Shown one piece after another: positions 1 through 64,000 of a DNA stretch of 64,000 bases. Under the pieces are notes generated by a model. It saw only the letters and a program-made list of their open reading frames with translations, made no database searches and had not been told where the DNA came from. The DNA comes from Salinigranum marinum. Lineage in GTDB: Archaea; Halobacteriota; Halobacteria; Halobacteriales; Haloferacaceae. Position 1 is the first letter of the stretch, and each line of letters begins with the position of its first letter. The stretch covers positions 2,415,398 through 2,479,397 of the forward strand of contig NZ_CP100461.1 in assembly GCF_024228675.1 (NCBI RefSeq). Reading direction: 5' to 3'. The position numbers were made by a program, and so were the translations under genes.

Positions 1-629
1 ACGTACGGGTGGGCCGCCCCCTTCCACATCGAGACGTCGCCCTTACGGGAGATCATGAGCGTCAGGTTCGACGCGCCGGCGATGCCGACGGCGTTGCGGA
101 TCTGCTCGTAGTCGAGCCCCATGAGTTTCCCCACGGCGACGGCGCCGGAGAACGCCCCCCACGTCACGTAGTCGTAGTCGTTGCCCCAGAGGACGCCGGT
201 GTCGACGCCCGCGCCCTCGATCTCGTACGCGAGGACGATCGCCTCGACGAGCTCCGCGCCGGTCCGCCCCTCGGCCTCGGCGACCGATATCAGCGCCGGG
301 ATGTGGTCGCTCGGGTGGCAGGCGCGGCCCTCGCTGATGTAGGTGTCGTTGTAGTCGAGATACCGGACCTGGGTCGCGTTGATCAGTCCGGCGTACTCGA
401 CCAGCGTCTCCGTCCCCGCGCCGAACACCGTCGCCGTCCGTCCGTCCGGCCCGTCGAGTCGGCCGTACGTCCCCCGGAGGTGTTTGCTGGGCGGACTCGT
501 GTACGCCCCCAGACAGCAGCCGACAGAATCGAGAACGAGCCGTTTCGCCGCATCGATCGCCTCCGCGGAGATGTCGTCGATCGACAGCCCGTGCGCGTAC
601 TCGGTGATCACGTCACTGGTGAACTCCAT
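1..629 (-). CDS. MmgE/PrpD family protein, PrpD-like subtype (3' end outside window)
   Basis: Only the N-terminal ~209 residues are present; the gene runs off the left edge. The ATG (629-627) opens MEFTSDVITEYAHGLSIDD and is the first in-frame start. Visible family features are a LDYNDTY-type segment followed by HPSDHIPA, and a VSMWKGAAH motif near the break, as in PrpD (2-methylcitrate dehydratase) and its relatives. The family covers 2-methylcitrate dehydratase, cis-aconitate decarboxylase and iminodisuccinate epimerase, so the reaction cannot be assigned. It most resembles the copy starting at 3898 (both have LMGLDYEQ then RNAVGIA). A TATA-like TTATAC lies at 658-653 on this strand, 24-29 nt before the ATG, so the mRNA is probably leaderless. 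Confidence 0.9.
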   Translation of the reverse strand, partial: MEFTSDVITEYAHGLSIDDISAEAIDAAKRLVLDSVGCCLGAYTSPPSKHLRGTYGRLDGPDGRTATVFGAGTETLVEYAGLINATQVRYLDYNDTYISEGRACHPSDHIPALISVAEAEGRTGAELVEAIVLAYEIEGAGVDTGVLWGNDYDYVTWGAFSGAVAVGKLMGLDYEQIRNAVGIAGASNLTLMISRKGDVSMWKGAAHPY

Positions 630-835
630 CGTCAGTGGCTCACGGGGGAGACGTATAACCGTTGATCCCGTCCGGGCGGCGAGACCCGTGACAGATCGCC
701 GGGCGCGGCGTGACTGGCTGTCGAGGACGGTGACTGACAGCCGGGCGCGGTGCGGCTGACTGCTGGTCTCGCCTCGGCCGATCGGGACGCCGTCGGTGGA
801 TCAGACGCGCGTTCGGGACGTGAGCAGTCGGTATG

Positions 836-841
836 TTTATT
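836..841 (+). promoter_or_regulatory. TATA-like box for the 865 gene
   Basis: TTTATT sits 24-29 nt before the GTG at 865, the normal spacing for a leaderless haloarchaeal transcript. No Shine-Dalgarno sequence precedes the GTG, which supports this start. Confidence 0.5.
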
Positions 842-864
842 CAGTAGTAATCTGACCGTAGGGT

Positions 865-2217
865 GTGAGTGAAACTGAAGCGTTAGCAACGTTCGTCGAA
901 GAGACGTCGCTGTCGGACGTTCCGGAGGACGTCCAGCAGAAGGCGAAGGAAGCGATCACGGACCTCGTCGGCGTCGCGGTGTACGGCTCACACCACGACG
1001 TCGGCGAGCGGGTCGCGTCGTACGTGGACGCGACCTTTTCGAGCGGGGAGGCGACCGTGCTCGCCCGTGGAAACGCCAGTTCACCCGGGGCGGCGCTGGC
1101 GAACGCCTCGTTCGGCCACGCCGTCGACTACGACGACACGTTCGAGTCGATCGTCATCCACCCGACCTCGCCGGTGTTCTCGGCCGCGCTCGCGGCCGGC
1201 GAACGGGCCGGGGCGAGCGGTGCGGCGGTACTGACGGCGTACGTGGTCGGGGTGGACGTCGCCTACCGGACCGGCCACAGCACCTACCCGGAACATTACG
1301 AGAACGGCTGGCACAGCACCGGCACGGTCGGTACGTTCGGGGCGGCCGCCGCGGCCGCCTCCGTGATGGGGCTGTCCGCAGAGCGGATCCGGCACGCGTT
1401 CGGCATCGCCGCGTCGGGGTCGTCCGCGCTGAAGAAGAACTTCGGGACGATGACGAAGCCGCTGCACTCCGGCCACGCGGCTCAGATGGGCGTCCGGGCG
1501 GCGACGCTCGCCGCGGAGGGCTTTACCGCCGACCCCAGCGTCTTCGAGGGCAAGATCGGCTACGGGACCGCGATGACGCCCGGCGGGACGTACGACCCCG
1601 ACGAACTCACCCGAGAGCTCGGCGAGACGTGGGCCGTCATGGACATCGGTTACAAGCCGTACCCCTCGGGCGTGATCACCCACGCCGCGATGGACGCGCT
1701 CCGCGAGATCGTGGTCGACAACGACCTCGCGCCCGACGACGTCGAGGCCGTCACGGTCGCGCTGGACGATGCCGCCTCGGAGATGCTCCACCACGAGAAC
1801 CCCCAGACGGGGCTGGAGGCGAAGTTCTCGATCGAGTTCTGTCTCGCGTCCGTCCTCCGCGAGCGCGACCCGGGCATCCACGAGTTCACCGACGAGTACG
1901 TCACCGCGCCGGCGACGCGCGAGCAGACCAAGAAGGTGACGCGGGCGTTCGAGGAGAACCTCTTCGGGGGGAACTACGCGAACTACGCCGCGCGCGTCGA
2001 CGTGACCACGGTCGGCGGCGAGGAGCTGTCGAACGAGATCACCTACGCGCCGGGGTCGCCGAACAATCCCCTGTCGGAGGAGCGCCTGCGCGCGAAGTTC
2101 GACGAGTGTGCGCGGGACGTGCTGTCGGCCGACGACGCCGACGCGGCGTACGAGGCCATCGCTGACCTCGAATCCGAGGGGGCGCTCGAACGGTTCGTCG
2201 AGGCAGTCAGCGCGTAA
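865..2217 (+). CDS. MmgE/PrpD family protein, aconitate-decarboxylase-like subtype
   Basis: A 450-aa protein, full length for MmgE/PrpD. The GTG start is chosen because of the TATA-like box 24-29 nt upstream. It shows the HSTGTVGTFGAAAAAA segment (about residues 150-165) and a TKPLHSGHAAQMG segment (about 195-207), typical of the MmgE branch that includes cis-aconitate decarboxylase and iminodisuccinate epimerase. It lacks the DYNDTY/MWKG pattern of the copies at 1 and 3898. Expected to be cytosolic and to act on a small di- or tricarboxylate by dehydration, decarboxylation or epimerisation; the substrate is unknown. It is one of four paralogues in 5.2 kb, next to an amidase, an IclR regulator, an AOR and a TcuA-like flavoprotein. 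T-rich DNA follows the stop (2230-2250) and may terminate transcription. Confidence 0.9.
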   Translation: MSETEALATFVEETSLSDVPEDVQQKAKEAITDLVGVAVYGSHHDVGERVASYVDATFSSGEATVLARGNASSPGAALANASFGHAVDYDDTFESIVIHPTSPVFSAALAAGERAGASGAAVLTAYVVGVDVAYRTGHSTYPEHYENGWHSTGTVGTFGAAAAAASVMGLSAERIRHAFGIAASGSSALKKNFGTMTKPLHSGHAAQMGVRAATLAAEGFTADPSVFEGKIGYGTAMTPGGTYDPDELTRELGETWAVMDIGYKPYPSGVITHAAMDALREIVVDNDLAPDDVEAVTVALDDAASEMLHHENPQTGLEAKFSIEFCLASVLRERDPGIHEFTDEYVTAPATREQTKKVTRAFEENLFGGNYANYAARVDVTTVGGEELSNEITYAPGSPNNPLSEERLRAKFDECARDVLSADDADAAYEAIADLESEGALERFVEAVSA

Positions 2218-2365
2218 CTCGGCTCGGGACTGTTTTCACGTTTTTATGTTTCAGTCCAGACACTCGCGGAGACGGCTGGTCGACGGGAGCGGTGGCGACG
2301 AGACGACACGTCGGTCCGAGGGAACAGCGACGAGCCCAGGGTGGACGGCGTGAGCTGCGCGCTCG

Positions 2366-3754
2366 TTAGGCGTCGCCGAACGGGGCGACCAGCTCCCGGC
2401 CGGTTCGCGACTCGATGTCGCGGACGCACTCGACGATCCGTCGGCGGGCGTCGGCGTCGAACGTCGGGGTGAGATCGGCGAACTTGCGTTCGAGGTCGGC
2501 CCACGAGAGCGGGTGTTCGGGTTCGCCCTGGACCCACTCGCGGAACAGTTCGTACGTCCCGTCCGACGTTCGGACGGTGACGCGGGCGGGGTAGAGTTCG
2601 GGGAGGAACGCTTCGAGTTCGTCGCTCGCGACCGTCGTGGTGACGTCCATCAACCGATCGAACGAGTCGGGGCGGTCGGCCGACAGCGCGTCGTCGAACG
2701 AGCCGAGGCTGGCGTCGCAGTACGCCACCGCGAGGGCTGCCGAAAACGGCATGTCGAACTGGGCTTCCGCCGACGAGGTGGGGTGGCTGTCGCCGTCCCC
2801 CCGGGCGAACATCCGCGCGCCGGAGGTCGGCAGTTCGACCGTGATGGCCTCGACATCGTCGGGAGCGATCTCCTCCTCCTCGGCGAGGTCGATCAGCAGG
2901 GCGATGGGGACGTGGGCGAACGTCCCGACGGGGTAGGGCTTGATCTTCGTTCGTGCCGCCTCGTACACCTCGCCGAGCCCCTCGGTCGCGCGCTCGGGGG
3001 CCGGCCGGTCGGCGTACGCCTGGAGGAAGCCGAGTTCGCCCTCGATCGGGTCCGGCGGCCCCTCGAAGCCGTTGGTGGCGAAGGCGACGGCGACGAACGC
3101 GTTCCGGGCGGCGAAGCCCGGGTGGATCCGCTTGTTCCAGCCGCCGGTCACGCTGCACTGGTACGACCCGCTCGCCTGGCTTCCGTTGACGCCGAAGGCG
3201 GCGACCAGCTCGTCGGCGTCGAGGCCGTAGACGACGCCGACGGCGGCCGTTGCGCCGAAGGTTCCGCACGTCCCGGTGGGGTGAAAGCCCCGCTCGTGCG
3301 AGGAGCGGGGGTTGCAGGCCATCCCGAGCCGGGCCGTCACGTCGTAGCCGGCGACGAGCGCTTCGAGGAGCGTCTCGCCGCTCGCGTCGACGGTCTCGGC
3401 GGCCGCCAGCGCCGCGATCACGACCGAGGAACCGATGTGGAGGCTCCCCGGCGAGTGGCGGTTGTCGTAGTCGAGGCTGTGCGAGAGCGCGCCGTTGACG
3501 AGCGCCGCGTCCGCGGGCGACAGTCGATCGCCCGTCGCGAGCACCGTCGCGGTCCCGTCGGTCCCTCGTCGGGCGCCGTGGAGATCGCTCCCCGCGCCGA
3601 CCATCACCTCGGCGGAGTCAGACCAGTGGTAGCCGCCGACGGCGGTGCCGAGCGTGTCCAACAGGAGCGTCTTGGTGTACTCGACCGAATCGTCGTCGAC
3701 CGCATCGAGCGACAGGTCGGCGCAGTACTCCGCGAACTCACGTGCGATCGTCAT
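2366..3754 (-). CDS. MmgE/PrpD family protein, aconitate-decarboxylase-like subtype
   Basis: About 462 aa from the chosen ATG at 3754 (MTIAREFAEYCADL), which aligns with the family N terminus. A GTG nine codons upstream (3781) is also possible. Diagnostic segments are HPTGTCGTFGATAAVG and KRIHPGFAARNAFVA, placing it with the 865 gene rather than the PrpD-like pair, though the two are clearly diverged. It is convergent with the 865 gene and divergent from the 3898 gene, so it probably has its own promoter in 3782-3897. Substrate unknown. The multiplication of this family suggests successive steps or parallel substrates of one pathway; that is inference. Confidence 0.88.
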   Translation of the reverse strand: MTIAREFAEYCADLSLDAVDDDSVEYTKTLLLDTLGTAVGGYHWSDSAEVMVGAGSDLHGARRGTDGTATVLATGDRLSPADAALVNGALSHSLDYDNRHSPGSLHIGSSVVIAALAAAETVDASGETLLEALVAGYDVTARLGMACNPRSSHERGFHPTGTCGTFGATAAVGVVYGLDADELVAAFGVNGSQASGSYQCSVTGGWNKRIHPGFAARNAFVAVAFATNGFEGPPDPIEGELGFLQAYADRPAPERATEGLGEVYEAARTKIKPYPVGTFAHVPIALLIDLAEEEEIAPDDVEAITVELPTSGARMFARGDGDSHPTSSAEAQFDMPFSAALAVAYCDASLGSFDDALSADRPDSFDRLMDVTTTVASDELEAFLPELYPARVTVRTSDGTYELFREWVQGEPEHPLSWADLERKFADLTPTFDADARRRIVECVRDIESRTGRELVAPFGDA

Positions 3755-3862
3755 CGAACCACCTGCATGGTCGGCACTCACCGACGGAGGGCTTGAGCGT
3801 TCCGCTCGTCACGGGAAAAGCGGGGATCACCGGGAGCCGCGAGACGGCGACGCATGTGAAGC

Positions 3863-3869
3863 TATAAAT
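3863..3869 (+). promoter_or_regulatory. TATA box for the 3898 MmgE/PrpD gene
   Basis: TATAAAT lies 29-35 nt before the ATG at 3898 in an otherwise GC-rich spacer, with a purine-rich stretch upstream like a BRE element. The 116-nt spacer must also hold the divergent promoter for the gene at 3754. Confidence 0.55.
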
Positions 3870-3897
3870 CGGAGAGCCAAGAAGGGTAGATAGACGC

Positions 3898-5247
3898 ATG
3901 ACCACAACAGCGGACTTCGCGGAGTTCATCGGCTCGACCGAGTACGAAGACCTCTCAGAGGAGGTCGTCGACGGCATCAAGAAACGGATCCTCGACTCGA
4001 TCGGGATCGCGCTCGGCTCGATCGGCGACGAGCCGGTCGAGATCGTCAGGGAGACCGTCCGCGAACTCGACCCCGAAGGCGGTGCCTGCGACATCTGGGG
4101 TGCCGACGAGACGGCCTCACCGCCGGAGGCGGCGATGATGAACACGGCGTTGATCCGCTATCTCGACTACATGGACGCGCTGTTGCTGCCCGGGGAGACC
4201 CCACATCCGAGCGACAACGTCGGTGCCGCGGTCGCCAGCGCGCAGTACGCCGGCGCATCGGGCAAGGAGCTGATCACCGGCGTCGGGATCGCCTACGAGG
4301 CACACGGCGAGATGGCAGCGAAAGCGCCCGGCCGGGACATCGGGTGGGACCACATCCACGTGACGTTCGGATCGGTCGCCGCCGCGAGCAAGCTCATGGG
4401 GCTCGACTACGAGCAGACCCGCAACGCCGTCGGCATCGCGACGGCCGCGTACAACCCGCTCCGGGTGACGCGGACGGGCGAGATCTCGATGTGGAAGGGG
4501 ATCGCGTCGGCGAACCTCGCGCGCAACGCGGTGTACACGGCGATGCTCGCGAAGAACGGGATGGAAGGCCCCGTCGACGCCTTCGAGGGGCAGAAGGGCT
4601 GGAAGGAGATCGTCCAAGAGCGGGACTTCCAGGTCGAGTTCACCCCGTGTGAGCGCATCCTCGAAGTGATGACGAAGAAGTACATGGCGGGCACGCACGC
4701 CCAGACGGCGATCGAGGGCCTGCTGGAGTTGCTCGACCGCGACGGGATCGACCCCCACGACATCGAGGGGATCCACTTAGAGACGTACGAGAGCGCGAAA
4801 CACGTCATGGGCGGCGGCGAGGGCGACCGGCACGTGCCGAAGAACCGCGAGCAGGCCGACCACAGCATCCCGTACACGCTCGCGGCGGCGGCGCTCGACG
4901 GCCAGTTGATGAAAGAACAGTACACGAAAGAACGGATCACGCGCGACGACGTCCGCGAGTTGATGGGGACGATGACCGTCGAGGGGAGCCCCGAACTCAC
5001 AGAGCGGTTCGAGGCCGGCGAGCAGCCGTACAACATCACCGTCACGACGGCGGACGGCAGCGAACACCGGATCGAGAAGACAGCGTTCGAGGGTCACCCG
5101 ACGAACCCGATGTCGTGGGAGCAGTTAGAGGAGAAGTTCCACGGAATCGCGAAGGACGTCTACCCCGAGGCTCACCGCACCGAGATCATCGAGACCGTCA
5201 AGACGCTCGAAGACCACGAGACGAGCGATCTGACGGCGCTGTTGTAG
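3898..5247 (+). CDS. MmgE/PrpD family protein, PrpD-like subtype
   Basis: A 449-aa, full-length family member. It has RYLDYMDAL followed by HPSDNVGAAVA, VTFGSVAAASKLMGL and ISMWKGIASANLARNAV, the layout of 2-methylcitrate dehydratase-like PrpD proteins. Closest in this window to the truncated gene at the left edge. Start at ATG 3898 with a TATA box 29-35 nt upstream, so leaderless. No prpB or prpC (methylcitrate lyase or synthase) is in the window, so a role in the methylcitrate cycle is not supported by context. The amidase gene ends 24 nt away on the opposite strand (convergent). Confidence 0.9.
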   Translation: MTTTADFAEFIGSTEYEDLSEEVVDGIKKRILDSIGIALGSIGDEPVEIVRETVRELDPEGGACDIWGADETASPPEAAMMNTALIRYLDYMDALLLPGETPHPSDNVGAAVASAQYAGASGKELITGVGIAYEAHGEMAAKAPGRDIGWDHIHVTFGSVAAASKLMGLDYEQTRNAVGIATAAYNPLRVTRTGEISMWKGIASANLARNAVYTAMLAKNGMEGPVDAFEGQKGWKEIVQERDFQVEFTPCERILEVMTKKYMAGTHAQTAIEGLLELLDRDGIDPHDIEGIHLETYESAKHVMGGGEGDRHVPKNREQADHSIPYTLAAAALDGQLMKEQYTKERITRDDVRELMGTMTVEGSPELTERFEAGEQPYNITVTTADGSEHRIEKTAFEGHPTNPMSWEQLEEKFHGIAKDVYPEAHRTEIIETVKTLEDHETSDLTALL

Positions 5248-5270
5248 ACTGTCGTAGTCGGGCTCCGGCT

Positions 5271-6809
5271 TCACCCGACCGTCTCGGCGACGCGCCGGGC
5301 GGCCCCGAGGAGCGTCTCCTCGTCGAACCGCGAGCCGAGGAGCTGGAGTCCGACCGCCGGGCCGTCGTCGACCTCGTTCGGGACCGTGATCGCCGGCACG
5401 CCGGTCACGTTGGCGAGCTTCGTGTACCGCCCGTAGCCGTACGGGCTCGACGCGTCGAGGCCGTCGTAGTCGAACGTCGATCCCTGCGCCGCCGCGACGA
5501 GCGGGGCCAGCCGGGGGACGGTCGGGGTCACGACCGCGTCGAACGACGAGAGCGTCTCCGCCAGCGCCTCGCGGATGGTCGCCCGGGCGGCCTGCGCGCG
5601 GGTGTAGTGGCGGCCGTCGTGAGCCGTCATGAGCCGCGCACCGGCGAGGAGCCGGCTCCGGTAGAAGTCGTTCAGCTCCCCGTTGGCGGCGCGGGCGCGG
5701 CGGGCGAAGCCGACCTGGTCGAACGTGTTCGGGACGCCGCCGCGGCGGACCGGTGCACCGCCGTCGCGCCAGTACGCGGCGAGTTCGACGTAGCTGATGA
5801 CGTTCTTGACGTGTTTGACCTGATCGAGATACGGGAGCTCGCACTCCTCGACGTGGGCACCCGCGGCTTCGAGCTCGTCGATCGCGCGCCCGTGTCGCGC
5901 GGCGATCGCCGGGTCGATCTCGTCGGTGAGTCCCTGCGTCGCGACGCCGATCCGGAGCGTCGAGAGCGGCGGTGGCGACTGGACCGCGTCGACGTAGTCG
6001 CCGACGCGGTAGTCGTCGGCTCCCGCGGCGGCCATGCTGGCGGGGTCGCGTTCGTCCGTGCCGGCGATCGCCGCCAGGACCGACGCGACGTCTTCGACCG
6101 TCCGGGCGATCGGCCCCACGTGATCGAGCGTGTACGTGTTCTCCACGACGCCGGTGAGCGGGACGAGCCCGTAGGTGGGCTTCAGCCCGACCAGTCCGCA
6201 GAAGGCCGCTGGCTTCCGGACCGACCCCCCCGTGTCGGTCCCCAGCGCGACGTCGACGATGCCGGCGGCGACCGCCGCCGCGCTTCCGCCCGAGGAGCCG
6301 CCCGCGATCCGGTCTTCGTCGTGGGGGTTGAGAACGAGCCCGCGGAACGACTGCCCACGCCCGCCGCCGGCGAACTCGTCGAGGTTCGTCTTCGCGGTGA
6401 TCGTCCCGCCGGCCGCTCTGAGCCGCGTCGTCACGGTCGCGTCGCCGCTCGGAACGAAGCCGTGCATCACGCCCGACGCGCACTGCATCGGGACGCCGGC
6501 GACGGCGATGAGATCCTTCAGCCCGACCGTGGTGCCGGCGAGGAGATCGCCGTGGGTCGGCGTCGGGGGGACGTGACACGCCACGCTGAGCGCGTTGTAC
6601 GGGTCGGTCGGTTCGGACCACGTCCGCTCGCCGGGCGCGTCGGGGGCGTCCGCGACGGGGATCTCGTAGAGGTCGTCGAGGCCGTCGTCCAGCCGGTCGT
6701 TCACCGCCGACGCGAGCGCCGCTTCCTCGTTCGGTCCGACGTCGAGCCCGTACGCGTCGGCGAGCCGTCGTATCTCCCGCTCGGACACGTCCCTGAGTAC
6801 GTCTCGCAT
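5271..6809 (-). CDS. Amidase, amidase-signature family
   Basis: A 512-aa amidase-signature enzyme hydrolysing a C-N amide bond through a Ser-cisSer-Lys triad. By alignment with GatA the triad is K98 (GLKDL), S172 (first Ser of the GGSSGGSAAAV motif at 170-180) and S196 (TGGSVRKPA); all are intact. It has an N-terminal helical extension of ~70 residues and no signal peptide, so it is cytosolic. It is not GatA of the tRNA amidotransferase by context: gatB and gatC are absent. It sits between the MmgE/PrpD genes and the IclR regulator on the regulator's strand. It may release a carboxylate that enters the pathway; that is inference. A TATA-like CTATAG precedes the start at about 6833-6838. Confidence 0.88.
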   Translation of the reverse strand: MRDVLRDVSEREIRRLADAYGLDVGPNEEAALASAVNDRLDDGLDDLYEIPVADAPDAPGERTWSEPTDPYNALSVACHVPPTPTHGDLLAGTTVGLKDLIAVAGVPMQCASGVMHGFVPSGDATVTTRLRAAGGTITAKTNLDEFAGGGRGQSFRGLVLNPHDEDRIAGGSSGGSAAAVAAGIVDVALGTDTGGSVRKPAAFCGLVGLKPTYGLVPLTGVVENTYTLDHVGPIARTVEDVASVLAAIAGTDERDPASMAAAGADDYRVGDYVDAVQSPPPLSTLRIGVATQGLTDEIDPAIAARHGRAIDELEAAGAHVEECELPYLDQVKHVKNVISYVELAAYWRDGGAPVRRGGVPNTFDQVGFARRARAANGELNDFYRSRLLAGARLMTAHDGRHYTRAQAARATIREALAETLSSFDAVVTPTVPRLAPLVAAAQGSTFDYDGLDASSPYGYGRYTKLANVTGVPAITVPNEVDDGPAVGLQLLGSRFDEETLLGAARRVAETVG

Positions 6810-6925
6810 GGTTCGTCATCGGCGTGGTGGGTCTATAGCTTTGCGACCGGCCGGCGGGGCCGGTCACCGATCGGAACGCACACCGCGAAAACACGGCCCG
6901 CCGCGGGGCCACCTCGAACCGACGC

Positions 6926-7696
6926 TCAGGAGTATCGGATGTTGAGTTCGATCTCGTTGGCGTGCCCGAGCAGCAGATCGGGGATCTCCTCGCGGTACAG
7001 CGAGCCTTTCAGCCGGTTGCTCGGCCCCGAGACGCTCAGCGAGCCGAGGACGAGCCCGTCCGCGCCGTGGACGGGAACCCCGACCGCACGGAGGCCGTCG
7101 ACCGACTCCTCGTTGTTGAACGAGACGTTCGTCTCGCGGATCCGGGCCAGTTCCTCGCGGAGTTCCTCGCGGTCGGTGATCGTGTGCTCGGTCTCGGCGG
7201 GGAGGCCGTGCTCGTCGATGATCTCGTCGACGCGGTGCTCCGGCAGGTTCGCCAGAATCGCCTTCCCGGCCGCACTGGAGTGGAGGTACCGACGGATCCC
7301 CGCCCGACGGTCGATCAGCACGGCCCTCGCCTCCGACGCCTCCGTGTGCAGGTAGATGCCGCGTCCGTACTCCTCGACGACGAACTGCGCGCGTTCGCCG
7401 GTCTCCTCGGCGATCTCTCTGACCTTCGGGACGCTGAGTCGGTAGCCCTTCTTGCGGTTCTTGGCGTAGGTGCCGAGGTCCAGAAACTCCAAGCCGACGT
7501 GGTACTCGTCGCCCTCTTTGACCACGAACCGTTCCTGGGCGAGCGTCGCGAGGTACTTGTGTGCGGTGCTCGGAGCCATATCCAGTTCCTCGGCCAGTTC
7601 GGTCACGCGAGCCCCGCTCATCTGTCGTAACGTCCGGACGACCTCGAACCCCCGTTCGATGGTGGAGAGCGTTTCGCTTGGGCCTCGGCGGTTCAT
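6926..7696 (-). CDS. IclR family transcriptional regulator
   Basis: 256 aa from ATG 7696 (MNRRGPSETLSTIERGFEVV). The N-terminal ~75 residues are a winged helix (VTELAEELDMAPSTAHKYLA recognition region) and the C-terminal ~170 are the IclR effector domain, with the RRYLHSSAAGKAILA and ITDREELREELARIRE motifs typical of the family. IclR proteins bind small organic acids or aromatics and usually control adjacent catabolic genes. Its position inside the island makes it the probable local regulator. The DNA upstream holds a TTCACTATGG element, repeated as part of a perfect palindrome at 7785-7798, so it may autoregulate. Confidence 0.92.
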   Translation of the reverse strand: MNRRGPSETLSTIERGFEVVRTLRQMSGARVTELAEELDMAPSTAHKYLATLAQERFVVKEGDEYHVGLEFLDLGTYAKNRKKGYRLSVPKVREIAEETGERAQFVVEEYGRGIYLHTEASEARAVLIDRRAGIRRYLHSSAAGKAILANLPEHRVDEIIDEHGLPAETEHTITDREELREELARIRETNVSFNNEESVDGLRAVGVPVHGADGLVLGSLSVSGPSNRLKGSLYREEIPDLLLGHANEIELNIRYS

Positions 7697-7784
7697 ACAC
7701 GATCGTTCGAGACCCACGCACTTAACATTCACTATGGTCGGAGGAGCGCGAGCCGACCGGGCGCCCGACACGGATATTCATAAT

Positions 7785-7798
7785 TATAGTTCACTATA
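7785..7798. promoter_or_regulatory. Perfect 14-bp palindrome, candidate IclR operator
   Basis: TATAGT-TC-ACTATA is a perfect 6-2-6 inverted repeat. Its right half with flank (TTCACTATAG) nearly recurs at 7728-7737 (TTCACTATGG), close to the IclR gene's own promoter. Two related sites about 60 bp apart upstream of a regulator are what an autoregulatory operator would look like; no binding data are implied. Confidence 0.45.
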
Positions 7799-8231
7799 GA
7801 GAGAGGAGACCGTTCCGGGGTGCCGTGGCTCGGCCCTCTTCGCGTCGACAGGGGGAGGCGACTCCGACTGTCGGGTGCCGCCGATCCCGGCGGGTCCGTG
7901 GAGCCGTCCGTCGGGAACCGTGAGGCCGAACGGGCGTGTGTGCCCCGTGAGGACGCTCGCGTTCGGCGGATCGGACGGACACTGTCCGCTCCCGAGTCAG
8001 TCACGCGTTCGAATACGACTCGGTGTGACTACTCAATAAGTCTCCCGTTTGTCAGTGAGACACGATGTTCACGATACGGACATGCTCTGTCGTCGCGTAG
8101 AACCCCGCGGACAGGGCCGCAGACGCCGGGTCAGTCGGAGTGTCGGGCGGAAACAACACGGTTTTTCCTTCACGTCTTCGAAAGGTACTCGCGAAGGAAT
8201 ACTCCGAACCAGGGTACTGTCAGTCCTGCTG

Positions 8232-8292
8232 GACGCCGGTACCGGCGTCGACGCTCCGTGAACGGTTCGTGGACGCTCCCGCGAGGAGCGTC
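8232..8292. repeat. Palindrome cluster: 18-bp perfect palindrome plus hairpin
   Basis: GACGCCGGTACCGGCGTC (8232-8249) is perfectly self-complementary. GACGCTCC follows at once (8250-8257), recurs at 8272-8279, and pairs with GGAGCGTC at 8285-8292 across a 5-nt loop. The repeated arm would allow two alternative stems, so an RNA structure, a terminator or a multi-site operator are all possible. Confidence 0.6.
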
Positions 8293-8572
8293 GTGCGCAC
8301 CCGAGGCAGATCGGAGTCACGTTACACATATACAACTGTAATAAGACAGACACCGCTCGTGTGAGTCGAGTGTCGTTACAGCCATGCAAGTGTAATTTTG
8401 TCGGCACTGGACGTCGCCCGTTTCCGCCGAGAGCGACGACCCATCCGACGGCTGTCCGCAGTTCGATTCCGTGAGCCGGTTCTCCCCGGTGCCGTGCGTG
8501 AAACAGAACGCCAGGGTCGACCGTGTCTTTTTCATTATTCGTGTATTTTATATACGAACGGCACGGTAATAG

Positions 8573-8590
8573 CGAGTAGCAGGCTACTCG
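8573..8590. repeat. Inverted repeat upstream of the AOR promoter
   Basis: CGAGTAG-CAGG-CTACTCG forms a perfect 7-bp stem about 40 bp upstream of the AOR TATA-like element, a position suited to an activator or repressor site. It could also be a terminator for an unseen upstream RNA. Confidence 0.4.
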
Positions 8591-8630
8591 TTCGGCTACG
8601 CGTGGTCGGTGTCCAGACGTGCGAGAAACG

Positions 8631-8636
8631 CTTATA
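8631..8636 (+). promoter_or_regulatory. TATA-like box for the AOR gene
   Basis: CTTATA lies 26-31 nt before the ATG at 8662, the right spacing for a leaderless transcript starting at that codon. It favours 8662 over the in-frame ATG at 8653. Confidence 0.5.
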
Positions 8637-8661
8637 CGACGGACGGCCGTGGATGTTCCCA

Positions 8662-10314
8662 ATGCTCCGTACAACGGGTGACCTGCTCACCCTCGACATC
8701 GGCGAGCGGACCTGGGAGACGACACCGATCGACGACGAACTCCGGTCGTTCATCGGCGGGCGTGGGATCGCGACGAAACTCGCACACGAGCGGCTGCCGT
8801 TCGACGCGGACCCGCTGGGGCCGGAGAACCGGGCGTACCTCTCGACGGGGCCGCTCCAAGCGTCGCGGATGAGCTTCACCGGGCGCATGAACGCGACCGC
8901 GCTCTCCCCGCTGACGAACGGGCTCGCGTCGTCGAACGCCGGCGGCTACCTCTCGCGGAACTTCGCGAGCGCCGGCTACCCGTGCGTCGAACTCGTCGGC
9001 GCGAGCGACGACCTGCTCGCGATCCACGTCACGGACGAGGGCGTGCGCTTCGAGGCGGTGCCGGAACTCGCGGGGGCGACCGTCAGCGAGACCACCCGGG
9101 CGATGACCGATCGCCACGGCCTCGAAAGCGAGCACCTGGTGACCGTCGGCCCAGCGGGCGAGAACGAGGTTCGCTACGCCTCGCTGATGACGTCCGACAC
9201 CCGGGCGTTCGGCCGCGGTGGGATCGGTGCCGTGCTCGGGTCGAAGAACGTGAAGACGGTGTCGTTCACCGGGGACGCCGACCTCGACGTCTCGCTCCCG
9301 GACGACGCGGTCGCGAGCGAGATCCACCGCCAGGCCGCGACCGAAGACCACATCATGAAGCGCCAGGGAACGACGAGCGGCGTCGACCTGAAGAACGAGA
9401 TGTTCTCCCTGCCGACGCGGTACTTCGAGCGGATGTCGTTCGACGAGGGCGTCGAGGGGATCAACGGGGCGGCCGTCGAGTCGAAAAAGCACAAGCGCGG
9501 GACGTGCTCGATGTGTGCGTTCGCGTGTAAGCTCCCGACGCGGGACGACGAGACGGGGCTCGAAACCGAGGGGCCGGAGTACGAGACGGTGTTCTCGTTC
9601 GGGAGCAACCTGGAGGTCGGCGACATCGTCTCGGTGATGAAGTCGAACGAGCGGTGTGACGAACTCGGCCTCGACACGATCAGCGCGGGCGTCACGATCG
9701 GGGCGTACCTCCAGGCCGAAGACCGGTTCGGCGACTCGGCGCTGATCCACGACCTGATCGAAAAGATCGCCCGGCGTGAGGGCGTCGGCGACAGCCTCGC
9801 CGAAGGAGTCGACCGCGTGCACGACGACCTCGGCGTGGCGAACTGGACCTCGAAGGGGATGGAGTTCCCCGGCCACGACGGCCGGGTGCTACACGGTCGC
9901 GGGCTCGGCTACGCCACCGCGAACCGGGGTGCGGACCACATGTACTCGAAGATCCACAACCTGGAGTACGAGGGGCGGGTCCACCCAGAGGGGCTCGACG
10001 GGAAGGCATCGATCGTCGCGGATCTCGAGGACCTGAAAGCGGTGAACGACTCTGCGGTGATCTGTAAGTTCTCCCGCTCGGCGATGAGCGACGAGCGCTA
10101 CGAACGACTGTTCGGCGAGGAGTACGAGCAACTGCTCCAGGTCGGGCGGCGGATCGTCGACCTCGAGCGGCACTTCAACAACCAGCGGGGGTTCGACCGC
10201 GCCGACGACACCCTCCCGTACGAGATCGAGGGGATGGACGACGCCCTCGACGAGTACTACACCTACCGCGGGTGGACAGCCGACGGGGTCGTTCCCGACG
10301 GGAACGTGGCCTGA
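8662..10314 (+). CDS. Aldehyde:ferredoxin oxidoreductase family protein (tungstopterin enzyme)
   Basis: 550 aa from ATG 8662 (MLRTTGDLLTLDIGER). AOR enzymes oxidise aldehydes to carboxylates, passing electrons to ferredoxin, with a bis-tungstopterin and one [4Fe-4S] cluster. All cluster ligands are present: C282, C285 and C289 in CSMCAFAC, and C332 in NERCDELGLD. The family landmarks FIGGRGIATKL (N terminus), GRGGIGAVLGSKNVK (domain 1) and RGLGYATANRGADH (C-terminal pterin region) are also present. Cytosolic. It is divergent from the IclR regulator and upstream of the MBL-fold gene, suggesting it oxidises an aldehyde intermediate of the island's pathway. The other AOR-family gene in this window (52699) has lost the cluster motif; this one looks functional. 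Confidence 0.93.
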   Translation: MLRTTGDLLTLDIGERTWETTPIDDELRSFIGGRGIATKLAHERLPFDADPLGPENRAYLSTGPLQASRMSFTGRMNATALSPLTNGLASSNAGGYLSRNFASAGYPCVELVGASDDLLAIHVTDEGVRFEAVPELAGATVSETTRAMTDRHGLESEHLVTVGPAGENEVRYASLMTSDTRAFGRGGIGAVLGSKNVKTVSFTGDADLDVSLPDDAVASEIHRQAATEDHIMKRQGTTSGVDLKNEMFSLPTRYFERMSFDEGVEGINGAAVESKKHKRGTCSMCAFACKLPTRDDETGLETEGPEYETVFSFGSNLEVGDIVSVMKSNERCDELGLDTISAGVTIGAYLQAEDRFGDSALIHDLIEKIARREGVGDSLAEGVDRVHDDLGVANWTSKGMEFPGHDGRVLHGRGLGYATANRGADHMYSKIHNLEYEGRVHPEGLDGKASIVADLEDLKAVNDSAVICKFSRSAMSDERYERLFGEEYEQLLQVGRRIVDLERHFNNQRGFDRADDTLPYEIEGMDDALDEYYTYRGWTADGVVPDGNVA

Positions 10315-10413
10315 CGCCGGGGCTCGCTCCGAAGGAGCCGTCGACCCCCGATCCCCGACCGCCACGGCCGCGGGCGACGTGTTCGACAGAGGGGAGAGTG
10401 AGAACCGGTAGCA

Positions 10414-10420
10414 CTATTTT
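10414..10420 (+). promoter_or_regulatory. TATA-like box for the 10447 gene
   Basis: CTATTTT sits 27-33 nt before the ATG at 10447. A GGGAGGGG stretch between them could alternatively act as a ribosome binding site. Confidence 0.4.
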
Positions 10421-10446
10421 CACGGGAGGGGTAGAGAGGAGACGAC

Positions 10447-11073
10447 ATGCCAGTCGAGATAGCCACCGACGTGTACGACATCACGTGCCTGGACGAACCC
10501 GAGGGAAAGCGATTCCGCGCGTTCCTGTTCACCGACGGGACGCCGACGCTCTTCGACACCGGACTGGAGCACAGCACGGACGCGCTCGACGAGGGGATCT
10601 CGGCCGTCGGCGTCGAGCCGGAGCGGGTGGTCATCACCCACGGCGACGGCGACCACATCGGCGGGTTCGACCACGTCGTCGAGACGTACGGCCCGGAGAC
10701 GTGGGTGCCCGAACAGCTCGACGTGGAGACCGACCACGACCCCGACCACCGGTACGGCGACGGCGACCGGATCGGGCGGTTCACGGCCGTGCACACGCCG
10801 GGACACGAGCCCGAGAACCACGCGCTGATCGACGAGGACGCGGGGATCGCGGTGCTCGGCGACGCCCTCTCGGGGGCCGACCAGCGGGGTCTCCCGGCCG
10901 GCTACTTCCTCCTACCACCGGCCGTCTACTCGCAGGACCTCAACCTCGCCGAGGAGAGCCTCGAACGCCTCCTGGCGTACGAGTTCGACGTCGGCCTCGT
11001 CTACCACGGTTCGTCCGTACTCGAAGACGCCCGGACGAAGATCGACCGGTTCGTCAACTTCCCCGGGAAGTAG
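10447..11073 (+). CDS. Metallo-beta-lactamase-fold hydrolase with HxDxDH motif
   Basis: 208 aa, single domain. The metal motif reads T-H-G-D-G-D-H (H65, D67, D69, H70), so Asp replaces the usual second His of HxHxDH. Further candidate ligands are H120 (HTPGH), D139 (LGDAL) and H187 (YHGS). HxDxDH variants occur among some MBL-fold lactonases and esterases. Probably cytosolic; no signal peptide. Likely acts on an ester, lactone or thioester; substrate unknown. Convergent with the flavoprotein gene, 14 nt away. Confidence 0.8.
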   Translation: MPVEIATDVYDITCLDEPEGKRFRAFLFTDGTPTLFDTGLEHSTDALDEGISAVGVEPERVVITHGDGDHIGGFDHVVETYGPETWVPEQLDVETDHDPDHRYGDGDRIGRFTAVHTPGHEPENHALIDEDAGIAVLGDALSGADQRGLPAGYFLLPPAVYSQDLNLAEESLERLLAYEFDVGLVYHGSSVLEDARTKIDRFVNFPGK

Positions 11074-11087
11074 TCGCCCCGACTGGG

Positions 11088-12497
11088 TCACTCCGCGGCG
11101 TCGTCGGCCGCGCGGTCGCCGGCGACCCGCCCGAACACCGCCGCGGCCGTCAGCCCGGTTCCGCCGGGATAGTTGCGGTAGAAGATGCCGCCGGTACTGT
11201 TGCCGGCGGCGTACAGCCCCGGGATGACGGTGTCGGTCGTGTCGAGCACCTCCGCGTCGGGCGTGATCGCGACGCCGCCGAAGGCGAACGTCATGCCGCC
11301 GGTGACCGGGTAGCCGGTGAAGGGCGGCTCGTCGAGCGCGAGCGCCCAGTTCGACTTCGGCGGGTCGACCATCTCGGCCGCGTTGCCGTCCAGGCGGTTC
11401 GGATCGTACCGCTCCGGAGCCGCGGGGTCGCAGGCCTCGTTGTACGCCGCGACGGTCTCGACGGCGCGGTCGACGTTCTCGATGTCGAGCCGACGCGCGA
11501 GCGCCTCGATCGAGTCGGCCGTGATCGGCCGGGTCGGACCCATATGCGCGACGTCGTCCACGACCGTCGAGTCGACGACGATGAACGCCTCGTGGTAGGG
11601 CTGTTCGAAGATGCGGCGGCCGAACTTGGCGTAGGTGTGCGCGCGGGCGTCCTCCCCCTCGTCGACGAACCGTTCGCCGTCGTGATTCAGGATGACCCCG
11701 TACTGGTAGCCGTCGATCCGGGTGATGCCGCCCTCGACGTCGGGTGAGCCGGCGTCGATGATCGCCATGTGGGCGTCGCCCCACTCGCCCTCGGACTTCG
11801 CCCCGACGGCCATCGCCGCCTCGAGCGTCTCGCCGGTGTTGTACCGGCTCCCGCGCACCTTCATGTTCCCGTAGCCGGGGCCGTAGTAGCGCGTCCGCTT
11901 CTCCTTGCTTGAGCCGTAGTCGCCCGCGGCGAGGACGACCGCGTCGGCGTCGAACCGGGTCCGCGTGCCGTCGACGAAGCCGATGACACCGGTTACCGAG
12001 CCGTCGTCGGATCGCACGAAATCGCGGGCCTCCGCCCGGTAGTGTATGTCTACCGTGGCGGGCTCCGCCGCGATGGCCTCGACGAGCTCGTCGATCATCT
12101 CCGCACCGTCGAGCCAGACGCGCCCGGCCGTGTACCCCGGGTGGGGTGCCTGGAACTCCCACGACACGCCCTTCTCGGTGAGCCACTCGAACGTCGCCGC
12201 CGCCTCGCCGGTCACGACCGACACGAGGTCCGGGTCGGCCCGGAGGTCGGTCACCTTCATGATGTCCGAGTAGAAGTTCGAGGCGGTGTAGTCGTCGACG
12301 TTGAACTCGACGTCGAGGTCGATGTCGGCCGTCGGGATGCGGAACGACTCGGTGAACCGCGTGTGTCCGCCCCGCCGTTCTTTCGGCGCTTTCTCCAGGA
12401 TTGCGACCGATCGGTTCCGCTCGGCGAGTCGTAACCCCGCAGCGAGGCCGGCGATGCCACAGCCGACGACGACGACATCGTAACGTAAGTGCTCCAT
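11088..12497 (-). CDS. FAD-dependent oxidoreductase, TcuA/fumarate-reductase flavoprotein family
   Basis: 469 aa from ATG 12497 (MEHLRYDVVVVGCGIAGLAA). The N-terminal GxGxxG Rossmann motif is at residues ~10-15, and EKAPKERRGGHTRF follows it. The C terminus has GLYAAGNSTGGIFYRNYPGG, close to tricarballylate dehydrogenase TcuA (GG(L/I)FYxNYPGGTG) and the fumarate reductase/succinate dehydrogenase flavoprotein superfamily. TcuA oxidises tricarballylate to cis-aconitate, so a role with the neighbouring MmgE/PrpD proteins, which act on aconitate-like acids, is plausible. No TcuB electron-transfer partner is adjacent. Substrate assignment is inference; the fold assignment is secure. Confidence 0.85.
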   Translation of the reverse strand: MEHLRYDVVVVGCGIAGLAAGLRLAERNRSVAILEKAPKERRGGHTRFTESFRIPTADIDLDVEFNVDDYTASNFYSDIMKVTDLRADPDLVSVVTGEAAATFEWLTEKGVSWEFQAPHPGYTAGRVWLDGAEMIDELVEAIAAEPATVDIHYRAEARDFVRSDDGSVTGVIGFVDGTRTRFDADAVVLAAGDYGSSKEKRTRYYGPGYGNMKVRGSRYNTGETLEAAMAVGAKSEGEWGDAHMAIIDAGSPDVEGGITRIDGYQYGVILNHDGERFVDEGEDARAHTYAKFGRRIFEQPYHEAFIVVDSTVVDDVAHMGPTRPITADSIEALARRLDIENVDRAVETVAAYNEACDPAAPERYDPNRLDGNAAEMVDPPKSNWALALDEPPFTGYPVTGGMTFAFGGVAITPDAEVLDTTDTVIPGLYAAGNSTGGIFYRNYPGGTGLTAAAVFGRVAGDRAADDAAE

Positions 12498-12647
12498 GGT
12501 CAGTGGCAGTCTAATCCACGGCCGTTCGCTTAACCGTTCTCCCGGGCGTGGACCGCCGTGGTTCGCCCCACAGGTCCCGCCGACCGCGCCGTCGAGAAAG
12601 GCGGCGAGCACGGCGTCGACGAGGGGTCGACCCCTTGCGATGACCCG

Positions 12648-13664
12648 TCAGAACAGCGCCGTCAGCACGGCCAGCGAGAGGGAACTCGCAGCCAGCAGTG
12701 CCACGAAGACGATCAGCGCGGGCTTGACACCCGCCCGACGGAGTTCGCCGACGCGGATCTCCGTCCCGAGGCCGACGAACGCGAGCAGGAACAGCCAGTC
12801 GCTCGCGTCCCCGAGGAGGGCCCGTTGGGCCGGCGGGATCAGGCCGACGCTGGCGAGCAGTGCGACCCCGAGGAAGCCGAGCACGAACGTCGGAAACTGC
12901 TCCCAGAGCGTCCGCACGGAGACGCCCCCGTCGCCGTCACCGTCTCCGTCGACCCGCGCGTAGTAGCTCGCGTAGCCGAGGACGACCACACCGATCAGGG
13001 CGTTTCGCGCGAGTTTCGTCACCGTCGCCCACTGCCCCGCGACCTCCGAGTGGGCGAAGCCGACCGCGACGACCGGCCCCGTCGAGAACATGCTGACGCC
13101 GGCCCAGATCCCGAAGACGGTCGACGAGAGGCCCAGAAACTCCCCGACGATCGGATAGGCGACGATCGTGACCGCATCAAGCAGCAGGATCGTCGCCGCG
13201 GCGTAGGCGATCTGCTCCCGCTGTGCGCGCACCGCCCCGGCGACCCCGACGACCGCCGAGACGCCGCAGATGCTCGCGCCGGCGGCGAGCAGCGAGCCGA
13301 ACCGGTCGACCAGCCCGAAGAGGTTGCGGGCGAGCAGTTCGACGAACAAGAGCGTAAAACCCGTCACCGCGAGCACGACGAGGAGAACGGTGGACCCGGC
13401 GTCCAGGAACGTCCCGACCGTCACCGACGCACCCATGAGGACGATGCCCGCGCTCAGCCAGCGGTCGTGCGTCGCCACGCCCGCGTCCGCGGCGGTCGGG
13501 ACACCGACGGTGTTGGACAGGACGAATCCCACCGCGATGGCGACCAGCAGTCGGTTGACACCGACGACCGACCCGAGGACGTGTGCGCCGGCGGCACCGC
13601 CAGCGAGGAGCAGGAGGCCGGGGACGAGCGACCCGACTCGCGTCCCCACGCTACCTGTCGTCAT
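12648..13664 (-). CDS. YeiH/UPF0324-type membrane protein (putative sulfate exporter family)
   Basis: 338 aa from ATG 13664 (MTTGSVGTRVGSLVPG); a GTG 30 codons upstream (13754) is a weaker alternative. It has about ten predicted transmembrane segments and the family hallmark GASICGVSAVVGVAGA near the middle. The YeiH/YadS family is annotated as putative sulfate exporters, but few members have been tested. A hydrophilic Asp/Gly loop (DGDGDGDGG) separates the C-terminal helices. Being on the same strand and 150 nt downstream of nothing else, it precedes the TcuA-like gene in transcription order; export of a pathway product or anion is a possibility. Confidence 0.85.
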   Translation of the reverse strand: MTTGSVGTRVGSLVPGLLLLAGGAAGAHVLGSVVGVNRLLVAIAVGFVLSNTVGVPTAADAGVATHDRWLSAGIVLMGASVTVGTFLDAGSTVLLVVLAVTGFTLLFVELLARNLFGLVDRFGSLLAAGASICGVSAVVGVAGAVRAQREQIAYAAATILLLDAVTIVAYPIVGEFLGLSSTVFGIWAGVSMFSTGPVVAVGFAHSEVAGQWATVTKLARNALIGVVVLGYASYYARVDGDGDGDGGVSVRTLWEQFPTFVLGFLGVALLASVGLIPPAQRALLGDASDWLFLLAFVGLGTEIRVGELRRAGVKPALIVFVALLAASSLSLAVLTALF

Positions 13665-14477
13665 CTCCCCCGAAAGCGACACCGCGCGGGTCGCTGTCTC
13701 TCCCCGGGCCGGGATCGACGACTCGTGTGCTTCGACCGATGCGATCGTGTGCACGCCGACGCTGATCTATCACTCGTTGGGCCGCTCCAACGCCCCGGAC
13801 TTAACACTTGCTGGTCGCGTCAGAGATAGCGGCAGAAGAAGCTGGTAACTGCGGGAGCACCCGCTTCGATCTCTCCCACATCTGCGCCGAACCGCACGCG
13901 GAACGCGGTAGTGCTCGACGCCACACGACCGACGCGTGGCCCGGAGACGAGCGACGAATAGCGGGACCTCCTGTTCGAAGTTGATGAGTAAATTATTCTA
14001 TGTTGTGGTCGGCGTGACACTCGCGCCTCATCTCTGGGAAACAGTCCATCAGTCCGCCTCATCGGGTGGATGATCACAAAAACCGCACCACTGTATAATG
14101 GATCGGTCCGTTCCCAACCAGGAGACTCCGCTCAGAGAGCCGGGCCGACGGGGCGAGTGATGGACCAGCCCCGATCACGGCTCAACTCGCCCGGAAAGAG
14201 CGATTTCGGTCGGTTCACCGCCGCTTTCGTGGTATTATACGACGAGTAGATCGACGTACCGGTGGTTGCCGCCGACCGGAATTAATCAAAAATAAGTTCT
14301 CGTTTATTGACGAGGCCGTTCCGATCGTCCCGGTCTGCGTCGACGACGGCGACGGGAGTCACTCGAAGTCGAATACGGGTGTGGCACTGTCGTCGGTGTC
14401 GGCGTCGGTGACCCGTCCGCCGGCGGACTCACTACTGTCGGGAACGCGACCGCGTCCGCACACCGTGAGCCCCAGAC
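13665..14477. other. Intergenic region, ~810 bp, no convincing gene
   Basis: The region has several AT-rich islands (13980-14000, 14085-14100, 14230-14240, 14280-14305) amid GC-rich DNA. The frame at 13820-14077 gives a Ser/Arg-rich translation without family features. A short minus-strand frame ending at 14359 (C terminus TPVFDFE) has haloarchaeal codon bias but no clear start or motif. It may be the decayed boundary of the catabolic island. Confidence 0.4.
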
Positions 14478-14702
14478 TTACTGCGTCAGTCGGTGCCACT
14501 CGCTCTCGTCACGAGCGCGCTCGAGCCGACAGCCGTCGCCGCACTGCGGACAGGTGAACAGTCGGTAGTCGACGCGCGGGCTGAACAGTCCGCCCGTGCG
14601 TCGGGTGCCCGCGATGAACGGCTCCATCTCGGCCCCGCAGTCGCACAGCGGCGCGCCGTGCTCCCCCAGTTCGACCCCCGTGGACGTGTCCGTTCGGGCC
14701 AT
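14478..14702 (-). CDS. Small zinc-finger-like protein, 74 aa
   Basis: Begins MARTDTSTGVELGEHG and carries two cysteine pairs, C-D-C-G and T-C-P-Q-C-G, about 30 residues apart, with a hydrophobic stretch between (FSPRVDYRLFT). This is the layout of a single zinc ribbon, common in the micro-proteins of haloarchaea. The final C (DGCRLE) may also contribute. Function unknown. It lies 128 nt downstream of the Era-like GTPase on the same strand. Confidence 0.7.
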   Translation of the reverse strand: MARTDTSTGVELGEHGAPLCDCGAEMEPFIAGTRRTGGLFSPRVDYRLFTCPQCGDGCRLERARDESEWHRLTQ

Positions 14703-14830
14703 GTGGTACTAGACAACACACAGCATACATAAGTGCGACGCCGACGCGCCGCCGACGGCCACGGCCGGGCCCCCACTTACCAGTCCGGTGGAACCGAAAA
14801 TAGCGGCGAGGACGACAGCACCGCCGAGAG

Positions 14831-15448
14831 CTACCCGAACCGTTCGGCGATGGCCGAGTAGAGCGCGTCGGCGTTCTCGCCCGTGAGCCCCGACACCGGG
14901 ACGACCTCGCGATCCGAGAAGGCGTCGACGACCGCCTCCACGTCGGCGTCCGCGTGGTCGATCTTGTTGGCGACGAGGACCAGCGGGAGTCCCTGGTCGT
15001 CGGCGATGCCCAGCAGCATGTCGTTGACCTGTGCGCGTGGGTCGATCGTCGCGTCGAGGACGTAGATCACGCCACCGACCTCTCTCAGGACGCGCATCGA
15101 CTCGCCGATGCCGCGGGTCGCGCCGCGGGCGCGCTCCTGTGCGTCCGCCTCGCTCAGTCCGTGCTCGCGGAAGGCGGCGTGGTCGACCTCGGTCGCGACG
15201 CCGGGCGTGTCGACCACGTCGACCGTGACCGTGCCGTCGTCGCCCTCGATCTCGACGCCGTCGGCGCGCTGGGCGCGCTGGGTCTCGTGCGGGACGTCGC
15301 TCGCGTCGCCGACGGTGACGTCGGCCCAGTCCGCGGCGATGCGGTTCGCGAGCGTGGTCTTGCCCGCGTTCGGCGGGCCGTACAGTCCGACCGTGGCGGG
15401 AGCCTGGTTCGAGAAGAGGACGGCTCTGAGTCGTGCGAGGATGCCCAT
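14831..15448 (-). CDS. Era-like GTP-binding protein
   Basis: 205 aa. G1 is GPPNAGKTT (24-32), G3 is DTPG (80-83), G4 is NKID (161-164) and G5 is probably VSGLTGEN near the C terminus. This is a compact TRAFAC-class GTPase without the KH domain of bacterial Era. Related haloarchaeal proteins include OapA, an origin-associated GTPase usually encoded with OapB (DUF2073), OapC and orc1/cdc6. Neither OapB nor orc1 is here, so this may be a displaced or paralogous copy. Cytosolic, role unknown. Confidence 0.85.
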   Translation of the reverse strand: MGILARLRAVLFSNQAPATVGLYGPPNAGKTTLANRIAADWADVTVGDASDVPHETQRAQRADGVEIEGDDGTVTVDVVDTPGVATEVDHAAFREHGLSEADAQERARGATRGIGESMRVLREVGGVIYVLDATIDPRAQVNDMLLGIADDQGLPLVLVANKIDHADADVEAVVDAFSDREVVPVSGLTGENADALYSAIAERFG

Positions 15449-15854
15449 CGTGTGTCTCCGGTCGCGTACCGGGAGTAGCTCACACCGCTACTTGAAGCTC
15501 CGTCAGACGGACGAACGACGCTCGATGTGGACGGGTTGGACCGCTACAGCGAGAGTCCGAGACCGTCGTCGCCTGCCTCGCCGACGGAAGCGAGCGGCCC
15601 GTCGGGAGGCGCGCCGGGCCCAGCAGTGCCGACCGGCGGAGGAGGATCGTCGTGCGAGAGGCCGTGGACGGTCCCGTCGAGTCGACATAGTCGTGCATTA
15701 CTAGTACACAAGTGTACACGGTTGTGACACAGTCGCCTTCGTCGTACACGCGCTTTCGCGTCCAGGACGTCTCTCAGAGCCGTTCGGGACCGCTGGGACC
15801 GTCGTGTCGCGTTATCGACGGAATCGTTTTGTAACACTGCCGTAAACTCAATGC
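15449..15854. other. Intergenic region, 406 bp, with a perfect 14-bp palindrome
   Basis: It lies between the divergent GTPase and histidine kinase genes. No frame resembles a protein. It holds the 15704-15717 palindrome and AT-rich DNA at 15820-15850 that may be the kinase promoter. Confidence 0.5.
15704..15717. promoter_or_regulatory. Perfect palindrome GTACAC-AA-GTGTAC, candidate operator
   Basis: A 6-2-6 perfect inverted repeat in the spacer upstream of the sensor kinase, preceded by CTA and followed by ACGG. Its form fits a dimeric repressor site, but the cognate regulator is not identifiable here. Confidence 0.35.
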
Positions 15855-18026
15855 ATGACTCCAAGCGGTGATCGACGTCCGGCCCGCGTACGGAGCGACG
15901 CGCTCGAGCGCGTCACGGACGGAGTCGTCGCCGTCGACGCCGGCTTCCGGTACACGTACGTCAACTCGCGTGCCGAGGAGATCCTCGGAACGAACCGGCA
16001 AGTGCTGCACGGGTGTAAGATCTGGGAGGCGTTCCCCGAGACGACCGGGACGGTCGCCCAGCAGGCGATCACGGAGGCGATGGCGACGGGCCGTCAGACG
16101 TCGTTCGAGCGGTACAACGCCGAACTGGAGCAGTGGTTCGACGTCCAGGTCTACCCCGACGACTCCGGGCTCTCGATCTACTTCACCGACGTGACCGAAC
16201 AGCGCGATGCCGCGCGGGAACTCGAGCGGCGGAACCGACAGCTGACGGCGCTCGTCGAGAACACGTCGGACGCGATCTACATCAAGGACCGCGAGGGCCG
16301 GTACGAACTCATGAACGAGGCCGCCGCCGCGCTGTTCGGACGCGACCCCGAGTCCGTCGTCGGGGTGTGTGACCCGGCCCTGTTCGACGCCGAGAGCGCG
16401 GCCGCGATCCGCGGGGTCGACGAGCGGATCTTCGCGACCGGAGAGACGGACACGCGCGAGGCGGTCCGATACATCGACGGGACGCGGCACGTCTTCGACG
16501 ACGAGAAACACCCCTACCGCGACGAGGACGGTCGGATCGTCGGCGTGGTCGGCGTCAGCCGCGACGTCACGGAGCGGACACACCGCGAGCGGGAACTCAA
16601 GCGATATCGCGCCTTCGTCGAGAACGGCTCCGACGCCGTCACCGTCGTCGACGCCGACGGGACGATCACGTACGCGAGTCCCGCGATCGAGCGGATCACG
16701 GGCCGCGGGCCGGCGGAGATGGTCGGGACCGCGGCGCTCGATCACGTCCACCCGGACGACCGGGACCGGACCGCCGCGAGCCTCGCGACGTCGCTCGTCA
16801 AGCCGGGGGCGACGAGCAGCTGGGAGGGCCGGATCCGGCACGCCGACAGCTCGTGGGTGTGGGCGGAGTCGACCAGCGTCAACCGCCTCGACGACGACGA
16901 CGTGGGAGGGGTCATCGTCATCGGTCGGAACGTCACGAGCCGCCGGGAGCGCGAGCGCGAGCGCCACGAACTGGCCGAGGAGTACGAGGCCGTCTTCGAG
17001 AACGCCGGGGACGCGGTCTTCCTCGTCGAGGTCGACAGCGACGGCGACGGCGGCGAGGACGCCCCGACGGTCGAACCGACGTTCCGGTTCGTTCGGCTCA
17101 ACCCGTCGCAGGAGGCAGCGACCGGACTCGCGACCGAGACGGTACGGCGACGGACCCCGCGGGCGGTCCTCGGGGACGAACTCGGCGCGGAGGTCGAGGC
17201 GAACTACCGCCGGTGCGTCGAGGCGGGCGAGCCGATCACCTACGAGGAGGAGCTCGCGCTGCCGGGCGGGACGCGAACCTGGCAGACGAGGCTCGCACCG
17301 GTGACCGTCGACGGGGAGGTGACCCGGATCGTCGGGATCGCACGTGACATCACGCGTCGCGTCGAGCGCGAGCGCGAACTCCAGCGGAAGAACGACCGCC
17401 TCGACGAGTTCGCGAGCGTCGTCGCCCACGACCTCCGGAACCCGCTCAACGTCGCCCAGGGTCGTGCGAGGCTCGCACGGATCGACGGGGACGCGCACTA
17501 CGAACCGCTCGTCGCGGCGCTCGACCGCATGGAGACGATCATCGAGGACACGCTGATGCTCGCCAGACAGGGCGACAGCATCTCGACGACCGACCCGGTC
17601 GCGGTTGCGGCCCTCGTCCGACAGTGCTGGACGACGGTCGAGACGGGGGAGGCGGCGCTCGTCGTCGAGGACGACGTCACCGTCCGCGGCGATCGCGACC
17701 GACTGAGACACGTCTTCGAGAACCTGTTCCGGAACGCCGTGGAACACGGGTCCGCGAACGGGCCGCAGCCGGCCGATCACGTCACGGTTCGCGTCGGCCG
17801 GGTCGGCGCGGACGGCCTGTACGTCGAGGACGACGGCCCCGGGGTTCATCCGGACAGGCGCGAGTGGGTGTTCGAGCCCGGACACAAGTCCACGGCGGGG
17901 GGGACAGGGTTCGGGCTGACGATCGTTCGACGGATCGCCGAGGCCCACGACTGGACGGTCGTGATCACTGACGGCTCCGAGGGCGGGGCCCGGTTCGAGT
18001 TCGGCGGGATCGAGTTCGTCGACTAG
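15855..18026 (+). CDS. Multi-PAS sensor histidine kinase, soluble
   Basis: 723 aa with no transmembrane segment. Four PAS-type sensor domains occupy about residues 12-115, 130-250, 255-375 and 380-510, each closed by a D(V/I)T-x-R-type PAC end. The HisKA dimerisation domain has the phospho-acceptor H525 (VVAHDLRNPLN). The ATPase domain has the N box (ENLFRNAVEHG), G1 box (VEDDGPGV) and G2 box (GTGFGLTIVRRIAE). It would sense a cytosolic signal, perhaps redox or a small ligand, and autophosphorylate. No response regulator is adjacent, as is common for haloarchaeal orphan kinases. Convergent with the ABC permease gene, 15 nt away. Confidence 0.92.
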   Translation: MTPSGDRRPARVRSDALERVTDGVVAVDAGFRYTYVNSRAEEILGTNRQVLHGCKIWEAFPETTGTVAQQAITEAMATGRQTSFERYNAELEQWFDVQVYPDDSGLSIYFTDVTEQRDAARELERRNRQLTALVENTSDAIYIKDREGRYELMNEAAAALFGRDPESVVGVCDPALFDAESAAAIRGVDERIFATGETDTREAVRYIDGTRHVFDDEKHPYRDEDGRIVGVVGVSRDVTERTHRERELKRYRAFVENGSDAVTVVDADGTITYASPAIERITGRGPAEMVGTAALDHVHPDDRDRTAASLATSLVKPGATSSWEGRIRHADSSWVWAESTSVNRLDDDDVGGVIVIGRNVTSRRERERERHELAEEYEAVFENAGDAVFLVEVDSDGDGGEDAPTVEPTFRFVRLNPSQEAATGLATETVRRRTPRAVLGDELGAEVEANYRRCVEAGEPITYEEELALPGGTRTWQTRLAPVTVDGEVTRIVGIARDITRRVERERELQRKNDRLDEFASVVAHDLRNPLNVAQGRARLARIDGDAHYEPLVAALDRMETIIEDTLMLARQGDSISTTDPVAVAALVRQCWTTVETGEAALVVEDDVTVRGDRDRLRHVFENLFRNAVEHGSANGPQPADHVTVRVGRVGADGLYVEDDGPGVHPDRREWVFEPGHKSTAGGTGFGLTIVRRIAEAHDWTVVITDGSEGGARFEFGGIEFVD

Positions 18027-18041
18027 CCCCCGTCGTCGCAG

Positions 18042-19052
18042 TCAGTCCGAGGGGGACTCGGTCTCGTCGGTACCCATCCGGCCGACCTCCAGCGCGGCGT
18101 CCTCGCCGGTCGCGGTCTGCACCTTGCCCACGAGGACGGCGACGACGTAGATCGCGACCGCGACGAGGACGATGACGCCCCCCGCGGTCGCCTCGCCGTA
18201 GTACGAGACGCCGATCCCGAGCAGGACGGCGAGTTCGGCGAGCACGACAGAGACGACGAGCGACTCGCCGAAGCTGCGCGACACCTGCGCCGCACCGGCC
18301 ACGGGAACCACGAGCATCGCGGCGACGAGGATGACGCCCATGATCTGCATCGCGCCGACCACCACGAGGGCGGTCAGCATCACCACGACGCGGTTGTACC
18401 ACGACACCGAGATGCCCGACACCGCCGCGGCGGTCTCGTCGAACGTCACGTAGAGCAACTGGTTGCGCGTGACCCCGACCGTCGCGACGATGATCCCGAA
18501 CAGCACGAGGAGGATCGCCGCGTTCTCCGCCGAGACGGTCGAGAGGTTGCCGAAGAGGAACTGGTTGACGCCCACGGCGAGCCCGCCGGCGTTGATGCTG
18601 ATGAGCGTCGTCCCCAGGGCGAAGCCCGTCGAGAGGACGATCGCCATCGAGACGTCGTTGTACGCGTCGGTCGCCTCGGAGATGAGTTCGATCAACAGCG
18701 CCGCGAGCATGGCGACGACGACCGCCGTCAGGTACGGTGAGACGCCCAGGTCGATCACGGCGTTGAGGAACAGCCCGACGGCGACGCCCGCGAAGGCGGT
18801 GTGCGCCAACGCGTCGCCGATGAGCGCGAGCTGTCGGTGCACCAGAAAGGTCCCGATGAGCGGAGCCATCACCCCGATGCAGAGCCCGACGAGGATCGCC
18901 CGATGCATGAACTGGTACTGGAGGAGTTCGAGTCCCGTCCCCCGTGCGACCCAGAACATGACGTCTGACCACCAAGAGAGGAACCAGTACAGCGGCGCGA
19001 AGAAGGGGTCGAGCGGGCTCCCACCCGACTGGAGCACGGCGAAAGGAGTCAC
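18042..19052 (-). CDS. Metal ABC transporter permease, ABC-3 (ZnuB/TroC) family
   Basis: 336 aa. The start is GTG 19052, whose GTGA overlaps the ATPase stop, so the pair is translationally coupled; long upstream extension of the frame lies inside the ATPase gene. It has eight to nine hydrophobic segments with the family signature GDALAHTAFAGVAVG, expected to bind the ATPase, and ISINAGGLAVGVNQFLFG. It forms the membrane channel for Zn2+ or Mn2+ uptake with the two upstream gene products. The hydrophilic C terminus (~25 residues) is acidic. Confidence 0.92.
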   Translation of the reverse strand: MTPFAVLQSGGSPLDPFFAPLYWFLSWWSDVMFWVARGTGLELLQYQFMHRAILVGLCIGVMAPLIGTFLVHRQLALIGDALAHTAFAGVAVGLFLNAVIDLGVSPYLTAVVVAMLAALLIELISEATDAYNDVSMAIVLSTGFALGTTLISINAGGLAVGVNQFLFGNLSTVSAENAAILLVLFGIIVATVGVTRNQLLYVTFDETAAAVSGISVSWYNRVVVMLTALVVVGAMQIMGVILVAAMLVVPVAGAAQVSRSFGESLVVSVVLAELAVLLGIGVSYYGEATAGGVIVLVAVAIYVVAVLVGKVQTATGEDAALEVGRMGTDETESPSD

Positions 19053-19825
19053 GAAGAACCACCTAAGACGGCGGCGGCCGTCCCGAACGCCCGCGCGAGC
19101 GCGTCGCTCTCGACGAACTCCGCGGTGGGGCCGTCGAAGTAGATCTCGCGGTTGAGACAGACGACGCGCTCGGCGTGTTCGGTGACGGCGCTCAGGTCGT
19201 GCTCGATGAGCAGGATCGTGATCCCCTCCCCGTTCAGCGATTCGAGCAGGTCGTAGAACGCCTCGACCGACTCGACGTCCACGCCGACGGTGGGCTCGTC
19301 GAGGACGAGCAGGTCCGCTTCGCCGGCGAGCGCCCGGGCGATGAACGCCCGCTGGCGCTGGCCGCCCGACAGCTGTGTCACGCGGCGGTCGGCGAACGCC
19401 GTCATGCCGACCGTCTCGAGCGCTCGGTCGACGATCTCTCGATCCCGTCGCCCGAGCCGACCGAAGCCGACGTGGGGGAACCGGCCCATTCGGACGACCT
19501 CGCGGACGGTGATCGGCATCTCCTTCGACGCGCTGGCCTGCTGGGCGACGTAGCCGATGCGTGAGCCGTCGTCGAACCGGTGGGAGGGTTCGCCGAACAG
19601 CCGTGCGGTCCCCTCGTCGGGCCGGAGGAGCCCCAGCATGAGCTTCATCAGCGTCGACTTCCCCGAGCCGTTCGGCCCGACGATCGCGACGTACTCGCCG
19701 GGCTCTATCCGGAGGGAGATCCCCTCGACGACCGGCGTGGCTGTGTAGCCGAAGTCGACGGCGGAGAGTTCGACGAGCGGGCCCTCGTGTGCCGCTCGCG
19801 TCGCTGCGCCGTCCCGACGGCTCAC
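19049..19825 (-). CDS. Metal ABC transporter ATP-binding protein (ZnuC-like)
   Basis: 258 aa from GTG 19825, which overlaps the substrate-binding protein stop as GTGA, the same arrangement as the next junction. An ATG nine codons upstream (19852) is also in frame. Walker A is GPNGSGKST, the Q-loop is YVAQQ, the signature is LSGGQRQR, Walker B is LLVLDEP and the switch His is in LLIEHD; all are intact. It energises uptake through the ABC-3 permease. Operon order is binding protein, ATPase, permease. Confidence 0.94.
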   Translation of the reverse strand: MSRRDGAATRAAHEGPLVELSAVDFGYTATPVVEGISLRIEPGEYVAIVGPNGSGKSTLMKLMLGLLRPDEGTARLFGEPSHRFDDGSRIGYVAQQASASKEMPITVREVVRMGRFPHVGFGRLGRRDREIVDRALETVGMTAFADRRVTQLSGGQRQRAFIARALAGEADLLVLDEPTVGVDVESVEAFYDLLESLNGEGITILLIEHDLSAVTEHAERVVCLNREIYFDGPTAEFVESDALARAFGTAAAVLGGSS

Positions 19826-20916
19826 TCGAAGTTCCTCCACTGGTCGTTCCATCCCTCGATTGCGACCTCCTCGGGCGGTTTGTTCCCGAGGACGACTTCG
19901 AAGGTGGGCATGTTGATGTTGTCCGCGATCTCCTCGTAGCCCCAGCCCATCTCGACCCAGTCCTCCCGAACCCCCGCGTAGGGAGTGACCGGGTAGTACG
20001 CCTCGACGGGGGTCTCGGCGAGCAGTTGCTGGGCGGGTCGGCGCGTCTCGAACACCGCGGCACCGATGTACCTGATGTCGTTGTCCTCGATCACTCGCTT
20101 GGCCGCGGTGACATCCGACGGCTTGACGTCGCCGCTGGCGGCGAGGTTCACCACGAGCGGGCGCATCTCGACGCCGTACCGGACGCCGATGTACTGGAAG
20201 GCGTTGTGGGCCGCCAGTTGGACGACGTCCCGGTCGGCACTGTCGAAGATCGCCCGGTAGTCACGGTCGATCCGGTCCAGGACCTCCGTCTTGTACGCCT
20301 CGGAATTGGCGCGGAACGTCTCCTCGTGATCGGGGGCGAGGTCGACGAACCCCTCGGTGATGTTGTCGACCGACTGCTTGGCGCGCTGGGGGTCGAGCCA
20401 GAAGTGAGGGTCTTTCGCCCTGCCCTCGCCGACGCCCTCCTCCTCGGGGTCTAGGCTCGCGGCGAGGTCGACCAGTTCGACGCCCTCGCGGACGTTGATG
20501 AGCTGTGTGTCGACGTTGTCGTCTTTCAGGGTCTGGATCGCGCGGTCGGCCCACGGCTGGAACTCCGCCCCGACGTGGACGAACGCGTCCGCCTCGATGA
20601 TGTCCCGCGTGATGCTCGCGTTCGGCTCCCAGCCGTGACCGTGGAGGCCGGTCGGGACCAGGTTCCGCACCTGCAGCGGGGTGTCGCGTGCGATCTTGCG
20701 GGCGAAGTCGTAGAAGCTGAAGAAGGAGGCGACGACGACCGGGCCGTCGCCGTCGGCGGCACTGCCACCGGTTCCGTCGGCAGTGCTATCGCCCTGGTCC
20801 GATCGTCCGCCCGCAGTACAGCCAGCGAGACCCGCAGCCACCAGCGTCGTCCCGGCGGCGAGCGCCCGTCGCCGGGAGAAAGTTCGTCGTGTCCGCGAAG
20901 GAACCGCGTCGTTCAT
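19822..20916 (-). CDS. Metal ABC transporter substrate-binding lipoprotein (ZnuA/TroA family), Tat-exported
   Basis: 364 aa from ATG 20916. The N terminus has a twin-arginine motif (TFSRRRALAAG) and a lipobox (GLAGC), so it is exported folded and lipid-anchored outside the cell. The cluster A-I fold is marked by the His-rich ligand segments LHGHGWEPN, HVGAEFQ and DPHFWLDPQ, which bind Zn2+ or Mn2+. An acidic low-complexity linker follows the lipid-anchored Cys. It is the first gene of the operon, behind the TATA-like element at 20945-20951 and the palindrome at 20958-20977, which imply metal-responsive control. Confidence 0.93.
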   Translation of the reverse strand: MNDAVPSRTRRTFSRRRALAAGTTLVAAGLAGCTAGGRSDQGDSTADGTGGSAADGDGPVVVASFFSFYDFARKIARDTPLQVRNLVPTGLHGHGWEPNASITRDIIEADAFVHVGAEFQPWADRAIQTLKDDNVDTQLINVREGVELVDLAASLDPEEEGVGEGRAKDPHFWLDPQRAKQSVDNITEGFVDLAPDHEETFRANSEAYKTEVLDRIDRDYRAIFDSADRDVVQLAAHNAFQYIGVRYGVEMRPLVVNLAASGDVKPSDVTAAKRVIEDNDIRYIGAAVFETRRPAQQLLAETPVEAYYPVTPYAGVREDWVEMGWGYEEIADNINMPTFEVVLGNKPPEEVAIEGWNDQWRNFE

Positions 20917-20944
20917 ACCTACCACGACGATGGATGCCAAACAC

Positions 20945-20951
20945 AATAATA
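20945..20951 (-). promoter_or_regulatory. TATA-like box of the metal importer operon
   Basis: On the minus strand TATTATT lies 29-35 nt before the ATG at 20916, in the only AT-rich stretch upstream. Confidence 0.5.
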
Positions 20952-20957
20952 CTGTTG

Positions 20958-20977
20958 CTCTAATCTCTGAATTAGAG
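20958..20977. promoter_or_regulatory. Operator-like palindrome upstream of metal importer
   Basis: CTCTAAT-N6-ATTAGAG is a perfect 7-6-7 inverted repeat, located immediately upstream of the TATA element where it would cover the BRE. The size and position fit a DtxR/MntR-type or similar metalloregulator. No such regulator gene is in the window. Confidence 0.55.
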
Positions 20978-21171
20978 TTGTCTAAATCAACGGTGGAGTC
21001 GGGAGTCGACACGGGGTCTCGTCACGCCGTGTCGGGCCGAGGAGAGCGCCGACTGTTCGGTACGAGCCGTGAGGAAGCGTCGTGACTCGGCCGGGCGAAG
21101 GAGACCTGCCCGTCAGGAGGGTCGGTCGATGGGGCCGTGGCCGGGCTTCGTTCCCCGGGACCGCTGCCCCG

Positions 21172-21999
21172 TCAGCCGCTGAGCGGCTGGTAGATCGGGA
21201 GTTCGACGTGCGGGACCGGGACGCCGAACAGCGCGAGGCCGTGTGCGATCGGCATCAGTCCCAGGATCACGAACGCCACGCCGAGCGCGCGGTGGAGTCG
21301 GTCGCGGGAGGTGGCGTCGACCGACTGCACGACCGTCCCGTAGAGCAACAGCGTCGGAATCGTTCCGAGCCCTAAGACGCCGAGCGACACGACGCCGACG
21401 AGCGGGGAGCCGCGGGCGAACGCGTACAGATACGCCGGGTAGAGGATCGGACACGGCAACAGCCCGTGAATGAGCCCCAGGCCGACGATACCGGGCCCGT
21501 TCGCCAGCCCGTCGAACCGCGCCTGGAGCGTCCCGAACAGCCCGGCGACGCGCCCGACCAGTGGGAGTCCCGTCCCGCCGCCGTGTCCGCTCCCGCCTCC
21601 CGTCGTGTACCGGACGCCGGTGGCGACGATCCCGACGCCGACGACCAGCCCGACGGTCGCGCGAACCGCGTCGCCGACGACGAGGACGACTGACGCGGCG
21701 TCGAAGACGAACGCCCCGACGAGCCCGAACAGCCCGCCCAGCAGGGCGTAGCTCGCGGTTCGGCCGAGGTTGAACAGGAGGTGTTGGCGGAGCTCACGGA
21801 CCGAGAGGGCGGGGCCGGAGTCGGAGCTGAACCGGCTCGCGTACATCGTGACCAGCGGGCCGCACATGCCCAGACAGTGCGCACCGCCGAGCAGTCCGAT
21901 CAGGAGGAACGCCGAGAGTTCGAGCTGTTCGGCCGTGGAGAATCCGAGATGAAGGCCGACTGTCAAGAGCACGTCCGCCGTGAGCGAGGAGCCTACCAT
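21172..21999 (-). CDS. TauE/SafE-like (DsbD-related) membrane protein
   Basis: 275 aa from ATG 21999 (MVGSSLTADVLLTVG). Seven or so transmembrane segments. It has the signature LLGGAHCLGMCGPLV near residue 40 and a second Cys motif (GLLPCPILYPAY) in the middle, typical of the sulfite exporter TauE/SafE, UreH/CcoS-neighbour family related to DsbD/CcdA. Relatives are linked to heavy-metal handling or heme-copper oxidase maturation. A Gly/His loop (GGGSGHGGG) lies between the halves. It lies 172 nt downstream of the metal importer promoter on the same strand but is probably transcribed alone. Confidence 0.82.
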   Translation of the reverse strand: MVGSSLTADVLLTVGLHLGFSTAEQLELSAFLLIGLLGGAHCLGMCGPLVTMYASRFSSDSGPALSVRELRQHLLFNLGRTASYALLGGLFGLVGAFVFDAASVVLVVGDAVRATVGLVVGVGIVATGVRYTTGGGSGHGGGTGLPLVGRVAGLFGTLQARFDGLANGPGIVGLGLIHGLLPCPILYPAYLYAFARGSPLVGVVSLGVLGLGTIPTLLLYGTVVQSVDATSRDRLHRALGVAFVILGLMPIAHGLALFGVPVPHVELPIYQPLSG

Positions 22000-22342
22000 G
22001 GGAGTCACACAGACGATCTTGATCCGAGTCGGGCGTGACGACACTAATATGTTCACCCCGGTGCTCCCTGGCTGGGAACGCGGGACGTGGCCGACGAGAC
22101 ACGTACTCGCGAGCGGAGGGGAGCGGAGCCTCTCCCGAAATATTCGCCAGATCCAGTCTGTCACCCACACCGTACAGGTATTGTACCGCAGTCGTACGGA
22201 GTGACCTCCATCGGAGACACCGCTCCACAGCGCCACGTACTGGACGTACCTATCGGTGATGATCAGACGAGTAACTGATGGTGCCTTACCATATGTATCA
22301 GAATTATAAAATTAAAATAACGTACATTCCTCTCTCCCGCTC
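22000..22342. other. Divergent promoter region, 343 bp, with small inverted repeats
   Basis: It separates the TauE-like gene from phoD. It contains GTACA-N5-TGTAC (22172-22186), ATGGT-N5-ACCAT (22078 region excluded; the copy is at 22278-22292) just before the phoD TATA box, and TTATAAAAT (22304-22312), 31-39 nt before the phoD ATG. No coding frame is convincing. Confidence 0.5.
22304..22312 (+). promoter_or_regulatory. TATA box of the phoD-like gene
   Basis: TTATAAAAT within an AT-rich run (22301-22320), 31-39 nt before ATG 22343. The ATGGT-N5-ACCAT repeat (22278-22292) immediately upstream could be the site of a phosphate-responsive regulator; that link is a guess. Confidence 0.5.
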
Positions 22343-24589
22343 ATGGATCTAACCGATCCGGACACACCCGATCCGACGGCACAGAACCGTCGGCAGTTCA
22401 TGCAGCGAACCGGAGCCGCGTCGGTCGTTGCGGCTCTCGGCCTGTCCGGGCAGGCGACGACGGCGAGCGCGGCGGTCGACGAGAACGGCGAGTTTGAGCG
22501 CGACCCGTTCACGCTCGGCGTCGCTTCCGGCGACCCGCTGCCCGGCTCGGTTATCGTCTGGACGCGACTTGCTCCCGACCCGCTCGCCGTGGCGGGCGGG
22601 ATGCCGGACGAACCAGTGGACGTCGCGTGGAAGGTCGCGACCGATGACTCCGTAACCGACATCGTGGCGAGCGGAACCGCGACTGCCGAACCTGCCCACG
22701 CCCACACGGTCCACGTCGACGTATCGGGACTGGAGCCGAACACGGAGTACTACTACCAGTTTGCCGCCGGCGGCACCGAGAGTCCGATCGGCCGGACGAA
22801 GACGGCCCCTGGGCCGGGAACGAGCATCGACGAGTTCCGGTTCGCCTTCGCCTCCTGCCAGCAGTGGCCCGACGGCTACTTCACGCCGTTCGCGCACATG
22901 GCCGCGGACGACCTCGACCTGATCGTCCACCTCGGCGACTACATTTACGAGTACGGCATCGGGAACGACAGCGCCCGGGACACGTCACTCCCGCAGGATT
23001 TCCGGGCTGAGACGGAGACGCTGGAGCGGTACCGCCAGCAGTACGCCCTCTACAAGTCGGACCCCGACCTGAAGGCCGCCCACGCTAGCGCGCCGTGGCT
23101 CGTTACCCGCGACGACCACGAGGTCGATAATAACTGGGCCGGCGACGTCCCGCAGGATCCGGACAAACAGACCATGGAGGCGTTCTTGAAGCGGCGCGCC
23201 GTCGCGTTCAAAGTCTACTACGAGCACATGCCGTTCCGACTGGCCCAGAAGCCGGATGGGTCGAACCAGAAGCTCTACCGGAACTACGCGTTCGGCGACC
23301 TGATCGAGTTCAACGTCCTCGACACGCGGCTGTACCGCGACGACCAAGCGTGTGGCGACTCGTTCGTCGCCGTCGACTGCGCGGAGCGGTTCGCCGAGGA
23401 CCGCACGATCCTCGGCGACGCCCAAGAAGAGTGGCTGGTGGACAACCTCGAAACGTCCGAGGCGACGTGGGATGTCCTCGCCAACCAGCTGCCGATGGCG
23501 AAGATGGACTACAAGATCGGGTTATTCACCGGGAGCTCTGAGGGTGAGGGGTTCCGGACTGACCAGTGGGATGGCTACGTCGCCGACCAGAACACTGTCT
23601 TCCGGACGTTCGAAGATCACGTCCGGAACCCAATCGTCGTCACCGGCGACATCCACCGACACTTCGCGAACGACCTCGTCAGCCCCGACACGGGCGAGCC
23701 GATCGGCGCGGAGTTCGTCGGCACGTCGATCACCTCGGGTGGCGACGGCACCGATATGGACGCGTTCGGCGAGGAGATGATCGCCGAGAACGACAACGTG
23801 CGGTACTACAGCGGCAAGCGAGGGTACGTCCGATGTACCGTCAGGCCCGACGAGTGGCAGACCGACTACCGGGTCGTCGAGCACGTGACGAAACCCGAGT
23901 CACCGGTCCGGACGGACGCCCGGTTCACGGTCCGTGAGGGCACCCCGGGGCTCCAGCAACCACCGACGACGATCACGGCCGACTCGCTGGCGGTGCGCAA
24001 CGGGAAGGCGGGGACCGCGACGCTGTCGGGACGGTGGCTCCCGGACGGTTTCGCCGGCGGAGAGATCACCGTCACGGTCACCGAGCCCGAGGTGGCCACG
24101 CTCCGCGGCGTCGAGGTTGCCGACCCGTTCGGTCTCGCGGAGACGAACGTCAGCGACGACGACACCACCGCGACGATCAGGCTCGTCGATATCGAGGACG
24201 CAGTGCCGCCGGTGCCCGGCGGGACCGACGTCGAACTCGCGTCACTCACCGTCGCAGGCGGGACGGCGGGAACGACCGACGTCATGGTCACCGCCGACCG
24301 ACTCGACTCCGACGCCGGCGAGACGGTCGAGACCCGAACGTACCCGGGAGTGGTGGTCGTCGGACCGCCGCCAGTCGGCGACAACACGGCCGCGCCGTCC
24401 GACCTCGACGGCGACAGACGGTTCGAGGACCTCAACGGCAACGGCCGTCTCGACTACGACGACGTCACCACGCTGTTCGACGAGTTCGACGCCGACAGCG
24501 TCCGGCTGAACGAGGCCGCCTACGACTTCAACGAGAACGGCAAACTCGACTACGACGATGTCGTCGACCTCTACGAGCGAGTGAACTGA
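22343..24589 (+). CDS. phoD: Tat-exported PhoD-type alkaline phosphatase with cohesin-like and dockerin C terminus
   Basis: 748 aa. The twin-arginine signal (NRRQFMQRTG, then a hydrophobic run to ~residue 45) directs folded export. A PhoD N-terminal domain (~50-150) is followed by the metallophosphatase domain, with HLGDYIYEYG, TRDDHEVDNNW, LANQLPMAK and VVTGDIHRHFAND carrying the Fe3+/Ca2+ ligands of PhoD enzymes. It hydrolyses phosphomonoesters or diesters outside the cell for phosphate supply. The last ~210 residues are additional: a beta-rich segment resembling a cohesin (VTEPEVATLRGVEVAD), then a dockerin-like module with two Ca-binding repeats (DLNGNGRLDYDD and DFNENGKLDYDD, about 695-745). 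That combination is unusual for PhoD. Confidence 0.92.
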   Translation: MDLTDPDTPDPTAQNRRQFMQRTGAASVVAALGLSGQATTASAAVDENGEFERDPFTLGVASGDPLPGSVIVWTRLAPDPLAVAGGMPDEPVDVAWKVATDDSVTDIVASGTATAEPAHAHTVHVDVSGLEPNTEYYYQFAAGGTESPIGRTKTAPGPGTSIDEFRFAFASCQQWPDGYFTPFAHMAADDLDLIVHLGDYIYEYGIGNDSARDTSLPQDFRAETETLERYRQQYALYKSDPDLKAAHASAPWLVTRDDHEVDNNWAGDVPQDPDKQTMEAFLKRRAVAFKVYYEHMPFRLAQKPDGSNQKLYRNYAFGDLIEFNVLDTRLYRDDQACGDSFVAVDCAERFAEDRTILGDAQEEWLVDNLETSEATWDVLANQLPMAKMDYKIGLFTGSSEGEGFRTDQWDGYVADQNTVFRTFEDHVRNPIVVTGDIHRHFANDLVSPDTGEPIGAEFVGTSITSGGDGTDMDAFGEEMIAENDNVRYYSGKRGYVRCTVRPDEWQTDYRVVEHVTKPESPVRTDARFTVREGTPGLQQPPTTITADSLAVRNGKAGTATLSGRWLPDGFAGGEITVTVTEPEVATLRGVEVADPFGLAETNVSDDDTTATIRLVDIEDAVPPVPGGTDVELASLTVAGGTAGTTDVMVTADRLDSDAGETVETRTYPGVVVVGPPPVGDNTAAPSDLDGDRRFEDLNGNGRLDYDDVTTLFDEFDADSVRLNEAAYDFNENGKLDYDDVVDLYERVN

Positions 24590-24630
24590 GCGGGGGTCAG
24601 GCGGGACAGCGTGGGCGGCATGGGCGGCGC

Positions 24631-24795
24631 TCAGTCGACGTCCTCGGCGTCGGCACCGTCACGCTGTTCGAGGTATACTTCGCGCCACTCCTCGCTCGCG
24701 TTGACGACGATGCCGAGTGAGTCGCCCGCGGGCGTGAGCGAATACTCCACGCGAACCGGCTTCCGAGCGAACCATTTATACACGATGTAAAACAA
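24631..24795 (-). pseudogene. C-terminal remnant of an HxlR-type winged-helix regulator
   Basis: A minus-strand frame ending at the TGA 24633-24631 reads KPVRVEYSLTPAGDSLGIVV then EEWREVYLEQ. The VEYSLTPAG wing followed by a W at the end of the last helix is the C terminus of HxlR (DUF24) regulators. Upstream the frame is closed by a TGA (24798-24796), so the helix-turn-helix core is missing, leaving ~54 codons. No promoter-proximal start is convincing. Probably a decayed gene; it abuts the promoter of the 24821 gene. Confidence 0.6.
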
Positions 24796-24820
24796 TCAAT
24801 CGTCATAGAGAGTTGTTCAC

Positions 24821-25267
24821 ATGGCTCAATCGATGTTCCTCCTCAGCGTCCTGACGGGAACGGTGCTCGTCGCGCTCGTCGCGTTCTTGAACGCTCGCGG
24901 GTGGCGGCAGTACACACCGGCCACGCTCGGGCTTCGCCCGGGGCAGGCCGACCGGTCGCCAGTGACGGAACTGGCCGGGAACCCGACCGTCTGGGTCGTC
25001 GCCTTCCTCGGGGCCATCCTCGCCTTCGGCGGTGCGACCGTGGCGTTCGTCAGCGGGGGAAGCGTCCCCGAATCGGTGGTCCAGAGCGCGGGCGTCGTCC
25101 TCGTGGTCGGCGCCGCGGTCATCGCCGTCAGCTACCTCTTTTTCGGGACGTTCATGGCGGCGCGCGGTCGCGGCGTCAGCAACGCCGCCGCCGCCGCGCT
25201 CGGGTCGTGGGCGCTCGGCCTCTTGTTCATCCTCGTCCTCGTGGTGAAGCTCATGGGGATGATCTGA
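24821..25267 (+). CDS. Membrane protein, four predicted transmembrane segments
   Basis: 148 aa, starting MAQSMFLLSVLTGTV. Four hydrophobic helices are separated by short loops (RGWRQYTPATLGLR after the first), with the C terminus LLFILVLVVKLMGMI. No catalytic motif is recognised. It heads a run of four closely spaced genes with the 25278 gene 10 nt downstream, so it is probably co-transcribed with them. An AT-rich stretch at 24772-24800 is likely its promoter. Function unknown. Confidence 0.75.
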   Translation: MAQSMFLLSVLTGTVLVALVAFLNARGWRQYTPATLGLRPGQADRSPVTELAGNPTVWVVAFLGAILAFGGATVAFVSGGSVPESVVQSAGVVLVVGAAVIAVSYLFFGTFMAARGRGVSNAAAAALGSWALGLLFILVLVVKLMGMI

Positions 25268-25277
25268 GCCGCCGTCG

Positions 25278-25976
25278 ATGAGCTACGGGACGCGATCGGT
25301 CGGCGGGTCCGACTGGCTCCACCGGCCGGAGGCGTGGTGGCTCGCGTGCTTGCTCGTCGTCGAGACGGTCGGGCTCGTCGGCTACTTCGCGCTCACGAAC
25401 GCCGAGGTTCAGGCCGTCAGATACGTGCTCTACCCGTTCGTCTGGATCAACGTTGGCGTCTTAGCCGTCGTCCACGTCACCCCACGGGCGACGAGCCGCC
25501 GGGTACGGCTCGGTGCCACCGCCGTCGCGGCCGGCTACTTCGTCGTCCTCGGACTGCTCGCGGGGCTGGTCAGCGTCGACACCGCGGCGCTTCTCGGCGG
25601 CGGACACGGCCACTCGCACGCGCACGTCCACGGCGTTCAGGTGGCGATGACCGCACCCGGCTGGGGGCCGCGCGTCGGCTACGCCGGCTCCGTGCTCACG
25701 GTCAACCTCGTCCCCTTCCGCGTCATCGGCTACCTCGCGCTCTCGTATCTCGTCTACGCCGCCCTCTGCGACCTCGCCGGAACCGCCCTGTCGGGGGTCC
25801 TCGGCTTCGGTTCCTGTCTGAGCTGTCTCCCCGTCTTCGGCTCGTTCGCCGCCGGCCTCGCGGGCGGGACGGGCGTCGTCACCGCGCTTTCGGCGCTCTC
25901 GGTCGACGTCTCGACCGCCGTCTTCGTCACGAGCGTCCTCGTGCTCGCGATCCGACCCACCCGCGATGCGTCCTGA
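25278..25976 (+). CDS. Haloarchaeal membrane protein with His-rich loop
   Basis: 232 aa with about six transmembrane helices. A loop at about residues 111-120 reads GGHGHSHAHVHG, five His in ten residues, a probable metal (Cu, Ni or Zn) binding patch. A Cys pair (GFGSCLSCLPVF) lies near the start of a later helix. I do not recognise an enzymatic family. It starts 10 nt after the previous gene and ends 18 nt before the next, consistent with an operon for a membrane metal or redox function. Confidence 0.75.
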   Translation: MSYGTRSVGGSDWLHRPEAWWLACLLVVETVGLVGYFALTNAEVQAVRYVLYPFVWINVGVLAVVHVTPRATSRRVRLGATAVAAGYFVVLGLLAGLVSVDTAALLGGGHGHSHAHVHGVQVAMTAPGWGPRVGYAGSVLTVNLVPFRVIGYLALSYLVYAALCDLAGTALSGVLGFGSCLSCLPVFGSFAAGLAGGTGVVTALSALSVDVSTAVFVTSVLVLAIRPTRDAS

Positions 25977-25994
25977 CGACCACACCCCACACGA

Positions 25995-27581
25995 ATGACA
26001 CCGACGCGACACCCTCTCGATACCCGCGTTCGCCGTCGCCTCGTCGCCGCCGGTGCGGGCGCGCTGGCCGCCCTCGCGTGGTTCGTCCAGCCCGCGGCCG
26101 CACACGCCGGTTCGCTCAGCGGTTCGCTCGGCTCCGTCCAGGCCCCGTTCTGGCTGGTCGTCGTCACCGGCGGCGGGATCGTCGCCGCCTCCTTCCTCTT
26201 CGCGACGCTCGTCACCGACCACGACACCATCCGCGAGGTCAACGACCGTCGCGTCGTCCTCCCGGTGGACGCGCTGCGCCGGCTCGTTCCCGTCGTCCGG
26301 GGGCTCGGCGTCCTCGGGCTGGTGGCCGTCGTCGTCGTCGGCCTCGTCGGCCCGCGCGACCCGCTCGTGAACCTGGGCGTGCTCACCGTCTGGGTCGGCT
26401 GGTGGGCCGGCTACACCATGTCCGCGTATCTCGTCGCCGACAGCTGGCCGCTCGTGAGCCCCTGGCGGACCCTCTCCTCGCTGCTGCCTCGAGGAAACCG
26501 CTCACTCCCCGAGCGGGTCGGCGCGTGGCCGAGCGTCGTCGGCCTCCTCGGCCTGGTCTGGCTCGAAGTCGTCAGTCCGGTCGGCGAGAGCCCGACCACG
26601 CTCGCGGTCGTCGTCTGCGTCTACACCGCGGTCACCCTCGCCGGAGCGGCGCTGTACGGGAACGCGTGGTTCGAGTACGTCGACCCCGTGGCGCGCGTGT
26701 TCCGGCTGTACGGCCGCATGGCTCCGATCCAGCGGAACGATCCGACGGCCACCGGCGTCGCGGGAGACACCCATCCCGACGGGAGCGACCAGCACCGCGA
26801 CGCCGCGGGCGACGGTGGCGTCGAACTCCCGCCCAGACGGGACGACGCCGCGACCGACGACGCGGACGCGGGCGACCGCGGTCGGGACGCGGTCCGGGAG
26901 GCCACGGCGACCGCGGGGGAGGTCACGGGCGACACGGGTCCGACGCTGTCGGTGCCGGGGACGGCGCTCGCGCGCTACCGGGGCGCGATGGGGAGCGACG
27001 ACGTCGCGTTCGTCGTCGCGCTCCTGTGGGTGACGACGTACGACGGGCTGGTGTCGACGCCGACGTGGAACGGCGTCGTCGGCGGCCTCGCCACGATCGT
27101 CCCGCCGCTCGTCACCCACCTCGTCACCGTCGTCGGCGGCTTCGGGCTCTTTTTCCTCGTCTACCGGGTGTCGACCCGGTTCGTCAGGGAGACCGCCGAG
27201 ACGTACGTCACGACCCCGTTCGTCGCGGGCTGGTTCGCCCCGGCGCTCGTCCCCATCGCCGCGGGCTACCACGTCGCGCACTTCCTCGGGTACTTCCTCT
27301 CGCTCGCGCCCGCGCTCGCGGCGCTCCTCGCCTCGCCGCTCGCTCCCCCCACGACCGTCACCCTCGTGACTCTCCCCGGGTGGTTCGGGAGCCTCCAGTT
27401 GGGGTTCGTTGTCGCCGGCCACCTCCTCGCGGTCTGGGTGGCACACGCCCGGGCGTTCGAACTCTTCCCCGGACGGCTCCAGCCCATCCGCAGCCAGTAC
27501 CCGTTCGTCGTCGTCATGATCGTCTACACGATGACGAGCCTCTGGGTCGTCGCCCAACCGTTCACTGCACCCCTCACCTAA
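25995..27581 (+). CDS. Large polytopic membrane protein, haloarchaeal, unknown function
   Basis: 528 aa. The N-terminal hydrophobic segment with AAAHAGSLSG resembles a signal or first helix. There are about ten to twelve transmembrane segments, interrupted at about 245-320 by a long acidic hydrophilic loop (HPDGSDQHRDAAGDGG and onward). Conserved-looking His in the C-terminal half (AAGYHVAHFLGY, FVVAGHLLAVWVAHA) could bind heme or metal. Third gene of the operon begun at 24821; only 2 nt precede the next ATG. No known family recognised. Confidence 0.75.
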   Translation: MTPTRHPLDTRVRRRLVAAGAGALAALAWFVQPAAAHAGSLSGSLGSVQAPFWLVVVTGGGIVAASFLFATLVTDHDTIREVNDRRVVLPVDALRRLVPVVRGLGVLGLVAVVVVGLVGPRDPLVNLGVLTVWVGWWAGYTMSAYLVADSWPLVSPWRTLSSLLPRGNRSLPERVGAWPSVVGLLGLVWLEVVSPVGESPTTLAVVVCVYTAVTLAGAALYGNAWFEYVDPVARVFRLYGRMAPIQRNDPTATGVAGDTHPDGSDQHRDAAGDGGVELPPRRDDAATDDADAGDRGRDAVREATATAGEVTGDTGPTLSVPGTALARYRGAMGSDDVAFVVALLWVTTYDGLVSTPTWNGVVGGLATIVPPLVTHLVTVVGGFGLFFLVYRVSTRFVRETAETYVTTPFVAGWFAPALVPIAAGYHVAHFLGYFLSLAPALAALLASPLAPPTTVTLVTLPGWFGSLQLGFVVAGHLLAVWVAHARAFELFPGRLQPIRSQYPFVVVMIVYTMTSLWVVAQPFTAPLT

Positions 27582-27583
27582 CC

Positions 27584-27889
27584 ATGTCCACGTCCACGCC
27601 ACAGCCACGCCGCGTCGTTCCCGAGACCCTCGTTCCGGACGGCGAGACGCCCGTGACGACCTGCCCGTACTGCGACCGGCCCTTCGCCCGGCGTCGACAC
27701 GGCGTCCTCCACGTGGTCGAGGCGCATCCCGACCGCGCGAGCGAGGCCGAACGGGCGGCGTACGACGACGCGCACGAGGAGGAGTCAAACGACCTGTTCG
27801 TCTACCACCTGAAGGTGATGTTCGCGCTCGGCGCGCTGTACGCGGCGTTCGTCATCTCGGCGGTGATCGCGTTCAGCGTCGCCGGGTGA
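27584..27889 (+). CDS. Small zinc-finger protein with C-terminal membrane anchor
   Basis: 101 aa, ATG 27584, starting 2 nt after the preceding stop. A C2H2-like motif, TCPYCDRPFARRRHGVLHV, occupies about 27-45. An acidic linker follows and one transmembrane helix (VMFALGALYAAFVISAVIAF) ends the protein. The zinc finger would face the cytosol or the DNA side of the membrane. It closes the membrane-protein operon and may regulate or assemble it. Such DUF7410-like proteins are restricted to haloarchaea as far as I know. Confidence 0.8.
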   Translation: MSTSTPQPRRVVPETLVPDGETPVTTCPYCDRPFARRRHGVLHVVEAHPDRASEAERAAYDDAHEEESNDLFVYHLKVMFALGALYAAFVISAVIAFSVAG

Positions 27890-27912
27890 GTCCGAGCGAA
27901 GTCGGTGGCCAG

Positions 27913-28218
27913 TCAGTGGCCCGCGTCCGCGTTCGCGCCCTCGGGATACGAGACAGTCGCGACGATGCCGGTGAGCGCACCGACCCCGACGAGCGCGACG
28001 AATCCGCCGACGTAGACGAGCGACCCGGCGCCGTGGGCCGCCTCGCCGACGAGGAGGACGACGACCCCGGCGACGGTCGCCAACAGCGAGACGGCGACGA
28101 CCATCGGGCCCTGCAACAGCCCCGGGCGACTCCGGCTGTACAGCGCGAACAGGGCGGTCGCCACCCCCACGGCACCCACCGACGCGGCGACGAACGGAAC
28201 GAGTACGCTCTCGGCCAT
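27913..28218 (-). CDS. Small membrane protein, three to four helices
   Basis: 101 aa from ATG 28218 (MAESVLVPFVAASVG); an ATG seven codons upstream is also in frame. It is hydrophobic throughout, with a single His/Gly loop (GEAAHGAGSLV) and an acidic His-containing tail. No family recognised. It is convergent with the preceding operon (23-nt gap) and lies downstream of the HTH-10 regulator on the same strand. Confidence 0.65.
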   Translation of the reverse strand: MAESVLVPFVAASVGAVGVATALFALYSRSRPGLLQGPMVVAVSLLATVAGVVVLLVGEAAHGAGSLVYVGGFVALVGVGALTGIVATVSYPEGANADAGH

Positions 28219-28270
28219 GTGTGCACTGATACCATCCACCAGTATTAAACGTTCGGCGCGGCGGGTGCGA

Positions 28271-28936
28271 TCACTCGAACTCGCGGTCGTTCAGACCGAC
28301 GAACAGCGTGTCCTCGACGAGCGCGTTCACCGCACGACGGAGCCGCTCCGACACCGCCTGATGGGAGACGTCGAACTCCTCGGCGAGTTCTTCGAGCGTC
28401 ACGGCGCGCGGCACCTCGAAGTAACCGTGCGAGGCCGCGGTCGCGAGCACCTCGTACTGCTGGGTGGTCAGCCCGTACCGGCCGGCGGGTTCGCTGTCGA
28501 GGTCGCGGATCGACGCCACCTCGAAGTTCAGCCCGTGTTCGTCGCAGAAGTCGTGTGTCATCGAGAACAGCGACCGCCGGGGGTACAACACCCGGAGCTT
28601 CCAGTGGTCCTCCCGGCCGACGGCGTCGATGATCGTCGCCTCGGAGTTGGTGAGCATCTGCACGATGAGGTCGACGTGGCCGATCCACTCCATCTGGAAG
28701 AGCCACTCGTCGTCGAAGTCGCCGACGAGCGTGACGTTGTCGACAGTCGGGTCGGCTTCGAGCGTCTCCTCGACCGCCTCTCTGGAGGCGCCACGGATCC
28801 ACAACAGGGGCATCACGACCTCGTCGCCCGTACTGACGATCCGTTCGACCTCGAACATCAGGTCCGGGAGCGTCTCGAGCGAGTGGTCGAGCGCGAACTC
28901 GCTCGCGGGGACCGTCCCGGAGACGATAGTTGGCAT
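28271..28936 (-). CDS. HTH-10 (Bat-like) transcriptional regulator
   Basis: 221 aa from ATG 28936 (MPTIVSGTVPASEFALDH). The N-terminal ~150 residues are the haloarchaeal bacterio-opsin-activator-type sensor region (DPTVDNVTLVGDFDDEWLF). The C terminus is the HTH-10 domain (YGLTTQQYEVLATAASHGYF, then VTLEELAEEFDVSHQAVSER). Such proteins are haloarchaeal activators or repressors of nearby genes. Its position between the metal/membrane cluster and a PRC-barrel protein makes the membrane genes candidate targets. Confidence 0.88.
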   Translation of the reverse strand: MPTIVSGTVPASEFALDHSLETLPDLMFEVERIVSTGDEVVMPLLWIRGASREAVEETLEADPTVDNVTLVGDFDDEWLFQMEWIGHVDLIVQMLTNSEATIIDAVGREDHWKLRVLYPRRSLFSMTHDFCDEHGLNFEVASIRDLDSEPAGRYGLTTQQYEVLATAASHGYFEVPRAVTLEELAEEFDVSHQAVSERLRRAVNALVEDTLFVGLNDREFE

Positions 28937-29078
28937 GAGTGTGACACCACGCCCGAAGGTGTTAGAGATTGTTTTCGACACTGCGTGACAGTCGGGCCGA
29001 TCGACACGCCACCGCGGGAGCCGGGGCGCACACGCAAGCAGCACGCTGAGGTCGCGAGCACCGGTAGTCGAAGCCGCG

Positions 29079-29327
29079 ATGAGCACTGTTCAGATCACGG
29101 ACGACGACATCGGCAAAGCGGTCGTCAACGCGGAGGGCGACAACGTCGGCATCGTCAGCGCAGTCAGATACGGCACGGCGTACGTCGATCCCGACCCGGG
29201 GATCAAGACGAGGCTCACCGCCGCACTCGGCTGGGACGACATCGACGACGAAGACGGCTACCCGCTGCAGGAACGGGCCATCGCGACGATCACGGACGAC
29301 CAGATCCGCCTCCGTTCGGACCTGTGA
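29079..29327 (+). CDS. Small PRC-barrel-like protein, 82 aa
   Basis: Starts MSTVQITDDDIGKAVVNAEG. The pattern DDIGKxV-x5-GxxVGxV followed by AYVDPDPG and a C-terminal TDDQIRLRSDL strand fits the PRC-barrel-like fold seen in many haloarchaeal short proteins. Soluble and strongly acidic. Role unknown; PRC barrels often bind RNA or protein partners. Its 3' end, including the stop, is imperfectly duplicated immediately downstream (29317-29370). Confidence 0.75.
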   Translation: MSTVQITDDDIGKAVVNAEGDNVGIVSAVRYGTAYVDPDPGIKTRLTAALGWDDIDDEDGYPLQERAIATITDDQIRLRSDL

Positions 29328-29370
29328 GACGCCCGGGCCGTGTCCGGACCTATGAGACGCCCGGGCCGTG
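29317..29370. repeat. Tandem duplication, 26-bp unit with 28-bp period
   Basis: CGGACCTGTGAGACGCCCGG (first 20 nt of the unit at 29317) recurs at 29345 with one substitution (CTA for CTG); both 26-bp units end GGCCGTG. The first copy contains the stop codon of the PRC-like gene. It looks like a small slippage or recombination duplication. Confidence 0.75.
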
Positions 29371-29635
29371 GTGTGTCGCCCGCGCGTTGAGACCGACAGC
29401 CGTCGACCCGGGTTCGGATGCGGGTCGGCGTGCCGGCGTGTCGGTAGAGTGACGGACGAGGGGAAGTGAGGAACGGACGACGAGCGGAAAGGAGAGGGGA
29501 GAGGCGACTTTTTTCGAAGGAGACGCTCGCCGAGTGACTGGCATCCGAGCGCACGGGACCGGAGGACAGCGTGACGAGAGAACGAGCCGTCGGTGTGGGG
29601 GTCGGCGCCCGACCGTGGGCTCGGGAGCGCCGCCG
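29328..29635. other. Intergenic region, 308 bp, between PRC-like and Cys-rich genes
   Basis: Apart from the tandem duplication, it has a purine-rich stretch (29458-29505) ending in a T6 run (29511-29516) that could terminate transcription on the plus strand. No gene seen. Confidence 0.4.
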
Positions 29636-29992
29636 TTATTTCACCATCGCCTCGCACGACGCCGCACAGTCGCCGAGGACGTCGACACAGGCCCGACAGT
29701 GGTCGTGGTCGTGCGTCTCACACTCGGCCGCGCAGTCGCGGCAGACGGTCGCACACAGCCCGGCCAGCGCCTCGCGGTGGTCGGAGCCGCGGGCGAGCGC
29801 CCGCGCGTGGAGCGACGCCACGTCGGCCACGTCACGACAGAGGCGGACGCAGTCGCCCATCTCCGGACCCATGTCGGCGCACTCGTCGGCACACCACTCG
29901 GACACCGTGACGGCCTGTTCACACAGCCGGAGACAGTCGCGTTCGCTCTCGGTCAGGTGTTCCACGTTCGCCGGCACGTCGGTCGATGACAT
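29636..29992 (-). CDS. Cys-rich four-helix-bundle copper-binding protein (Csp/DUF326-like)
   Basis: 118 aa from ATG 29992 (a GTG lies one codon upstream). It contains fourteen Cys, mostly as CxxxC and CxxC pairs along amphipathic helices (DCLRLCEQ, WCADECADMG, DCVRLCRDV, CATVCRDCAAECE, CRACVDVLGDCAASC). This matches the cytosolic copper-storage proteins of the Csp family, in which Cys lining the bundle core bind many Cu(I) ions. No signal peptide. The nearby membrane proteins with His/Cys motifs and the cox operon make a copper-supply role plausible, which is inference. Confidence 0.85.
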   Translation of the reverse strand: MSSTDVPANVEHLTESERDCLRLCEQAVTVSEWCADECADMGPEMGDCVRLCRDVADVASLHARALARGSDHREALAGLCATVCRDCAAECETHDHDHCRACVDVLGDCAASCEAMVK

Positions 29993-30180
29993 CACAGGTC
30001 ACCACAGGGAACCGCGGGTTAGCTGAATTGAGGCGCTAAGCCCCCTTCCTCAGCGAGCGCCGACCGAACGGGAGGCGCGAGCAGGGAGGGGATACAGCGC
30101 CGCACGGTTCTCATACACTCTACGGTTGCAGGCCCACAGGCCCACGTAATCGCAACTGTTTTGTGCATATAGTGAATACG

Positions 30181-30309
30181 ATGCATACGGTGAAACGGAC
30201 CACAATCACGCTCCGAGAGGACCAACACGAGTGGATTCAGGAACACCACCTAAATCTCTCGTCGTTCATCCGCGAGCGGCTTGACGAGTATATCGAGGAA
30301 CACGAGTAG
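30181..30309 (+). CDS. Ribbon-helix-helix protein, 42 aa, upstream of tnpB
   Basis: Starts MHTVKRTTITLREDQHEW. The beta strand (RTTITLRE) and two helices (HEWIQEHH, SSFIRERLDEYIEEH) form a CopG/MetJ-like ribbon-helix-helix. It ends 3 nt before the tnpB ATG, so both are probably one mRNA. Small RHH genes in this position are frequent with haloarchaeal IS1341-type elements and may repress tnpB. The AT-rich CATATAGTGAATACG just upstream is a possible promoter. Confidence 0.8.
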   Translation: MHTVKRTTITLREDQHEWIQEHHLNLSSFIRERLDEYIEEHE

Positions 30310-30312
30310 CGA

Positions 30313-31557
30313 ATGTACTACGCCTACAAGTACCGTCTCAAGCCGTCCGACGCCCACCGTGAGGAGTTGGACCGACACCGAGACATTTGTAGGCAACTGT
30401 ACAATCACGCGCTCTACCGCTTCGACCAAATTTCCGAGGGCGCAGGCACGCTCAATCAGCGTGTTCGGTCCATCCGAGACGAAATCCCGTCCCTGAAAGA
30501 CTGGTGGGATGGCCTCTCGGACGTGTATTCAACAGTTCTGCAAACCACAGTCATGCGAATCGAGCAGAACGTCAAAGGACTCTCGGCACTCAAGGAGAAC
30601 GGATACGGCGTCGGCCAACTCAAGTGGAAGCCACCACGGGAGTTCCGCAGTTTCACGTACAGTCAGTCTGGCTTCAAGCTCGACAAGAAGGGTGGTCAGA
30701 CTGTGCTGTCACTCTCGAAACTCGCGGACATACCGATTCGGCTTCACCGCGCCATCCCCGACGACGCCACGCTCAAGCAGGTCACGCTCAAGAAAGAGCC
30801 GACGGGCGAGTGGTTTGCCACCTTCGGCGTCCAACTGGACCGTGAACCGCCTGAGACACCCGAGAATCCCGAGAAGTGCGTCGGCATCGACGTAGGGATT
30901 CTCAAGTACGCCCACGACACCGACGGCACGGCGGTCGGGTCGCTCGACCTCTCCGACGAACGCGAACGCTTGGAGCGCGAGCAACGGAAACTCTCGCGGA
31001 AGCAACACGGGTCGAACAACTACGAGAAGCAACGGCGGCGCGTGGCGGGGTGTCACGCCGACCTTCGACGGAAGCGCCGCGACTTCTTGCACAAGCTCTC
31101 GAACTACTACGCTCGGGAGTACGACCTCGTAGCGGTCGAAGACCTGAACGTGAAGGGGATGCTGGAGTCGCCGTCGAACAGCCGCAACACGGCGTCGGCG
31201 GCGTGGCGGACGTTCCTCTCGTTGCTCGAATACAAGTGTGAGCGGAAGGGAACGCACTTCGTCGCGGTCAACCCGAGAGGGACGACCAAAGAGTGCGCGT
31301 CGTGTGGTGTCTCGACAGAGAAACCGTTGTGGGTCCGTGAACACTCCTGTCCCTCGTGCGGGTTCGAGGCGGACAGAGACGCGAACGCGGCGTGGAACAT
31401 TCTTTCTCGTGGGCTCAAAGACGTAGGAGTGGGATACTCCGAATCAACGCCTGTGGAGACTGCGCTCCCTGTGGATACACCTGTGTCTGCAAAGCGCGTC
31501 GTGGAAGCAGGAAGCCCTACCCTCAAGGAGCGAACGGCGTCAGCCGTGAGCGAGTAG
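30313..31557 (+). CDS. tnpB: TnpB, RNA-guided RuvC-like nuclease of IS200/IS605
   Basis: 414 aa, full length for TnpB. The N-terminal OrfB_IS605 helix-rich domain (YYAYKYRLKPS) is followed by the RuvC domain with intact acidic residues D193 (VGIDVG), E276 (VAVEDLNVKG) and D356 (DRDANAAWN). A zinc ribbon lies between the last two (CASCG then CPSCGF). In characterised members TnpB uses an omega RNA from the 3' end of its element to cut double-stranded DNA next to a short motif, aiding element retention. The catalytic set and zinc ligands suggest an active enzyme. Start is ATG 30313, 3 nt after the RHH stop. Confidence 0.94.
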   Translation: MYYAYKYRLKPSDAHREELDRHRDICRQLYNHALYRFDQISEGAGTLNQRVRSIRDEIPSLKDWWDGLSDVYSTVLQTTVMRIEQNVKGLSALKENGYGVGQLKWKPPREFRSFTYSQSGFKLDKKGGQTVLSLSKLADIPIRLHRAIPDDATLKQVTLKKEPTGEWFATFGVQLDREPPETPENPEKCVGIDVGILKYAHDTDGTAVGSLDLSDERERLEREQRKLSRKQHGSNNYEKQRRRVAGCHADLRRKRRDFLHKLSNYYAREYDLVAVEDLNVKGMLESPSNSRNTASAAWRTFLSLLEYKCERKGTHFVAVNPRGTTKECASCGVSTEKPLWVREHSCPSCGFEADRDANAAWNILSRGLKDVGVGYSESTPVETALPVDTPVSAKRVVEAGSPTLKERTASAVSE

Positions 31558-31564
31558 GGTAGGG
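31515..31564 (+). ncRNA. 3' hairpin of tnpB element, candidate omega-RNA scaffold end
   Basis: CCCTACCC (31515-31522) pairs with GGGTAGGG (31557-31564), and ACGGC (31534-31538) pairs with GCCGT (31543-31547) across a GTCA loop, giving a ~50-nt stem-loop across the tnpB stop codon (31555-31557). The omega-RNA scaffold of TnpB systems overlaps the 3' end of the gene and the guide is read from the DNA just beyond the right end. The guide would therefore start near 31568 if the element ends after TAGGGTAG. The upstream limit of the RNA is not visible. Confidence 0.5.
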
Positions 31565-31636
31565 TAGTTCACCAGCGTTCGGCCTGCAGCTGAAAGCGCT
31601 CGCACGAGCAGCGACGCGCCACACGGTGATCGAGGC

Positions 31637-31897
31637 TCAGGCCGTGTCGTAGCCGCCGCGTGTCGCGGCGGCGATGAGCGCGAAGACGGCCCCGCCGAGC
31701 ACGAGCCCGGGGGCCAACACCAAAAACAGCGGCCGCCCGCCGGTCACTTTCAGCATCATCACCGTCACCCCGACCCAGACGGGCACCGAGAACAGGAGGG
31801 CGTAGCCGAGCGCCGTCCGGTCGAACCCGCGACGGTCCGTCCCCTCGGCACCGCCCGTCGGCGTCTCCGTCGACCGCGACTCGGCCGCCTCGTCCAT
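31637..31897 (-). CDS. Small membrane protein, 86 aa
   Basis: From ATG 31897, MDEAAESRSTETPTGG: an acidic, Thr-rich N-terminal ~30 residues followed by two transmembrane helices (ALGYALLFSVPVWVGVTVMM; LFLVLAPGLVLGGAVFALI) joined by a short loop. No family recognised, but small two-helix proteins of this layout occur near haloarchaeal heme-copper oxidase genes. It is convergent with the tnpB element and divergent from the mini zinc-protein pair. Confidence 0.7.
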   Translation of the reverse strand: MDEAAESRSTETPTGGAEGTDRRGFDRTALGYALLFSVPVWVGVTVMMLKVTGGRPLFLVLAPGLVLGGAVFALIAAATRGGYDTA

Positions 31898-31999
31898 ACC
31901 CCCGACTCGTGACCCGTCGGTTTGAATCTCACGCCGGCTTCGCCCATTGGGCCCCGACCGAACGGCCTCCCGTTTCGACGAGCCGTGTCGCCGCAAAAA

Positions 32000-32011
32000 T
32001 GTAGATCTACA
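32000..32011. promoter_or_regulatory. Perfect 12-bp palindrome TGTAGATCTACA
   Basis: A self-complementary site in the divergent spacer, about 25 bp upstream of the TATA-like element of the 32074 gene. Position suits an operator. Confidence 0.35.
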
Positions 32012-32073
32012 GGAGATAATCCTACCTCGGATGGATAGAATTTAATAGGGGTGTTCGGAAGAGGTTACCACGC

Positions 32074-32223
32074 ATGAAAATCGAACGGCCGACAGAGGTT
32101 TCCCCCGAGTACTGCCCGTCGTGCAACACGGAAATGCTGTACAGCGGGACGCAACCGGCCGGCCTCGCGCAGTTCTTCTGTGAGGTGTGTGACTACCGGC
32201 ACGACACCCTCATCGACTGGTAG
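32074..32223 (+). CDS. Mini zinc-ribbon protein, 49 aa, copy 1
   Basis: Starts MKIERPTEVSPEYCPSC. Two pairs, C-P-S-C and C-E-V-C, are about 20 residues apart with the segment MLYSGTQPAGLAQFF between them, so one zinc site is expected. AATTTAAT (32039-32046), about 28-35 nt before the ATG, is a good TATA box and the mRNA is likely leaderless. A second, highly similar gene follows at 32303. Soluble; function unknown, perhaps a protein-interaction or RNA-binding micro-protein. Confidence 0.8.
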   Translation: MKIERPTEVSPEYCPSCNTEMLYSGTQPAGLAQFFCEVCDYRHDTLIDW

Positions 32224-32302
32224 GCGACACACCGCGGGTTCTCTTACACCGATCCAAACGATTAAGTCGTCACCGCCAAACGCGTTGGGTGTAGAATATA
32301 TA

Positions 32303-32500
32303 ATGGTCGTTCCTGAACGTCCGGCGGCGATCCCGACGGAGCACTGTCCGTCCTGTGGTACCGAGATGCTGTACAGCGGCACACAACCGGCCGGCCTCGC
32401 ACAGTTCTTCTGCGAGGAGTGCCAGTACCGCCACGACCGGTTCGTCGGCAGCGAGGTACCGACGGCCTACGACGATCACGGCCGGACCGGCGCGGACTGA
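32303..32500 (+). CDS. Mini zinc-ribbon protein, 65 aa, copy 2
   Basis: MVVPERPAAIPTEHCPSCGT, then the same TEMLYSGTQPAGLAQFFCE core as the 32074 gene, a C-E-E-C pair and YRHD, followed by an acidic tail the first copy lacks. The ~30-residue core is nearly identical, indicating a tandem duplication. The ATG follows a TATATA stretch (32296-32301) too closely for that to be its TATA box. CGATTAAG at 32267-32274 is the better-placed candidate. Confidence 0.8.
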   Translation: MVVPERPAAIPTEHCPSCGTEMLYSGTQPAGLAQFFCEECQYRHDRFVGSEVPTAYDDHGRTGAD

Positions 32501-32568
32501 CGGGAGCGACGTTTCGGTATCCGTCGCGGATCACTTCTCGGAGGGATTACCCGGAGTCGGGTACCCCC

Positions 32569-32829
32569 TCAGAGGATCGAGTACGACGCCGCGAGCGTGA
32601 GCGCCAGCGCCGCCGCCAGACCGATCCCCATGAGGTAGGTCAACGAACGCGGCTCCCATCGGAGGTGCTGGAAGTACGCCACGACGAGCAGCGCCTTCAC
32701 CGCGGAGAGCACCATGATGAGGCCGAACGCCGTCCAGTACGCGAGGCCGGCGAACTCGACGAGCACCTGCACCGTCGCCGAGACGAACAGTACCACGTAA
32801 ATCACCGTGTACAGTTTGGTTGAAGTCAT
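32569..32829 (-). CDS. Cytochrome c oxidase subunit IV-like membrane protein
   Basis: 86 aa, MTSTKLYTVIYVVLF, three transmembrane helices with the VVAYFQHLRWEP motif between helices 2 and 3. That motif (YFMHLK/RWE type) is typical of prokaryotic oxidase subunit IV (CyoD/CtaF/COX4_pro). It lies 11 nt downstream of the fused coxA-coxC gene on the same strand, so it is part of the operon. It probably stabilises the CuB centre during assembly. Confidence 0.85.
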   Translation of the reverse strand: MTSTKLYTVIYVVLFVSATVQVLVEFAGLAYWTAFGLIMVLSAVKALLVVAYFQHLRWEPRSLTYLMGIGLAAALALTLAASYSIL

Positions 32830-32840
32830 GGATGGTCACC

Positions 32841-35417
32841 TCACAGGATGTAAAAGAGCGGGAAGAGGAACAGCCAGACGATGTCGACGAAGTGCCAGTA
32901 GAGGCCGAAGTACTCCAGCGACCGGTTGTCCTCGAGGTACGCACCCCGCCAGGCGCGCGCGATCAAGAAGAGGGTGATGAACAGACCGACGATGACGTGT
33001 GCGGCGTGCAGCCCCGTCGTGAGGAAGAACGTCGAGGTGCGCACGTTGGTCGACAGCCACATGCCCTCGTGGAAGAGGTGGTTCCACTCGATCGCCTTGT
33101 TGCCGAGGAAGCCTACGCCGAGGACGAACGTCGTCGTGAGCGTGGCGACGACGCCCCACTTGTGTTTCTTCTCCGCGGCGATGAGCGCGAGGACGACGGT
33201 GAAACTGCTCGTGAGCAGGAGGTACGTGTTCATCAGCCCCGGGACGGGGTTCGACGGGACGGGCTCCCAGGCGGCCCAGCCGAACGCCACCCTGGTGAAG
33301 ACGTACGCGCCGATGAAGCCGCCGAACAGCACCACGTCGCTGGCGAGGAAGATCCACATCCCCACCTTGCCGTTCTCGATGCCGTCGAACGGCCACGCCT
33401 CCCCCTCGCCGCCGGGGAACGCCGTGAACGGTTCGAGCCCCCACGAGAGCAACGAACCCACCGTCACGGCCCCGCCGACCGCCGTCGCGGCCATGTAGAC
33501 GTTCGCCATCGTCCCCTCACCGAAGGAGGCGTCTTGGACCCCTGAGAGGCCCAAGAAGAGGAGGAACATGCCGAGACTCAACACCGCCGGCCAGATGCTG
33601 GCGTGGTCGGCGTGGAAGTCGTCGTCTTCGGTCTCGATCTCACGGACTTGGACCTTCGACCGCGCGGCGTCGGCCGCCGTCGCGAGGCCGCCGTCCGTCT
33701 GCGCCGCCGCCGACGAGGTGAGGAACTCCAGGTTCCCGTTCTCGTACGTCGGCGTCCCCGGGAAGTTCTCCAGGATCGGCGGGGACGACACCGCCCACTC
33801 GGCCGTCGAGCCGTACTTCCAGGGGTTGTCGGGGGCGGGGTCACCCGAGAAGGCGCTCTTGCCCAGGTTGTAGAACATGATGAGGAACGAGAGCCCGAGG
33901 ACGAACCCGCCGATCGTCGCGACCTTGTGCCACGGTTCGAGTCCGGGGGCGTAGTCGAACACCCGCCGGGGGGTCTCCCAGGCGATGAACAGCGGGAAGT
34001 ACAGGAGGTTGAAGCCGACGAAGTAGACGCCGAAGTGGAGTTTACCGAGGAACTCGTCGTACATCCGCCCGGTCATCTTCGGGAACCAGTAGTACAGCCC
34101 GCCGACGAGCGCAGTAATACCGCCGACCATCACGTAGTGGAAGTGCGCGACCACCCAGTACGTCCCGCGGAACTCGTAGTCAAGCACCACGGCACCGAGG
34201 AACACGCCCGTGATCCCGCCGATGATAAAGAGGAGAAGCGCGCCGAACGAGAAGAGGAACGGCGTGGTAAAGCGGATCTTCCCCTTCAGCATGGTGTAGA
34301 TGAGCGCGAACACCATCAGGTCGAACGGGAGAGAGATGCCGATGGTGGTCACCATGAAGAGCGTCTTGATCTGGAGGTTGATCGTCGTGAGGAACATGTG
34401 GTGCATCCACACCACGAACGACTGGAGCGCGACGAGAACCATCGCGGCGATGAACCACTTGCGACCGACGATGCGTCGCCCAGTGAAGGTCTGGAAGCAC
34501 TCGGCCATCACGCCCAGCGCGGGGAAGAAGACGATGTACACCTCGGGGTGGCCGAAGAACCAGAACAGGTGGGTCCACAGGAGCGACCCCGCGGGCGACT
34601 CCATCGCGAAGTAGGTCGTCCCCAGGAGGCGGTCCGACGAGAGGATGATGAGTGCCGCGAGCAGCGCCGCGAAGGCGAAGAGCATCATCCACACCGTCAG
34701 CAGGATCGACCACGTGAACAGCGGTAAGTTACGCAGTGTCAACCCCTTCGCGCGCATGCGATGCATCGTCGTCAGGAAGTTCACGGAGGAGACGGTCACC
34801 GAGGCGACGAAGAGAGTGAGCGCCAGCACCGCCGTGGAGGCCCCCACGTCGGGGGTGAACGTCGGCACGTTCAGCGGCGCGTACATCGTCCACCCGCCCG
34901 CGAACGTCCCGCCCTGGAAGAAGGAGATGCCGAACAGCAGGCCCGACGCGAGGTAGAGCCAGTAGCTGAGCGCGTTTAACCTGGGAAAGGCGAGGTCTTT
35001 CGCCCCGATCTGCAGCGGGACGACGTAGTTCGCAAAGCCGAAGGCAAACGGCGAGAGGAACCAAAAGACCATCAGCAGGCCGTGCGCGGAGACCGCCTGG
35101 TTGTACGCACCCGGGCTCAGGATGACCTCTGTCGCCTCCCGAGGTGCCCACAGCTGGATGCGCATCAGCCACGCGAGCACCCCACCGAGGACGAGGAAGA
35201 ACAGCGACGTCACCACGTAGAGGATGCCGATGTCCTTGTGGTTCGTCGTGATGAACCACCGTTTGATGCTGTTGGTCCCCGGGAAATCGTGGCCGTGGTC
35301 GTCAGCGTGATCCGTCTCGGCGGCGGGCACCGCGAGTTCCCCACTGACGGTGCCGCCGTCGGTCTGTCCACCGTCCGTCTCTACGTCGTGTTCGGGTTCG
35401 TCGTCAGGTTCGGTCAT
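32841..35417 (-). CDS. coxA: Fused cytochrome c oxidase subunits I and III
   Basis: 858 aa: subunit I (about 45-560) joined to subunit III (about 600-858). Subunit I ligands are all present: H112 and H427 for the low-spin heme, H425 for the high-spin heme, and H290, H339, H340 for CuB, with cross-linking Y294 (GHPEVY). The D-channel residues D141 and E292 are kept. The K-channel lysine position (K362 in Rhodobacter, 28 residues after the second His of HH) is M368. Subunit III has the [13 protein letters not shown] and [10 protein letters not shown] motifs. It reduces O2 to water in the membrane and pumps protons. It overlaps coxB by ATGA; order is coxB, coxA-coxC, subunit IV. Confidence 0.95.
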
Positions 35418-36115
35418 GATGCACTCGCGTTGGTGTCGTTGTACCAGGCGCGGTACTCGTCAGGCTCCATCACCACCACGTCGGCGGTCATGTACGAGTG
35501 GCCGGCGCCGCAGAGTTCGTAGCAGTTCGCGGTGTACGTCCCGGTCTCTTCGGCGATGAACCACGTTTCGGAGGTTTGCCCCGGGATGGCGTCGGACTTC
35601 ACCTTCAACTCGGGTATCCCGAAGTTGTGGAAGACGTCCGCGGAGGTGATCCGCAACCGGACGCCCTGGTCGGCGGGCACCCGGAGGACGCCGTCGGTCG
35701 TGTGGCCGTTCGGGTACGTGAAGCGCCAGCCGAACTGGTAGCCCTCGACCTCGACCTCCAGTGAATCGGCCGCCGACGGTCCCTCCTCGACGTAGAGGAG
35801 CGTCCCGTACGTCCACGCGACGAGCGAGATGACGATGACGGCACTCAGCGCGAAGGAGGTGAACAGCTTCTTACCTTTTCCGCCCCCCTCGGGGAGTTCG
35901 CCCAGGACGGGTCGGTCGACGTCGTCCTCCTCACCCGTGTCGCGGTACTTGTACGCGTTGTACAGCATGTACGCAACGACCACGATCCCGACGAGCGTCC
36001 CCAAGAGGAGAAACACCGTGAAGATGCGGTCGAACACGAACACGCGTGTCCCCCGCGGAATCAGTCCCGACTGGGCGAGAGTCGTCGGGAGACCGTGCGG
36101 CAGAGTCATGGACAT
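35414..36115 (-). CDS. coxB: Cytochrome c oxidase subunit II (CuA protein)
   Basis: 233 aa from ATG 36115 ([15 protein letters not shown]). Two N-terminal transmembrane helices are followed by the extracytoplasmic cupredoxin domain. CuA ligands are the upstream His (DVFHNFGIP) and the [12 protein letters not shown] cluster (two Cys, Glu, His, Met). It accepts electrons from a soluble donor, probably halocyanin in haloarchaea, and passes them to heme a. Its TGA overlaps the coxA ATG. AT-rich DNA at 36135-36147 is the likely promoter of the operon. Confidence 0.95.
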
Positions 36116-36311
36116 TGGTAACACACTACCTTCGTTAATAATCATTATGACCCCTACTTAGCGGTTTCGGGGCCGATCCGGTCAGGAACGGCCGCCGACG
36201 GCGCGTCGCTCGTGGACGGGAGGGGCATCGCTGACGGAGCATGGTGAGCGCCGAACACGGGACGGCAGGAGGAACCGAAATGAGGGCCGACTCGCCGACC
36301 GGGCCGTCCGG

Positions 36312-36830
36312 TCAGACCTCGTGCTGGGGGATGCCGGTGGTCCGGTCGAGCACGAAGCCGAGCGTGGCCCCGTAGACGCAGTGACCGAGCAACGAGACGA
36401 CGAGGAAGATACCGACCGCGAGCGCGCCCGTCCCAGGCCAGAACGCGGGCGCAAAGCCCGTCCAGAAGAACGTCGCGAAAGTCACTCCCCGCAGGTACCG
36501 CGGTTCGCGCGGCGGGAGGAACGAGCCGACGACGAGGAAGATGAGCGGGAGGACGAACGTCCCACCCATCCCGAAGACGACCATGCCGAGCATCGCCGTC
36601 GGTTCGATGCCGAAGAAGGCCGCGAAGCCGGCGAACCGAGTGATGGGTTCGGTCAGAAACAGCCCCAGTGCCTGCGGGATCCCGACCAGGACGGGCAGCA
36701 TGAGCACCGTCCCGAGCAGGCCGCCCCCCATCGACATGAGGACGACCTTGGCAGAGATCGGCAGGCCCAGTTCGGAGATGGTTCCGCTTTCGATCGCGAC
36801 GGTGTCGGCCTCCGCAGGTTCTCCACTCAT
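36312..36830 (-). CDS. Haloarchaeal membrane protein linked to the cox operon (DUF6789-like)
   Basis: 172 aa from ATG 36830. A hydrophilic acidic N terminus precedes four transmembrane helices (SMGGGLLGTVLMLPVLVGIP; LGMVVFGMGGTFVLPLIFLV; and two more). Conserved-looking polar sites are few. Its gene is upstream of coxB on the same strand, and similar proteins neighbour cox genes in other haloarchaea as I recall. Likely an oxidase-associated or assembly protein; unproved. Confidence 0.75.
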   Translation of the reverse strand: MSGEPAEADTVAIESGTISELGLPISAKVVLMSMGGGLLGTVLMLPVLVGIPQALGLFLTEPITRFAGFAAFFGIEPTAMLGMVVFGMGGTFVLPLIFLVVGSFLPPREPRYLRGVTFATFFWTGFAPAFWPGTGALAVGIFLVVSLLGHCVYGATLGFVLDRTTGIPQHEV

Positions 36831-36894
36831 CCTGCCCCGGTGTACTCGCTCCTTCGTGATAAATGGTGACATTACTCACGAAAGGGAGGGACGC

Positions 36895-37269
36895 TCAGTC
36901 GCGGTCGAGCACCTCGCGCCGCCGCTCGTACTCGTCGTCGTCCAGGTCACCGCGCGCGTACGCGAGTCGGAGCTCCGCGAGCGCGTCGTCCTCGTCGGGA
37001 CGGCCGGTCGCGACGCGGTAGAGCAGATAGCCCGCGCCGACGACGACCGCGAGGAACAGCAGTCGCATCGCGGCGCCGACGAGGAACAGCCAGCCGGGGG
37101 CCGCGCCGCCGTCGGTCCACATGCCGCCCTGGACGCCGCCCATCATCGGACCGTACCCCATGTAGCCCATCATCCCGCCGCCGACGAGGAGGACCGGGAG
37201 GATCACTAGCACGCCGAGCGCGGCGAGGGCGAGCGTTACGAGTCGTCTGTCGGTCGAAGTCGTTGTCAT
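36895..37269 (-). CDS. SHOCT-domain membrane protein with Met/Gly-rich loop
   Basis: 124 aa. Two transmembrane helices flank a Met/Gly/Tyr-rich segment (GGGMMGYMGYGPMMGGVQGG, about 30-49), which could bind copper outside the cell. The C-terminal ~30 residues are a SHOCT domain (LAELRLAYARGDLDDDEYER). SHOCT proteins often attach to membrane proteases or chaperones. It sits upstream of the cox-linked membrane gene, 64 nt away, on the same strand. Confidence 0.82.
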   Translation of the reverse strand: MTTTSTDRRLVTLALAALGVLVILPVLLVGGGMMGYMGYGPMMGGVQGGMWTDGGAAPGWLFLVGAAMRLLFLAVVVGAGYLLYRVATGRPDEDDALAELRLAYARGDLDDDEYERRREVLDRD

Positions 37270-37517
37270 GAGTTCCCCCTGTGTCGTGCGGTCGACACGG
37301 CACCACAGGGAGCTGTACGCGCTCGCCGTTCAATGCGGTTGCTGTTCAGTTATCGTCAGTCCGTGGCGGTCGACACCTTCGAATCGAAAGCGATGGACGG
37401 TCACCGGTTCGGTCGATCGCCTCGCGAGCGCGACTGCAACGGCCGCCCCCCGAACCACCCCGTTCGGTGGGCGGATGACGACCAAGGCCTTTGTCGGTGG
37501 CCGGAGTGACACCGTAC

Positions 37518-38942
37518 ATGGAAACTGAGACCCAGCCGACAGGAGAAGGGACCAACATCGAGGGGGAGGCCCCGGTCATCGAGTCGACGGTCGAGACGGA
37601 CGAGGCCTCGATCGTGGACGAGGCGGAGCTGGAACGGACGCTCGGGCTGTCGGGCGGGCTCGCGATCGGCATCGGGACGATGATCGGGGCGGGGATCTTC
37701 GTCTTCCCGGGGCTGGCGGCGGGCCGCGCCGGACCCGCCGCGGCCGCGTCCTTCGCCATCGGTGCCGTCGTCGCGCTGCTCGTCGCGCTCCCGGCCTCCG
37801 AACTGGCGACGGCGATGCCGAAAAGCGGCGGCGGCTACTACTACATCTCGCGTGGCCTCGGCGCGCTGGCCGGCACCGTCGTCGGACTGTCGCTGTGGTT
37901 CGGGCTGGTGTTCGCGACCGCCTTCTACCTCGTCGGCTTCGGCTACTACGCGGTCGACACCCTGACCGAGCTCGGGATCGTCGTCGGCGAGGAGTGGGTC
38001 GTCCCGCTGGCGCTCGTGGTCGGGGCGGGCTTCACCGTGTTGAACGTCACCGGGACGGAGAACGCCGCGAAGCTCCAGAACGGCATCGTCGCGCTGTTGC
38101 TGTCGATCCTCGGCGCGTTCCTCCTGTACGGCGGGCTCGACGCTGTCGGGCTCGTCGGCGACCCGAGCACCCCGGAGACGTTCGCGCCGTTCGGCCCGTT
38201 TCCCGTGTTGACGACCGCAGCGCTCGTCTTCACGTCGTACCTGGGGTTCGCACAGGTCGCGACCGTCGCCGGCGAGATGAAACGTCCCGGCCGGAACCTC
38301 CCGCTGGCGATGATCGGCTCCGTCCTCGTCGTCGGCGTCCTCTACGTCCTGACCGTCTTCGTGGCGACGAGCGCGTTCGAGAGCGCCCGGCTGGAGACGT
38401 TCGGCGAGACCGCGATGGTCGAGGTCGGACGACACTACCTCGGGGCCGCGGGGGCGTTCGCCATCGTCCTCGGCGGACTGCTCGCGACGATGTCCAGCGC
38501 CAACGCCTCGATCCTCAGCACCTCGCGGGCGATCTACGCCGTCTCGAAGGACGCGCTCGTCCCCCGGTGGGCGAGTCGGATCAACCTCAGATACGGCACG
38601 CCACACGTCGCGCTGGGGCTGGCCGGCGGGCCGATCCTCGTGTTGGTCGCGACCGGGCAGGTCGAACTGCTCGCCGAGATCGCCTCCTTTCTCCACCTCG
38701 TCCTCTACGGCCTCATCTGCGTGGCGCTCATCGCCCTCCGTCGCGACGAACCGGAGTGGTACGACCCCGACTTCCGGGCACCCGGTTACCCCGTCGTGCC
38801 GGCGGTAGGCGCGGTCGCCAGCGTCGGGCTCATCGGGTTCATGCGGCCCGCGTCGCAACTCATCGGGGTCGCGATCATGCTCGTCTCGGCCGCGTGGTAC
38901 CGTTTTTATGCCCGGGACGTGAAGCTGAAGGGAGCGCTGTGA
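37518..38942 (+). CDS. APC-superfamily amino acid permease
   Basis: 474 aa from ATG 37518. An acidic ~45-residue N-terminal tail precedes twelve predicted transmembrane helices with the APC motif [20 protein letters not shown] in helix 1 and an intact unwound [11 protein letters not shown] region. Helix 6 region [20 protein letters not shown] is typical. It imports amino acids, perhaps cationic or branched ones. The ATG of the next gene (uspA-like) overlaps its stop by one base (TGATG), a recurring haloarchaeal pair. Confidence 0.9.
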
Positions 38943-39643
38943 TGACACACGTACTCGTACCAGTCCGGGTGCTCGAAGGGCAGTCCGTCTCTCTCGGACT
39001 GATGGAGCTCCTCGGGACGATGGACGTGACGGTGCTCGGCTACCACGTGCTCCCCGAGCAGACGCCGCCCGACCAGGCGCGACTCCAGTACGAAGACCGC
39101 GCCACCGAGGCGCTCGAGGACATCGCCGAGGAGTTCAGACAAGCCGGCGGCGCGGCCGACTACCGCCTCGTCTTCACCGCCGACCGGGCCCAGACCGTCG
39201 ACCGCGTGGCCGACGAAATCGACGCTCGGGCGTACGTCGTCACCGGGGCGACGGGCACGGTCGACCGCCTGCTCGTCCCGCTGACGGGCGACGTCGATGC
39301 CGACCGAATCCTGTCGTTCGTCGCCGACCTCGTCGGCGGCCGCGACATCGGCGTCACGCTGTTCTTCGCGGGCGAGGCGGAGGCGGACGGGGGGCGGGAA
39401 CTGCTCGCCGAGGCCGCCGCCGTCCTCCGCGAGCGCGGGATCGACGTCCGGACCGACCGCCGCACCGACACCGGCCCGTTCGAGGGGCTCATCGAAGCCG
39501 TGGCCGGCCACGACGCCGTCGTCATGGGGGAGAAAGCGCCGTCGCTCCGGTCGATGCTGTTCGGCGAGGAAGCCGAGCGCGTCGCCGCCGAGTCCGTCGG
39601 GCCGGTGCTGGTCGTCCGTCGCGCGGAGCCGTCGACTACGTGA
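38942..39643 (+). CDS. Universal stress protein (UspA) domain protein, coupled to permease
   Basis: 233 aa. It starts at the ATG overlapping the permease TGA. It holds two Usp-like halves: THVLVPVRVLEGQSVSL at the start and an ATP-binding-type C terminus with LLFGEEAERVAAESVGPVLVV after DAVVMGEKAP. In Usp-transporter pairs the protein is thought to regulate the transporter in response to nucleotide or cAMP level. Cytosolic. Its last 8 nt overlap the convergent spo0M gene. Confidence 0.82.
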   Translation: MTHVLVPVRVLEGQSVSLGLMELLGTMDVTVLGYHVLPEQTPPDQARLQYEDRATEALEDIAEEFRQAGGAADYRLVFTADRAQTVDRVADEIDARAYVVTGATGTVDRLLVPLTGDVDADRILSFVADLVGGRDIGVTLFFAGEAEADGGRELLAEAAAVLRERGIDVRTDRRTDTGPFEGLIEAVAGHDAVVMGEKAPSLRSMLFGEEAERVAAESVGPVLVVRRAEPSTT

Positions 39644-40352
39644 ACTGGTCGATCGTCGAGGAGATCCGCCGGCCGATCATCTCGGGGTTGGCGTAGGTGA
39701 CCGTCACCGACAGCTCCTGTTCGTTGAAGTCCTGGCCGACCGCCTCGGCGACCTCGTCGCGCTGTTCGACCTGGATGTAGAGCCGGAGGTCGTCCCCGCG
39801 CGGGATCGTCGTGAGGACGAGCTTCGAGACGTCCCGCTCGAACCGCTCGTCGGGAGTGAAGACGAGTTCCTGTGCGAACGGGCGGTCGTCGAGCCACGGC
39901 GTCTCCACGACGCCGGCGGAGTGGAACGCGAAGCCGAGCGACTCCGCGGCGTCGAACAGCGCCGCGACGAAGCCGTCGGGTTCGACGCGGACCTCATCGC
40001 TGTCGGTCGGATCGATCGCCCAGTCGATGTCGACGCCCGTCTCCAGCCAGACGCGCGGCCCACCGCGGGTCACCGGCGTCCACACCGGGATCCTGAGCGT
40101 CACCTGCTCCGTTCGCTCCTCGCCGGGTTCGATGGTGAACGAGCCGTCGAACTCGTACCGGTCAACGACCCACTCGTCCCCCTCGGACTCGGCCTTGAGG
40201 GTGAAGTAGAGGCCGCCGATCCGCTGGACGGCGTCGCCGCCCGACAGTTCGACGGCGAGATCGACGCGTTCGCCCGGGCGGACGTCCGCCTGCGGGAGGA
40301 TCGTGTCGACGGTCGCCGCGCCGATACCGATACTCGAGAGCAGCCGTTTCAT
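39636..40352 (-). CDS. spo0M: SpoOM/arrestin-like protein
   Basis: 238 aa from ATG 40352 (MKRLLSSIGIGAATVDTIL). The family opens with K(R/K)LLASIGIGAAxVDTxL and continues with arrestin-like beta strands; this start matches exactly. Sporulation-control protein Spo0M members occur in non-sporulating archaea where the role is unknown, possibly cell-cycle or stress signalling. Soluble. Convergent overlap of 8 nt with the Usp gene. Confidence 0.9.
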   Translation of the reverse strand: MKRLLSSIGIGAATVDTILPQADVRPGERVDLAVELSGGDAVQRIGGLYFTLKAESEGDEWVVDRYEFDGSFTIEPGEERTEQVTLRIPVWTPVTRGGPRVWLETGVDIDWAIDPTDSDEVRVEPDGFVAALFDAAESLGFAFHSAGVVETPWLDDRPFAQELVFTPDERFERDVSKLVLTTIPRGDDLRLYIQVEQRDEVAEAVGQDFNEQELSVTVTYANPEMIGRRISSTIDQFT

Positions 40353-40495
40353 ACGGTACACAGGTGAGTCGGGAAATAAAAGCGTTCGACTGGACGGGGC
40401 CGAGCCGGCCGGACGCGTGCGCGGTCGACCCTGGGTCGGGATCGGTCGCACACGCCACGAACAGCCCTTTATTCGTTGGGTCCGTAACTCGGCCG

Positions 40496-41617
40496 ATGGA
40501 GATGTCGTCGCTCCCGGCGGACGTACCCGCTCCGGAGACGCTCGCCGACTACTTCCATGTCTACGAGGTCGACGTCGACGACGGGGAAGTCAGGTACTAC
40601 GGCGAACCGCTCGCGCCGCAGGAGGCCGTCGTCAAGCGACTCGCACCCGTGTTCCGCGAGCGCGGCTACCGCGTCCGCGTCGAGCGCCAGCTGGGCGAGC
40701 ACGTCCTCCTCGCGACCGAGCGCTCCCCCGGCGTCGACGGCGTTCCGTGGACGAACGTCGCGCTGTTCGTCGCCACCGTGGCCACGACGCTCCTGGCGGG
40801 GGCCGGCTGGTACGGGATCCCGATCACCGAAGCGCCCCTGCGGGCCGTCGAGGCGTGGCCCTTCGCGGTCTCGGTGCTCGGCGTGCTCGCGGTCCACGAA
40901 CTCGGCCACTACGTCACCAGCCGGTACCACGACGTCGAGGCGTCGTTGCCGTACTTCATCCCCGTTCCCACGCTCCTCGGGACGCTGGGGGCCGTGATCC
41001 GGATGAACGACCACATCCCCAGCCGTCGGGCGCTGTTCGACATCGGCGTCGCCGGGCCACTCGCAGGGCTCGTCGCCACCGTCGTCGTCACGGCGGTCGG
41101 CGTCTCGCTCCCGCCGATCGAGACCGGCGCGATGGTCGGCGGCGGAGTCGCGACCACCGCGTCGCAGGTCGAGCTGGGCTACCCGCCGCTCATCCAGCTC
41201 GTGGCGTGGACGGTCGGTCGGCCGCTCACGTACGGCGAGCCGGGGCTGATGGTCAACCCGGTCGTCGTCGGCGGCTGGGTCGGCGCGTTCGTGACGTTTC
41301 TCAACCTCCTGCCGGTCGGCCAGCTCGACGGCGCACACGTCGTCCGGGCGCTCGTCGGCGACGCGCTCTCGGCCGTCCAGCGGTTCGTCCCCCTCGTGCT
41401 GTTCGGGCTCGCGGGCTACCTCTTCTTCTTCGAGGACGGCCGCGCGGTCGGCATCTGGGTGCTCTGGGGGCTCATCACGCTCGTCTTCGGCCGGGTGAGC
41501 GGCGTCACGCCGCTCGACGAGTCGCCCGTCGGACGCGGCCGCTGGCTCGTCGGCCTCCTCACGCTCGTCCTCGGCGTCCTCTCGTTTACCCCAGTTCCCG
41601 TCGTCGTCGGGGGGTGA
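40496..41617 (+). CDS. Site-2 protease-type membrane metalloprotease
   Basis: 373 aa from ATG 40496 (MEMSSLPADVPAPETLADY); ATG 40502 is equally possible. A cytosolic N-terminal domain of ~80 residues is followed by six to seven helices. Zinc ligands are H134, E135 and H138 in HELGH and D278 in LDGAHVVRALVGD. Family members cut transmembrane segments of membrane-bound regulators. The target here is unknown; no anti-sigma-like gene is adjacent. Confidence 0.9.
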   Translation: MEMSSLPADVPAPETLADYFHVYEVDVDDGEVRYYGEPLAPQEAVVKRLAPVFRERGYRVRVERQLGEHVLLATERSPGVDGVPWTNVALFVATVATTLLAGAGWYGIPITEAPLRAVEAWPFAVSVLGVLAVHELGHYVTSRYHDVEASLPYFIPVPTLLGTLGAVIRMNDHIPSRRALFDIGVAGPLAGLVATVVVTAVGVSLPPIETGAMVGGGVATTASQVELGYPPLIQLVAWTVGRPLTYGEPGLMVNPVVVGGWVGAFVTFLNLLPVGQLDGAHVVRALVGDALSAVQRFVPLVLFGLAGYLFFFEDGRAVGIWVLWGLITLVFGRVSGVTPLDESPVGRGRWLVGLLTLVLGVLSFTPVPVVVGG

Positions 41618-41680
41618 GTCGCCGACGTAGCCGGGCGACTGCCAGCCTGTTCACCCGGCGGCTCGAACCTCGCCCGAACA

Positions 41681-41857
41681 ATGGCCGATCCAGCCGAAGC
41701 GATCAGCGTCCTGGTGGCGCTCGAGTTCGTCGGGATGACGCTGGTACTGGTACTGGTACTGGTACTGTTGGTCCCCTTCGAGGTCGCGGCCCCACTCGTC
41801 CCGCTCGCGGGGCTCGTTCTGATCGCGCTGCTGTTGTTCCTGTCGTCGCGTTCGTGA
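41681..41857 (+). CDS. Tiny membrane protein, 58 aa
   Basis: MADPAEAISVLVALEF followed by two hydrophobic helices, TLVLVLVLVLLVPFEV and PLVPLAGLVLIALLLFLSS. The Leu/Val repeat of helix 1 is encoded by a hexanucleotide tandem repeat (41741-41767). It may be a real short membrane peptide. Start and strand are supported by continuous haloarchaeal codon bias; no TATA box is obvious. Confidence 0.6.
   Translation: MADPAEAISVLVALEFVGMTLVLVLVLVLLVPFEVAAPLVPLAGLVLIALLLFLSSRS
41741..41767. repeat. Hexanucleotide tandem repeat (CTGGTA) x 4.5
   Basis: Four perfect CTGGTA units plus CTG within the 58-aa membrane protein. Gain or loss of a unit would keep the frame and add or remove Leu-Val from a transmembrane helix. 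Confidence 0.85.
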
Positions 41858-41956
41858 ACCGCCCGGGTCGGCCGCTCGGTGCGGTCCACGGCGACGGCGA
41901 CCACGCTCGCTTCCGGCGTGCCAATTCTTATCAGCCGTGGCCGAGAGAGACTGCGC

Positions 41957-42343
41957 ATGGAGGACATCTTCGTCGGCCGACTCATGTCCGCGCCCGTCGA
42001 AACGGTCAGACCGCACACGTCGCTCGACGAGGCGGCCGCGCAGCTGCTCGAACACAACATCGGCTCGGTGGTCGTCGTCGACGGGGACGGCCACCTCGAA
42101 GGCATCCTGACCGCGACGGACTTCGTCCGGCTGGCGGCCGACGACGCGGTGGCGAGCGAGGAGACGGTCGCGGAGTACATGTCGACCGACGTCATCACGA
42201 CGACGGCGAACGACCCCATCGCCGACGTGGCGGACACGATGATCGACAACCGCTTCCACCACGTCCCCGTCGTCGACGACACCGAAGGCGTCGTCGGCAT
42301 CATCACCACGACCGACCTCACGGCGTACGTCTCCGGACGCTGA
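41957..42343 (+). CDS. CBS-domain pair protein
   Basis: 128 aa from ATG 41957 (MEDIFVGRLMSAPVETVRP). Two tandem CBS motifs: residues ~8-60 (VGRLMSAPVETVRPHTSLDE, GSVVVVDGDGHLEGILTATD) and ~70-125 (VAEYMSTDVITTTANDPIAD, HHVPVVDDTEGVVGIITTTD). Such pairs bind adenine nucleotides and modulate partner proteins. TTCTTATC (41925-41932) 25-32 nt upstream indicates a leaderless mRNA and supports the start. Cytosolic; partner unknown. Confidence 0.92.
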   Translation: MEDIFVGRLMSAPVETVRPHTSLDEAAAQLLEHNIGSVVVVDGDGHLEGILTATDFVRLAADDAVASEETVAEYMSTDVITTTANDPIADVADTMIDNRFHHVPVVDDTEGVVGIITTTDLTAYVSGR

Positions 42344-42367
42344 CGCCGGGGGTCGGGCGCCGCCAGG

Positions 42368-42490
42368 TCAGTCGATGATCTCGATGTCCGTCGAGCAGAG
42401 CGGACAGGATCGGTCGTCGCCACCGTCGTCGAGTTTCGTCGGCGATCCGGTCCAGCCGCAGTCGGGACAGAGCACGGAATCGTCGCTCAT
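42368..42490 (-). CDS. Zinc-finger micro-protein, 40 aa (HVO_2753-like)
   Basis: MSDDSVLCPDCGWTGSP followed ~15 residues later by SCPLCSTDIEIID. The paired CPxC motifs, tiny size and acidic C terminus match the haloarchaeal zinc-finger micro-protein group that includes HVO_2753. It is opposite the CBS gene, convergent with a 24-nt gap. Function unknown; in Haloferax related micro-proteins affect biofilm or swarming. Confidence 0.75.
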   Translation of the reverse strand: MSDDSVLCPDCGWTGSPTKLDDGGDDRSCPLCSTDIEIID

Positions 42491-42538
42491 ACCGACGGGT
42501 CGAGACCGAACCCACCTAAGTGCACGGGTCGTCGCGGG

Positions 42539-43084
42539 TCAGTCGATCCGCTCCGTTCGCTCGAACGTCACGGTCTCGCCGTCCGACCGCACGGTGGTCA
42601 CGGTCGTGACCCGGCCGTCGGCGGCCTGAACGGCGAGGACGTCACCGAACCCCAGTCGGATCCGCCGCGTATCGGTGACCGTCTCTCCAGGACCGAGCGT
42701 GCCGATCGTTGCTCCCCCCTCCCAGATCGGCGCGCGCTCGGTCGTCTCGTCGCCCGCGAACAGCCGGGTCGTGACGGTCACGTTCGTCGCACGCGTCTCC
42801 CGGCTGTTCGTGAGGCCGACCGTCACGTCGCGACAGGCCGACCCGCACGCGTCGATCCGCACGATCTCGAACGCGAACGGCGGCTGGCGCGGCGTCCCGT
42901 CCCCCGCGTCGGCGTCGCCACCCGGTGCCAGGTCGGTCGTCGTGGCGACGGGGGTGGCTGTCTCCGCCGCCGTCGCTCCGTCGGCCCGGTCGAACAGGGG
43001 AGCGCCGAGCGACACCGTCAGGACGAACGCACCGGCGACGGCCAGCCCGAGCGCACACCCGATAACGAGGGTCCGGTCGTTCAT
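42539..43084 (-). CDS. Exported CARDB-like protein
   Basis: 181 aa from ATG 43084 (MNDRTLVIGCALGLAVAG). One N-terminal hydrophobic helix (uncleaved anchor or signal) is followed by a low-complexity Thr/Ala/Asp linker (ATAAETATPVATTTDLAPGG) and a beta-sandwich domain (IVRIDACGSACRDVTVGLTN). Two Cys in ACGSAC may form a disulfide. The strand pattern resembles CARDB or FxLYD adhesion-type modules. Cell-surface role likely; specific function unknown. Confidence 0.7.
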   Translation of the reverse strand: MNDRTLVIGCALGLAVAGAFVLTVSLGAPLFDRADGATAAETATPVATTTDLAPGGDADAGDGTPRQPPFAFEIVRIDACGSACRDVTVGLTNSRETRATNVTVTTRLFAGDETTERAPIWEGGATIGTLGPGETVTDTRRIRLGFGDVLAVQAADGRVTTVTTVRSDGETVTFERTERID

Positions 43085-43145
43085 TCGCCACCCGGTGGTT
43101 CGACCGACCGCTACAAAACACGTTCGTGTCACTCGGATATTATTT

Positions 43146-43167
43146 ACACTCACCGTGTCGTGAGTGT
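43146..43167. terminator. Perfect 8-bp hairpin between two minus-strand genes
   Basis: ACACTCAC-CGTGTC-GTGAGTGT forms a perfect 8-bp stem with a 6-nt loop. It lies 51 nt past the end of the gene at 43218 and upstream of an AT-rich TATA-like block (43137-43146) that serves the gene at 43084. It may therefore be either a terminator or an operator; no T run follows on the minus strand, which weakens the terminator reading. Confidence 0.4.
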
Positions 43168-43217
43168 CGGCTCGGCGTGACAGGGACGCGATCCGTCCAT
43201 CGCGGAGGCGTAGAGGG

Positions 43218-43793
43218 CTAGTCGTCGTGGGCGTCGACGAGCGCGCGACGGTCGTCCCAGATCTGCCGGTCGAGTTCGACGCTCGCGGCGTCGCCGTCGA
43301 GGAGGTCGGCGAACTCGGTCGTGTAGCGATAGTTCACCCGTCGGGCGGCCGCGCGGGCGGCCAGGACCCGGGCGACCCGGTCGACCGCCCGGCGGGAGAC
43401 CCCGAGCGCGGCCGCGACGTCCGCGGCGGACTCCCCCGCACGGAGGCGGCGGATGACGGGGTCGAGCCCGGCGGGGACGTCCTCGGGCCGGAAGAGGTGG
43501 AGGTTCGTGCGGGCGCGAAACACCGTCTCCGGGGACACATCGAGTTCCGCGGCGACGTCGCGGTCCGAACGACCCTCGAAGAAGCCACGGACGACACCGA
43601 CGAGGTCGTCGTCCGAGAGCGAGGTCCGGAAGCCGCTCCGCTCGCGGAGCCTCGAGACGAGCGCCCGGACGTCGCGGTCGACCGCCACGTCGGCACGGAC
43701 GGTTCCCCGGGGCTGTTGTTGTGGCTCGGTGAACTGCGCGGGCCCGTCGAGGCGCGCGAAGAGCTCTCTGAGGTCGTCGATACGGTCGTTCAT
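43218..43793 (-). CDS. Conditioned-medium-induced protein 4 (CMI4)
   Basis: 191 aa from ATG 43793 (MNDRIDDLRELFARLDGPAQ). It has a helix-turn-helix-like repeat structure (LSDDDLVGVVRGFFEGRSDRD, then VAAELDVSPETVFRARTNLH, and a second HTH AADVAAALGVSRRAVDR). This is the haloarchaeal family named after induction by conditioned medium at high cell density. It is probably a DNA-binding regulator. Cytosolic and acidic. It is a very common haloarchaeal core gene. Confidence 0.85.
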   Translation of the reverse strand: MNDRIDDLRELFARLDGPAQFTEPQQQPRGTVRADVAVDRDVRALVSRLRERSGFRTSLSDDDLVGVVRGFFEGRSDRDVAAELDVSPETVFRARTNLHLFRPEDVPAGLDPVIRRLRAGESAADVAAALGVSRRAVDRVARVLAARAAARRVNYRYTTEFADLLDGDAASVELDRQIWDDRRALVDAHDD

Positions 43794-43895
43794 ACCCCTT
43801 CTAGGGAGGCGTCGGGAGGATATCACGCTTTCTCGCGCTCGCGCCGACGCACCCTCGCTGGTCGCGTCGGGCAGACCGACGCCGTTCCCCCTCGG

Positions 43896-44609
43896 TCAGA
43901 GCCGCTCGCGTTCGCGCGAGAGGATGCGCTCCCAGACGCCGAACAGCGTGCTGTCGAGGTCGTAGGCGGCGTCGATGTCGCGGACCCACTCGTCGTCGGC
44001 GAACAGCAGTCGCTGGAAGTGTCGCGTGTCGTCCGAGAGGTCGCCGTTGCCCGTGTAGTACGCGACCGTCTCCTCGCGGGTGCGCTCGACGAGTCGGTCG
44101 GGGACGCGGATTCCCGACTCGCGGGCGACGTGCGTGAACCACTCCAGATGCAACACGGCGTCGGCGAGGACGAACCGCTTTGCGAACCCCGAGACGTACT
44201 CCATCGCGGGGCGGCCGCCGACGAGGACGTCCCCGGGTCGTGAGAACCGCGGAACCGTGACGTGGTCGAGGTCGCGCGTGTACCGTCCTGCGACCCGCCG
44301 GAGGCGGAACTCGGCGTACGAGACCGGTCCGACGAGCGCGAGCTCGTACCACAGCGGCATCCACTCCAGGTAGGGGGCCGAGAAGGTCGCGTCCGCGAGC
44401 AGGTCCGCGGCGATCGATCGCGCCACCTCCGGGGAGACGTCCGTCCGGCCGGCACGAAGCGCCGCGGTCGCCTCCTCCGCACGGAGCGGGAAGTCACCCA
44501 CCGGAAAGCCCATGCCCTCGGAGACGTGCTGGACGTACTCGGCACCGATGCGGTACCAGTCTGCGAAGTGCGCGGGTCGGAAGAGCCCGAAGAGGCGCAG
44601 CAGTGACAC
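43896..44609 (-). CDS. Conserved haloarchaeal protein of unknown function, 237 aa
   Basis: Starts MSLLRLFGLFRPAHFADWYR. No transmembrane segment beyond a weakly hydrophobic N terminus; helices rich in Trp and aromatic residues (PYLEWMPLWYELALVGPVSY). No metal or P-loop motif. It lies between CMI4 and the MinD-partner gene, all on the minus strand. I do not recognise a family. Confidence 0.7.
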   Translation of the reverse strand: MSLLRLFGLFRPAHFADWYRIGAEYVQHVSEGMGFPVGDFPLRAEEATAALRAGRTDVSPEVARSIAADLLADATFSAPYLEWMPLWYELALVGPVSYAEFRLRRVAGRYTRDLDHVTVPRFSRPGDVLVGGRPAMEYVSGFAKRFVLADAVLHLEWFTHVARESGIRVPDRLVERTREETVAYYTGNGDLSDDTRHFQRLLFADDEWVRDIDAAYDLDSTLFGVWERILSRERERL

Positions 44610-44658
44610 GCTGGTCGGTCGTCACCGCACGGGTAAAGCGACAGCGGTCCGCCCGCCG

Positions 44659-45255
44659 TCAGTCCACGTCCGGCGTCACGCCGGGGGCGGCGTCGGCGTC
44701 CGAGTCCGGGTCCTGGTCGTCGGCGAGCGCGTCCGTGAGCCCCCACTCGGCGGCCCGGCGCTGGGCCTCCTCGCGCGCCTGCGTACGGATCGCCTCGATC
44801 TTCGACTCGTCGGCGAGAAACGCCTCGACGGCGCTCCCGGCCGGGTCGTCCGCGAGCCGCGACTCGGGGGCGGCCTCGCGCGTCCGGGCGGCGAGGTCGG
44901 CGTCGCCGACCAGCCGCTCGGCGGGCATCGCCGGCGGGATCCGGAGCGCCGGGGTGTCGTGGGCGTCGTCGAGCGCCGCCGGCGGGAGTTCGTACAGTTC
45001 GGCGCGGTACGGCCCGGGGCCGGCCAGATCCGCGAGCGCGTCGGGACCGCCGCGGTCGGTCGTGGCGTCGTACACGAGCACGGGCACGCCCGACTCGAAC
45101 GTCATCACGCCGCGGGCACCGTCGTCGAACAGCAGGGCGTCCTGCGGTTCGAGGACGGCGTACCCCGTCAGCGAGCGGTCCAGCGCGGCGTCGAGGACGA
45201 CGCCGGGGTCGTCGACGACGCGCGAGCGGACGAGTCGCCCCCGCGGAACGTTCAT
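44659..45255 (-). CDS. Partner protein of the MinD-like ATPase, unknown family
   Basis: 198 aa. The ATG (45255) overlaps the ATPase stop (ATGA), so it is translationally coupled. The N half is compact (LVRSRVVDDPGVVLDAALDR, GYAVLEPQDALLFDDG, VLVYDATTDRGG). The C half holds a helical, Glu/Arg-rich segment (IEAIRTQAREEAQRRAAEW) and an acidic tail. Coupling suggests it is a cargo, adaptor or activator of the ATPase. No known domain recognised. Confidence 0.75.
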   Translation of the reverse strand: MNVPRGRLVRSRVVDDPGVVLDAALDRSLTGYAVLEPQDALLFDDGARGVMTFESGVPVLVYDATTDRGGPDALADLAGPGPYRAELYELPPAALDDAHDTPALRIPPAMPAERLVGDADLAARTREAAPESRLADDPAGSAVEAFLADESKIEAIRTQAREEAQRRAAEWGLTDALADDQDPDSDADAAPGVTPDVD

Positions 45256-46025
45256 GGGCGGTCGGGGATGACGGCGCTCCGGAAGCGGTCGGCGACCGCC
45301 TCGCTGTCTCCGGGGCGGACGTCGAGGCGGTCGGCGGCCTCGCGGTACGCCGCCGCCGCGGCCGACTCGGGCCCGTACGCGAGCAGTGGCTCGCCCGCGC
45401 GGCGTGCGGCCCGGACGACGTCGCTCTCGGGCACCATCGCCAGCGTCTCGCCGCCGAAGTACCGGTTCGCCTGGGCCGCGATCGCCTCGGTCTCCTCGTC
45501 GTCGCGGACGCGGTTGAACACCACCCCGGCCGTCTCGGCCCCGTACGAACGCGCGTACTCCTGGGCCTTGAGCCCGTCCGACAGCGCGGGGATCGTCGGC
45601 TGGAGGACGACGACGATCCGGTCGGCGAGCACGATCGGGAGGATGGCCGACTTCGAGTCGAGCGCCGCGGGCGAATCGAGGAGGAGGACGTCCGCGTCGG
45701 CGGCGAGTTCCGCGACGACCTCCCTCAGCCGGGCGGGATCGGCCCGCTCGAACGCCGCGAGGCTCGTCCCACAGGGGACGACGCGCATCCCGAACCGGTC
45801 GTACGTCGCCTCCGACACGTCGGTCCCGCTCTCCTCGATCAGGAGGTCGTGAAGCGTCACCTCGACGTCGTCGAGGCCGGCGTGAAACAGCAGGTTCGCC
45901 ATCCCCGTGTCGGCGTCGACGACCGTGACGTCGTACTGCTCGGCGAGCGCCATGCCGAGGGCAAGCGTGCTCGTCGTCTTCCCCGTCCCGCCCTTCCCGC
46001 TGGCGACGGCGAAGGCCTCTACCAT
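45252..46025 (-). CDS. MinD/ParA-like ATPase
   Basis: 257 aa from ATG 46025 (MVEAFAVASGKGGTGKTTST). Deviant Walker A is GKGGTGKTT, followed by VVDADTGMANL (A') and LLLDSPAAL (Walker B). DSPA in place of the usual DTPPG suggests a divergent subfamily. The C-terminal amphipathic helix typical of MinD membrane targeting is not obvious. It would act by ATP-dependent dimerisation on a surface, to position the coupled partner protein. Haloarchaeal MinD homologues position archaella or other polar structures. Confidence 0.88.
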   Translation of the reverse strand: MVEAFAVASGKGGTGKTTSTLALGMALAEQYDVTVVDADTGMANLLFHAGLDDVEVTLHDLLIEESGTDVSEATYDRFGMRVVPCGTSLAAFERADPARLREVVAELAADADVLLLDSPAALDSKSAILPIVLADRIVVVLQPTIPALSDGLKAQEYARSYGAETAGVVFNRVRDDEETEAIAAQANRYFGGETLAMVPESDVVRAARRAGEPLLAYGPESAAAAAYREAADRLDVRPGDSEAVADRFRSAVIPDRP

Positions 46026-46625
46026 ACAGTTCGTCGCCCGGCCCCCGGAATAAGCGTTCGGGGGCCGTTCTCGAATCCGAGAGTCGCGAGCGGGCCGTTC
46101 GGACGAGTCAGTCGTGTGATCGTCGCCAGTCGACCCGAGATCTGAGAAGGACCGATGAACAGCGGGTCCGCATCTCGGGGGAGTAGTAGCCGCACCCGTG
46201 GGAGCGGCCAGCAAAACCGAACTGGCCGCTGAGCTTCAAATCCCCCCTCCCCCGAGCCAACAGACGGGCACCTAGAGATTAACACGTCGACATTTTACAT
46301 GGCGAGAAGCGTTTGAGGATACGAGTAACAGAGTCGAGGCCTCGCTCGGCACGGTGTCAGGACGAGCAATGACGCGGAGTGGCGGTTGGTTGGGACCCTT
46401 CCGGACTCCGCGCCAGGTGCGTCTACTACCCACCCGCTCATAATACTGTTGTGATGATCCGGGTGAACAGTTCGAAAGCGAGAGACGCCCGCTGTGACAC
46501 CGCGGTGTGGACGCCCGTGTCGGGGGGAGAGAGTCCCGGCCAGGACACCGACCCGCCTCCCACGGCCCGGATCAGACGAAGCCGACTGCTCCGAGTTTAT
46601 TATCGTCGGTGCTGTAGTCGGACGC
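46026..46625. other. Intergenic region, 600 bp, no gene seen
   Basis: It lies between the divergent MinD-like and Lrp genes. Frames here translate to Arg/Pro/Ser-rich strings. AT-rich stretches occur at 46277-46300 and 46440-46450, and the Lrp TATA box is at 46596-46603. I see no RNA-like structure. Confidence 0.4.
46596..46603 (+). promoter_or_regulatory. TATA box of the Lrp/AsnC gene
   Basis: TTTATTAT lies 23-30 nt before ATG 46626, indicating a leaderless mRNA and fixing that start. Confidence 0.55.
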
Positions 46626-47123
46626 ATGCCCCGGGAGTTAGACGACGTCGACAGGGGGATCCTGTACCTGCTTCAGCGCGACGCGAGAAACACGACGGCA
46701 CAGGAGATCGCCGACACCGTCGGCGTCTCGGCCAGCACGATCCGAAACCGTATCGATCGACTCGAATCCGACGGCGTCATCAGGGGCTACCACCCCGAGA
46801 TCAACTACGAGGAGGCGAACCTCCCGCTCCGGATCCTCTTCGTCTGTACCGCCCCGGCGACCGACCGGTCCCAGCTGGCGGAGAAGGTGATGGAGGTACA
46901 GGGAGTGATCGACATGCGGGAGATGATGACGGGGCGGCGGAACGTCCAGATCGAAGTCGTCGGGACCAACACGCGAGACATCACCCGCATCACCGACGCG
47001 ATCCACGAGTTGGGCCTCCAGATCGAGAGTTCCGAACTCATCAAACGGCGGCGGATACAGCCGTTCAATCACTTCCACTTCTCCGGGTCCGACGACGGGT
47101 CGGCGGCCGACGAATCCTCGTAG
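46626..47123 (+). CDS. Lrp/AsnC family transcriptional regulator
   Basis: 165 aa from ATG 46626 (MPRELDDVDRGILYLLQRDA). The winged helix is at ~5-55 (QEIADTVGVSASTIRNRIDR) and a RAM/ACT-like effector domain at ~65-145 (LRILFVCTAPATDRSQLAEK). The Ser/Asp-rich tail is non-conserved. Such proteins sense amino acids or related metabolites as octamers. The TrmB-family gene is 260 nt downstream on the same strand. Confidence 0.92.
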   Translation: MPRELDDVDRGILYLLQRDARNTTAQEIADTVGVSASTIRNRIDRLESDGVIRGYHPEINYEEANLPLRILFVCTAPATDRSQLAEKVMEVQGVIDMREMMTGRRNVQIEVVGTNTRDITRITDAIHELGLQIESSELIKRRRIQPFNHFHFSGSDDGSAADESS

Positions 47124-47184
47124 CACCAGTCGTGTCGTCGACGGGAGAACTCTGTGGGAAGCGGGTGTTTACTTGCACTCATTG

Positions 47185-47207
47185 TTTTTTTTGCACACCA
47201 TGTGTGC
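47185..47207 (+). terminator. T8 run and 6-bp hairpin after the Lrp gene
   Basis: A T8 run (47185-47192) is followed by GCACAC-CAT-GTGTGC (47193-47207), a perfect 6-bp stem with 3-nt loop. The T run alone is a good archaeal terminator; the palindrome could instead be an operator of the TrmB gene. Confidence 0.5.
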
Positions 47208-47383
47208 TCTATCCGCAGTATTTGGATCCTCAAATGCGGAATGCGAAATACGTCGGTTCAGTTATAGACAGCGTTCATATGTGTCTGGTAACGTCTAGTC
47301 ACACATGCACCGAACGCCCATCCGGTTCGTTCCCGTCAGGAGACGGTCGGGACAGGAACTGACTTGTGGCGGGACACACAACG

Positions 47384-48256
47384 ATGTGGACGGTACCGGG
47401 GTACCCGGTACGATGGTTGGGACCCATAAAAGAGCTATCTAATCAGCAGCAAGCGATCGAACTACTCCAGCAACTCGGGTTCAAAGAGTACGAGGCGAAA
47501 TGTTTCGTAGCGCTGTCTCGGCTCCCGAAAGGGAGCGCGAAGGAGATCAGCGAGACGTCCGACGTCCCGCGGACGCGGGTGTACGACGCGATCCGTGTGT
47601 TGGAGACCAGAGGACTCGTCGAGGTCCAGCACTCGAGCCCACAGCAGTTTCGCGCCGTTCCGATCTCGGAGGCGGTTGCGCTACTGCGTCAGGAGTACGA
47701 GTCTCGGGCGGAGGACCTCGCCGACGTGCTCCAGAACCTCGAACCGGTGCTTCCTGACGGGGACCCCGAAATCACCCACGAGGTGTGGTCGCTCTCGGGA
47801 TCGGCCATCATCGCGAATCGGACCGAAGAACTCGTCGACGCCGCGGACCGGGAGATACTGTTGATCGTCGGTCGGAAGTCGGTGTTTACCGAGGGACTGG
47901 TCGCGCAGTTGCAGGCGGCACAGGAGGCGGGCGTCGACGTCGCCGTCGGAGCGGTAACGGACGAGCTACGGGCGGAGATCGGGGATTACCTTCCGGAGAC
48001 TCGCGTGTTCACGTCCGGCCTCGAGTGGCTCCGCAGTGCGCTGTCCGACCCCGACGACGGGACGGAGATCACCCGGCTGCTGTTGATCGACCGGAACACG
48101 ATTCTGGTCAGTTCCACCTCGGAGACGACTCCGACGGACGGGGTGACCGAGAAGGCCGTGTTCGGACGGGGGTTCAGCAACGGGATCGTGGTGATCGCCC
48201 GGCGGATGATGGCGACCGGACTGGAAATCGGACACGACCCGGGAAAAGCAGAATAA
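47384..48256 (+). CDS. TrmB family transcriptional regulator
   Basis: 290 aa from ATG 47384; a GTG six codons upstream (47366) is an alternative. The TrmB HTH is at ~25-90 (AIELLQQLGFKEYEAKCFVA, AKEISETSDVPRTRVYDAIR). The C-terminal TrmB regulatory (phospholipase D-like) region starts near VWSLSGSAII and ends in VIARRMMATG. Members control sugar transport and metabolism. A GGTACC repeat pair (47392-47405) inside the first codons is an imperfect palindrome and hints that the true start, or an operator, lies there. Targets unknown. Confidence 0.88.
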   Translation: MWTVPGYPVRWLGPIKELSNQQQAIELLQQLGFKEYEAKCFVALSRLPKGSAKEISETSDVPRTRVYDAIRVLETRGLVEVQHSSPQQFRAVPISEAVALLRQEYESRAEDLADVLQNLEPVLPDGDPEITHEVWSLSGSAIIANRTEELVDAADREILLIVGRKSVFTEGLVAQLQAAQEAGVDVAVGAVTDELRAEIGDYLPETRVFTSGLEWLRSALSDPDDGTEITRLLLIDRNTILVSSTSETTPTDGVTEKAVFGRGFSNGIVVIARRMMATGLEIGHDPGKAE

Positions 48257-48321
48257 CACCGACGCGAAGGTGAGTCGACGACGCCGCACCGGGAACGAGT
48301 TGGCCGTCACGCCGTCGCCGC

Positions 48322-49638
48322 TCAGGCCGAGAGATCGTCGAGGTCGTCGGTGAGATCGTCGAGGTCCGCCGACTCGTCGGCGTCGACTCTGAACGCGTCG
48401 ACCAGGTGGTGAAGCGATTCGCCGCGCTCCGTGAGCCGCATCGCGGTGCCCGAGACCTGTCCCATCGCGGTCGACTGCTCGTCCACGCTGGCGGAGACCT
48501 GCTGGACCGAGGCGCTCATCTCCTCGGCCAGCGCCGAGGACTCCTCGACGACGCTCGACACCTGCTCGGTGTTGTGTGCCTGCGTCTCGACGGCGTCGGA
48601 GATCTCCTCGACGCCCTGGTCGGTCTGGTCGACCCGCTCGCGGGTCCCCGCCAACGTCGAGACGACCTCCTCGACCGCGTCGACCCCCTCTTCGACCTCC
48701 GTGTTCGCCCCGCGGATGCTCTCGACGACCTCCTCGCTTTGGCTCTGGAGTTCGGTGATGATGTCGGCGATGTCGTCCGCGGAGTCCTGCGACTCGCGCG
48801 CGAGCGACTTCACCTCGTCGGCGACGACGCCGAACCCCTCGCCTGCGGCCCCGGCGCGCGCGGCCTCGATGTTGGCGTTCAGTGCCAGGAGGTTCGTCTG
48901 GTCGGCGATCGACGCGATGAGGTCGACGATGTCGTTGACCTCGGTCATCCGCGCTTCGAGTTCGTCCATCTCCCTGGCGACCGCGCGAGAGGCGTCGGTC
49001 GCGGCGCGGATCCGGTCGAGGGCGAGCCGGGTGTCCTCGGTTCCCCCCTCGACGAGCGACGTGGCCTCCGCCGACCGGGCGCGGATCTCCTGTGTCGAGG
49101 CCGTGATCTGTTCGATCGACGCCGAGAGGTCGTCGACGTTCTGGCTCGCCGTCTGCGTCTGCACCGCGAGGCGTTCGGTGCCGTCGGCCACCTCCGTCGT
49201 CGAGGCCTCGATGGACTCGACCGCCGCGGTCACCTCCTCGGTGGAGGCGCTGACCTCCTGGCTCGTCTCCACGAGGTCGTCGGAGAGGTCCGTCGCCTCG
49301 TCGACGACCGCGCGGATGTTGTTCGTCGCCCGGTCGAGGTTCGCCGACAGCGTCGAGAACTCCTCGTAGGCGACCCGGAGTTCGGGGGAGTCGGCCGGCG
49401 GCGGCGGCACGTCGGCGCTGATCGTCAGGTCGCCGTCCGCGAGCCGGGCGACCTTCCCCTGCAGGTCGTCTAGGACCTCGCGCTGGTACGCGTCGAGCGC
49501 CTCCGTGCGCGCGTCCGCTTCGGCGTCGGTTCCCGTCTCCGTCGCGGTCCGTTCGCCCCTCTCCCTCCCGTCGGTGTCGGTAGGTGTGCGCTGCCCGACG
49601 CCGGTCGCGAGTACCGACAACAGTGAACTGAGTGACAT
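48322..49638 (-). CDS. Soluble halobacterial transducer (methyl-accepting chemotaxis protein)
   Basis: 438 aa with no transmembrane segment. The N terminus is short and acidic, followed by a HAMP-like segment ([19 protein letters not shown], ~55-75) and then the long MCP coiled coil. The highly conserved hairpin tip [20 protein letters not shown] is at about 240-260, with the flanking [17 protein letters not shown] sensor domain is absent, so the signal may come via a partner protein or through the N-terminal helix. It would act on CheA/CheW in the cytosol. Those genes are not in the window. Confidence 0.93.
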
Positions 49639-49754
49639 CGATAGGCTCCTTCCGTTGTCACCACACGCGGTATCAGGGCATCAGGTGACTACCTCAGACT
49701 GCGGCGGGCGTCTCTCACCGACGAGAACTGGCGCGTCGCCCGGCGAAGGCGAAC

Positions 49755-50315
49755 TCACCAGTCCTCGTTCGTGAGTCGCCACAGCGCGCGGTACAGCGTT
49801 TGGAGGTCGCAGTCGAACTCGTCGGCCAGGTCGCGACACGTCGCGAGGTACGTCTCGTAGTCGGCGGGGGTAACGGGGTCGGGGTACGGTTCCGCGAGTT
49901 CGCCCGCGCCGACGAGCGCGGACCACTCGCGTTCCCCGACGACGAGGTACGACTCGGGGTCGGCGAACTGCAAGAACGCGGAGGCGACCGGGACGTCGAC
50001 GCCGTCCAGCGCGGTCAGTCGGTCGATCGCCTCGTCCACGTCGAGCGACCGGAGGTCGACGAGGACGTCGCGGACCGTCTCGAAGTCGTTCGCCCGGAAC
50101 CGCTCCTCGTGGCGTTGCCGGTCGGCGTCGGGGTACGAGCCGAGGAACCGCCTGAAGTACCACCGCACGACCCACTCGGCGTCGCGCCGGCCGAACTCCC
50201 CCTCGGCGAACATCCCGGGGAGGATGTCGAGGTGTTGGTCTTCGACCGTGACGAGCGGTTCGGACTCGCGGTACGACTCGGCCTCGTCCGTGACGATCGA
50301 CCGGGTGAGTTCCAT
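49755..50315 (-). CDS. Helix-hairpin-helix-like protein of unknown function
   Basis: 186 aa from ATG 50315 (MELTRSIVTDEAESYRESEP). The segment LTALDGVDVPVASAFLQFAD followed by PESYLVVGEREWSAL resembles the helix-hairpin-helix and following helix of base-excision DNA glycosylases (GVGxxxASxxLxxxxPxxxxxxD), although the catalytic Asp of that family is replaced by Gly/Glu. An AT-rich element (50375-50386) lies ~65 nt upstream. Possibly a DNA-binding repair-fold relative; no enzymatic claim. Confidence 0.65.
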   Translation of the reverse strand: MELTRSIVTDEAESYRESEPLVTVEDQHLDILPGMFAEGEFGRRDAEWVVRWYFRRFLGSYPDADRQRHEERFRANDFETVRDVLVDLRSLDVDEAIDRLTALDGVDVPVASAFLQFADPESYLVVGEREWSALVGAGELAEPYPDPVTPADYETYLATCRDLADEFDCDLQTLYRALWRLTNEDW

Positions 50316-50485
50316 CACCTGTGTGTCCGTCGCCGTCCGGCCTGAACGTTTCCCTCCTGTGGGACGCAACGGATCGAGATATCATATAAAACATATCGGG
50401 CCTGTTAAAAACGCGCTAATAACCGTGAGAAACATTCATGCGACTGGAGGAGGATTTTTCACGTGTTTGCTATGACTCACAAGAC

Positions 50486-50492
50486 GGAGGGG
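50486..50492 (+). promoter_or_regulatory. Strong Shine-Dalgarno site before the formate dehydrogenase gene
   Basis: GGAGGGG ends 7 nt before ATG 50500. Most haloarchaeal genes here look leaderless, so this gene has a true 5' leader. AT-rich elements at 50403-50422 are likely its promoter. Confidence 0.6.
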
Positions 50493-50499
50493 ACCGAAA

Positions 50500-52617
50500 A
50501 TGTCAACTGATGATAACGAACCGGTCAAAACGATCTGTCCGTACTGCGGTGTCGGCTGTGGCATCCAGATCGCACAGGACGACGAGGGCGACGTCTCCTT
50601 CCGGCCGTGGGGCGACGCCCCCGTCAACAAGGGGAGCATCTGCATCAAGGGTGGCGCGGCCACCCAATCAGTCAACCACGAAGAGCGCCTGACAGAGCCG
50701 CTGATCCGCGGCGACGACGGCGAACTCCACGAAGCCACGTGGGACGAAGCCTACGACCTGATCGTCTCGGAGATGGAGCGCATCCGCGACGAGTACAGCC
50801 CTCAGGCCATGGGCTTTTACGGCTGTTCGAAGGCGATGAACGAGGAGAACTACCTCATCCAGAAACTCGCCCGACACTACGGCACCAACAGCGTCGACAC
50901 CTGCACACGGATGTGTCACGCCTCGACGGTGTACGCGCTCAAGAACAGCCTCGGCGAGGGCGCGATGACCAACAGCATGGAGGACCTCGAAGAGGCCGCG
51001 GACGTGTTCTGGATCCAGGGAGCGAACCCCGGCGAGCAACACCCAATCGCCAACAGCCAGTACTTCCGGCAAGCAGTGTTGGAAGGGGCGACCGTCATCC
51101 AGGTCGACCCCCACGCCAACAAGACGACGCGGTCGTTCGAGATCACCGAGACCGACCGCCACATGCACCTCCAGCTGGAGCCGGGCACCGACATCCCGCT
51201 CTTGAACGTCGTCATCAAGACCATCCTGGAGAACGACTGGGTCGACGAGGAGTTCATCGCCGAGCGCACGGAGGGGTTCGACCACCTCAAGGAGACGCTC
51301 GAGGACTTCGACAAGGAGGAGGCGGCCGAGACGTGTGGCGTCCCGCTGGAGGACATCGAACTCGCCGCCGAGAAGTACGCGATGGCGAACAACGCGGCCA
51401 TCTTCACCGGCATGGGGATGAGCCAGCACACCTGCGGCGTCGACAACGTCCAAAACGAGATCAACCTCGCGCTGGTCACGGGCAACCTCGGCCGCCCGGG
51501 GACGGGGGTCAACCCGCTCCGCGGACAGAACAACGTCCAGGGTGCCTCCGACGTGGGCGCGATGCCGAACGTCCTCCCCGGCTACCGTTCGGTCGACGAC
51601 CCCGAGGTCCGGGCGGACGTCGGGGGCGAGTGGGGCTTCGAGATCCCGTCCGAACCCGGCCTGACGAACGTCGAGGTCTCCCACGAGATCGGCAACACGA
51701 TCCACGGCCTGTACATCATGGGCGAGAACCCCGTGATGAGCGAACCCGACACCAACATGGTCGAAAAGCGGATGGAGGAGTTGGAGTTCATGGTGGTCCA
51801 GGACATCTTCCCGACCGAGACGACGGAGTTCGCGGACGTCGTCCTGCCGGCCACGTCGTGGGCTGAACGCGACGGGACGGTCGTCAACACCGACCGCCGA
51901 ACCCAGCGGATGCGCGGCGTCGATAAGGTCTACCCGAACACGAAAGACGACCTCGAGATCCTCTGTGACGTCGGGACCCGTCTGTTCGGCGACGGCAGCT
52001 TCGACTTCGACGACCCCGAGGAGGTGTTCGAGGAACTCCGACAGGTCGCGCCCATCTTCCACGGCATGACGTACGACCGCCTGGGCGAGGAGGGCATCCA
52101 CTGGCCCTGTTACGAACCCGGCGACGAGGGAGACTCCTACCTCTACGAGGACGGCTTTACCACCGAGAGCGGCCGCGGACAGATCGAGGGTGTGCGCCAC
52201 CAGCCGCCGAAGGAGGTCCCCGACGAGGAGTACCCCCTGATCCTCACCACGGGCCGCATCATCGAACACTACAACACGGGGACGATGAGCCGCCGGTCCG
52301 ACACGCTCACCCGCGTCGAACCGGAGAACTTCGTCGACGTGCACCCGAACGACGCCGCGAACTACGGCATCGAGGACGGCGACTACGTGAAGCTCAAGTC
52401 CCGGCGCGGAGAGATCGAAGTCCAGGCCCGCGTCACCGAGGACATCAAGGAAGGGACGGTGTGGACGACCCCGCACTTCGCCGACTCCGCGGGCAACCGC
52501 CTCACGAACGACGTGCTCGACGAGCGGGCGAAGATCCCCGAGTACAAGGCCGCAGCCGCCGAGATCGAGGTCGGCATCGAGCCGAGCCCCGACGTCGACG
52601 CGCCCGCCGACGACTGA
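50500..52617 (+). CDS. fdhA: Formate dehydrogenase alpha subunit (molybdopterin oxidoreductase)
   Basis: 705 aa. N-terminal [4Fe-4S] ligands are C13, C16, C20 and C48 (CPYCGVGC, then GSICIKG). The Mo/W ligand is C139 in TRMCHAST, aligning with Sec140 of E. coli FdhF, followed by His140. The conserved HxxTC context, NPGEQHP and GMGMSQHT segments match formate dehydrogenases. The C-terminal molybdopterin dinucleotide domain is complete (GRIIEHYNTGTMSRRSDTL). It oxidises formate to CO2, passing electrons to an unidentified partner; no beta subunit is adjacent. A Mo-cofactor gene (mobA) lies 2 kb away. A Shine-Dalgarno site supports the start. Confidence 0.93.
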   Translation: MSTDDNEPVKTICPYCGVGCGIQIAQDDEGDVSFRPWGDAPVNKGSICIKGGAATQSVNHEERLTEPLIRGDDGELHEATWDEAYDLIVSEMERIRDEYSPQAMGFYGCSKAMNEENYLIQKLARHYGTNSVDTCTRMCHASTVYALKNSLGEGAMTNSMEDLEEAADVFWIQGANPGEQHPIANSQYFRQAVLEGATVIQVDPHANKTTRSFEITETDRHMHLQLEPGTDIPLLNVVIKTILENDWVDEEFIAERTEGFDHLKETLEDFDKEEAAETCGVPLEDIELAAEKYAMANNAAIFTGMGMSQHTCGVDNVQNEINLALVTGNLGRPGTGVNPLRGQNNVQGASDVGAMPNVLPGYRSVDDPEVRADVGGEWGFEIPSEPGLTNVEVSHEIGNTIHGLYIMGENPVMSEPDTNMVEKRMEELEFMVVQDIFPTETTEFADVVLPATSWAERDGTVVNTDRRTQRMRGVDKVYPNTKDDLEILCDVGTRLFGDGSFDFDDPEEVFEELRQVAPIFHGMTYDRLGEEGIHWPCYEPGDEGDSYLYEDGFTTESGRGQIEGVRHQPPKEVPDEEYPLILTTGRIIEHYNTGTMSRRSDTLTRVEPENFVDVHPNDAANYGIEDGDYVKLKSRRGEIEVQARVTEDIKEGTVWTTPHFADSAGNRLTNDVLDERAKIPEYKAAAAEIEVGIEPSPDVDAPADD

Positions 52618-52698
52618 CGACGGCGGCCCGGCACCGCCCGACCGGGATCGCGGCCCACCGTTCGATTCTTTCCGCTGGTTCGCGCGACAGCGTGTCCG

Positions 52699-54546
52699 TC
52701 AGCTGTCGCCCGGGGCGACCGGCGTCGCGTCGTCGACGACATCGCCGAGGTCGAGTCGTTCGACGAGCGCCCGGGTCGGTCGCCCCTCGGCGTCCCAGCC
52801 CCGGACGTCGTAGTACGCCGAAAGGAGATCGTCGAACGCCGCCGGATCGGCCCCCTCGCGGACGGCGTCGGTCGAGGGCCGTCGGACGGCCGCCGGGAGG
52901 CCGTCGTCCGCGTGGTCGAACCCCTCGCGGACGTTGAACAGCCGGGTGAGCGTCCACACGCGCTCGCCGACCGCGAGCAGTTCCTCCTCGGTGTAGTCGA
53001 ACCCCAGCGCCGCGAGCAGTGCCGCGCCGTGGTCGGGGAGGGTCTCGCCGACGAAGTCGTCGGCGACGAGACACCAGAGGAGCGAGCGGAGGTCCTGCTC
53101 GGCCGCGACGGTTCGCGCCCGGCGCTCGTTCGACCACTCCTCGGTGGCGAACACCTCGGTGACGGCCGGTCGTGCCCGCCGGTGGCAGGCACCGCGGTCG
53201 CTCGTGGCGTACGCCAGTGCCATCGCCAGCGACCCGCGGGGATCGTACGAGGGGAGCGCGACGGACTTCACCGTCGGAACGAGGTCGTCACCACCGAAGC
53301 GGGTGGCCGCGGCGGTGACCCCGTCGGCGAGTGCGTCGGCGAGCGGCCCCTCCCGACGGGCGATCGCCGACAGGAGCCGTCGTACCCCCTCCGCGTCCCC
53401 GAAGGCGAGGTCGGTGGCGTCGGGGTCGACCGCCTCCGACAGGTACCCCTCGTCGGCGGCTCGAACCGCCCAGGCGACGGCGTTGCCGGCGCTGATGACG
53501 TCCAGTCCGAGCCGGTCGCAGAGGCCGCCGAGTGTGGCGACGGCGTCGAAGTCGTCGATGCCGAGTCCCGCGCCGAGCACCATCGGTGTCGCCCCTCGCG
53601 GGACCGTCTCGGCGGCGTCGGCGGAGCCGTCGGAGTCCGGGTGGGTCCCGGCGGCGTCGGCCGTCGCGACGCGGAAATCGCCGTCGGCCTCCCGGGCGTG
53701 TGCTGCCGCGCGGACCGCCTCGACGCCGACGTTCTCGGCCCCCTCGAACCGATCGGCCTGCCAGCCGCGGGTCGGGAGAATGCCGACCTCGTTGGCGAAG
53801 TCGAGCGTCTCGACCGTGCCGCCGGCGTCGATCCACCGACCGGTGTCGCTGTCGTGGTAATGGTCGGTGTACTGTTCCCGGACGGCCGCGGCCGCCTCCG
53901 GCAACGCCGACAGGTCGGGGGAGTCGCCCTCGACGACGACCGCCTTGAGTCGTTTCGACCCCATGACCGCTCCGACGCCGCCACGGCCCGCCTGGTGGTC
54001 GCCGCCGTCGGTCCCGATCGTCGCGTACCGCACCCGGTGTTCGCCCGCCGGGCCGATACAGGCGACCGCGACGTCGCCGTCACTGTCGCCGTCGGCGAGC
54101 GCCGCGTCGGTCGCCGGGATGGTCTTCCCCCACTGTTCCGTCGGCGACAGCGTCGCCCCCCCGCCCGAGAGCCGGAGGACGCAGGGTTCGTCCGCACGGC
54201 CCGTGACGACGAGCGCGAGGTGCCGGTCGAGCGCGTTCGGGAGGCGCGCGGCGAACGAGCCGCCGACGTACGAGTCGACGAACGTCCCCGACAGGGGTGA
54301 CTTCGTGACGACCGCACACCGCGGCTCGCCCGGGAGCGAGCCGCTGAGCGGACCGACGGCGAAGCAGAGGCTGTTCGCGCTGGAGAGCGGGTCCGTCCCC
54401 GCACGGAGATCGTCGTACAGGACCTTGGCCCCGATCCCTTTGCCGCCGAGGAACCGACGGCGGTCCGCCTCGGGAACCGGCTCGCTTCTGGCCGTGCCGG
54501 TGTCGAGGTCGACGCGGAGGAGTCGAGTCGGGGGACGACGGCTCAT
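52699..54546 (-). CDS. AOR-family protein lacking the [4Fe-4S] cluster ligands
   Basis: 615 aa. N-terminal family features are intact: FLGGKGIGAKVLYDDL (32-47), PLSGTFVDSYVGG (84-96) and AGRGGVGAVMGSKRLK (186-201). The usual CxxCxxxC (present in the paralogue at 8662) is absent; residues 281-320 are an Ala/Asp-rich stretch (READGDFRVATADAAG). The GPEYET motif is also missing. The fourth Cys remains at C343 (GLCDRLGLDVIS). The C-terminal pterin-side sequence SDRGACHRRARP is kept. So tungstopterin might bind but electron transfer by the usual cluster is unlikely. Convergent with the formate dehydrogenase gene. AAATAAAG (54573-54580; minus-strand CTTTATTT) is 27-34 nt upstream: leaderless. Confidence 0.9.
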   Translation of the reverse strand: MSRRPPTRLLRVDLDTGTARSEPVPEADRRRFLGGKGIGAKVLYDDLRAGTDPLSSANSLCFAVGPLSGSLPGEPRCAVVTKSPLSGTFVDSYVGGSFAARLPNALDRHLALVVTGRADEPCVLRLSGGGATLSPTEQWGKTIPATDAALADGDSDGDVAVACIGPAGEHRVRYATIGTDGGDHQAGRGGVGAVMGSKRLKAVVVEGDSPDLSALPEAAAAVREQYTDHYHDSDTGRWIDAGGTVETLDFANEVGILPTRGWQADRFEGAENVGVEAVRAAAHAREADGDFRVATADAAGTHPDSDGSADAAETVPRGATPMVLGAGLGIDDFDAVATLGGLCDRLGLDVISAGNAVAWAVRAADEGYLSEAVDPDATDLAFGDAEGVRRLLSAIARREGPLADALADGVTAAATRFGGDDLVPTVKSVALPSYDPRGSLAMALAYATSDRGACHRRARPAVTEVFATEEWSNERRARTVAAEQDLRSLLWCLVADDFVGETLPDHGAALLAALGFDYTEEELLAVGERVWTLTRLFNVREGFDHADDGLPAAVRRPSTDAVREGADPAAFDDLLSAYYDVRGWDAEGRPTRALVERLDLGDVVDDATPVAPGDS

Positions 54547-54572
54547 CGTCGCACTACTACGACTCGGAGCGG

Positions 54573-54580
54573 AAATAAAG
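54573..54580 (-). promoter_or_regulatory. TATA-like box of the degenerate AOR gene
   Basis: CTTTATTT on the minus strand, 27-34 nt before ATG 54546. A second TATA-like TATAAATA (54600-54607) is upstream, so two promoters are possible in this divergent spacer with mobA. Confidence 0.5.
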
Positions 54581-54726
54581 CCGCGGTCACTGTGCGGTGG
54601 TATTTATACAAACGCCGGCGAGGCGGAGGGTCGCCCGCGACCGGACGAGCGCTCGCTCGGATCCACACGGCGTGATCCCCCGTCCGGGAGCCGTAGGCTC
54701 TTGTCCGGGGGCGCGCTACGACGAGT

Positions 54727-55350
54727 ATGCCAACCGCCGTCATCGTCGCCGGCGGCCGATCGACCCGCTTCGGCGACCGCGACAAGATCGTCGCCGACCT
54801 CGCTGGCACTCCCATGATCCGCCGGGTCGCCGACCGGCTCGCGGGCGTCTGCGACCGCGTCGTCATCAACTGCCGGGCGGACCAGCGAGCCGCCGTCGCC
54901 ACGGCGCTCGACGGCCTCGCGGTCCCGGTCTCGTTCGCCCTCGATCCCGACCCCGACCACGGACCCGTCGCCGGCATTCGGACGGGGCTCCGGGCGGTCG
55001 AAACCGAGTACGCCGTGGTGGTCGCCGGTGACATGCCGTTCGTCGACCCGGGGTTCGTCGGGTACCTGTTCGACCGCGCCGCGGGTCACGACGCCGCCGT
55101 CCCCCGGCCCGGGGAGTGGTACCAGCCGATGCAGGCCGTCTACCGCGCGGAGACGATGGCCGACGCCTGCGACGCCGCGCTCGCGGCGAGCGAGGAGGGC
55201 GAACCCAGGATCCTCGCGCCGGTCTTCGAGATCGACTACGCCGTCGTCTCCGCCGAAGAGATCGCCGACCGCGCGACCGACGACACGTTCGAGAACCTCA
55301 ACACGGTCGAGGAACTCCGCGCGGCGGCCGCGCGACTCGCGAAGGAGTGA
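54727..55350 (+). CDS. mobA: Molybdenum cofactor guanylyltransferase MobA
   Basis: 207 aa. The nucleotidyltransferase signature is at the N terminus, VIVAGGRSTRFGDRDKIVAD (LxGGxSxRxGxxK type), with the DP...HGPVAGIRTGL substrate loop and VVVAGDMPFV metal Asp motif. It attaches GMP to Mo-molybdopterin to give the guanine dinucleotide form used by many DMSO-reductase-family enzymes such as formate dehydrogenase. Clustering with the dehydrogenase fits. Start ATG 54727. Convergent with yqeC. Confidence 0.92.
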   Translation: MPTAVIVAGGRSTRFGDRDKIVADLAGTPMIRRVADRLAGVCDRVVINCRADQRAAVATALDGLAVPVSFALDPDPDHGPVAGIRTGLRAVETEYAVVVAGDMPFVDPGFVGYLFDRAAGHDAAVPRPGEWYQPMQAVYRAETMADACDAALAASEEGEPRILAPVFEIDYAVVSAEEIADRATDDTFENLNTVEELRAAAARLAKE

Positions 55351-55403
55351 CGGCACGGCGAAGCGGCCGGCAAAGCGACGGCGAGCGACGGCGAGCGGCG
55401 CCG

Positions 55404-56168
55404 TCAGGCGAACACGTCGACGACTGGGTCGGGGTCGATCAGTCGCGTGAGGACGACCCGGTCGATCCGGTCGGTGTGGGCGAGCGCCGCGGCGGCGGCT
55501 CGCTCTCCGGCCGCGCGGTGCGTCTCGTCGTCGACCATGTTTACGACGGCCACGACCTGTGCGCCGTCCGGGAGGTCTTTCAGCCCCCCGTCGGGGCTCG
55601 CGAGGAGCCGACCGACGGCCTCGGCGTCGATCTCGTCGCCGACGTCGAGTCCGGTGACCGCCGCGACGCGTTCGGGGTGGTGGACCCACTCGTCGGTGAG
55701 CGGCTTGCCGACGGCGCGGGCGCTCGCGATCGGGAGGACCGTGTCGGCGCTCGTCGGGACTTGTGGCTCGCGGTCGCTGGGTGCCTTCAGGAGGCGGTTG
55801 CGCGCGCCGTCGGCCTTCACCAGGAGGGGTCCGTCGTGGGCGGCCGCGAGGTCGTCGACGACCGCGGGGTCGTAGCCGCGGTAGCGGTCCGCACGGTCGC
55901 GTTCGGGAACGAGACCGAGCGGCCATCGTTCCTCGGCGTCGTCGGCGTCGTCGACGTCGACGTCAACGTCGGCGAGCGCGCCGACCGGATCCGCGGTCAC
56001 GACGACTCGCGCGACCTGGTCGTCGAAGATCGGGATCCGGACCGTCGCGGTCACCACCGCGCGGTCGAGCAGCGAGCCGAGCAGGTAGAGCGTCGTCTTC
56101 TTGCCGCCCGCGCCGACCACGGCGACACACTGTCCTTCGTCCGCCGCGAGAGCCGAAGCGAGACGCAT
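55404..56168 (-). CDS. yqeC: YqeC-like protein, molybdoenzyme accessory
   Basis: 254 aa. P-loop-like VVGAGGKKTTL at the N terminus and the family landmark LVKADGARNRLLKAPSDREP near the centre (xADGSxxxxLKAPxxxEP). YqeC is named from a putative selenium-dependent molybdenum hydroxylase accessory set. No selenocysteine machinery is visible here, so its role may be in Mo/W enzyme maturation more generally. It lies between mobA (convergent) and cbiP on the minus strand. Confidence 0.85.
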   Translation of the reverse strand: MRLASALAADEGQCVAVVGAGGKKTTLYLLGSLLDRAVVTATVRIPIFDDQVARVVVTADPVGALADVDVDVDDADDAEERWPLGLVPERDRADRYRGYDPAVVDDLAAAHDGPLLVKADGARNRLLKAPSDREPQVPTSADTVLPIASARAVGKPLTDEWVHHPERVAAVTGLDVGDEIDAEAVGRLLASPDGGLKDLPDGAQVVAVVNMVDDETHRAAGERAAAAALAHTDRIDRVVLTRLIDPDPVVDVFA

Positions 56169-56269
56169 CGTTCGACTCTCGACCGCCGGGATAAAAGAAC
56201 GTGTGGACTGATGCGTCGAACCGACCGAGCGGTGAGGAGCGAGCGTGGCCGCACCACGCCGACGACCGC

Positions 56270-57817
56270 TCAGCCGCCGACGCCGACCGCATCGAGCACG
56301 GTCTCGACTGCCAGTCCCTCGACGAGCGTCGCGGCCCGGTCGTGCGGCGTCTCCGCCTCCGACCCGGTTCCCGGACGGGCCGATTCCTTCGCTTCGAAGA
56401 GCGAATCGATGAACACGTCGCGGACCGTGGGGTTCTCGAAGAGGCCGTGAAGATACGTGCCGACGACCCGGTCACGGGCGGCACCGAGCCCTGCGGTGGC
56501 GTCGCCGTCGGACGGGGCAAACGGCGTGTCGACCGGTCCCGTCGCCCGAGTCCGTCCCTGGTGGATCTCGTAGCCCGAGACGGGACCGTCCACGCCGGCA
56601 AACGGACCGGCGTCGGCGTCGAGTCGGAGCGTGGTGGCGACGACCCGTTTCTCGGGCGAAAAGCGCGTCTCAACGGGCAACAGCCCGAGACCGTCGACGA
56701 CGTCGTCGTCCCCGGTGCCCTCGACCGCGGCGTTCGTGAGCCGCTCGCCGAGGAGTTGGTAGCCGCCGCAGAGGCCGACGACCGGCCCCGAGAACGCCCG
56801 CAGTCGCGCGCCGTAGTCGGCCGCGTGGAGCGCCAGCAGGTCGTCGACGGTGTTTTTCGTCCCCGGCAGGACGACCGCGTCGGCGTCGGCGAAGTCCGCA
56901 TCGAGCGCCCGGTAGGCGACGCGGACGCCCGGTTCGGCTTCGAGCGGGCCGAGGTCGGTGTAGTTGGCGATGTGAGGGAGCCGTGGGACGACGACCGTGA
57001 CACCGTCGCCTCCGACCGTCCCGTCGGACGCGCCGCGAACCGTCCCCGACCGTGGGACGGCGACGCTGTCCTCCTCGGGGAGGCCGGGATCGTCGTACGG
57101 GAGGACGCCGAGCACGGGCACGCCGGTCCGCGCCTCGATCTCGCGCAGTCCCGGATCGAGCAGGGAGCGTTCGCCGCGGAACTTGGTGACGACGACCCCA
57201 CAGACCAGATCACGGAGGTCCTCGGGGACGAGTTCGAGCGTGCCGACGATCGCGGCGAACACCCCGCCGCGTTCGATGTCGGCGACGAGGAGAATAGCAG
57301 TCTCGTCGCCCGCCGCGTTCCCCACACCCCGGGCCGCAAAACGCGCCGTCTCGACGTTGGCGAGGTCGCGATGGTGGAGGTTGATCTCGGCGATCGAGCC
57401 GGCACCCTCGGCCACGACGAGGTCGTGTGCGGCGGCGAGGCGAGCGTGGGCGGCCGCGGCGGCCGAGCGAGCGCGCTCCCAGTGGTCGTCGTAGTAGCCG
57501 CCGGCGGCGACCGACGCGGCGACCCGTCCGTCGATCACGAGTTGCGACTCCCCGTCGCCCTGCGGCTTCAACAGGACCGGATTGTGGTCGGTCGTCGGGG
57601 CGACGCGGGCGGCGCGCGCCTGGACGTACTGCGAGACCCCAACCTCGCCGAAGCCGTCCCCCGCGGCGCGCGGGACGGCACGGGCGTTCGTGCTCATGTT
57701 CTGGGCCTTGAACGGGGCGACGTCGACGCCGCGGTCGGCGAGGAGTCGACAGAACCCGGCCGCGACGGTGGACTTCCCGACGTGGCTGGCGGTCCCCGCG
57801 ACCAAGAGCGTCGGCAT
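56270..57817 (-). CDS. cbiP: Cobyric acid synthase CbiP/CobQ
   Basis: 515 aa from ATG 57817 ([20 protein letters not shown]); an upstream in-frame ATG adds 25 poorly conserved residues. N-terminal dethiobiotin-synthetase-like P loop ([10 protein letters not shown]), the [10 protein letters not shown] substrate loop, then the glutaminase domain with nucleophile Cys in [13 protein letters not shown] and the catalytic His in [10 protein letters not shown]. It amidates adenosylcobyrinic acid diamide at b, d, e and g side chains using Gln and ATP. First of the visible cobalamin genes on this strand. Confidence 0.95.
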
Positions 57818-57971
57818 ACCGTTCGGCAGGGGGCCGTCACACATAGCCGTGGTGCTGTCGCCTCGCGCGGAGCGCGAAGACGGATCTGACAACGTGGACC
57901 GGTGACGCCGACCGACCGGGACCGCGCGCCACGGTCACGACGACGGCCGCTCGGGAGCCGAACCCGGCCCC

Positions 57972-58301
57972 CTACTGCGTCGCGAGCGGCCGCCGCTCGC
58001 GCTCGGTGCGACGGGTCGTCTCGGCCGCGTCGTCGTGGGCCGCACCGCGGCTCGTCGGCCCGACGGCGGTCAGCCGCCAGCAGTTCCCCCGACTGTGGAG
58101 CCGGTCCATCTCCACCGGCAGCGTCGTCCCCTCGGGGAGCGGCGCGAACACCTCGCGGACCCCCGTCGCGTACTCGACGACGTGGCGCTGTTCGTTCGAT
58201 CCTCGTCCCTCGACGATCACCGTCCCGTGCTCGTTTACTGCCCGCCGGGTCGTGACGGTCGTGCGAGCGTCACGGGTGACGGCACGCCGGTGGCTCGGCA
58301 C
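57972..58301 (-). CDS. Small conserved-looking protein, 109 aa
   Basis: GTG start at 58301 (MPSHRRAVTRDARTT). The central stretch VIVEGRGSNEQRHVVEYATG followed by PLPEGTTLPVEMDRLHSRGN and WRLTAVGP has balanced composition and haloarchaeal codon bias, unlike antisense frames. The terminal ~25 residues are Arg/Glu/Thr-rich. I recognise no domain, though short proteins of this pattern are found in haloarchaea (DUF7861-like). The start is uncertain; a later GTG is possible. Confidence 0.6.
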   Translation of the reverse strand: MPSHRRAVTRDARTTVTTRRAVNEHGTVIVEGRGSNEQRHVVEYATGVREVFAPLPEGTTLPVEMDRLHSRGNCWRLTAVGPTSRGAAHDDAAETTRRTERERRPLATQ

Positions 58302-58374
58302 GCCTCGAGCGTCCCTCTCCAGCCGTACCGGAGTGGTGCTTGTGATTTGGAGCGCGTCGGGAGCCCTCGGACCG

Positions 58375-59130
58375 TCAGTACTCGGTCCCGCGGCGAGCCC
58401 GCTGTCCGGCGTCCATAGGATGCTTCGACTTTCGAACCTCTGTGACGAGATCGGCTCGATCCAGCAGATAGGTCGGTTCCTCGTGGCTCCCCGTCAGCAC
58501 GAGTTCGAGGTCGTCGGGCGCGGCGTCGACGAGCGCGAGGACGTCGTCGGCGTCGAGGAGCTCCATCGCGACGGCGTAGAGGATCTCGTCGAGGACGAGC
58601 ATGTGGACGCCCTCTTCCGGTGGCGCGTCGGGATCGAACGGCGTCGAGCGGTCAGCCGCGGCCGCGGCGTCGACCAGTTCGCGGGCACGGTCGAACCCGG
58701 CCCGCGCCGCCGCGGCGTGGTCCGCGTCGTCGCTCCCGTCGGCCATGCCGGCCCAGCCGTAGTGGCCGCGGTTCTCGTAGGAGAGACCGGGCACCGCCGC
58801 GATCGCGTTGTACTCCCCGCGGACCGCCTCGACGGAGTCCGCGCCCCCTTTCATGAACTGGAGGACGTGGACCCGGAAGCCGTGGCCCGCGGCCCGGAAC
58901 GCCATGCCGAGCGCCGCGGTCGTCTTGCCCTTGCCGTCGCCCCACCAGACCTGGACCAGTCCGAACTCCTCGGGTGCGTCCGGGGCGACGCGCCGTGCCT
59001 CGGGGCTGACCCCACGTCCGGGGGTGTTGCGACGAACCGTTTCGGGGTCGGCGCCGGAACCGGACGTGGTGTCGGACTCCGCTTCGGCTCCGGCCTCCGG
59101 GGCGGTGTCGGTCGTGGACGGATCGCTCAT
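58375..59130 (-). CDS. cobO: Cob(I)yrinic acid a,c-diamide adenosyltransferase (CobO/BtuR type)
   Basis: 251 aa. An acidic, disordered N terminus (~55 residues) precedes the P-loop VWWGDGKGKTTAALGMAFRA. Downstream, VHVLQFMKGG and HMLVLDEILYAV (Walker B-like) are conserved, and LTGSHEEPTYLLDRADLVTE is the closing motif. It transfers the adenosyl group of ATP to reduced cobalt, the step before CbiP. It is on the same strand as cbiP, 73 nt upstream of the small gene between them. Confidence 0.95.
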   Translation of the reverse strand: MSDPSTTDTAPEAGAEAESDTTSGSGADPETVRRNTPGRGVSPEARRVAPDAPEEFGLVQVWWGDGKGKTTAALGMAFRAAGHGFRVHVLQFMKGGADSVEAVRGEYNAIAAVPGLSYENRGHYGWAGMADGSDDADHAAAARAGFDRARELVDAAAAADRSTPFDPDAPPEEGVHMLVLDEILYAVAMELLDADDVLALVDAAPDDLELVLTGSHEEPTYLLDRADLVTEVRKSKHPMDAGQRARRGTEY

Positions 59131-59178
59131 CAGGCCGTACGGGGTGGCGTGAGAGCAAAAAACCCGGAGGTCCGCGAC

Positions 59179-59832
59179 TCACCGCTGGACGACCGAGACG
59201 CCGTCGCCGTCGACGGTGACCTGTGCGTCACAGATCGAGCCGAGCGCGTGGACGGTCTGGCTGTCGTGGGCCATCGGGTCGAGATGGAAGTGCGCCGTCA
59301 CGCCGGCGGCGGCGAGCCTGTTCGTCAGCACGTGGAGGAACTGGGCGAGCGAGCGAGGATCGACGTACTGCAACAGCGGGGTGAGGGAGTCGAACCGGAG
59401 CCGCACCTCGGCCCCCTCGCTCTCCCACGTCGACACCGTCTCCAGCAGTCGAACGCCGAGCGTGACGAGGTCGGTCGGGTCGGCGATGCTGTCGGTCTCG
59501 ACCACCGACGCACCGGCGGTGTCGGGGAGGCCATCGCCGACGAGGACGACCCGAAGTCGGGCCGACCGCGTCGGGAAGTGCTCGTCCCAGATGTCCAGAA
59601 CCTCCCGCGGGCTGTTGAGCATCGTCACCCACACCACGCTCGCGCCGGCCGGTCGGTCGCCGCCGGCGAGCGCGAGTCCGGTTTCGAGCGTTCGCGCGTC
59701 CATCGGCGAGCCCAGGAGAAGCACGTTCGAGGCCTCGCCGAGCGCGACGCTCGGCAAGGCGTGGCCTCCCCCCGAGCGGCCGGAGTCTCCCTGGTCCCCC
59801 ACGACTACTGTAATGTCTCTCCCGACATACAT
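59179..59832 (-). CDS. Haloarchaeal RecA-like domain protein (DUF7504-type)
   Basis: 217 aa from ATG 59832 (MYVGRDITVVVGDQGDSGR). A RecA/KaiC-like beta-alpha core without a clear Walker A: VLLLGSPMDARTLETGLALA, VVWVTMLNSPREVLDIWDEH, EVRLRFDSLTPLLQYVD, and the C-terminal AHFHLDPMAHDSQTVHALGS. The last matches a strand-loop found in haloarchaeal DUF7504 proteins. Role unknown; such proteins have been associated with signalling or regulation. It separates cobO from the GH63-like gene. Confidence 0.75.
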   Translation of the reverse strand: MYVGRDITVVVGDQGDSGRSGGGHALPSVALGEASNVLLLGSPMDARTLETGLALAGGDRPAGASVVWVTMLNSPREVLDIWDEHFPTRSARLRVVLVGDGLPDTAGASVVETDSIADPTDLVTLGVRLLETVSTWESEGAEVRLRFDSLTPLLQYVDPRSLAQFLHVLTNRLAAAGVTAHFHLDPMAHDSQTVHALGSICDAQVTVDGDGVSVVQR

Positions 59833-60077
59833 TAAAGATATCGTGTACTTCTCGGGAGCGAGTCGACGGCTCACGGGAACGAAGACGCCGCGATCGGTGC
59901 CGAGAGAACGTGAGAAACGCGAGATGACGGACGTGAGAGAAAGGAGGTGACCGGTCAGTTGTGGAGCCGGGGAGCCGAACCGGCCGCGGCGGGCTCGGAG
60001 GGACTGTGGCGGCTGTGTACCGGTGCCTCGCCACGTCGGTGCGACGACCAACCGGTGGTGGCTCGCAACAGTCCCGA

Positions 60078-61373
60078 TCAGCGCTCGTCGGTCCAGTCGA
60101 GATACAGCGCCGCGCTCCAGGCGAAGTCGTCGCTCCCGCGGCCCGTGCCGGTGTGTGGGTTGAAGTATTCGCGAAAGCCCTCGCGTTCGAGCAGCGCGAG
60201 GCTGTCCGCGCGAACGCGGTCGGCCGCCGCGTCCGCCCCGTACCGTCGGAGGCCGCGTTCGAGGAGCCAGTTGGTGTTCGTCCAGACCGGGCCGCGCCAG
60301 TAGCGGTCGGGGTCGAGGTCGTCGCCCACGTACGTCGGGGCGGCGTAGTCGAACGCGAAGAACGACTCGTCGAGCGTGCGACGGAGCCGCTCGAACTGCG
60401 CGTCGGTCGGCACGCCGCCGTACGTCGGGAGCAGTCCCGCGACCGTCGGCACCGCCAGGGGCTCGTCGGCGACCCGATCGTACGGAACGAACAGTCCCAG
60501 CTCCGCGGACCAGAGCCGGTCGCGCATCACCGCCCGCGTCTCGTCGGCCTGCGCGCGCCACGTCGCTGCGGCGTCTTCGTCCCCGCTGCGCTCGAACAGC
60601 GTCGCGAGGTCCTCGCACGCGCGGACGAAGACGCTGTTCGTGAGCACGTCCTCGACCCGGAACGGACAGCGCTCGCGCAGGCGGTCCTCGTCCCAGCCCG
60701 CCTCTCGGCCCTGCCTGACGAGCGCGACGTACCGGTCGTAGTCCCAGTCCGTCGGGCGCTGGGCGGCGAGCTCCGCGGACTTGCGGTCGGCGCGCTCGTA
60801 CTCGACCGCGTCGGGATCGAACCGTTCGAGCACCGGTCGCCACGCGGGCGAGTCGTCCATCCCGGTCTCCCAGGGGTGTCGCGTGTAGACGACGCCGTCG
60901 GTCGACCGCTCGCGACGCCACCACGAGAGGTGCTCGGCCAGCGGCGCGAGCACGCGGTCGCGGAACGCGTCGTCCCCCGTCGCCTCGGAGACGCGCCGGG
61001 CGGCGGGGACGACGACCGGCGGCTGGGAGATGCCGCTGGTTGCGACCGTGTCGGTGCCGGCGTCCCACTCGTCGGGGCCCGGGAAGTAACCCTCGGCGCC
61101 GGTCCAGAAGGCGATCTGGGGGAGCATCCCGTTCGACCACTGCGCCGACAGCAGCGTCTCGATCTCGGCTTTCGCGGCGGCGGGGTCGACGCCCGCGAGC
61201 CCGACGGCGATGAAGGCCGAGTCCCAGTTCCACTGGAAGGGGTAGAGCGTCGCGGACGGGATCGTGTAGCCGTCCCGGCGGTTCGACGCCAGGACATCGG
61301 TCGCTTCGGCCCGCCGATCGGCCCGCGAGCCGCCGGAACCGAGGTCGGGGTCGGAATCGTCGTGATCGCTCAT
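60078..61373 (-). CDS. GH63-like (mannosyl/glucosylglycerate hydrolase-type) glycoside hydrolase
   Basis: 431 aa, one (alpha/alpha)6-barrel. Motifs: LYPFQWNWDSAFIAVGLAGV (WDxxF of the GH63/GH37 clan), NGMLPQIAF, RHPWETGMDDSPAW (the catalytic-acid region ExGxDxSPxW) and DPDRYWRGPVWTNTNWLLER, with FREYFNPHTGTGRGSDDFAW at the end. This set matches GH63 mannosylglycerate hydrolases and trehalase-like relatives. A likely role is degradation of a glycosylated compatible solute. No signal peptide. It lies within the cobalamin gene block on the same strand but is functionally unrelated. Confidence 0.82.
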   Translation of the reverse strand: MSDHDDSDPDLGSGGSRADRRAEATDVLASNRRDGYTIPSATLYPFQWNWDSAFIAVGLAGVDPAAAKAEIETLLSAQWSNGMLPQIAFWTGAEGYFPGPDEWDAGTDTVATSGISQPPVVVPAARRVSEATGDDAFRDRVLAPLAEHLSWWRRERSTDGVVYTRHPWETGMDDSPAWRPVLERFDPDAVEYERADRKSAELAAQRPTDWDYDRYVALVRQGREAGWDEDRLRERCPFRVEDVLTNSVFVRACEDLATLFERSGDEDAAATWRAQADETRAVMRDRLWSAELGLFVPYDRVADEPLAVPTVAGLLPTYGGVPTDAQFERLRRTLDESFFAFDYAAPTYVGDDLDPDRYWRGPVWTNTNWLLERGLRRYGADAAADRVRADSLALLEREGFREYFNPHTGTGRGSDDFAWSAALYLDWTDER

Positions 61374-61437
61374 GAGACGAGCCGACGCGGAGCGTGCGAA
61401 TGTGGGTTTCGCTTCGGTCGACGCCGGCCGAGCCCCC

Positions 61438-62757
61438 TCAGCGCGTCGCCGCGGCGGCAGCGAGGAACCGGTCGACCGCGCCGCTCTCGGCGTGGAGGTG
61501 GGCGTACGTCCCGAGCGTCTCGTAGGCGACGAGCCCGTCGCGGCCGTCGATCCCCTGCCCGCGCACGACGTCGAAGGCGAACCGGGCGTCGCTCGCGGCG
61601 TCGGCCGTCGAGTAGTGGAACTCGTGGCCGCGCCGTGTCTCGCCCGCGCGGGCGGTGAGCGTCCCGCGCTCGGCGCGGAGGTCGACGTGATCGAGCGCCT
61701 GGAGCTCGCCGGACAGCCGGACCACCGCCGGAAGGACGCCCGCCATCCGGTGGTCGCGACCGTCGACCGTCAGCGTCTCCGCGAGCGCCATGAGCCCGCC
61801 GCACTCGCCCCAGACGGGGACGCCGTCGGCCGCCACGTCCGCGACCTGGTCGAGCGTCGGCCCGCCGGCGAGATCGGCCGCGAATCGTTCGGGGTAGCCG
61901 CCGGGCAGGTAGACGGCATCGCACGACGGGAGGTCGTCGCCCGCGACGGGCGAGAACGTGACGACCGTCGCCCGCTCGCGGAGCCGTTCGACCGTGGCCG
62001 GGTAGACGAAACAGAACGCGTCGTCGCGGGCGACGGCGACGGTCGGGGGCGGGTCGGCCGAGCCGTGCTCCGGGATCGGATCCGTCTCGACCGGAAACCA
62101 GGGCGGCTCGCGCGCCAGTTCGAGCGCCCGGTCGGCGTCGAGACAGTCGGCCGCGGCGGCGAGCGCCGCGTCGTCGGGCGGCGACTCCCGGCCCATGTGG
62201 AGCCCGAGGTGACGCTCCGGTATCGACAGGTCGTCGCGCGGGGGCGTCCGGCCGAGATACGCGAGGCCGTCGGGGAGCGCGTCGCGGATGCCCGCCGCGT
62301 GTCGTCCGCCGTGGGCGCGTGCGGCCACGACGCCGACGACGTCCACGTCGTGGCCGGACTCGGCGGCGTACGCGCGAAAGCCGAGGGCGGTCGCGGCGAC
62401 GCTCTCCATCCCCGCGGCGGCGTCGACGACGAGCACCACGGGGAGCCCGAGGCCCGCGGCGACCGCCGCGGTGGACGTGTCGCCGTCGTACAGCCCCATC
62501 ATCCCCTCGACGACGCAGACGTCGCCGTCGCCGCGAGCGTAGTTCCGCCGCGTCCCCGCCTTCCCCTGGAGCCACGGGTCGAGCGTCCGCGACGGTCGGT
62601 CGCAGACGACCGCGTGGTGGCTCGGGTCGATGAAGTCCGGGCCGGCTTTCGCCGGCTGAACCGTCCGACCACCGTCGATCAGCGCCCGACAGAGCGCGAG
62701 CGTCGTGACGGTCTTGCCGACGCCCGAGGCGGTGCCGGCGACGACGAGCCCCTTCAC
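61438..62757 (-). CDS. cbiA: Cobyrinic acid a,c-diamide synthase CbiA
   Basis: 439 aa. Start is GTG 62757, overlapping the cbiZ stop as GTGA (MKGLVVAGTASGVGKTVTTL), so translation is coupled. The P loop is GTASGVGKT, and VCVVEGMMGLYDG follows. The C-terminal glutaminase half has the nucleophile in VWGECGGLMALAE and the His in GHEFHYS. It amidates the a and c side chains of cobyrinic acid. Together with CobO, CbiP and CobD it supports late corrin assembly; the early corrin-ring genes are outside the window. Confidence 0.95.
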   Translation of the reverse strand: MKGLVVAGTASGVGKTVTTLALCRALIDGGRTVQPAKAGPDFIDPSHHAVVCDRPSRTLDPWLQGKAGTRRNYARGDGDVCVVEGMMGLYDGDTSTAAVAAGLGLPVVLVVDAAAGMESVAATALGFRAYAAESGHDVDVVGVVAARAHGGRHAAGIRDALPDGLAYLGRTPPRDDLSIPERHLGLHMGRESPPDDAALAAAADCLDADRALELAREPPWFPVETDPIPEHGSADPPPTVAVARDDAFCFVYPATVERLRERATVVTFSPVAGDDLPSCDAVYLPGGYPERFAADLAGGPTLDQVADVAADGVPVWGECGGLMALAETLTVDGRDHRMAGVLPAVVRLSGELQALDHVDLRAERGTLTARAGETRRGHEFHYSTADAASDARFAFDVVRGQGIDGRDGLVAYETLGTYAHLHAESGAVDRFLAAAAATR

Positions 62758-63542
62758 AGCCGCGTCACCACCGCCCGAGTGTCGGTGACGACGCCGTACG
62801 GGGCGTCCGCGACGGTCGGGATCTCGCCGTCGGCGTACCGCGAGTCGAGGCTGGCGAGCAGGGCGTCGCGGACGCACGCCCGCGCGGCCCGGCCGACGGG
62901 CGTGGCGCTCCCCGAAAACCGGGCCCGAGGTCCCGCTGGATCGCAGGCCGCGACGACCGCGTCCGTGGTCGTGCCGGGGACGCCCGTGCGGGCGAGGAGC
63001 GTGGCGGCCTTCGCCTCCGCGGCGACGGTGAGGAGGTTCGCGAGCGCGCCGGGTGCGAGCGCGCGGGTGGTACCGACGACGACGTTGACCGTCCCGGGGT
63101 GTTCGGCGGGGCGATCGGTCGCGGAGTCGGAGCCGGCGTCGGACGCCTCGCCGTCGGTCACCGGCAGCGCCGCCGGGTTCGAGACGCCCGCGGTGACGAC
63201 CGCCTCGACGCCGTCGAGCCGTGCGCGCCGGGCGTGCGCCTGGGAGACGCCGGTCAGGAGCGTCGGTCCCGCGGCATCGAACCCGGCGTCGGTCCGCCGC
63301 GACTCGACGTAAGCGGCGAGGTCGGTCTCGGGCCAGCCGTCGGGGACGGTCACGTTGTACGCCGCCGGCCCGCGAGACTCCCCGCCGTTCCAGCCGGTCG
63401 AGAGCCACCGCGTCCGGGGACGAAGGAACCGGCAGACGCCCGCGTGGACGGTCGTCTCGAACACCTCGACTGGGGCGTCGGTACGGTCGGTCTCGACGGT
63501 CCCATCGGCGTCGGCGGGGGCGTCGGACGGCAGGTCAGACAC
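62754..63542 (-). CDS. cbiZ: Adenosylcobinamide amidohydrolase CbiZ
   Basis: 262 aa. Start GTG 63542 is preferred because it overlaps the upstream aminotransferase stop (GTGTCTGA) and begins the conserved part; an upstream ATG (63578) is in frame. The CbiZ family core is TGVSQAHARRARLDGVEAVV, VNVVVGTTRALAPGALANLL and ATLLARTGVPGTTTDAVVAA with the near-invariant GTTTDA. It removes the aminopropanol from adenosylcobinamide to give cobyric acid for salvage, a step typical of archaea. Coupled to cbiA. Confidence 0.93.
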   Translation of the reverse strand: MSDLPSDAPADADGTVETDRTDAPVEVFETTVHAGVCRFLRPRTRWLSTGWNGGESRGPAAYNVTVPDGWPETDLAAYVESRRTDAGFDAAGPTLLTGVSQAHARRARLDGVEAVVTAGVSNPAALPVTDGEASDAGSDSATDRPAEHPGTVNVVVGTTRALAPGALANLLTVAAEAKAATLLARTGVPGTTTDAVVAACDPAGPRARFSGSATPVGRAARACVRDALLASLDSRYADGEIPTVADAPYGVVTDTRAVVTRL

Positions 63543-64000
63543 GGGCGAGCGCCTCCAGCAGTCGGTCGTTTTCTTCACGGTGTTTGACCGCGACGCGGAC
63601 GTGTGAGTCGAGCCCGAAGCTCTCGCAGTCGCGGACGGCGATCCCCTGGCTCGCGAGGCCGTCTGTGATCGCCGCGACCGTGCGCGCGCCGACGCCGAGG
63701 AGCAAAAAGGGGGCGTCGGAGGGGTGTGGGTCGTATCCCTCGCTCACGAGGCGATCTCGCATGCGCTCGCGTTCGCTGGCGACCCGTTCTCGCGTGCGCG
63801 AGACGAACGCGTCCTGCCGGAGGCAGTGTGCCCCGACCGCGGCCGCGGGGGCCGAGAGGTTCCACGTGGGGCGGGCGGTCTCGATCCGGTCGAACGCGTC
63901 GCCGGTCGCACACGCGAAACCCATCCGGAGGCCGGGGAGGCCGAACATCTTGGTCAGCGACCGGCAGACGACGACGCCGTCGACCCCGGCGAGCGAGTCG
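63535..64000 (-). CDS. cobD: Threonine-phosphate decarboxylase CobD (5' end outside window)
   Basis: C-terminal ~155 residues of a class I/II PLP aminotransferase. SLTKMFGLPGLRMGF carries the PLP-lysine and the classical GLPGLRxGY segment. The terminal arginine region (HVRVAVKHREENDRLLEAL) is the usual C terminus of CobD/HisC-like enzymes. Adjacency to cbiZ and cbiA makes CobD (L-threonine-O-3-phosphate decarboxylase, giving aminopropanol phosphate) far more likely than histidinol-phosphate aminotransferase. Its stop overlaps the cbiZ start. Confidence 0.9.
   Translation of the reverse strand, partial: DSLAGVDGVVVCRSLTKMFGLPGLRMGFACATGDAFDRIETARPTWNLSAPAAAVGAHCLRQDAFVSRTRERVASERERMRDRLVSEGYDPHPSDAPFLLLGVGARTVAAITDGLASQGIAVRDCESFGLDSHVRVAVKHREENDRLLEALARV

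Follow-up and report, generated by a model that had tools for sequence, protein, structure and literature searches.

Formate dehydrogenase (FDH) receives its bis-MGD from FdhD, which binds this cofactor and supplies the terminal sulfur, and which the bacteria studied cannot do without (PMC6239281, PMC13197769); a review counts the absence of FdhD from halobacteria among the open questions (PMC10609526). Proteins of the AOR family bind bis-MPT. Bis-Mo-MPT from one of them, YdhV, was converted in vitro to bis-MGD with MobA and then activated apo-TorA; bis-Mo-MPT itself was not inserted, and apo-YdhV did not accept bis-MGD (PMC9103625). YqeC has been linked to selenium-dependent molybdenum hydroxylases, a cluster of this kind being known from Haloarcula (PMC2276186). 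Deletion of yqeC had no obvious phenotype (PMC11448449), and a 2024 study in C. difficile described YqeC as a protein without known predicted domains.

The gene considered here, denoted AORx, encodes a protein of the AOR/WOR (tungsten aldehyde oxidoreductase) family without Fe-S ligands and lies at 52699–54546 on the minus strand of a 64,000-nucleotide stretch of Salinigranum marinum DNA (the window). Its reading frame is open over 615 codons from the ATG at 54546, giving a protein of 615 residues, as an earlier note on this DNA had reported. The promoter claimed there can be matched to a TATA-like box, TATAAATA (54601–54608, minus strand), which lies 54 nt before the ATG and is a consensus match only. 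Both Pfam domains, AFOR_N (E = 4.9e-61) and AFOR_C (E = 5.6e-91), are full length, and among proteins of solved structure P. furiosus AOR (1aor) is the closest in sequence. The AF2 model (pLDDT 87.8) could be superimposed on 1b25 with Z = 45.8 and an rmsd of 2.3 over 581 residues, nearly the full length, and on 1aor with Z = 45.0. The predicted fold, obtained by the kind of modelling proposed earlier as a check, is that of an intact AOR, and the two AFOR domains, the fold and the position in the tree (see below) make AORx a member of the AOR/WOR family by descent. The weakest part of the model is the loop at residues ≈270–320 (pLDDT 51–61), which matches the loop that holds three of the four cluster ligands in other AORs.

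For the comparison of residues, 90 Cys-less orthologues were aligned with seven proteins of a Cys-bearing sister clade and 16 other AORs, and P. furiosus AOR (Pf) numbering served as the reference; all residue coordinates given here are on the minus strand. Both CxxCxxxC and GPEYE are absent from AORx, whereas the AOR paralogue at 8398–10314 of the window has CSMCAFAC and GPEYET, a difference that had been noted correctly. All four [4Fe-4S] cysteines are gone, and not one of the 90 orthologues keeps any of them. C288 is replaced by Asp or Glu, C291 by Val or Ile, and C295 by Phe (87/90) or Tyr, while the fourth ligand, C494, has become D496 (53059–53061), an aspartate in 90/90 orthologues; the position of C494 was taken from an ungapped match in the alignment that includes the sister clade. 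The earlier assignment of C343 (53518–53520) as the remaining fourth ligand was mistaken. This conserved residue is aligned with the non-ligand Pf C337 and lies in the C-D-x-x-G-x-D pterin motif, and an equivalent cysteine is present in 15 of the 16 cluster-bearing AORs.

The ligand loop, which comprised C288, C291, C295 and GPEYE, has been replaced as a whole (residues ≈287–320; 53587–53688) and coincides with the lowest pLDDT. It had been described as a low-complexity stretch, which is accurate for the variable acidic insert at its centre but not for its ends, the conserved G-G-F-R-V and V-P-R-G-A-T. At the site of GPEYE, Pf E311 is replaced by R317 (53596–53598; 89/90), Y312 by G318 (90/90) and the catalytic E313 by Ala, Gly or Ser (A319 in the window protein). 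Further along, the D489..C494 motif reads W491..D496, where W491 (53074–53076) is invariant (90/90) and takes the place of the pterin-binding D489, itself F/Y in the sister clade. The claim that the other family motifs are intact fails at these two sites, but it holds for R76 (82/90), G95 (90/90), T244 (Pf T243; 90/90), Y434 (Pf Y427; 89/90), D349 in the pterin-binding motif (Pf D343; 53500–53502; 90/90) and H455 (Pf H448; 53182–53184; 90/90). H448 belongs to the second shell of the metal in Pf AOR (PMC12096430), and the second-shell equivalents of His448, Tyr427 and Thr243 are thus all present. Two other differences from Pf AOR, N93 to Tyr (Y93) and R182 to His (H184), are shared with the Cys-bearing sister clade and are therefore older changes, compatible with a cluster-bearing protein.

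The conservation on the pterin side is compatible with a bound W- or Mo-bis-pterin, but is only suggestive, and since W491 and D496 occupy the second-pterin site of Pf AOR, pterin binding in AORx might be weaker. A cofactor-free pseudoenzyme, serving as a regulator, a sensor of the Mo/W or pterin supply, or a structural partner for FDH or some other AOR subunit, would fit the joint loss of catalytic and cluster residues and the tryptophan in place of D489. An empty shell, however, would have no need of near-invariant pterin-side residues, and D489 was already F/Y in the sister clade that retains the cysteines. We regard such a pseudoenzyme as quite unlikely.

AORx orthologues (at least 50% identity) were found in 127 of the 243 haloarchaeal genomes of the order, after four genomes with only the 40–44% sister type had been taken out of the positive count. 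The Cys-less proteins come together in a single group of the maximum-likelihood tree (support 100/99), sister to the Cys-bearing haloarchaeal clade. Thus, the sequences indicate that the cluster was lost once, in a single ancient event in the AORx lineage. NG86 dN/dS ratios were 0.06–0.28 in close AORx pairs (dS below ≈0.3) and 0.29 between the window protein and that of a congener (L077); the median over all pairs, 0.45, was set aside because dS is saturated there. Reading frames are full length in more than 100 genomes.

Seen in one sequence, the acidic low-complexity insert and the missing motif look degraded, as they would in a decaying gene or as a result of a sequencing or assembly error. 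With 90 orthologues alike, dN/dS well below 1 and full-length frames so widespread, decay or error is hardly credible. Both had been named in the earlier note as findings that would overturn its proposal, and both are excluded by the shared state and by selection; the multiple alignment suggested there showed the loss to be common to 90/90 haloarchaeal orthologues. The note's proposal that the gene was repurposed rather than simply decaying is well supported by the sequence comparisons, because there was one loss, new invariant residues arose at the lost sites, and AORx is under purifying selection and broadly retained.

The neighbours of AORx suggest what it may have been repurposed for. Convergent with it is a gene for an FDH alpha subunit (50500–52617, plus strand; TIGR01591, 751 bits, over the cut-off) with the catalytic Cys-His in RMCHAST. 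A MobA-like guanylyltransferase gene (54727–55350, plus strand; PF12804) is divergent from it, with TIGR02665 MobA as the best NCBIfam match at 101 bits, below the cut-off. Beyond this lies a YqeC-family gene (55404–56168, minus strand; TIGR03172, 149 bits, over the cut-off). Among 60 AORx-related loci for which 9 kb or more of DNA was available, YqeC was found in 35, FDH in 26 and MobA in 12, and at least one of the three lay within ≈6 kb in 52. None of them was found near the sister-clade genes in seven loci. The window also contains a gene for a 204-aa protein with no Pfam match (49755–50369, minus strand), which is retained next to FDH in 13 AORx loci. On annotated plasmids, FDH with a NuoF-like subunit is present, as are formate-THF ligase, glyA and similar C1 genes.

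Two enzymatic readings bear on these surroundings. Acetylene hydratase belongs among the DMSO-reductase relatives, and AORx could, like it, still be an enzyme, one whose reaction at a W/Mo-bis-pterin centre is non-redox or self-contained and belongs to a C1 or formate pathway beside FDH. The retention of T244, Y434, H455 and the pterin residues would agree with this, as would the C1 neighbours in several genomes (formate-THF ligase, glyA, betaine transporters, a Rieske-type oxygenase). However, the general-acid/base Glu and Tyr have given way to Arg and Gly, AORx tracks the cofactor-gene marker YqeC without exception (see below), which a catabolic enzyme need not do, and acetylene hydratase retains its Fe-S cluster (PMC12096430). 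We therefore consider a surviving enzyme unlikely. The second reading, a redox enzyme that has no cluster of its own and passes electrons directly to the cluster or flavin of a partner, is very unlikely: the fold and the metal-side His and Tyr are intact, and iron-sulfur and FDH subunit genes lie near some AORx copies, but every orthologue has lost the catalytic Glu313, and no single electron-transfer gene recurs across the loci, where YqeC, MobA and FDH-alpha are the usual partners.

FdhD (PF02634, E ≤ 1e-20) had no match in any of the 243 haloarchaeal genomes, and none in the S. marinum genome even at E ≤ 10; the search controls, including E. coli and Methanosarcina, were positive. PF02634 is not present in AORx, in which only the AFOR domains were detected. 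Even so, many haloarchaea encode FDH-alpha proteins that carry the catalytic Cys-His. We distinguished type a, the kind found in the window (≈710 aa; 93 genomes), type b (≈1100 aa; 68 genomes) and the remaining types, mostly type c (≈757 aa). YqeC is present in 145/145 genomes with type a or b, and these types occur in 0/80 genomes that lack YqeC. All 127 AORx genomes among the 243 searched have YqeC, and AORx itself is found in 118 of the 145 genomes with FDH a/b compared to nine of the other 98. The Fisher values for co-occurrence were 5e-47, 3e-36 and 6e-31, with the kinship of the genomes ignored. Six genera (g6, g26, g27, g38, g47 and g49), among the genomes listed, include both members that lack YqeC and FDH a/b and members that have both, and this variation within genera agrees with the co-occurrence.

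The remaining 27 of the 145 genomes have FDH a/b and YqeC without AORx, and AORx is therefore not strictly required, a point that also favours the pseudoenzyme. YqeC is the universal partner and AORx a frequent one, which may act as an enhancer rather than as an essential factor. In thirty genomes, only other FDH types occur; both YqeC and AORx are missing from 20 of them, so that another FdhD-free route to FDH must exist. We considered the possibility that type c is not a true FDH and rejected it, since it has the same Cys-His motif; the YqeC-free route is therefore real. Most genomes with type c alone lack both FdhD and YqeC and thus need a further maturation route. In several loci (L116–L124, L134), the type c gene is followed by a DMSO-reductase-family gene of ≈650–725 codons with the motif NVDNRARxCH.

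In some of the nine AORx genomes outside the FDH a/b set, AORx lies near a more distant FDH-like gene. Its product of ≈1000 aa was seen near AORx in L145 (6083–9061), L147 (14265–17303) and L024 (10205–13192), with the motif IDHQARICHSTTV in L024 and TIGR01591 scores of ≈430–450 bits, below the cut-off. Ferredoxin-, NrfD- and TorD-like genes adjoin it in some loci.

The YqeC protein from the window was modelled with high confidence (AF2, pLDDT 93.8), and the model matches P-loop NTPases of the SIMIBI class, namely SRP-type GTPases (Z up to 12.5), MeaB (10.3) and MinD, with HypB and CooC1 among the weaker Foldseek matches. SIMIBI NTPases include cofactor-insertion GTPases. We predict with high confidence that YqeC is a SIMIBI-type P-loop NTPase, a fold which does not in itself show its function.

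A selenium link for AORx was considered and rejected. An accessory system for selenium-dependent molybdenum hydroxylases would be recognized by the presence of both SelD and YqeB, and the S. marinum genome has no SelD over the cut-off and no YqeB. SelD was present in 23 of the 243 haloarchaeal genomes, all of them with YqeC, and was missing from 109 of the 127 AORx genomes; a single species had been reported in 2008. In genomes of the Haloarcula type, YqeC is present as two paralogues, of which one adjoins SelD and the other AORx (L149–L151; G040, G093, G098, G128, G133, G155, G159 and others). The SelD-linked copies form a separate clade (100/100) from those linked to AORx.

With a probability of roughly 0.4, AORx is a former AOR/WOR redox enzyme that has turned into a maturation factor for Mo/W FDH, and this specific role constitutes a testable hypothesis of about that likelihood. 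The best reading of AORx is as a carrier or scaffold for a Mo/W-bis-pterin in a YqeC-centred, FdhD-independent maturation module. Its retention by selection beside FDH and cofactor genes puts it among the candidates for the machinery activating haloarchaeal FDH. A role in cofactor storage or insertion, one of those suggested in the earlier note, is now favoured by genomic evidence, namely that AORx is associated with YqeC, MobA and FDH where FdhD is lacking. We infer that AORx binds the cofactor, makes contact with YqeC, MobA or FDH, and takes part in cofactor transfer. Its two pterin-binding domains would still hold Mo- or W-bis-molybdopterin; lacking the [4Fe-4S] cluster and the catalytic Glu and Tyr, it would no longer be able to catalyse the aldehyde reaction, and its pocket would have turned into a carrier or scaffold. 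The neighbouring MobA would then complete the cofactor held by AORx to bis-MGD, and the YqeC NTPase would assist in the terminal sulfuration of the cofactor and in its transfer to apo-FDH, so that the three proteins together would do the job of FdhD elsewhere. This full pathway, in which YqeC, Cys-less AORx and MobA build, sulfurate and insert the bis-MGD of FDH with AORx as the cofactor chaperone, is put forward tentatively. The YdhV/MobA/TorA chemistry offers a precedent in part. It counts against the carrier reading that AOR-family proteins bind bis-MPT and that apo-YdhV refuses bis-MGD, so that a carrier such as AORx would have to act before the MobA step.

We consider AORx a variant of the known AOR/WOR family with an interesting genomic link to the stated open question of FDH without FdhD. 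Concrete candidates for FDH activation can now be named: YqeC, present in 145/145 genomes that have FDH a/b, and the Cys-less AORx, present in 118/145. YqeC, so far discussed with selenium alone, is placed in a selenium-free setting, and AORx, if the reading is true, would be a case of a metalloenzyme family yielding a non-redox factor. A keyword search of two recent papers on the family (PMC13328260, PMC12096430) gave no mention of a cluster-less AOR clade.

Among known systems, FdhD/FdsC, the FDH-specific sulfurtransferase and bis-MGD chaperone, resembles AORx in proposed function and in its association with FDH, by analogy only, and is unrelated to it in sequence and fold. The BamB/YdhV clade likewise combines the AOR fold with no clear aldehyde activity, and the cofactor of YdhV is Mo-bis-MPT, with no guanine nucleotides attached (PMC9103625). 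These proteins keep the [4Fe-4S] cluster and an additional Cys metal ligand, C322 in BamB and C336 in YdhV (PMC12096430, PMC9103625), whereas AORx has no cluster ligands and, with the cluster motif absent, does not show the pairing of motif and metal-ligand Cys that marks this clade. The Cys-bearing sister proteins (Natrialba magadii NMAG_RS18645, Natribaculum luteum MU558_RS20605) are 40–44% identical to AORx and share its Y93, H184 and C454-H455 peculiarities. Unlike AORx, they keep CxxCxxxC, the fourth Cys and GPEYET, and they sit among polyamine- or arginine-type catabolic genes; in Natribaculum and Natrialba (L136–L142, L114, L115), polyamine/putrescine transport and arginine-type catabolic genes adjoin. 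Compared to P. furiosus AOR (1aor), AORx has the four cysteines and E311/Y312/E313 replaced, together with D489 by Trp, N93 by Tyr and R182 by His. It nevertheless has the same two Pfam domains and the same fold as 1aor and formaldehyde ferredoxin oxidoreductase (1b25), and conserves the equivalents of G95, T243, D343, Y427 and H448.
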